Source: a virus. Taken from it: a DNA stretch of 21,006 nt. A model generated the notes under the pieces. That model made no database searches and was not told the origin of the DNA. It worked only from the letters and a program-made list of their open reading frames with translations. Shown in pieces: positions 1-21,006 of the stretch (position 1 is its first letter; each line of letters begins with the position of its first letter). Both the position numbers and the translations under genes were made by a program. Location: IMG/VR virus record IMGVR_UViG_3300037502_001624, positions 1-21,006 of that record. One strand, given 5' to 3'.

Positions 1-2
1 GC

Positions 3-482
3 TTAAATGTATTTAAACTCACAATTTTTTGAATTTCTGCGTAATCTATAAACTAATGTATTTCGTGCAATGTTAAATTCAAGTGCTGCTTCTGCTATTG
101 ATTTATATTCTTTATTAGATTTAGTATGCAATATTTTTTTCCCAATTGTATTAAATCGTTTATTTATTTTAGCATGATGCATGTTTTCTGCATGTGTACA
201 CCATTCAAGATTTGTAACCATGTTATTACTTGGATTGCAATCAATATGATTTACACAATTTTTACCATCAACAGGAATTAAAAAATTGAAAGCAACTAAC
301 CTATGCATATAATAATCTTTTGATTGTTTATTTTTATATAATCTAACTTTTATATAATTGATATTTACTTTCCATCCTTCAACAAGTTCTCCATGTTTAT
401 TTTTAATCTTACCATAATTGCTAATGGTGTAAATTCCTTCATAATCTTTTAAATCTTTCCAAATTTCTTTTAATGTTGTCAT
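3..482 (-). CDS. NUMOD4-HNH homing endonuclease, free-standing
   Basis: This is a 159-residue site-specific DNA endonuclease of the homing type, which spreads its own gene by cutting alleles that lack it. Residues 7-45 are a NUMOD4 DNA-binding segment (IWKDLKDYEGIYTISNYGKI). An HNH_3 nuclease core follows at about 58-105, with YYMHRLVA, CVNHIDCNPSNN and NLEWCTHAENM giving the expected His, His and Asn positions. The tail (about 115-159) is a NUMOD1 helix-turn-helix (EYKSIAEAALEFNIARNTLV). All parts look intact and the length is normal for the family. It has its own promoter at 497-531, unlike the coupled genes before it, which fits an inserted selfish gene. A second copy of the same family ends at 20795. 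The family call is firm; the target site is unknown. Confidence 0.93.
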   Translation of the reverse strand: MTTLKEIWKDLKDYEGIYTISNYGKIKNKHGELVEGWKVNINYIKVRLYKNKQSKDYYMHRLVAFNFLIPVDGKNCVNHIDCNPSNNMVTNLEWCTHAENMHHAKINKRFNTIGKKILHTKSNKEYKSIAEAALEFNIARNTLVYRLRRNSKNCEFKYI

Positions 483-496
483 GTTTATTTATACGA

Positions 497-531
497 CAAA
501 TATAATGCCATTTATCTAATGTATGACAAAA
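497..531 (-). promoter_or_regulatory. Bacteroidota-type promoter for the NUMOD4-HNH gene
   Basis: Read on the minus strand, TTTTG (531-527) is followed after 22 nt by TATATTTG (504-497), a full match to the TAnnTTTG -7 box known from Bacteroidetes sigma-ABfr promoters. The spacing is slightly above the usual 19-21 nt. The start codon lies 14 nt downstream of the -7 box, so the leader would be short. This is a sequence match only. Confidence 0.6.
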
Positions 532-798
532 TTATTCATTTTCATTTATTGTTTTTAATAATCTATTATGAATTGCTTTGAGTTCGTCTTTATATTTCTT
601 CTTATCCCCCATCAGCGTGTGACACTCTCTGCATAGTGCTTGTAAATTGTCTATGGTATCTTTGGTTTTACTTCCTCCCATTGAACGGGCTTCAATATGG
701 TGTATGTCCACGGCTTTCAATCCGCATACTTCGCAAGGTATGAAGTCCGATTCATCGTAGCCGAAGTAACTCATGTACAATTTAGTGTGTTTCTTCAT
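532..798 (-). CDS. HNH endonuclease, small, possibly packaging-associated
   Basis: This is an 88-residue zinc-ribbon HNH nuclease. Paired cysteines CEVC and CREC flank the core DIHHIEARSMGG and NLQALCRECHTLMGD, giving the His-His ... Asn ... His arrangement of PF01844. I chose the ATG at 798 because it forms an ATGA overlap with the upstream methyltransferase stop, the habit of this operon. An ATG at 819 would add seven residues. Unlike the next gene it has no NUMOD modules, so it need not be a homing enzyme. Small HNH proteins of this kind often sit beside terminase genes and help DNA packaging in long-tailed phages. The terminase would then lie to the left, outside the window. The fold is clear; the role is inferred. 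Confidence 0.88.
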   Translation of the reverse strand: MKKHTKLYMSYFGYDESDFIPCEVCGLKAVDIHHIEARSMGGSKTKDTIDNLQALCRECHTLMGDKKKYKDELKAIHNRLLKTINENE

Positions 799-1349
799 TT
801 GGTAAATAATAAACTCCACGGAGTAGGTAGGTTTAACTTTCTATCAAAATTGAATCCGCAACTTTCAAAGAGTGCTATCCATTCGCTTTCTGTCTTTATG
901 TTGATGTGACCCCATTCTGTATCAAAGTCCGTTGTGTTTGGCGTGGATGAAAAATGAAAGTATTTGCACTTTACATTCTTGAGAAATGGAATTAGTTGCT
1001 CATCCTCTATATGCTCCATTACCTCTATACAAGCGATTAAATCGGCTTCAATGGTTTGTTTGGTAAAATCACCCAATATACAATTTGCATTTTTTAAACG
1101 CTCTGTAACATATTTGTGATGGAATTTGTTACAATCATAGTAAGTTGTTGGTATTGGTAGCATCGATTGTGTATAGCCTCCCATGCCTCCGCCTAAGTCA
1201 ACGAATGATGTAGGAGTAATTATCTCTTTAATCATGTTAGCGGTTGCATCAAACAATTGTACATACTCCTTGGAATCTAAATGTATGTTCCACTCTATTT
1301 CTTTGGTGAAACATTTCTCATCGTCCCAAGTTCCTCCGAAAGAGTTCAT
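795..1349 (-). CDS. Class I SAM-dependent methyltransferase
   Basis: This is a 184-residue Rossmann-fold methyltransferase. Motif I is FVDLGGGMGGYT at residues 49-60, binding S-adenosylmethionine. An acidic position follows the second strand region (YYDCN, 70-74), GDFT (93-96) fits motif III, and CIEVMEHIED (107-116) is the motif IV/post-IV segment seen in the Methyltransf_11/23 group. GHINIKTESEWIALFESCGF-like sequence near 147-166 matches the usual C-terminal strand and helix of that group. There is no DNA methylase signature (DPPY or PCQ), so the substrate is not predictable; small molecule, nucleotide or protein are all possible. The gene overlaps both neighbours by 4 nt (ATGA), so it is translationally coupled. 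The position next to ThyX hints at nucleotide or DNA modification, but that is inference. Confidence 0.85.
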   Translation of the reverse strand: MNSFGGTWDDEKCFTKEIEWNIHLDSKEYVQLFDATANMIKEIITPTSFVDLGGGMGGYTQSMLPIPTTYYDCNKFHHKYVTERLKNANCILGDFTKQTIEADLIACIEVMEHIEDEQLIPFLKNVKCKYFHFSSTPNTTDFDTEWGHINIKTESEWIALFESCGFNFDRKLNLPTPWSLLFTK

Positions 1350-1522
1350 AGTTTTTCTATTTCTTGTTTTACTTCGTGCAGATAATCGTATATCTTATCG
1401 TCACTAAAATATGCAACTTTTAGCATTTCGTCAATTGTAATCAATGCACATTGTTTACATTCGACAGCACCGACTGAATAAAACTTTTGTATTAATTCTA
1501 TCGCTTTTTCTTTTGGTGTCAT
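1346..1522 (-). CDS. Small hypothetical protein, 58 aa
   Basis: This short gene fills what would otherwise be a 170-base gap. It starts MTPKEKAIELIQKFYSVGAV and ends EVKQEIEKL. Both ends support it: its ATG at 1522 overlaps the upstream stop as ATGA, and its TGA at 1346-1348 overlaps the next start as ATGA. The sequence is charged and predicted helical, with one CKQC pair at residues 22-25 that could bind a metal or be accidental. Phages of Bacteroidota often carry small proteins starting TPKEKAxELxxKF, with no known function. The gene call is well supported by the double stop/start coupling; the role is unknown. Confidence 0.8.
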   Translation of the reverse strand: MTPKEKAIELIQKFYSVGAVECKQCALITIDEMLKVAYFSDDKIYDYLHEVKQEIEKL

Positions 1523-1839
1523 TTCCTTCTGCGTCTTGGTTTGTGTTCGTCATCCGCAATTGTCGCAGCCTCAATTTCACTTTGACTGATTGCCGTTTCA
1601 ATTGTGGCGTTTAACTCTTGCTCTTTCATCTGGTCATATTGTTGGCGTGAGAATATCAGTAAAGACAAAAACGCATCCGCAAAACATGAGGAGCAGTTAG
1701 GTAAGTTGCGTCCGTAAATTTCACGATAGACGTTGTTGAGTTTGGCTTGTTCTTCTCCGGTTAGGTTAAGCACTTGACTTCTCTTAAACTCGTTGTACTT
1801 CTCTTCCAACGATAGTATGAATAAAATGTTCTCTTTCAT
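1519..1839 (-). CDS. Hypothetical protein with NCSSC motif, 106 aa
   Basis: I do not recognise a functional family. The N-terminal half is helical and charged (KYNEFKRSQVLNLTGEEQAK). The middle has LPNCSSCFADAF near residues 47-58, a close cysteine pair. The C-terminus is a low-complexity acidic stretch ending in the basic run KPRRRRK, which suggests nucleic-acid contact. It is coupled by ATGA overlaps to thyX upstream and the 58-residue protein downstream, so it is surely translated as part of the operon. Similar cysteine-containing small proteins are common in Bacteroidota phage early regions without assigned function. Confidence 0.75.
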   Translation of the reverse strand: MKENILFILSLEEKYNEFKRSQVLNLTGEEQAKLNNVYREIYGRNLPNCSSCFADAFLSLLIFSRQQYDQMKEQELNATIETAISQSEIEAATIADDEHKPRRRRK

Positions 1840-2447
1840 CGTATTACTTGTAGTGTGTGTTTAAATGGGTTGTTAGGTATTGATTGCACAAGAAAAAACA
1901 TCTGCTCTGCTATCTCTCTAATTTCCAATTGTGCGTGTTCGGAAGTTCGTAATTTTATGAAGTTTGCAAATGAGCGGATATTAAATTGCACATCTGCGCT
2001 TATCTGTGAATTGTATGTCTTAAAGAATCTTGCAGATTCCTTTGCTCTCTTTCTTCCAAGTTTTGGCGTTAGTTCTTCAAGTGCCTTGTGGTATAGATAA
2101 TTACTTTGGTCTGTAAACAATCGTAATTTCTCTAACCATTCTTCGCTCCAATCCGTAGGTAAATAGTATTTATCTTCCTTTAGTTCCTTGTATCGTGCAG
2201 ATTCTGCATTGATAGATGCTATCCGGTGTTTGAGCAAATGTATATGAGATGCGATGTCGCAAGTCACCAAGAAGTGAACCGAACCTTTTTCGAAGGGAGT
2301 TTCGTGACCCTCCGTCCATAGCATCTTTATTAAGTTAGGAATCCTATCTTTTTTCTCTTGTGTTAACTCTCTGCTCGTGGATGTCCAAGCCGATTGAGCA
2401 ATCACTTCGTCTGACCCGTACCAACCTAATAACTCAACTTTGTTCAT
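1836..2447 (-). CDS. thyX: Flavin-dependent thymidylate synthase ThyX
   Basis: This 203-residue enzyme makes dTMP from dUMP with methylenetetrahydrofolate, FAD and NADPH, supplying thymidine for phage DNA. The ThyX motif is at residues 73-83 (KHRIASINAES), followed by ARY. The usual signature is RHR-x7-S, so the first arginine is a lysine here while spacing and the other residues are kept. The C-terminal LRTSEHAQLEIREIAEQM block matches the conserved substrate-binding region. Length is near the low end of the 200-250 residues typical for the family. The start is coupled to the upstream membrane protein gene by a 4-nt overlap. The family call is certain; full activity with the Lys variant is not shown. 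Confidence 0.96.
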   Translation of the reverse strand: MNKVELLGWYGSDEVIAQSAWTSTSRELTQEKKDRIPNLIKMLWTEGHETPFEKGSVHFLVTCDIASHIHLLKHRIASINAESARYKELKEDKYYLPTDWSEEWLEKLRLFTDQSNYLYHKALEELTPKLGRKRAKESARFFKTYNSQISADVQFNIRSFANFIKLRTSEHAQLEIREIAEQMFFLVQSIPNNPFKHTLQVIR

Positions 2448-2707
2448 ATCTTAGAATCCAATAGAGCCACAATTACCGAACTAATAGACGCGTAAAGTAT
2501 CCCAACTAATCCGTAGGTAATTACAAAGAATAGAACGCCTATCCACCAACTCATACAAAATGCACAATCCAAAGGCTTCATTCGCTTCCAATTGTAGGGG
2601 TTATGTCCGTAGATAAAATGTTTTAGCAAATCAGCAGGTCTGCCGAAGTTCACAAGGATAATGGCAAAACAAGCCACACCTATAATTTCAAGAATTGTAT
2701 TCATCAT
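2444..2707 (-). CDS. Small membrane protein, DUF1360-like
   Basis: This is an 87-residue protein with three hydrophobic segments (about residues 4-20, 50-66 and 66-82). Between the first and second lies KPLDCAFCMSWWIGV, a cysteine pair followed by an aromatic W/F-IG turn. That motif is typical of the phage and Firmicutes DUF1360 membrane family, whose role is unknown; I make this link from memory of the motif. The start overlaps the sigma-like gene by 20 nt; a second ATG one codon later is equally possible. It sits in the nucleotide and sigma operon rather than with the lysis genes, so I do not call it a holin. Confidence 0.7.
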   Translation of the reverse strand: MMNTILEIIGVACFAIILVNFGRPADLLKHFIYGHNPYNWKRMKPLDCAFCMSWWIGVLFFVITYGLVGILYASISSVIVALLDSKI

Positions 2708-3194
2708 TTATTAATTGTTTTACTTTTTTAATAACCCGAAGAACTTCATTGATTGATATTTTCGTTTGTCGGTGGATTGCTCTTGCACTATTTCCATTTT
2801 GCCACATGGTAAAAATCTCACGGTCGTACCAATATAATTGGGCAACCACCTTTTCAATGGAGTTATATTTTTTCTCCCGTAGAAGAATGATTTCGGTAGT
2901 TTCGATATCTGCCTCGATATCTTGAACTTCCTCATAATCCCAGAGTCGGTTTTTGTCAAATGGTGAACACTTGCCGTGTATGGCATTGTAGAGTAAACGC
3001 ACCACATAAAAACGAATATACCCACCTTCATATATTTCCTCGATTTGTTTGCTTGGTTTTTCTAATAGTTTCAAAAAAGCATATTGATATAGTTCATCGC
3101 CGACATCTTTGTTAGGGGCTATCTTATAACAAGCCTCTTTAAACCAAGATTCTTTGGTAAGATGTTCTATAATCTCATCTCTTTTGATACACAA
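2688..3194 (-). CDS. Sigma-70-like RNA polymerase factor
   Basis: This is a 168-residue protein with the layout of an ECF-type sigma factor. DVGDELYQYAFLKLLEKP (about residues 31-48) matches region 2.1/2.2, where most sigma factors read DAxDLxQExFxxL. YIRFYVVRLLYNAIHGKCSPF (59-79) matches region 2.3/2.4. A C-terminal helix-turn-helix, ARAIHRQTKISINEVLRVIK, matches region 4.2. Similar sigma-like proteins occur in many Bacteroidota phages and may redirect host polymerase to late genes. The start is odd: no in-frame ATG exists near the N-terminus, a TGA stop lies six codons upstream, and the only common start is a TTG at 3194 lying inside a promoter-like box. The true start may be TTG or an unusual codon slightly downstream. 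Confidence 0.72.
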   Translation of the reverse strand: MCIKRDEIIEHLTKESWFKEACYKIAPNKDVGDELYQYAFLKLLEKPSKQIEEIYEGGYIRFYVVRLLYNAIHGKCSPFDKNRLWDYEEVQDIEADIETTEIILLREKKYNSIEKVVAQLYWYDREIFTMWQNGNSARAIHRQTKISINEVLRVIKKVKQLINDEYNS

Positions 3195-3222
3195 ATTTAA
3201 AACTTTTTTTCAATTTTACAAC
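3192..3222 (-). promoter_or_regulatory. Candidate promoter for the sigma-like/thyX operon
   Basis: On the minus strand GTTG is followed after 19 nt by TAAATTTG (3199-3192), a full match to TAnnTTTG with ideal spacing. It lies in the 54-nt gap after the DnaA-like gene. The conflict is that its last bases overlap the TTG start of the sigma-like gene, so transcription from it would begin just inside that reading frame. Confidence 0.5.
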
Positions 3223-3248
3223 TATAACCTAATTTTTCGTACTTTTTT

Positions 3249-3749
3249 TTATAATACTCCACTTCTGACTCTTGATATAGAATGATTATTGACGAATAAA
3301 GTCCCTTCGTTATTGTTAAATCCCAATATCTCAAGGATGGCGGTGTAGTTTCTTCGGAGGATTTTGTCATATTCTAAATAATATTCGATTTGTTTACAGG
3401 CATTTAATACGGTGCTATGGTCTTTTACAAGTATTCTACCTATCTGCGTTGTCTTATATCCGTAGTGAAAGCGCATGATGTAGCAGAATAAATGTCGTGG
3501 GATGGTAAAATCCGCTTTCCGGGATGTTCCCAATACTTCTGATGGGGATGTTTCATACACTTGACATATTTCTCGTAATACCAATTCCCAATCTTCGCAG
3601 TTTTTAACATACTTAATTTTAGGATTTAGCAACTCGTGTCTAAGTTGTTTTAGTTTTTCTTCGTACTGGCGTTGCATTGTTTCGTGTTTCAATAGCAATG
3701 ACTGATAACGCTTTTTTAAATCGTGGTGTTGTTGGTATATTGTTTCCAT
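3249..3749 (-). CDS. Stand-alone DnaA domain IV protein with coiled coil
   Basis: This is a 166-residue protein. Residues 9-42 form a charged coiled coil. Residues 52-135 match DnaA domain IV, the helix-turn-helix that binds DnaA boxes: IPRHLFCYIMRFHYGYKTTQ matches the basic loop and first HTH helix region, and DHSTVLNACKQIE (110-122) is the DnaA signature, where the host protein reads DHTTVxxAxxxI. The ATPase domain III is absent, so it cannot melt an origin like full DnaA. It may tether to a phage origin, compete with host DnaA, or act as a regulator. It overlaps the methyltransferase gene by 34 nt and ends the helicase operon, which supports a replication role. I saw no clear TTATNCACA box in the window, though I did not scan exhaustively. 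Confidence 0.88.
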   Translation of the reverse strand: METIYQQHHDLKKRYQSLLLKHETMQRQYEEKLKQLRHELLNPKIKYVKNCEDWELVLREICQVYETSPSEVLGTSRKADFTIPRHLFCYIMRFHYGYKTTQIGRILVKDHSTVLNACKQIEYYLEYDKILRRNYTAILEILGFNNNEGTLFVNNHSISRVRSGVL

Positions 3750-4729
3750 AGTTCTATTTTTTTAAATAATTCATAAGCCACCTGTGGTACTATTGCATTA
3801 CCGTAGCCCTTTATTGATTCTGCCCTCCACTTTGAAAAGGTAATTCCGTCCAATTTGGTGGGAAGCCCATCATCTCCGCCACAAATCGGGGATTGAGTTG
3901 GGAATTTTTCCCATTGGTATTTAATGTTGCCCAACTCCCTAAATCGTTCGTTTCTGTTCTTCCCCGTTTTTTCAATGACTCCGCACTTCCGCTCCCATTG
4001 GCATCGCTGACTGTTGGTGTCGGTAACATTCCCATTGCTGCCATTTGCTTTAATGGATTCTGCAAATTCACTCCCTTTTCTTTGTGTCGTTTCTGTGCTT
4101 CCTTGAATGTTTCTTCCTTTCTCGGTGTATTCCAATCGTATGCCGTTGGTGTCGGTAGCATTCCTACTTTTTTGTAACCCTTTACTACATCTGTCAAACT
4201 CGCCCCGTATCCATCCGATGTCCTTCCCGGTTCTTGCGCTCTTGGAGTAGGCAACAAACCAACATCTATCTCTTCGGTGCGGTGCGTTTTTGGAACAAGC
4301 TGGAATAATAAACGGTTGAACTTCGTACCCTTCAGTTTCCAAGTCAAGGCACACCTGCTCGAATACCAATCCCCCATCAATATTAGTGATACCAAAGACA
4401 TTTTCTGCAATGACAAATTGGGGTTTAATCTCTTGTATTGCTCTAAGCATTTCGTGCCACAAGTAGCGTTCATCATCTGTGCCTTTTCTTTTTCCTGCCA
4501 TTGAGAATGGTTGGCATGGGAATCCTCCGGTGAGAATATCAATTGTGTTTGCATATTTTTTAAAATCTGTTTTTGTTATATCTGTGTGTGAATCTGCATT
4601 AGGGAAATGGTACTCTAATACCTTGCGTGGAAATTCCATCCATTCGCAATGAAATACATTCTCCCAACCCATCCATTCGGCTGCAAGGTCAAATCCTCCA
4701 ATACCGCTAAATAAACTACCGTGCCTCAT
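3716..4729 (-). CDS. dcm: DNA cytosine-5 methyltransferase
   Basis: This 337-residue enzyme methylates C5 of cytosine in a specific DNA site, probably to protect phage DNA from restriction. Motif I SLFSGIGGFDLA (5-16), motif IV GGFPCQPFS with catalytic Cys72 (68-76), motif VI AENVFG (108-113), motif VIII APHRRDRCWF (149-158) and motif X GNAIVPQVA (310-318) are present in order. Between VIII and X lies the target-recognition region, rich in short repeats such as ATDTNGIRL and VTDTNSQRC and ending near PICGGDDGLPTKLDG. No restriction enzyme gene is near, so it is a solitary methylase. The gene overlaps dnaB by 14 nt. Its recognition region is also open and protein-like in the +1 frame (see the entry at 3811-4377). 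Confidence 0.96.
   Translation of the reverse strand: MRHGSLFSGIGGFDLAAEWMGWENVFHCEWMEFPRKVLEYHFPNADSHTDITKTDFKKYANTIDILTGGFPCQPFSMAGKRKGTDDERYLWHEMLRAIQEIKPQFVIAENVFGITNIDGGLVFEQVCLDLETEGYEVQPFIIPACSKNAPHRRDRCWFVAYSKSARTGKDIGWIRGEFDRCSKGLQKSRNATDTNGIRLEYTEKGRNIQGSTETTQRKGSEFAESIKANGSNGNVTDTNSQRCQWERKCGVIEKTGKNRNERFRELGNIKYQWEKFPTQSPICGGDDGLPTKLDGITFSKWRAESIKGYGNAIVPQVAYELFKKIELWKQYTNNTTI
3811..4377 (-). CDS. Putative overlapping gene or alternate recognition region inside dcm (+1 frame)
   Basis: A second minus-strand frame, shifted +1 to dcm, is open for 247 codons (4554-3811). From an internal ATG at 4377 it would give 188 residues. The stretch has ordered, protein-like motifs: WYSSRCALTWKLKGTKFNRL, then LPTP three times, two of them as MLPTPTxxD (LPTPRAQ, LPTPTAYDWN, LPTPTVSDAN), then QLNPRFVAEMMGFPPNWTEL before the stop. 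To my knowledge LPTP...D repeats and LNPxFVxxMMGFPxxWT are genuine in-frame parts of the recognition region of C5 methyltransferases in actinobacterial and other phages. Here that version is encoded out of frame while the dcm frame carries the other known version. It lacks motif X, so alone it is not an enzyme. It could be a real overlapping gene, a frameshift product, or a conserved shadow. Start uncertain. Confidence 0.4.
   Translation of the reverse strand: MGDWYSSRCALTWKLKGTKFNRLLFQLVPKTHRTEEIDVGLLPTPRAQEPGRTSDGYGASLTDVVKGYKKVGMLPTPTAYDWNTPRKEETFKEAQKRHKEKGVNLQNPLKQMAAMGMLPTPTVSDANGSGSAESLKKRGRTETNDLGSWATLNTNGKNSQLNPRFVAEMMGFPPNWTELPFQSGGQNQ
4013..4164 (-). repeat. Direct repeat pair in dcm recognition region
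   Basis: Two 20-bp copies at 4013-4032 and 4145-4164 (plus strand gttggtgtcggtaRcattcc) differ at one base. They encode the repeated ATDTNG/VTDTNS segments in the dcm frame and the repeated MLPTPT segments in the +1 frame. Such short repeats inside a recognition region could promote deletion or expansion and so change specificity. Confidence 0.75.
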
Positions 4730-5948
4730 TGTATAATGTTCTTGATGGTGTAAATGTTGTTTTAATCATTCCAACTTCTCCGTGTCTATTCTTTGCGATA
4801 ATTAGTTCTGCCTCTTCGATTTGGATATCTGCCCTATCGTAGTAGTTAGGACGGAATGGGAATAAGATAATATCAGCGTCTTGTTCAATACTTCCGCTCT
4901 CTCGTATGTCGGATAGTAATGGTCGCTTATCTGCTCTCTCTTCGCATTTACGCGATAACTGAGCCAATGCGATAACAGTTATCTCTAATTCCTTTGCTAA
5001 TACTTTTAGATTGCGTGATATGTCGCTTATCTCTTGTTCTCTATTTTGCTTATTGCCCTTAATCAATTGCAGATAGTCAATAACCAATATATTTAATCCG
5101 TGCTTTGCCTTATGGATTTTAACCTTTGATTTTATGGTTTGAATGTCAACTATTGCCTCATCGTCAATGTGAAACATTACTTCGTCTGTTACAATCTTAT
5201 TTGCAAGGTAGGAAATTTCCGATTGATTCAAATTACCGCTCCTTAATTTGTATTGTGGTATCTCTGCAAGTAATGACATATAGCGTTTGGCAATCTGCTC
5301 CTTGCTCATTTCCAAAGATAGGAATAAACACTTTGCTCCAAGTTCAGCAGCATTGCGAACAAATGAAAGTGCAATTGCAGTTTTACCTGAACCGGGACGA
5401 CCTGCAATAATTACCATGTCAGATTTATTCCAACCACCTATAACCGAATCTAACTTGTGCCATCCGGTAGGCAATCCGCTTAAACTCTGTCCGCGTTCTA
5501 TTGCGTAAGTTATTTGGTCGAATACTTGACCAGTAACTTTCTGCATTTGTACGCTTTCTTTTGCGTGTACTATTTTACTTTCTTCTACATACCGCTCTAA
5601 ATCGTTTGTAATCTCGTTTAAATCGCGTTTTAAGTCAAGGTTGGATAGTTTGTCTACCAACTCCTTTTTCATTGCCTTATATTGCAATTCTTTTATGTTG
5701 TGTTCAATCTCTCCGTTACCCATTACTTTGTTCATTAATAGGCTAACATCGTAGGCATATTCTTTACCAATGTGATTAACGATTTCGTATATACCAAATT
5801 GAGTATTTGACAAGTACAATTCTTGCATTGCCATTACAACTTTTTGATGCAATGGTTCTGTAAACCAATTTGATTTTAATCTGGGTAGATAAACAAGGTT
5901 CTTATCCCAAAATAAAAGGTTTGATATTATGTGCGATTCTAAGTTCAT
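4716..5948 (-). CDS. dnaB: Replicative DNA helicase, DnaB family
   Basis: This 410-residue hexameric helicase unwinds DNA at the phage fork using ATP. Residues 1-100 form the helical DnaB N-terminal domain. The RecA-like motor follows: Walker A GRPGSGKTA (183-191), SLEMSKEQIAKR (211-222), Walker B VIDYLQL (289-295), sensor ALAQLSR (327-333), and DIRESGSIEQDAD (347-359), the most conserved DnaB block. IIAKNRHG (383-390) holds the arginine-finger region. Length is slightly below the 450-470 residues of cellular DnaB, mostly from a shorter N-terminal domain. It starts 1 nt after the stop of the DUF6291-type gene, a likely loader or initiator partner. No primase domain is visible here. Confidence 0.97.
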   Translation of the reverse strand: MNLESHIISNLLFWDKNLVYLPRLKSNWFTEPLHQKVVMAMQELYLSNTQFGIYEIVNHIGKEYAYDVSLLMNKVMGNGEIEHNIKELQYKAMKKELVDKLSNLDLKRDLNEITNDLERYVEESKIVHAKESVQMQKVTGQVFDQITYAIERGQSLSGLPTGWHKLDSVIGGWNKSDMVIIAGRPGSGKTAIALSFVRNAAELGAKCLFLSLEMSKEQIAKRYMSLLAEIPQYKLRSGNLNQSEISYLANKIVTDEVMFHIDDEAIVDIQTIKSKVKIHKAKHGLNILVIDYLQLIKGNKQNREQEISDISRNLKVLAKELEITVIALAQLSRKCEERADKRPLLSDIRESGSIEQDADIILFPFRPNYYDRADIQIEEAELIIAKNRHGEVGMIKTTFTPSRTLYNEAR

Positions 5949-5949
5949 T

Positions 5950-6477
5950 TTAAAATTGTTTATAGTTTAAAACTGGTTGTTGTTGTGGTTGATTTTTTTT
6001 CCAAGTGATAACGGCTGCTTTCCAATTCTTCATTGGGTTGCGTCCTACTTTCCATCCGTTCGCTTCGTAGTAATTGTAGAAACGAGTTGATTCGTCTTGC
6101 ATACCTTGTTCTATCATGTAAGCCCTAATGTCATTCTCTGTTGGCTTAATAAATCTCTTAACATTTACATTATCATTTACATTAACATTTACATTAGGTT
6201 CGTGTTTGGTTTCGTTTAGGTTATTGTTTGGTTTCTCTTTGGTTTCAGTTAGGTTTTTGGGTCTACCTCCTTTTGAACCATTTTCATAGCGTTTTAGATT
6301 GGCATCAAGTTGTGGTTTTACCAACTTAAATACTGTTGAAACAATACCGGATAATTGTACTTCGTTTTGATTTAAACCATACTCGAATATTGCTATCCAA
6401 GCATCTGCTTGTTGTTCTTTTGGTAGGTCTTTTATCGCTTCGTAGAATGAGCGATATATTACTATTGATTCTTTCAT
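5950..6477 (-). CDS. DUF6291-type replication protein with repeat linker
   Basis: This is a 175-residue protein that in Bacteroidota phages and elements usually sits directly before DnaB. The N-terminal domain (1-75) reads IVIYRSFYEAIKDLPKEQQA and VKPQLDANLKRYENGSKGGR, as in DUF6291. A low-complexity linker (about 76-107) holds imperfect 11-residue repeats (NLTETKEKP, NLNETKHEP) and then alternating Asn-Val. The C-terminal domain (108-165) has YYEANGWKVGRNPMKNWKAA, the typical DNA-replication-associated tail. It is likely an initiator or helicase loader by position and by this two-domain layout, but no biochemical role is established to my knowledge. It is the first gene behind a promoter and a structured leader. 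Confidence 0.82.
   Translation of the reverse strand: MKESIVIYRSFYEAIKDLPKEQQADAWIAIFEYGLNQNEVQLSGIVSTVFKLVKPQLDANLKRYENGSKGGRPKNLTETKEKPNNNLNETKHEPNVNVNVNDNVNVKRFIKPTENDIRAYMIEQGMQDESTRFYNYYEANGWKVGRNPMKNWKAAVITWKKNQPQQQPVLNYKQF
6161..6255 (-). repeat. Tandem repeats in replication gene (possible iterons)
   Basis: Positions 6161-6196 are three 12-bp direct repeats (plus strand wcatttacatta), differing at one base, which encode Asn-Val pairs. Next to them, 6205-6222 and 6238-6255 are two 18-bp copies (tttggtttc, then two differences, then aggtt) 33 bp apart. Repeats inside a replication protein gene recall the origin iterons inside lambda gene O, but they may simply be a slippage-prone linker. 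Confidence 0.7.
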
Positions 6478-6482
6478 TAAAT

Positions 6483-6575
6483 AAAAAACCCCATTAGATT
6501 AGTAGCGGTCGCATCGCATACTAACCCAACAGGGCAAAATCTTTTAACTTTAGAGATATGCGACATCTCAGTTAA
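6483..6575 (-). ncRNA. Structured leader with complementary hairpin loops (kissing loops)
   Basis: Read on the minus strand, hairpin A (6575-6544) pairs TTAACTGAGAT with ATCTC-taa-AGTTAA, an 11-bp stem with a 3-nt bulge, and its 7-nt loop is GTCGCAT (6564-6558). A mini-hairpin CCC-TGTT-GGG follows (6534-6525). Hairpin B (6524-6499) pairs TTAGTA-t-GCG with CGCTACTAA, a 9-bp stem with one bulge, and its 7-nt loop is ATGCGAC (6514-6508). The two loops are perfect reverse complements. GGGG then TTTTTT (6492-6483) precedes the start codon at 6477. The promoter just upstream would start the RNA at or near the first stem base. This can be a regulatory leader, an attenuator or a small RNA; a DNA-level origin structure is the alternative. 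I recognise no Rfam family. Confidence 0.6.
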
Positions 6576-6580
6576 CATTT

Positions 6581-6612
6581 CAAAAATACTATTTTTCAAT
6601 CAATCCACCAAA
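6581..6612 (-). promoter_or_regulatory. Promoter of the replication operon
   Basis: On the minus strand TTTG (6612-6609), 20 nt, TATTTTTG (6588-6581) is a full match to the Bacteroidota consensus with ideal spacing. It overlaps the end of the small HTH gene. The expected start of transcription, 5-8 nt downstream, falls at the base of the first leader hairpin. Confidence 0.72.
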
Positions 6613-6789
6613 TGTGTAAATCGCAAAACCATTTTTTTCATCGGTTGTTATTATCGCTCCGTGCTTATGTCTTAAATCATGCACTCGAGCCGATAGACGA
6701 TAGATTCCGTAGCGTTGCCATGCTTCCATAGGATTTATCTGTAAATGCTTCTGGAAGTGTTCTAATAGAGTTTTATTTTGATTTTTCAT
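6589..6789 (-). CDS. Small winged HTH protein (HTH_39-like)
   Basis: This is a 66-residue DNA-binding protein. After a charged start it reads LLEHFQKHLQINPMEAWQRY and GIYRLSARVHDLRHKHGAII, which matches the phage HTH_39 family (PF14090), where a GIxRLxARIxxLRxxG segment holds the recognition helix. A short beta hairpin (AIITTDEKNGFAIYTFGG) would form the wing. I chose the ATG at 6789 (17-nt overlap with the upstream gene); the ATG at 6822 would add 11 residues and a 50-nt overlap. It lies just before the replication promoter, so it might control it, but that is a guess from position. Confidence 0.72.
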   Translation of the reverse strand: MKNQNKTLLEHFQKHLQINPMEAWQRYGIYRLSARVHDLRHKHGAIITTDEKNGFAIYTFGGLIEK

Positions 6790-7030
6790 AGGTTTCCACA
6801 TAGTATTCCTCAGGTGAAACAAACTCGTACTTTAGCATAGATATCCTACCAGCAAGGTAAGCCTCTTGTATTGCCGTTTTAAATCGTTCGGATTTAACAA
6901 CAAGTAACCAAGAGTATAAACCTATTGCCTCTCCTTCGGTAGCAAATTCTCCGACCTTCTTTCCATCCATCCATACCCGGTAGAGAGTTACTCCGTTAAC
7001 GATTGAACTGTGATAGTAGATTGTGTTCAT
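6773..7030 (-). CDS. Hypothetical early protein, 85 aa
   Basis: I recognise no functional domain. The N-terminal half looks like a small beta sheet (TLYRVWMDGKKVGEFATEGE). The C-terminal half is helical and ends VSPEEYYVETYEKSK. Its end resembles that of the preceding gene product (AYxAG, then YYxETY near the C-terminus), a pattern seen in small Bacteroidota phage early proteins. The start overlaps the upstream stop as ATGA, so it is coupled to it. Confidence 0.68.
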   Translation of the reverse strand: MNTIYYHSSIVNGVTLYRVWMDGKKVGEFATEGEAIGLYSWLLVVKSERFKTAIQEAYLAGRISMLKYEFVSPEEYYVETYEKSK

Positions 7031-7293
7031 TTGTTACCTCCGTAGGTTTCGTTGTAGTAATTTTTTAAACCATCTTCGTCTACTAAACATGCAGTATAAT
7101 CTACATTGTCTTGTCCCGCTTGATAAGCATTTTCTATCTGTTTCTTTTCCATTTCTTTGGCTTTATCCGTTGCTTCAAGCATCAATTTGTTAAGTGTTAT
7201 CCTATCAAATTTACCCTCTGAATATTGCTCAAATAATTCATAGGCTCTTTGAGAAAACCACTCCACTGCCGTTTGTTGTTTATTATTGCTCAT
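7027..7293 (-). CDS. Hypothetical early protein, 88 aa
   Basis: This is a mostly helical, charged protein. It begins MSNNKQQTAVEWFSQRAYEL and continues KAKEMEKKQIENAYQAGQDN, ending NYYNETYGGNK. Proteins with TAVEWL near the start, AKEMEKQQI in the middle and QYYNETF at the end are abundant in Bacteroidota phages and have no assigned role that I know of. ATGA overlaps tie it to both neighbours. Confidence in the gene is good; function is unknown. Confidence 0.75.
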   Translation of the reverse strand: MSNNKQQTAVEWFSQRAYELFEQYSEGKFDRITLNKLMLEATDKAKEMEKKQIENAYQAGQDNVDYTACLVDEDGLKNYYNETYGGNK

Positions 7294-7502
7294 AGTTGAC
7301 CTCCTCTATACATTCTGTTAACTTCTTGCTTCCAATGGGTAGTAACATCGTTAAATCCATTGATTGGTTGGTCACGCTCAAACTGGTATGGTTGAGCCTC
7401 TTGTAATTCAACTCTACGAGTGATTCGCTTCCATAGTTTGTGTAGTAAAAATGCCACAGGTAAACTGATGGGATACAAGATTAAAAATTCTATTGGTAAC
7501 AT
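7290..7502 (-). CDS. Small single-pass membrane protein
   Basis: From the ATG at 7502 this gene gives 70 residues, starting MLPIEFLILYPISLPVAFLL, one hydrophobic segment near the N-terminus followed by a basic stop (HKLWKRITRR) and a polar tail. By the positive-inside rule the tail would face the cytoplasm. A longer start at 7553 is possible, but a promoter lies between the two ATGs, which favours 7502. It leads a four-gene block of small proteins. I do not recognise the family, and one early-region membrane segment is not enough to call a holin. Confidence 0.65.
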   Translation of the reverse strand: MLPIEFLILYPISLPVAFLLHKLWKRITRRVELQEAQPYQFERDQPINGFNDVTTHWKQEVNRMYRGGQL

Positions 7503-7523
7503 AGTTTTTGTTATTTGATAGCA

Positions 7524-7553
7524 CGAAGATATTTGCATTTTTGAATATTGCAA
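7524..7553 (-). promoter_or_regulatory. Promoter of the small-gene block
   Basis: On the minus strand TTG (7553-7551), 19 nt, TATCTTCG (7531-7524) fits the Bacteroidota pattern with the common TTCG variant of the -7 box. The ATG at 7502 lies 21 nt further on. It also argues against the longer start of the next gene at 7553. Confidence 0.55.
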
Positions 7554-7592
7554 GTATTATTTTGTATTTGTTTAGTGAATGAACACTTTTTC

Positions 7593-8219
7593 TTAGTAAA
7601 CGATACTTTTTAGCAACTCGTAAGCGTGAAATAGTTTCTCATCAATATCGTCTTTGACATCATCCAACTCAATAACGGACTGAAATAACTTGTGCGAATC
7701 GGGCATTCGTGGGTCATAAGAAACAAATATTCCGTGGTCGTTAGCAGTAGCCAACATTCCGAATTGCATTTGCCAGTAGTATTCCGGATGCAACGATTTT
7801 AAATCCTCCGCATTGTTGATGGTTGCGTTTTTAAGGTGAATCGCAGAATTAAACGGACATTTAATCTCTAATATTCCATTACCTAACCCATCGGGAGAAT
7901 ATCCACTATACTCGTTGTATTCGATGAAAGTAAATGTTTCGCCTCCGTAGTATGTCCACTCATCAAATGATTCTAATGAGAAACGATTAAAGGCCTCCGG
8001 TTCGTGAGTTGTTCCCCATTCCAACGCTCTGCCGAATACTTCCGGTTGTTGACCTGTTAACATAACTGCAGCTTTTTCGTAGACATAGGTCTTAGCCGTT
8101 TCGCTCAATACCTCCGATTTATTCCGTGGGCTGCCCATCAGTTTATAAATCTCACTCGCGGTAAAGCGCGATTGTCTTAATGACAACCACGCTTCTTCGT
8201 TTAAATTTGTACTAATCAT
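7593..8219 (-). CDS. YqaJ/lambda-Exo type recombination exonuclease
   Basis: This is a 208-residue PD-(D/E)XK nuclease that resects double-strand ends to leave 3-prime single strands for the annealing protein. The start WLSLRQSRFTASEIYKLMG is the usual RxxxxTAS entry motif. GYSPDG and then ILEIKCPF give the D...ExK catalytic core, and YYWQMQFGMLAT matches the conserved QMQ helix. I chose the ATG at 8219, 13 nt after the previous stop with an A-rich leader; an ATG at 8255 would add 12 polar residues and overlap the previous gene. Together with the ERF gene it forms a phage two-component recombination system. Length is normal for the family. Confidence 0.93.
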   Translation of the reverse strand: MISTNLNEEAWLSLRQSRFTASEIYKLMGSPRNKSEVLSETAKTYVYEKAAVMLTGQQPEVFGRALEWGTTHEPEAFNRFSLESFDEWTYYGGETFTFIEYNEYSGYSPDGLGNGILEIKCPFNSAIHLKNATINNAEDLKSLHPEYYWQMQFGMLATANDHGIFVSYDPRMPDSHKLFQSVIELDDVKDDIDEKLFHAYELLKSIVY

Positions 8220-8232
8220 TGTTTTATTATTA

Positions 8233-8478
8233 TTACATTGCTGCTCTTCCTTCATATCGTGAAATATTTATTTTGTCACGAATAAATTTAATAAATGACA
8301 CATCAACTGGATTGCCATTTTTATCAATATAATGTGCCATCATATGTATTCTATGTGCGTGATATATTTTTTTAATATGTTCTCTATCAAAAAAAATGTG
8401 AATTTTCATCCCTTTTATTAAACTGCCTTTATCTTCACCTTCATAAATTACAGTAAATACTTTATATGCTTTTTTCAT
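8233..8478 (-). CDS. Hypothetical protein, 81 aa, AT-rich insert in recombination operon
   Basis: I recognise no family. It begins MKKAYKVFTVIYEGEDKGSL and is basic and beta-rich, with three histidines in IYHAHRIHMMAHYIDKNG. It separates the ERF gene from its partner exonuclease gene. Its DNA is visibly richer in A and T than either neighbour, so it may be a later arrival. A GTG at 8502, overlapping the ERF stop as GTGA, would add eight residues; I prefer the ATG. Confidence 0.62.
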   Translation of the reverse strand: MKKAYKVFTVIYEGEDKGSLIKGMKIHIFFDREHIKKIYHAHRIHMMAHYIDKNGNPVDVSFIKFIRDKINISRYEGRAAM

Positions 8479-8498
8479 ATTATTTCTTTTTCTTGCAG

Positions 8499-9038
8499 TC
8501 ACTTAATACCGTTCAATAATTTTAAATGCTCTGGCTTCAATTGGTATTTCTTCAATACATCCTCAATCTTACCGCCTTGTTGGATGTGCTTGGTTGCTTG
8601 TTCCCATACCGTCATTGCCGGGTTAAGATATGGTTTCTCTTCTACCTTTTGATTCCGTGCCATTGCTTTCTCTCCGTCATCGTCTTCATCGATGTTTAAC
8701 CCAAGAGCAGCTCCCAACGCATACCTACGGGCATAGGTTATGGCAGACCCCATCGCTTGTGGGTCGTTGGCTTTAACAACTGGCATCGTGTAACTTGCCT
8801 CTATCCATTCTCCGCTATCGTGCATTAATAATGTGGTTAAAGTATCGCCATCGGGAAACTGTGTAAACGATAACCCTGCGTCAGCTAATGGTTTTTGAAT
8901 GACATCTAAGATGTTAGCCAATGATGCGTACTTAGATTTGAAGTAAGGATTGGTTGCCTCTTTCTTGACCTTGCCAATGGAGGCTTGAAACTTGCACAAT
9001 GCAATTGCCAAGTTTTTAATTGATTCGGATTTATTCAT
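8499..9038 (-). CDS. erf: ERF-family single-strand annealing protein
   Basis: This is a 179-residue recombinase that coats single-stranded DNA and anneals it to a complement. The ERF signature is clear: KKEATNPYFKSKYASLANIL near residues 25-44, TTLLMHDSGEWIE in the middle, then DPQAMGSAITYARRYALGAA and the acidic end DEDDDGEKA. The C-terminal 50 residues are a separate helical piece after a linker, as is usual for the family. It overlaps the upstream gene by 8 nt. It works with the exonuclease downstream to repair phage ends, join concatemers and exchange modules. Confidence 0.95.
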   Translation of the reverse strand: MNKSESIKNLAIALCKFQASIGKVKKEATNPYFKSKYASLANILDVIQKPLADAGLSFTQFPDGDTLTTLLMHDSGEWIEASYTMPVVKANDPQAMGSAITYARRYALGAALGLNIDEDDDGEKAMARNQKVEEKPYLNPAMTVWEQATKHIQQGGKIEDVLKKYQLKPEHLKLLNGIK

Positions 9039-9309
9039 AGTTGTAAGGTTTTAATTTTCCATTAATCCATGCTAAGTAAACATGGCACATAAATGCGTCG
9101 TGATGGTCTTTCTCAAACTCTTCGAAGTCAAACCAGTTTTCAAAATCAATGCAATCCTCAAAGGGTATTGCTTGTTGCTTTACATACTTGTTAACTAATG
9201 AGTCATCCAATGCCATTAGATAGAATTCTACATCGCCCCTGCGAAAGTAGTATTGTGTAACTCCGTGTAGGAGAATAACATCATCTTGAATTACTGCTAT
9301 CCACTTCAT
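9031..9309 (-). CDS. Hypothetical acidic protein, 92 aa
   Basis: I do not recognise it. It begins MKWIAVIQDDVILLHGVTQY, has beta-rich character at first, then an acidic, aromatic stretch (CIDFENWFDFEEFEKDHHDA) and ends WINGKLKPYNYE. The strong acidity recalls DNA-mimic anti-restriction or inhibitor proteins, but that is speculation. It overlaps the HTH gene by 29 nt and the ERF gene by 8 nt, so it is part of the recombination operon. Confidence 0.68.
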   Translation of the reverse strand: MKWIAVIQDDVILLHGVTQYYFRRGDVEFYLMALDDSLVNKYVKQQAIPFEDCIDFENWFDFEEFEKDHHDAFMCHVYLAWINGKLKPYNYE

Positions 9310-9484
9310 TGCTCACTAATTTTAATGCAGTTTTTAATACTTTTAACGCTGTAGGATGGTAGATGTGTCCATCCATGTACTTTTTGATTGTGGGCAAAGA
9401 CAAGCCCGTCTGTTTTTGAATGTCACGATTGATACCGTGGTATCGGTTCAATGCGATTTTGGTTCTAATCTCTTCAATAGTCAT
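9281..9484 (-). CDS. Small HTH regulator at head of early operon
   Basis: This is a 67-residue DNA-binding protein. Residues 18-38 (INRDIQKQTGLSLPTIKKYM) form a helix-turn-helix of the Cro/XRE-like kind, followed by DGHIYHPTALKVLKTALKLV, another helix. It is the first gene after the strongest promoter in the window, and a perfect dyad lies inside that promoter, so self-repression is likely. The ATG is only 4 nt past the -7 box, so its mRNA may be leaderless. No integrase is nearby, so whether it is a lysogeny regulator or an early-gene switch is open. Confidence 0.75.
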   Translation of the reverse strand: MTIEEIRTKIALNRYHGINRDIQKQTGLSLPTIKKYMDGHIYHPTALKVLKTALKLVSNEVDSSNSR

Positions 9485-9488
9485 AGTG

Positions 9489-9519
9489 CAAATATAAACT
9501 TAAAGTTTTAATTTGCAAA
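9489..9519 (-). promoter_or_regulatory. Early promoter, consensus match
   Basis: On the minus strand TTTG (9519-9516), 19 nt, TATATTTG (9496-9489) is a perfect Bacteroidota promoter. It fills the 35-nt gap between the last virion gene and the first early gene, marking the border between the two halves of the window. The ATG follows the -7 box after only CACT. Confidence 0.78.
9496..9508. promoter_or_regulatory. Operator-like dyad in early promoter
   Basis: AAACTT-A-AAGTTT is a perfect 6+1+6 palindrome placed next to the -7 box, inside the promoter spacer. A repressor bound here would block polymerase. The small HTH protein encoded immediately downstream is the obvious candidate. Confidence 0.5.
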
Positions 9520-10056
9520 CTATTTTTTTATTTCTACTGAAAAAATTATATCCCCAAGTTTTGTTGCTAATTCGTTGGCTAACTCTTGTTGAATAGATTC
9601 GGTGAATGAATCCTCGATGAAATGTTTGCCTTTATATCCAACCCGATGAATCTTTCTTGCGATTGCTTGGGCTAATGAATCGTATGTTTGACCCTTTGCA
9701 GGTTTGATTCCCTTATAAGACATCCACTCTTTGATGGACTGCCACAAATACTGCCCACCTTGATGACCTTTTTTCGTGGGCTTCCGTCCAAATTCTACAA
9801 ATTCCCAATAATCCTCCATTAGGATAGTAAGAAATAACGATGTTGGAGTTTGTGTTATTTCACCGAATTGTATACTCTGCTTTAAGGCACTCGATGCGTT
9901 GGCGTTCTTAGCGTCCAACTCTTTACGCATCAAATCTATGGCTTTATTAGACCACTTTTGGATAATGTCTTGCAACAATGAGGATTCAGTAGTGAACAAG
10001 TTCTGCTCATCACCTAATCGATTAATCAAATCCTCTATGTTGATAGTGTCAGCCAA
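9520..10056 (-). CDS. HK97-gp10-like tail completion / head-tail joining protein
   Basis: This is a 178-residue virion assembly protein. DYWEFVEFGRKPTKKGHQGG is the conserved segment of the gp10 family, where most members read YAxxVExGTxP or VEFGRKPTKKGG. It is followed by SIKEWMSYKGI and AIARKIHRVGYKGKHFIEDS, the helix and HRxGxKGxxF motif also typical of Bacteroidota phage versions. Such proteins close the head-tail connector or terminate the tail in siphoviruses. It overlaps the lysin gene by 8 nt and is the last gene of the virion block, directly before the early promoter. No terminator is visible between them. Confidence 0.78.
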   Translation of the reverse strand: MADTINIEDLINRLGDEQNLFTTESSLLQDIIQKWSNKAIDLMRKELDAKNANASSALKQSIQFGEITQTPTSLFLTILMEDYWEFVEFGRKPTKKGHQGGQYLWQSIKEWMSYKGIKPAKGQTYDSLAQAIARKIHRVGYKGKHFIEDSFTESIQQELANELATKLGDIIFSVEIKK

Positions 10057-10669
10057 TTAGATTAAAATGAATAGTTTCTCCGTTTGTGAAATTTTTAATT
10101 ATCTCCGTCCAATGTTTATCGGGGATAACTTGACAACCTGCACTCCATCTATCTATCAAAGAACCTGCACCGCCTCGATGTAAGTTAATACCGAATAATC
10201 CGTTTTTTACAATCTGCTTATTAATGATGCCGTCCTTGTTACCATCCCTATAAATATCGATAGCCTTTACTTGTTGGAAGTATGGCATACCTAACCAAAG
10301 AGATTTCCAATTGGAAGAGGTAACGAATTTATGTGTCCATAGATATTGCCCGGGTACTGCAATAGCCGTTCCGGTAACTCCTCCGTGTGTGATGGGGTTA
10401 AGTACATAGAACTTCCCAGCGGTAGTTGAACAAGGTGCGATATATTCTACTTTCTCATTCTTAATCAACATTACAAAGTCATCGTAGGTATTAGTAAGAT
10501 TCTCATCCATGCGAACGAAAACCAAACTCTTTGGCGTCCATATCCATCGTTTATTTGAGAAATAGAATTGAACCCACTCGTTGGCAGCGTCCAATGTTTT
10601 CTGCCCAATTATTCCGTCAACTACAAGCTTATAGCCCCGTTGGTTTAGAAATTGCTGAACGCTTTTCAT
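10049..10669 (-). CDS. Phage lysin: peptidoglycan-binding plus L,D-transpeptidase-like domain
   Basis: This is a 206-residue protein, likely acting on the host cell wall at lysis. Residues 1-35 (VQQFLNQRGYKLVVDGIIGQ) match a PG_binding_1 domain, with the DGxxGxxT turn. The rest resembles the YkuD L,D-transpeptidase fold: INLHRG (161-166) and SAGCQV (176-181) supply the catalytic His164 and Cys179, in the spacing of the HxnSxGC motif. There is no signal peptide, so it would need a holin to reach the wall. Proteins of this layout are frequent in Bacteroidota phages in the place of an endolysin. Whether it cleaves or exchanges cross-links is not known. It overlaps the DUF3310 gene by 41 nt. Confidence 0.8.
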   Translation of the reverse strand: MKSVQQFLNQRGYKLVVDGIIGQKTLDAANEWVQFYFSNKRWIWTPKSLVFVRMDENLTNTYDDFVMLIKNEKVEYIAPCSTTAGKFYVLNPITHGGVTGTAIAVPGQYLWTHKFVTSSNWKSLWLGMPYFQQVKAIDIYRDGNKDGIINKQIVKNGLFGINLHRGGAGSLIDRWSAGCQVIPDKHWTEIIKNFTNGETIHFNLIG

Positions 10670-10874
10670 AAAGTTCCATTGTTTTATTTAAATAGTAAGA
10701 TGCTTTAAGCAAATCAGTTTTACCGCCTTTTAAATCGTATCTCCATACATACTTAATGACATTGCCGATTGTGTAGGCTTCATCTGGTGGTAGTCCTTGT
10801 ATTGCCGTGAAAATAGCATCCATTGCTTCGATAGTGCCTTTGTTGTAATGCTTGGGTTTATTTACTTCGTCCAT
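10629..10874 (-). CDS. DUF3310 protein
   Basis: This is an 81-residue protein of the DUF3310 family, widespread in phages and often annotated as a nucleotide-kinase-like (SaV) protein. VNKPKHYNKGTIEAMDAI at the start and GNVIKYVWRYDLKGGKTDLL in the middle are its conserved blocks, followed by KASYYLNKTMEL. Its biochemical role is unproven to my knowledge. It overlaps both neighbours. A TAACTTTG box sits 7 nt before its ATG but lacks a partner -33 element, so I do not call a promoter. Confidence 0.92.
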   Translation of the reverse strand: MDEVNKPKHYNKGTIEAMDAIFTAIQGLPPDEAYTIGNVIKYVWRYDLKGGKTDLLKASYYLNKTMELYEKRSAISKPTGL

Positions 10875-11092
10875 AATGCAACAAAGTTAATATAATCCAT
10901 CTCAATAGTGAACGCATGACCTCCATTAAGATATACAATTGTATGCTCATAGAATTGTGAACATCCAATCACTTGGTCTAAATCGATATATCCATCCTCC
11001 AAAACTTCTACGATATCCGCTCCTAATCCTACCTCTTTGTAGATGCTATCTTGTTTCTCAGCATAGACGAATTGAACCTTTTGAATTCTCAT
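10862..11092 (-). CDS. Hypothetical protein, 76 aa
   Basis: I do not recognise it. It is small and beta-rich (KVQFVYAEKQDSIYKEVGLG, then VLEDGYIDLDQVIG) with no membrane segment. The ATG at 11092 overlaps the metallophosphoesterase stop as ATGA, and its own end overlaps the DUF3310 start by 13 nt, so it is translated in the same chain. Confidence 0.7.
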   Translation of the reverse strand: MRIQKVQFVYAEKQDSIYKEVGLGADIVEVLEDGYIDLDQVIGCSQFYEHTIVYLNGGHAFTIEMDYINFVALWTK

Positions 11093-12075
11093 ATAATCTT
11101 ACCTCCTATTATCTTCATGTTGTTAACGTGGAATGTTAAATCTTCATTGACATCTACACAAGCAAATCCATGACTCCACTTTGTGTATGCGTAAGGTCTG
11201 TAATCAGGTGACAATGTACACAAGCAACCCATCGACCACACCCCAGTTGATTCTCCGTTGATGTTGTTCTCTGAGTGATGTGATACTTGGTGATTATGTC
11301 CGAATAAAGTAGATGATTTAGCCTTTAAGAACATTCCTCGTGCAGGGTTTACTGGGGAGAATACACTCTCTCCCATTTCATGTCCGTGCAATACATTTAA
11401 TTTACCCAACTTGATTATTTCACGATTTACCAACTTAATCCCAAAAGAATCCAATCTCAATAAATTCTCAAACTTTAAACTTTCTACATCACTAAACTCT
11501 TTTGCATTGCGTAATAGGTAATTTCTAACTCTTTCCTCGTGATTGCCTAATTTGTAATATATCGGAATAATAGGGAATAGTTCACGTAGATACGAAAAGA
11601 ATGCCTGTGTCATTTCTATTTCCTCTCGTAATGACGGCATACCAACCTCCTTAATAAACGATGAAACAGGATAACAATCCATGATATCCCCATTTAAGAT
11701 AATGCAATCAACATCGTTATTCAATCCCCATTCAAGAGCGGTAGATAATGAATCCATGTCGTGATAAGGAATATGAATGTCGGACAACACTAAATATCTA
11801 CCTTCTTTGAGTATGACATTTTGCATCTCCTTATTTTGAGAGAAGATTTTTAGTTTTTTAAATCCTTCCTCAATTGTAGATTTCTTAGTAAGAAATGTTT
11901 TATCTTGTAGATAGTTTATATTTTTTTCGCCATGCGCCCCTTTATAATATCGAATACTATCCCTTATTCTATCAATAGATTCTAAATGCGGATTTTCTTC
12001 TAAAATTAATTTGGCAAGGGTTCGATTGGGGGAATCCGGATATTGTTCCAGATATTTTAAGATTATGTTTTTCAT
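11089..12075 (-). CDS. Calcineurin-like metallophosphoesterase with N-terminal HTH
   Basis: This 328-residue phosphoesterase has the full two-metal site: LSDIHIPYHD (D99, H101), LNGDIMD (D130), LGNHEER (N178, H179), LHGHE (H230, H232) and FGHNH (H260, H262). Before it, residues 1-50 (MKNIILKYLEQYPDSPNRTL ... RDSIRYYKGAHG) look like a helix-turn-helix, a pairing I know from other Bacteroidota phages. The substrate may be a nucleotide, a nucleic-acid end or RNA 2-3 cyclic phosphate. I chose the ATG at 12075 because it makes an ATGA overlap; an upstream ATG at 12111 lies inside the previous gene. It is a DNA or RNA processing gene sitting among virion and lysis genes, which is mildly odd. Confidence 0.9.
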   Translation of the reverse strand: MKNIILKYLEQYPDSPNRTLAKLILEENPHLESIDRIRDSIRYYKGAHGEKNINYLQDKTFLTKKSTIEEGFKKLKIFSQNKEMQNVILKEGRYLVLSDIHIPYHDMDSLSTALEWGLNNDVDCIILNGDIMDCYPVSSFIKEVGMPSLREEIEMTQAFFSYLRELFPIIPIYYKLGNHEERVRNYLLRNAKEFSDVESLKFENLLRLDSFGIKLVNREIIKLGKLNVLHGHEMGESVFSPVNPARGMFLKAKSSTLFGHNHQVSHHSENNINGESTGVWSMGCLCTLSPDYRPYAYTKWSHGFACVDVNEDLTFHVNNMKIIGGKII

Positions 12076-12407
12076 AAAAATATAGCCATCAAGGTCATCA
12101 ATATCGCCCATCCGCCTATACCTTTTATGACATCCTTTTGTAATAAAATAGTATTTTTATGATTCTGTAAATCGTAATCCAATGAATCAATGGTTTTTGT
12201 CTGCTTATTTATAACCGAATCTTGATAGTTTATAATGACTGAATCAGCCTTGACCAACTTCTCTAATCTGTTCAATTTTACACGGGCATTTGCACCCTTT
12301 ACTAAATAACTATTGGCTTGTGATACTATCAACGTATCTATTAAGACGAATTGCCCCTTTAATGCCGTTGGAATCACGAGAAAAAGTATCAATAAAAATC
12401 GTATCAT
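12072..12407 (-). CDS. Exported coiled-coil membrane protein, spanin-like
   Basis: This is a 111-residue protein with an N-terminal signal-like segment (MIRFLLILFLVIPTALKGQ), a long charged coiled coil (about residues 35-88: RLEKLVKADSVI, KQTKTIDSLDYDL) and a C-terminal hydrophobic anchor (GGWAILMTLMAIFL). There is no lipobox cysteine, so it is not a classical outer-membrane Rz1. The layout (export, coiled coil, anchor) suggests bridging or envelope disruption at lysis. It overlaps the preceding membrane protein gene by 98 nt in another frame, as spanin pairs often do. I call this spanin-like by layout only. Confidence 0.65.
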   Translation of the reverse strand: MIRFLLILFLVIPTALKGQFVLIDTLIVSQANSYLVKGANARVKLNRLEKLVKADSVIINYQDSVINKQTKTIDSLDYDLQNHKNTILLQKDVIKGIGGWAILMTLMAIFL

Positions 12408-12582
12408 GTTTTAAAAGGATTTGACGCACTTTTTTCCAACGGGTTATACTATCAGTCCACTTTATTATTTGAGTGTCTGTATCGTGCTTATAATGCGTTA
12501 TTTCACGCTTTAAAAAGCAATTATACAGGCACAACGCAAGAATTAGCCAAATAAGGAACTTGTATAGAGAAGTTGATTGCAT
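12310..12582 (-). CDS. N-terminally anchored membrane protein, i-spanin-like
   Basis: This is a 90-residue protein with one N-terminal membrane anchor (YKFLIWLILALCLYNCF) followed by a polar, charged helical domain (KREITHYKHDTDTQIIKWTD) that would face the periplasm. This is the layout of Rz-type inner-membrane spanins, though it is shorter than lambda Rz. The ATG at 12582 overlaps the tail-terminator-like gene by 62 nt, and its end overlaps the next membrane protein by 98 nt. No other ATG retains the anchor. No homology is recognised; the call rests on topology and overlap. Confidence 0.6.
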   Translation of the reverse strand: MQSTSLYKFLIWLILALCLYNCFLKREITHYKHDTDTQIIKWTDSITRWKKVRQILLKHDTIFIDTFSRDSNGIKGAIRLNRYVDSITSQ

Positions 12583-12958
12583 ATCCTGCTAATATATCCG
12601 TACGTGAATCGTAGAATGGTGAGGCTTGTTGATTAACGACCAATTGCCAAACTTCCTCCTGATATTCAGAATCCAACAACGCAAAGATATCACCGATAAT
12701 CTGTGCAGTATCGGATAAAACCTCAATCACGTTAGATTCGCTTTCAAATACCCTATCCATACACAATAAAGCAAAGTTGTAGGTTTGCAGTTTATTTGCT
12801 AAATCCAAATTAAACCCATCAGGATACAACCATACAAGCGGATAATATTCGATGTTTTCAACGGTTAAATTGGATTGTTGACCTACACCGAATTTGCCGA
12901 CCATCTTATGACTTTCGGCTTGTGCTTGTATTTTTGCGATTATCTGATTTAGGGTCAT
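12521..12958 (-). CDS. Neck / tail-terminator-like virion protein
   Basis: This is a 145-residue protein in the connector region. It begins MTLNQIIAKIQAQAESHKMV, has YYPLVWLYPDGFNLDLANKL, then NFALLCMDRVFESESNVIEV and ALLDSEYQEEVWQLV, ending in a beta segment GYAINFSIQVPYLANSCVVP. Proteins of this layout follow the connector protein in Bacteroidota phages and likely set or close the tail end. The family link is from memory of the sequence style and position, not a named domain. Moderate confidence in role, high in the gene. Confidence 0.72.
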   Translation of the reverse strand: MTLNQIIAKIQAQAESHKMVGKFGVGQQSNLTVENIEYYPLVWLYPDGFNLDLANKLQTYNFALLCMDRVFESESNVIEVLSDTAQIIGDIFALLDSEYQEEVWQLVVNQQASPFYDSRTDILAGYAINFSIQVPYLANSCVVPV

Positions 12959-13022
12959 TCTTTAGAAATTTGATTAGTTTGGCTTCGTTTTTCTTCTGCC
13001 ATTTATTCGTCTTCAAAGTCAT
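12906..13022 (-). CDS. Possible small basic protein, 38 aa
   Basis: A short frame bridges the 44-nt gap between the connector and tail-terminator-like genes. From the ATG at 13022 it reads MTLKTNKWQKKNEAKLIKFL and ends DNRKNTSTSRKS: lysine-rich and helical. It overlaps the upstream gene by 20 nt and the downstream one by 53 nt. The frame stays open to 13151 with a membrane-like segment, but that part lies wholly inside the upstream gene. I rate it as uncertain. Confidence 0.35.
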   Translation of the reverse strand: MTLKTNKWQKKNEAKLIKFLKNDPKSDNRKNTSTSRKS

Positions 13023-13560
13023 AGTTCCAATAGCAATCATCCATATCATTCCCAAGATAAAACCCACCGTAAAAAGATGTGTTTTTAGGTCGAATCGTAT
13101 CAAATCCGCTTCCGGGATTGAGAAACAATGGATAAGTATTTGTGTTTTCACGGAGATAATCTCTTAAACGATTAGCGTAATATTCAGCCTTATCACGGAA
13201 TCTCTGCTCAATCAAAGTCAATTCATCAATGGTAATTGCCGTTGCGTTCTCCGCTTGTCTTGTTGCAACGCTCTTATTCATCATTTTAAAGGTCATAGGG
13301 AGCATTGATTCGGTGATGGTGTAGTATTTCAAACACGGAGCAATATAACTGTCTAAAAGCGTTGTATTATTAGCCGTTAAAGTTCCTGCAAATGCTTGTG
13401 TTTGTAACTCATCGTATAAACCACTCCCAATAATGTCACGAATGTAAATCTCTTGAGCCTCTTTAATAGCAGATTTTAAAAGTTTATCGTCTACATTCTC
13501 GTTGATTGCAGAATTATCTTTTAGATATGATGTTGATATAAAATAAACGAAGTTTGTCAT
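13003..13560 (-). CDS. Head-tail connector (DUF6712-like)
   Basis: This is a 185-residue protein next to the portal. FISTSYLKDNSAINENVDDK, then LKSAIKEAQEIYIRDIIGSG and LYDELQ, match the DUF6712 family, whose members share the helical gp6/gp15 adaptor pattern. A helical middle (EQRFRDKAEYYANRLRDYLR) and a tail rich in Gly, Tyr and Asp follow. It likely forms the ring under the portal that joins head to tail. ATGA overlap couples it to the portal gene, consistent with matched expression. Confidence 0.82.
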   Translation of the reverse strand: MTNFVYFISTSYLKDNSAINENVDDKLLKSAIKEAQEIYIRDIIGSGLYDELQTQAFAGTLTANNTTLLDSYIAPCLKYYTITESMLPMTFKMMNKSVATRQAENATAITIDELTLIEQRFRDKAEYYANRLRDYLRENTNTYPLFLNPGSGFDTIRPKNTSFYGGFYLGNDMDDCYWNYDFEDE

Positions 13561-15437
13561 TTTTTACGAGTCATTACTTTAGTCGACCACAAATGTCTGC
13601 ATTGAGGAGTTGTTGTGTCTGTGTTTGGGTTATGATACCAACCGCCTCTGCGCTTCCATACATCGTACCCCAACTCTGCGCTCATTTGATTAATGTCTTC
13701 ACGAGAGAATACTTTGTTAGAGCGGACAACCTCACGGCAGAAATCACGAGAAGTTGGGATAATTAAATCTCCTTCGATTCCGGGAGCTAATGCGTATTGA
13801 TATCTTACCACTAATTCGGTTTGTAAACCCTTAATTAAATCCTTTCCTTTAGCCGTGATTTTATATCCATTGGTTTCAGGTGCTAATCTATCGGATTTAA
13901 TCAATTCGGTTAGTGCATCCATTACATTTTGAGCAGGTTGTTTTGTTAGGTTAACCAAGTCACCCGTTTGTAGTCCTGGATTCTCGGCTAATATGTTTAG
14001 AATCGCTTTATTTAACGCATCGCCAAACTCAAACTTTACTTCCTCGTATAAGTCAGCAGATTCTCCGTATTTGGCGAATACTTGTAAATCTCTTTCATCA
14101 TCCCAACCAAATGGGTTTTGTTTACTAAATGCAGTTGGTGCAGCGGATTCAATTGTGTCACCATTAGGAATGGGGGGTAAACCTGCCAATTGACGCTTTT
14201 CATTGATTGTCATATTTGACAACACATTATTTGCAACCAAAGGACTTAATGAATTGATAGCATCATTTAAAGATGATTGAACTTTGACGGTGCTTAATTG
14301 TGGTAATCCCATTTCAGAACGTGCTTCCTCGTTGGTTATAATTCCCTTAGTGAATAATTCGCTATAATCTAATCCTAATGGAGGTTTATTTTCGCTTATA
14401 ATCTGTACGGGTGCGATGTATTCAAACAAATAAGTCAACGCATCGTCTAACTTTTTCTGTCTTGGTTCAACATAGGAAGATTGAAACATCTCATAGGCTT
14501 CGATTAATTCGCTTCTACCGCCTAATTGACCCTCTACACGAACGCCAAACAACATAGGAGAGTTTACCTTGTGCGATACGAATATCTCTTGTTGTACGGT
14601 CTTATTTAAAATGTCGAATTGTTTGTCAAAATCTGATGGTTGTAAGTTAGATATTACAGATTCTTTTTCGTTAGGGTCGTTGTATTGGATAATCAACCCA
14701 CCTGCGTTATCTGTACCCGTGTAACTTTTCTTTAAACCTCTTTCTGTTTTACGCGCTTCTTCAGGTGTTGGATAACCCTTGAACATTTGGATAAGCGTTT
14801 GAGCCGAAAATCCGTTTTTTATTGAGTTTAAATGCCAATTAGAAATCTCCGTGTCAATTTCAATGTACTTCAATCCACCTACATAGTCGGGTAAAGGATA
14901 GATTCCTTGTCCTGCTCTATATAGTTGGCAATAGTACAACTGCTTAGATTCACGAGTGATTGGGTTAAATGGGGTGTATTCGATTATCTCACATTTTCTA
15001 TCTGACCAATCCTCACAAAATGCAAATTTATCGTCTAATGTTTTACGGACTTTTTGAAAAGGCAAGTGGTAAATCTCGGATATCTTTTGTTTATCACGTG
15101 ACCATATAATTTCCATTGCAAATCCATTGAACAATTCTAAGTCATCGGCTACCTTTGCTTTTAGTTCGTCTAAACTCTCGTACGCATTGATAGATTCAAC
15201 CTTTTGTTGAGCCTTTGCAATTATAGCGGTATCTTGTCCTTTGATTGACGTACCTACCCCTGCAACATAAGATGCTTTACCCGAAACAATAGCGTTATGT
15301 TTAGGGCTTTTATTGTACATTTCAATGAGAAATTCAGGGTAAAGGTTGTCTTCTCCAAATGTATAGATACCCTTTGCCTTATTCTCTTTGAAAGCAGGTA
15401 GTTTATTGTCGTGAAAATTAATCCGATGAAACATCAC
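13557..15437 (-). CDS. Portal protein with fused winged-helix and MuF-like C-terminal domains
   Basis: This 626-residue protein forms the DNA-passage ring at one head vertex. The start (FGEDNLYPEFLIEMYNKSPK, then HNAIVSGKASYVAGVG) is the usual portal entry of Bacteroidota phages. The core continues through FNGFAMEIIW, PFQKVR, LNSIKNGFSAQTLIQMFKGY and SPMLFGVRVEGQLGGRSELI. About residues 475-545 add a winged-helix-like segment (QNVMDALTELIKSDRLAPET, YKITAKGKDLI). Residues 546-626 hold SRDFCREVVRSNKVFSREDI, KRRGGWYHNPN and TPQCRHLWSTKV, resembling a minor head (MuF-type) end with paired Cys/His. Plain portals are 400-500 residues, so this is a fusion. An MM start leaves a one-codon ambiguity. 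Confidence 0.92.
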   Translation of the reverse strand: MMFHRINFHDNKLPAFKENKAKGIYTFGEDNLYPEFLIEMYNKSPKHNAIVSGKASYVAGVGTSIKGQDTAIIAKAQQKVESINAYESLDELKAKVADDLELFNGFAMEIIWSRDKQKISEIYHLPFQKVRKTLDDKFAFCEDWSDRKCEIIEYTPFNPITRESKQLYYCQLYRAGQGIYPLPDYVGGLKYIEIDTEISNWHLNSIKNGFSAQTLIQMFKGYPTPEEARKTERGLKKSYTGTDNAGGLIIQYNDPNEKESVISNLQPSDFDKQFDILNKTVQQEIFVSHKVNSPMLFGVRVEGQLGGRSELIEAYEMFQSSYVEPRQKKLDDALTYLFEYIAPVQIISENKPPLGLDYSELFTKGIITNEEARSEMGLPQLSTVKVQSSLNDAINSLSPLVANNVLSNMTINEKRQLAGLPPIPNGDTIESAAPTAFSKQNPFGWDDERDLQVFAKYGESADLYEEVKFEFGDALNKAILNILAENPGLQTGDLVNLTKQPAQNVMDALTELIKSDRLAPETNGYKITAKGKDLIKGLQTELVVRYQYALAPGIEGDLIIPTSRDFCREVVRSNKVFSREDINQMSAELGYDVWKRRGGWYHNPNTDTTTPQCRHLWSTKVMTRKK

Positions 15438-15450
15438 TTATAAATAGGAT

Positions 15451-15654
15451 TTATTCGATTGTGAAAAAGTTTGATAGGAATTTGCCTAATCCACCAACTA
15501 CTGCACACCCTATCATTACGGATGGTTCAGACATATTAAATCCTGCAACCATTATAGACGCAGCAGCCAATGAGTCGCCAAAAATGCGAATTCTTTTGGG
15601 TGTTGGCGAAAAATAACTTTTAAATTTTAGCCTTGTCCTCTGTTTGGTTTGCAT
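15451..15654 (-). CDS. Small membrane protein, holin candidate
   Basis: This is a 67-residue protein with a basic start (KQRTRLKFKSYFSPTPKRIR) and two adjacent hydrophobic stretches (SLAAASIMVAGFNM and VMIGCAVVGGLGKFLSNFF). Proteins reading TPKRIRxxGDxLxAAS...GKFLTNFF recur in Bacteroidota phages between fibre and portal genes and are often proposed as holins. It overlaps the small basic protein gene by 28 nt. It competes with the protein at 15730-15921 for the holin role. Confidence 0.7.
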   Translation of the reverse strand: MQTKQRTRLKFKSYFSPTPKRIRIFGDSLAAASIMVAGFNMSEPSVMIGCAVVGGLGKFLSNFFTIE

Positions 15655-15743
15655 GATTTGTGTTTGTTAATGTGTTTTGTATGTCTGCCTAATTTGCGTT
15701 TTGGCTTTTTACGGAATAGTACTACTACTTTAACCTTTGCCAT
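15627..15743 (-). CDS. Very small basic protein, 38 aa
   Basis: A short gene bridges the two small membrane protein genes. It reads MAKVKVVVLFRKKPKRKLGR and then HTKHINKHKSCKPNRGQG: 38 residues, about a third Lys or Arg. The end, KHxNKHKSxKPxRGQG, is one I have seen on tiny proteins in other Bacteroidota phages, which supports a real gene. It overlaps its neighbours by 17 and 28 nt. The charge suggests nucleic-acid binding, possibly in the head; function is unknown. Confidence 0.65.
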   Translation of the reverse strand: MAKVKVVVLFRKKPKRKLGRHTKHINKHKSCKPNRGQG

Positions 15744-15921
15744 CGATTTGACGAATTTTTCGAATGTAGTAAATAATCGCAAACATTCCCGATACTATGC
15801 CGACAATTGCAAGTACAAATGCTGCTACTGGCTGCCAAGTTTGGCTAAAATGTATTATCGTAGCACTTCCACTTATTCCAGTGGCAATGGCTGCGGTGGT
15901 GTCGTTATCTAAGTGTTTCAT
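15730..15921 (-). CDS. Small membrane protein, holin-like
   Basis: From the ATG at 15921 this is 63 residues: MKHLDNDTTAAIATGISGSA, then IIHFSQTWQPVAAFVLAIVGIV as a membrane region, a second hydrophobic stretch (SGMFAIIYYI) and a basic end (RKIRQIDGKG). Short, two-segment, with a charged C-terminus is the layout of class II holins. The ATG overlaps the preceding stop as ATGA; an upstream ATG at 16041 would add a Thr-rich stretch read from the CCA repeat of the previous gene in another frame and is rejected. Confidence 0.7.
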   Translation of the reverse strand: MKHLDNDTTAAIATGISGSATIIHFSQTWQPVAAFVLAIVGIVSGMFAIIYYIRKIRQIDGKG

Positions 15922-16142
15922 GATGGAAATGGTGGTGGTGGTGGTGGTGGTACATATTCGCCTTGTGGTAGGTCTAATACCCAAGCGTATTGGGATTGCT
16001 GAACCAATGGAATATCTTGTTCGCTTAAAAATGTAAACCAAACTTGATTAATATCTTGAACACAATTAAAGAAAATATCAGAGGCAAAAAATTTCCCTTG
16101 AATTTCTTGGTATTGTTCGGTGGTTAGAATATATCCTTGCAT
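15918..16142 (-). CDS. Small fibre-associated protein with proline tract
   Basis: This is a 74-residue protein: MQGYILTTEQYQEIQGKFFA, then DINQVWFTFLSEQDIPLVQQ, ending in LPQGEY-V and seven prolines. The prolines come from seven CCA codons in a row. The aromatic, beta-rich core and its place after the lectin-like fibre suggest a virion-surface or chaperone-like accessory part. I recognise no named family. Because the repeat unit is three bases, length changes would not break the frame. Confidence 0.68.
   Translation of the reverse strand: MQGYILTTEQYQEIQGKFFASDIFFNCVQDINQVWFTFLSEQDIPLVQQSQYAWVLDLPQGEYVPPPPPPPFPS
15929..15949 (-). repeat. (CCA)7 trinucleotide tract
   Basis: Seven CCA codons (minus strand) encode the C-terminal proline run of the 74-residue protein. 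Copy number may vary between isolates by slippage, with no frameshift. Confidence 0.85.
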
Positions 16143-16178
16143 TTTATTTTATTTAATACAACAGTGTAAGCATATTTC

Positions 16179-17003
16179 CTAAACTTGGCGAGCGAGGGTT
16201 GTTTGAAATGCTTGAACTGCGGTATAAAAATTACTTGCCTCGGTGTCGTTTAATCCGTCGCCTATTGAAGAAAATGCACATTGATTGGGCGAAAATTGAC
16301 CAGCAGTTCCATCTAAATTCAATGCCCCAAGAAAAAATGATTTATCGCAAGTTGTTATATCCTGCGATGAAGTAGTAGTATTAGTAGAGCCAAATTGTGA
16401 GGAATTTCTAAACGCTTTAAATACAGTATTTGATGTTCTTGAATTTATAAAAAATGCGGCAGAACTTAAAGTACTTATTACTTGAATTCGATTATTAATA
16501 TAAGAGTAAGCATCAAAAAAATAAGTATTTAAATTATCCTTTGAATAAATAGTATATAAAGGCAATGCAGATGTTCCTTTGGATGTTCCTATCATTGCCA
16601 TAGACGATGCATTTGTGTTGGTTCTTGAATAATATGATATATGTGTATTATTGTTAGTTAATGTCGTACTTGGCAATAACCCCGTATCCATATAAGCACT
16701 TGTTCCGTTTGGTGTTACACCCGTACTCGCAAAAGTCCAACCGCTTGTAAATGTTCCCGTAAAACTTGAACTCTTTAAATTCTGAGCACACGCTGCTGCA
16801 CTTGCACCAACCATTGGATATATGGCTTTCATTTTCGTCCATATAGAATAACCTTTTAAATCAATTACAAGCGTATTAATTGCAGTTTTCTCGGTTGCTG
16901 ATAGGCTACCTCCTGCCGTAGTTACTCTATTAAAAAATGCTTGTGCATCGGCATCAAACCCAGCCAACTGCGATGCTACTATCCCGTGTGTTGCTATTAT
17001 CAT
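16179..17003 (-). CDS. Lectin-like tail fibre / receptor-binding protein
   Basis: This is a 274-residue protein, probably at the fibre tip. The start (GFDADAQAFFNRVTTAGGSL, then SATEKTAINTLVIDLKGY) is a small helical module common in phage fibre proteins. SIWTKMKAIYPMVGASAAAC leads into a long Ser/Thr/Asn-rich beta region with NGTSAYMDTGLLPS and NNNTHISYYSRTN, the pattern of concanavalin/LamG-like lectins. The end (GDGLNDTEASNFYTAVQAFQ) is a helix that closes the sandwich. It probably binds surface glycans. The start overlaps the repeat fibre gene by 4 nt, so fibre shaft and tip are translated together. Confidence 0.78.
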   Translation of the reverse strand: MIIATHGIVASQLAGFDADAQAFFNRVTTAGGSLSATEKTAINTLVIDLKGYSIWTKMKAIYPMVGASAAACAQNLKSSSFTGTFTSGWTFASTGVTPNGTSAYMDTGLLPSTTLTNNNTHISYYSRTNTNASSMAMIGTSKGTSALPLYTIYSKDNLNTYFFDAYSYINNRIQVISTLSSAAFFINSRTSNTVFKAFRNSSQFGSTNTTTSSQDITTCDKSFFLGALNLDGTAGQFSPNQCAFSSIGDGLNDTEASNFYTAVQAFQTTLARQV

Positions 17004-18229
17004 GATGCTATGTCCCCGAACAAATAGGCTTCAGTTCCACTTATGAAAAGCAATGTTGCACCGCTATATTGAGCGGATAATTTTAACTTAGCCCCATTAC
17101 TTCGAATTGTCATTCCACTACCTGCAACGATGGTGGTTTGTCCTGCTCCGTATTGTGCTAAAAGAATCTGTGTACCTGCTGAAAATGTGGATGCGGGTAC
17201 GGTTAAATTGTTTGCACTTGCAACATTCATTTCCACCAACTTATCGGCATCAGATGCAACCAATGTATAAGATGCAGTTTGTCTGTTTGCGGTAATTAAT
17301 TTGTTGGTTTTTGTATCAATCTGCGTTTGAATCGCACTCGTTACTCCGCTTAAATACCCCAACTCGGTAGATGTAACTGAACTTACTGCAACTTTACCAC
17401 TACCATCGGACGCTAATGCTCTTGATGCAGTTAGGTTTGAACTTACGATTGATGTTGCACCGCCTGTGATTGTGGCTTGTTTAGCGTCAATCTGCGTTTG
17501 AATTGCGCTTGTAACGCCATCTAAATACCCAAACTCTGTATTATCAACGCTACCCGTTCCGATTGCCGTTGCATTTATTCCACTTGCAGGGGCTACGCTG
17601 ATATTTCCGCTACCCAATACACTTGTAGAATTTATGGTCTTGATGTTAGTACCACTTACAAGGGTATCTTGTTTGGCATTTATTTGCGTTTGTGCATCGC
17701 TTGTTAAACCACCAATATACTGAAACTCTGCATTGCTTACCGAACCATCGGCAATTTTTGCAGCATCGATACCAGTTGCCACCTTTGCGTTTGTAACGGC
17801 TGAATTGTCTATCGTCCAAGTTGCTCCGCTATTACTTACTGTAATATCACCTTTATCGCCATCGGTTATTCCACCGCCTCCGCTATATTGTGGTATATTC
17901 AAAGTATCGCCTACCAATGTAGCAGCACCGCTTGAACCCGTAGTTGTTAGCGTTAAAGTTCCTTGCTTTGCGTTTAATTGGGTTTGGATTGCGGAAGTAA
18001 CTCCGTTTAAATATCCAAACTCTGTATTAGATACGTTTGCGTCTATGTCAGTAGCAGCAATTGTAACTGCACCGGTACGACCTGCAACAGATTGTACTGG
18101 GGCTTGTGCAGCAATTTGAGTAATACTGATTTTTTTTGTAATCGCAACGCTTGTATCTACAATTGGTAGTACATCGTCATTTGCTATACTAACAATCGCG
18201 TCTAATGCGCTTATTTTTTTATCTGCCAT
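17000..18229 (-). CDS. Tail fibre shaft protein with GYLxGVTSAIQTQ repeats
   Basis: This is a 409-residue fibrous protein. Four copies of a roughly 20-residue unit (FGYLNGVTSAIQTQLNAKQ at about 70-89, FQYIGGLTSDAQTQINAKQ at 169-187, FGYLDGVTSAIQTQIDAKQ at 233-251, LGYLSGVTSAIQTQIDTK at 290-307) alternate with beta-rich Gly/Ser/Thr stretches. Such repeats build trimeric shafts in phage tail fibres. The start MADKKISALDAIVSIANDDV is the usual capsid- or tail-binding end of this group. The C-terminal part (SAGTQILLAQYGAGQTTIVA) is a beta domain also seen in other fibres. Its base composition is richer in G and C than the early genes. Confidence 0.85.
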   Translation of the reverse strand: MADKKISALDAIVSIANDDVLPIVDTSVAITKKISITQIAAQAPVQSVAGRTGAVTIAATDIDANVSNTEFGYLNGVTSAIQTQLNAKQGTLTLTTTGSSGAATLVGDTLNIPQYSGGGGITDGDKGDITVSNSGATWTIDNSAVTNAKVATGIDAAKIADGSVSNAEFQYIGGLTSDAQTQINAKQDTLVSGTNIKTINSTSVLGSGNISVAPASGINATAIGTGSVDNTEFGYLDGVTSAIQTQIDAKQATITGGATSIVSSNLTASRALASDGSGKVAVSSVTSTELGYLSGVTSAIQTQIDTKTNKLITANRQTASYTLVASDADKLVEMNVASANNLTVPASTFSAGTQILLAQYGAGQTTIVAGSGMTIRSNGAKLKLSAQYSGATLLFISGTEAYLFGDIAS

Positions 18230-18681
18230 TATAAAATTATTTTATCTTCGTTTTCTTGTAGTAAAAAGTTACCATCCTCAAGCAACATAAACAATATCTG
18301 TTCAGGTGCTTCAATCTCATAGATTTTTTCATTTAATGTAACTTCGTAATTAGTAGCAGCAGTAGGTGTAAATTGTACTTTTAAAATACCTTCTTCTACT
18401 AATTCGTTGGCTAAACTTGGATTTGTATTACTTGATGATGTTTGAGCATATATTTTGTACATATATTCTCCTGCATCCAAAGTAAAATTACTACCCTCTG
18501 TTACATTAAATTGATTATACCTTTCAGTATGTGTAGATATATCGGCTAAAATTACCGATGTAACAACATTTGTAGTTCTGTTAGTAAATGAAAATAAAAA
18601 GTAAGGGTTCGCAATTGTAACCTTTTCCGTAAGTGTTAAATACCAACTTTTACTTTGTAACTTATCAATTACTAACATCAA
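18229..18681 (-). CDS. Beta-rich structural protein of unknown role
   Basis: This is a 150-residue protein between tail tube and fibre genes. KSWYLTLTEKVTIANPYFLF begins a beta sandwich-like domain, with TERYNQFNVTEGSNFTLDAG and EYMYKIYAQTSSSNTNP in the middle. The end repeats a short pattern (LLEDGNFLLQENEDKIIL). Proteins with this start and NPYxLFxF are common in Bacteroidota phages at this spot and may be baseplate or fibre adaptors. Start MM is ambiguous by one codon. It follows a terminator, so it needs read-through or a promoter I could not identify. Confidence 0.72.
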   Translation of the reverse strand: MMLVIDKLQSKSWYLTLTEKVTIANPYFLFSFTNRTTNVVTSVILADISTHTERYNQFNVTEGSNFTLDAGEYMYKIYAQTSSSNTNPSLANELVEEGILKVQFTPTAATNYEVTLNEKIYEIEAPEQILFMLLEDGNFLLQENEDKIIL

Positions 18682-18712
18682 TTATAAATAGTAAGTCAAA
18701 ACAATTGTAAAT

Positions 18713-18738
18713 AAAAAAGGGAGAGCAAATGCCCTCCC
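18713..18738 (-). terminator. Rho-independent terminator after tail-tube-like gene
   Basis: On the minus strand GGGAGGGC (18738-18731) pairs with GCTCTCCC (18726-18719) around loop ATTT, an 8-bp stem with one G-T pair, followed at once by TTTTTT (18718-18713). It lies 24 nt after the stop at 18762. It would cap the capsid and tube transcript, letting these abundant proteins be made in excess. Confidence 0.9.
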
Positions 18739-18761
18739 CTCTTTTCTAAACTATGAAAACC

Positions 18762-19268
18762 TTAAATCCCGAGTGTAGTAAGTACTCCACTTTGCACCTT
18801 GTATGGGGCTTCTGATTCGATAGCGGACAAAGTCACTTCGTATCCAGTAGAATCTCCCATTGCTACTCCGGTGTTAGCAACCATTGATGTAACATCGCAA
18901 CCATATTCGTAGCCTACCAAGAAACAATCATCGTTGTTGGTTTTTACGATAGCATAGCAGCGACCTTGAGCCAACAATTTCATTTCGTTTCTTTTCGCAG
19001 TAGACAATCTACGAAGTTTGAAAGCAACATCACTCTGATTGAACACAGTTCCGTTTTCTACGCTTACATTGGTGGTAACGGTCATTGAACCAGTACCCTT
19101 TGGTAATTCGTAGTCGAAAACATCAGCAGAGGTGAAAGTGGTGGCAGTTACTTCCCCACTTGCAACGGTGAACTTTGAAGAAGTCCAATTCATTAAGTGG
19201 ATGCTCTTAATACCTCCGATTGAATCTTTGCAATCTAAGGTGAATCCTTGAGTTAGTAAACAAGCCAT
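18762..19268 (-). CDS. Tail-tube-like virion protein
   Basis: This is a 168-residue protein right after the capsid gene. MACLLTQGFTLDCKDSIGGI at the start and SVENGTVFNQSDVAFKLRRL, RNEMKLLAQGRCYAIVKTNN and VAMGDSTGYEVTLSAIESEA further on form a beta-rich pattern that I recall from Bacteroidota phage proteins proposed as major tail (tube) proteins. A head decoration protein is the other option given the position. It shares the capsid transcript, and a strong terminator follows, which fits a highly expressed virion part. Confidence 0.62.
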   Translation of the reverse strand: MACLLTQGFTLDCKDSIGGIKSIHLMNWTSSKFTVASGEVTATTFTSADVFDYELPKGTGSMTVTTNVSVENGTVFNQSDVAFKLRRLSTAKRNEMKLLAQGRCYAIVKTNNDDCFLVGYEYGCDVTSMVANTGVAMGDSTGYEVTLSAIESEAPYKVQSGVLTTLGI

Positions 19269-19279
19269 TTCTTAGTTAA

Positions 19280-20209
19280 TTATAAGGTGAAATAAACGAT
19301 TTCAGCAGGGTAAGCAACCTGAACACCGTATTTGAAAGAAGCACGGAATCTTACTTCATCTGCGTCCTGTGAGAACCAGTAGCGATACTGCTCTTCTTCA
19401 TTTGCTAAGTCAGTGCCTACAAAGAAGTTAGACAAAGAACCTGCGATGATTTTGTTAGTTCCGTTCAAACCACCAACTGCAATTACTCTCATGTTAGAAC
19501 CGGGGTAAACCATTTCCATGTTTACGGCAGCATCAGGAGTGTAATGGAACAAGTTAGCGTTCTTCAAGTTAACCAACATCAATTTGAAAGTGTCAACACC
19601 AACAAAACAAACTAAATCAGTTTTAGTAGCAACACGAGATGGGATAGACGCATAAACTTGGTCTAAGATATCATCTACGTTGGCAGCAGTAATTGAAGTG
19701 AAAGTAGTAGGGTTAGAGTTACCCAAAGTTGGAGAAGCACCGCTAATAATCTTAACGAAACCATCGAAACGATTCAAGTTAGGGTCACCACTTGCAGTGT
19801 CACCTTGCCACATAGCGATTTCAATTTGCTCAGCGATAACGGCAGCTTTCTCAGCTCCGAATTGCTCTTCGAAAGGAAGTGCAGTAGCAGAACCGGGAGC
19901 GATTTGAGTTTGCATCCACTTTGCTTCCAAAGTTTTAGGGCACAAAGTTTCTTCAACCTTAACCGCACCTACTGTGATAGCACGTTGAGTTAAAGTAGTA
20001 GTACCGCTTGGGTTGTAGCCGCAACCATCAGCTTGGAAGAACACGGTAGAACCTACCAATGCCAACTTAGAAGATGATTTGATACCGGGTTGAACCTGAC
20101 CAGCAGATTGTAAAACGGCAGCAGTTTTGCTACCAAATAGAGCTTTAACTAAAAGTTCGCTCTGTTGTTCGTTGGTGTAGTTAACTAAACCATTTACGTT
20201 AAATGCCAT
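19280..20209 (-). CDS. Major capsid protein
   Basis: This is a 309-residue shell protein, probably HK97-fold. It starts MAFNVNGLVNYTNEQQSELL and continues with LVKALFGSKTAAVLQSAGQV, an N-arm-like helix. The core has PFEEQFGAEKAAVIAEQIEI and AMWQGDTASGDPNLNRFDGF, typical of Bacteroidota phage capsids, then DDILDQVYASIP and KTDLVCFVGVDTFKLMLVNL. The end reads FRASFKYGVQVAYPAEIVYF, the usual beta finish. It directly follows a scaffold-like gene, lies on a transcript that ends at a strong terminator, and has an A-rich leader (AAATAAACACT) before the ATG. I saw no protease gene in the window. Confidence 0.83.
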   Translation of the reverse strand: MAFNVNGLVNYTNEQQSELLVKALFGSKTAAVLQSAGQVQPGIKSSSKLALVGSTVFFQADGCGYNPSGTTTLTQRAITVGAVKVEETLCPKTLEAKWMQTQIAPGSATALPFEEQFGAEKAAVIAEQIEIAMWQGDTASGDPNLNRFDGFVKIISGASPTLGNSNPTTFTSITAANVDDILDQVYASIPSRVATKTDLVCFVGVDTFKLMLVNLKNANLFHYTPDAAVNMEMVYPGSNMRVIAVGGLNGTNKIIAGSLSNFFVGTDLANEEEQYRYWFSQDADEVRFRASFKYGVQVAYPAEIVYFTL

Positions 20210-20214
20210 AGTGT

Positions 20215-20757
20215 TTATTTATTAATTGATTTTGCAAATTTTAAAAGGTTCTCAAATTGTGCCTCTTTCTTGGAAGCAACCTTTGGAGTTTCGATAGGGG
20301 TAGCAGATGGGCTTTCAGCAAGAGCCTCAACAAGTGAAACAACTTTACTCATCGCCTCTCTTACTTGTGCTTTCTCAGACATCAAAGCCTCGATTTTAGC
20401 GTTCAATTCAGCAATTTTCTCGTCAACTCTTGCGTTAACAGATTCAATAGCAGAATCAAATGCGTTCAATTCAACTTCTACTTCGATTTCAGGTTCTACG
20501 ATTTCAGTTACAATACCGTCCATAGTAGATACCAACATTCCACCCTCTACTTCGTGTGTTCCATCTGGAGCAGGAATATCACCTTCGGCAGTTTCTACCA
20601 ATATGGCAGTACCTACGGCTAATTCACCTGTCCATTTAATGGTAGTTCCATCAGTTAACATTGCAGATTCGAATTCTTGATTCTCTTCTACAATGGGGGT
20701 TTCTGTAGAGAAACCTAACAATGACCGAATCTCGGTCAATACTTCTTTTGAGTTCAT
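20215..20757 (-). CDS. Scaffold-like capsid assembly protein
   Basis: From the ATG at 20757 this is 180 residues, starting MNSKEVLTEIRSLLGFSTET. Residues 33-90 form a small beta domain (MLTDGTTIKWTGELAVGTAI, then PAPDGTHEVEGG). Residues 95-150 are an Ala/Glu-rich coiled coil (SAIESVNARVDEKIAELNAK), and the end is basic (KKEAQFENLLKFAKSINK), as in scaffolds whose C-terminus binds the capsid. It lies 5 nt before the capsid gene. The longer start at 20916 is rejected because it runs through the end of the HNH gene in another frame. The scaffold role is inferred from layout and place. Confidence 0.75.
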   Translation of the reverse strand: MNSKEVLTEIRSLLGFSTETPIVEENQEFESAMLTDGTTIKWTGELAVGTAILVETAEGDIPAPDGTHEVEGGMLVSTMDGIVTEIVEPEIEVEVELNAFDSAIESVNARVDEKIAELNAKIEALMSEKAQVREAMSKVVSLVEALAESPSATPIETPKVASKKEAQFENLLKFAKSINK

Positions 20758-20794
20758 TTGTAATAAAATATTATTGGTTGATTTTTGTCTTAAA

Positions 20795-21006
20795 TTATAT
20801 ATATAAAAATCTGATATTCTTTGAGTTACGATGAATTCTATTGCGTATTGCTCCGTAATTCTGATTTGTAAATTTACAAGCATCGGATAACGAATCGTAG
20901 AATATACCTGTTTCAATATCCATTACTTGCTTTGAAACATTTTTTAACAATGCACTTTTTTGTTTCGTTGTAACAAATCTTAAATTATTTTTGTAAGCGT
21001 GTTTCT
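20795..21006 (-). CDS. HNH homing endonuclease, C-terminal part (gene continues beyond the window)
   Basis: Only the last 69 residues are in the window. They read KHAYKNNLRFVTTKQKSALL and then KQVMDIETGIFYDSLSDACK, FTNQNYGAIRNRIHRNSKN, ending RFLYI. The first part is the tail of an HNH_3 nuclease (its core would end in ENMKHA), and the second is a NUMOD1 helix-turn-helix. It resembles the C-terminus of the complete enzyme at 3-482 (both end RNSKN...F-Y-I) without being identical, so the two are relatives. It stands directly before the scaffold and capsid genes, a usual place for selfish nucleases to insert. Confidence 0.85.
   Translation of the reverse strand, partial: KHAYKNNLRFVTTKQKSALLKNVSKQVMDIETGIFYDSLSDACKFTNQNYGAIRNRIHRNSKNIRFLYI

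Follow-up and report, generated by a model that had tools for sequence, protein, structure and literature searches.

A gene nested in the +1 frame of a phage C5-cytosine methyltransferase gene, the probable second subunit of a split enzyme with a cassette-built middle region

Organization of the locus and its two proteins

The window, a virus contig of 21,006 bases, carries on one strand a C5-cytosine methyltransferase gene (alpha) and, wholly within it in the +1 frame, a second ORF of 247 codons (beta). The alpha gene has as neighbours a DnaB-like helicase gene (4716-5948) and a gene (3249-3749) whose product carries a C-terminal DnaA (helix-turn-helix) domain. The latter and the gene of a ThyX-type thymidylate synthase (1836-2447) follow alpha downstream on its own strand. 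The long open +1 frame had been picked out in the original prediction and is indeed there, with an ATG start, inside the 337-residue methyltransferase ORF. The three occurrences of LPTP (beta residues 101, 133 and 177), two of them as MLPTPTxxD, and QLNPRFVAEMMGFPPNWTEL near the end of beta, followed by PFQSGGQNQ, were also correctly described, and the other long same-strand shadow frame in the window, put at about 100 codons, measures 103 residues (2720-3031).

Table 1. Features of the nested methyltransferase locus, in window coordinates.
Feature	Position	Strand	Basis
Alpha, probable C5-cytosine methyltransferase large subunit, 337 aa, motifs I-VIII and X	3716..4729	minus	ORF and domain matches
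Beta, probable nested +1-frame subunit, 247 aa, ATG start	3811..4554	minus	ORF, conserved and constrained
Beta start codon ATG, 175 nt past alpha ATG	4552..4554	minus	spacing kept in relatives
Alpha catalytic part, residues 1-165: motif I FSGIGG, IV GGFPCQPFS, VI ENV, VIII HRRDR	4235..4729	minus	invariant columns
Alpha spacer, residues 166-285, predicted disordered	3875..4234	minus	low identity, low pLDDT, stop-free
Alpha motif X (YGNAIVPQVAYELFKKI) and helix	3755..3823	minus	invariant GNA.V; helix model
Beta cassette 1, LPTPRAQEP..., residues 101-132	4159..4254	minus	cluster 21
Beta cassette 2, LPTPTAYDW..., residues 133-176	4027..4158	minus	cluster 1
Beta cassette 3, LPTPTVSDA..., residues 177-219	3898..4026	minus	cluster 4
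Beta motif IX, residues 216-238, KNSQLNPRFVAEMMGFPPNWTEL	3841..3909	minus	hhalign profile comparison
20-nt repeat encoding the LPTP joint, 3 copies	4241..4260, 4145-4164, 4013-4032	minus	repeat spacing 96 and 132 nt

Alpha matched the C5-cytosine methyltransferase family PF00145 (E 1.2e-47) and phrog_363 (1.5e-69), and contains the SAM-binding and catalytic motifs I-VIII of these enzymes, including PCQ and ENV. The best fold match of its AF2 model was M.HhaI (E 1.8e-16), with pLDDT mostly above 90 in the catalytic part; the sequence match to M.HhaI covers residues 3-162 only. High pLDDT was likewise obtained for a helix at residues 299-335 that includes motif X, of which GNA.V is invariant. 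The intervening residues 181-277, with pLDDT below 50, are predicted to be disordered, and the spacer as a whole displays an amino acid identity of 0.29 in alpha's frame. Motif IX is absent from alpha and lies instead in the +1 frame; alpha thus lacks the one-chain arrangement in which motif IX and the target-recognition region (TRD) stand between motifs VIII and X.

Beta matched phrog_1008, a phage family labelled DNA methyltransferase (6.6e-33), with no match in Pfam or NCBIfam. Comparison of the beta profile with 30 one-chain C5-methyltransferases by hhalign placed its motif IX segment on RPFTVREYARIQTFPDDW (P 0.0028), a short match of 23 columns. In the window group, motif IX in beta and motif X in alpha are 18.7 codons apart (a fractional value because the frames are offset), as against 16-21 codons in most canonical enzymes in which both motifs were found and about 9 to 38 codons in other groups of nested pairs. 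Modelled alone with AF2, beta gave a pLDDT of 62.5 and a pTM of 0.29, which would not be surprising for half a domain; the model had no useful match among PDB folds and the beta profile no match among PDB sequences.

Selection on two frames and spread of the nested pair

The beta interval stayed open in none of 5000 synonymous shuffles of alpha, for which 8.4 stops were expected. The longest +1 run was 79 in the median shuffle and 222 at most, and in 30 ordinary C5-methyltransferase genes, none of which matched the beta profile, it averaged 62 with a maximum of 120 codons. Across 82 relatives, the +2 frame of the same interval contained about 20 stops. In pairs under 85% identity, identity at the fourfold sites of alpha was 0.33-0.39 before the beta ATG, 0.41-0.90 inside beta, and 0.46 then 0.25 after it, some bins holding few sites; in pairs less than 50% identical, it was 0.32 upstream of beta versus 0.76 over motif IX. 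What was found among relatives is hence the opposite of the frequent +1 stops and normal synonymous change that had been named as refuting the original prediction.

The codon positions at which change is tolerated shift along the gene. Between the window and its closest relative, L010, substitutions at alpha positions 1, 2 and 3 numbered 6, 6 and 31 upstream and 33, 10 and 3 in the TRD between motifs VIII and X, which is the pattern of beta. These counts were made on nucleotide alignments as a control for the circularity of aligning on beta, and protein alignments gave the same shift. In the TRD, third codon positions rank among the best conserved of alpha, and first positions are the least conserved. 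Furthermore, the alpha frame between motifs VIII and X contained no stops, compared with 4.8 expected per locus if beta alone mattered, in a set that had been pre-filtered for long alphas (3 of 85 dropped); alpha must therefore be read through to motif X. Taken together, the substitution patterns indicate that the frame under selection is first that of alpha, then that of beta, alpha being no more than held open there, and finally that of alpha again; over the initial stretch of the overlap, both are selected. By this evidence, beta is a selected protein-coding gene and is presumably translated.

Beta lay in the +1 frame of alpha in all 166 loci matching both, many of which had been located through beta. 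A less biased search, seeded with two divergent alphas (one from a phage of Paenibacillus, the other from a phage of E. coli; best 80 loci per seed, partly redundant), gave an overlapping +1 beta in 160 of 160 viral loci. The same offset was observed in 83 of 85 bacterial or plasmid loci from Bacteroidota, Bacillota, Pseudomonadota and others; these loci are related, and none of the counts represents independent events. In the two bacterial loci that depart from the usual overlap (L241 and L251), alpha looks broken or frame-shifted and the end of beta is kept. LPTPT.. and ATDTNG.. had been taken for two alternative known versions of one region, which proved mistaken, as in all the relatives examined both come from one stretch of DNA, read in its two frames.

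Among the best matches listed, a single query returned more than 500 viral stretches, and two others returned 76 and 196 phage records, including epsilon15 and coliphages K1G and K1ind2. In hosts the pair is sporadic, occurring in 3 of 396 Bacteroidota genomes (one of the three being the reference genome used to draw the group), and similar DNA was found in 66 of 5426 complete E. coli genomes. No free-standing beta without alpha was seen among the loci examined, and none of the loci read carried a one-frame fusion of alpha and beta. In Edwardsiella phage eiAU (L424, 919-2340), the beta frame extends over 474 codons and reaches into the following gene, which is likewise annotated as a DNA methyltransferase. 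This is a possible fusion of beta with another domain; as a fusion of alpha with beta it was rejected, the long frame entering the next gene and not alpha.

Certain Bacteroides relatives (L171, L214 and L228; L212, L213, L217, L218 and L222) have in-frame TGA codons in alpha, with beta open. Several of these codons stand at conserved Trp positions (LAAE*MGW, DFRG*RGR, FSR*RQAS), and there are no internal TAA or TAG codons. The first TGA is common to two groups; between their alpha start regions, 31 of 62 third positions differ, but only 9 first and 5 second positions. Since the differences between groups fall mostly at third positions, the TGA-bearing alpha still seems to be under selection, and its TGA codons may serve as Trp codons or be read through; the 60 kb around L214 yielded no tRNA gene.

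The second frame is usually overlooked in gene annotation. For both E. coli prophages that were checked (chromosomes L465 and L466), RefSeq lists alpha alone, as DNA cytosine methyltransferase, and the +1 beta is present and unannotated. Coliphage K1ind2 has beta annotated as a 'putative Mte8-like protein' (L426, 902-1699) nested in a 'C-specific methylase', and in coliphage K1G both alpha and beta are annotated as DNA methyltransferase. A P. larvae phage genome paper places two DNA-cytosine methyltransferases in adjacent table rows, and overlapping genes were penalised in its annotation scoring. No paper describing the nested pair in phages was found among the open-licence papers searched.

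Exchange of LPTP cassettes in beta

The middle of beta is a tandem array of 1-5 units of about 39 residues, each starting at LPTP. Among 90 betas near that of the window, 85 different architectures were counted, and 40 of 42 unit clusters occur beside differing neighbours. In the window group, the E. coli-phage group and the Paenibacillus-type group alike, identity drops abruptly at the LPTP joint, from about 0.95 to about 0.1; the clusters were defined on units, which accounts for part of this contrast but not for the drop to chance level beside the joint. These alignments indicate that cassettes have been shuffled at LPTP joints in three separate groups.

The three cassettes of the window illustrate the pattern. 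The first is 94-97% identical to the first cassettes of L013 and L011, the second belongs to a cluster of 15 members found in 13 neighbour contexts, and the third shares 98% amino acid identity with L010 and L012 at a wobble identity of 56-63%. The window thus has its first unit as in L011 and L013, and its second and third as in L010. For the third cassette of the window and L012, 98% of the protein but only 56% of wobble positions are identical, and the shared units are hence old. The spacings between copies of the 20-nt repeat are both multiples of 3, so an exchange at the repeats keeps both frames. An array of this kind suggests a combinatorial, perhaps multiple, specificity.

Readings of the nested gene and comparison with known systems

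In 75 of 85 non-redundant relatives the beta start lies at the same distance from the alpha ATG as in the window, and in 81 of 85 it is an ATG. Moreover, a five-base Shine-Dalgarno core precedes a beta-frame ATG or GTG in 51 of 73 loci of the E. coli-phage type, whereas among control start codons its frequency is 0.2-0.4%. In the window itself, no Shine-Dalgarno motif stands before the beta start. The conserved start and the Shine-Dalgarno sites make a separate start of beta the most likely route of translation.

Programmed ribosomal frameshifting from alpha, which would yield a fusion of motifs I-VIII with the TRD and motif IX beside full-length alpha, is improbable by comparison. It would accord with beta always being in the +1 frame, with beta joining in the motif order of a one-chain enzyme and with the switch of selected frame near motif VIII. 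However, the N-terminal 100 residues of beta, useless to such a fusion, are under raised synonymous constraint from the beta ATG onward, and the fusion itself would be without motif X. That the +1 frame has no motif X had been rightly noted, the motif being in alpha. A frameshifted isoform, one of three options originally offered, is accordingly disfavoured, since beta begins at a conserved start codon separate from that of alpha, with a ribosome-binding site of its own in Gram-negative phages, and alpha stays open to motif X. The other two options fared better. An overlapping gene, presumably expressed, is strongly supported by selection, start site and conservation; an ancient frame switch fits as the origin of the locus, which retains the motif order of a one-chain enzyme along the DNA (I-VIII / TRD-IX / X) and its IX-X spacing, with two changes of frame. 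The overlap itself had been correctly recognised, and motif IX of beta and the cassette array of its middle had been overlooked.

It is very improbable that beta is a real protein with another job outside the methyltransferase, for example in anti-restriction or regulation. The silence of Pfam, NCBIfam and the PDB with regard to beta would suit such a role, but alpha has neither motif IX nor a conserved TRD, beta gives motif IX at the right distance from motif X of alpha, and the two always occur together. A passive shadow, in which codon bias or the ATDTNG repeats hold the +1 frame open with no translation, is scarcely credible: repeats in the alpha spacer do lengthen any shadow frame, and the spacer has to stay open in any case, but the synonymous shuffles, the inverted conservation of codon positions in the TRD and the wobble positions of cassette 3 led us to reject it as far as selection can tell.

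We consider it highly probable that the locus encodes one C5-cytosine DNA methyltransferase split over two polypeptides in overlapping frames, alpha with motifs I-VIII and X and beta with motif IX and the likely TRD. The frame under selection between motifs VIII and X points to beta as the likely target-recognition region. Alpha would contribute the SAM-binding and catalytic motifs I-VIII, a disordered spacer, and motif X packing back on the catalytic domain. Beta, started from its own ATG inside alpha, would give motif IX and most likely the TRD, and would bind alpha, completing the small domain responsible for reading the target and for helping to flip out the cytosine. The two chains would form an active enzyme as those of M.EcoHK31I do, a type in which methylation needs both polypeptides. 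The complex would then methylate the phage DNA, probably against host restriction. The cassettes would set the target or targets, and their exchange between phages, in units open in two frames, could change or add target sequences. More tentatively, the nested pairs may constitute a system widespread among phages: a split C5-methyltransferase would take its specificity from a subunit encoded out of frame by a nested gene of exchangeable LPTP cassettes, each with its own DNA site, and phages would come to methylate several targets by swapping blocks readable in two frames.

If the split-enzyme reading is true, methylation motifs assigned from alpha expressed alone would fail or mislead, and tests applied to alpha alone would take the constraint of beta for positive selection. 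The cassette array also offers a direct way to test how the specificity of C5-methyltransferases is built and multiplied. In a large phage family, the nested arrangement, probably that of a split C5-methyltransferase, is here the rule.

Nested split C5-methyltransferases have a small literature, from the 1990s. M.EcoHK31I and M.EaeI, with the target YGGCCR, are two-polypeptide C5-methyltransferases. In M.EcoHK31I the small-subunit gene lies inside the large-subunit gene in another frame; the enzyme is not known to have a cassette array. The Bacillus phages SPR and phi3T have multispecific one-chain C5-methyltransferases with tandem recognition units of about 40 residues. The likeness of beta to the latter is in idea only, as tandem units of about 40 residues within a phage enzyme; theirs are in one chain and one frame, and the comparison is by description only. 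With M.HhaI, M.HaeIII and Dcm the locus shares the fold of the catalytic domain, the motif order and the IX-X spacing, whereas in those enzymes the catalytic part, motif IX and the TRD share one frame and the +1 frame is closed. In PHROGs, alpha belongs to phrog_363 and beta to phrog_1008 in all four phages tested for both, but the two families are each called just 'DNA methyltransferase' and their nested relation is not given.

M.AquI is a C5-methyltransferase of two polypeptides (PMC3404938). Its split falls in the variable region and leaves motifs IX and X together on the small subunit, whereas here alpha keeps motif X. M.EcoHK31I has motifs I-VIII and X in its large polypeptide and motif IX in the small one, with the TRD predicted in the large subunit (PMC3404938). 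The present locus resembles it in having an alpha with motifs I-VIII and X and a separate, smaller ORF with motif IX, and in the nesting of the beta gene in the alpha gene in another frame. It differs in that selection here places the TRD in beta, the alpha spacer being predicted disordered, in that beta is a variable array of 1-5 cassettes, and in being a phage gene with no visible partner endonuclease. A split C5-methyltransferase of the M.EcoHK31I type, likened to it by motif distribution and layout as described and not by sequence, is the best reading of the locus.
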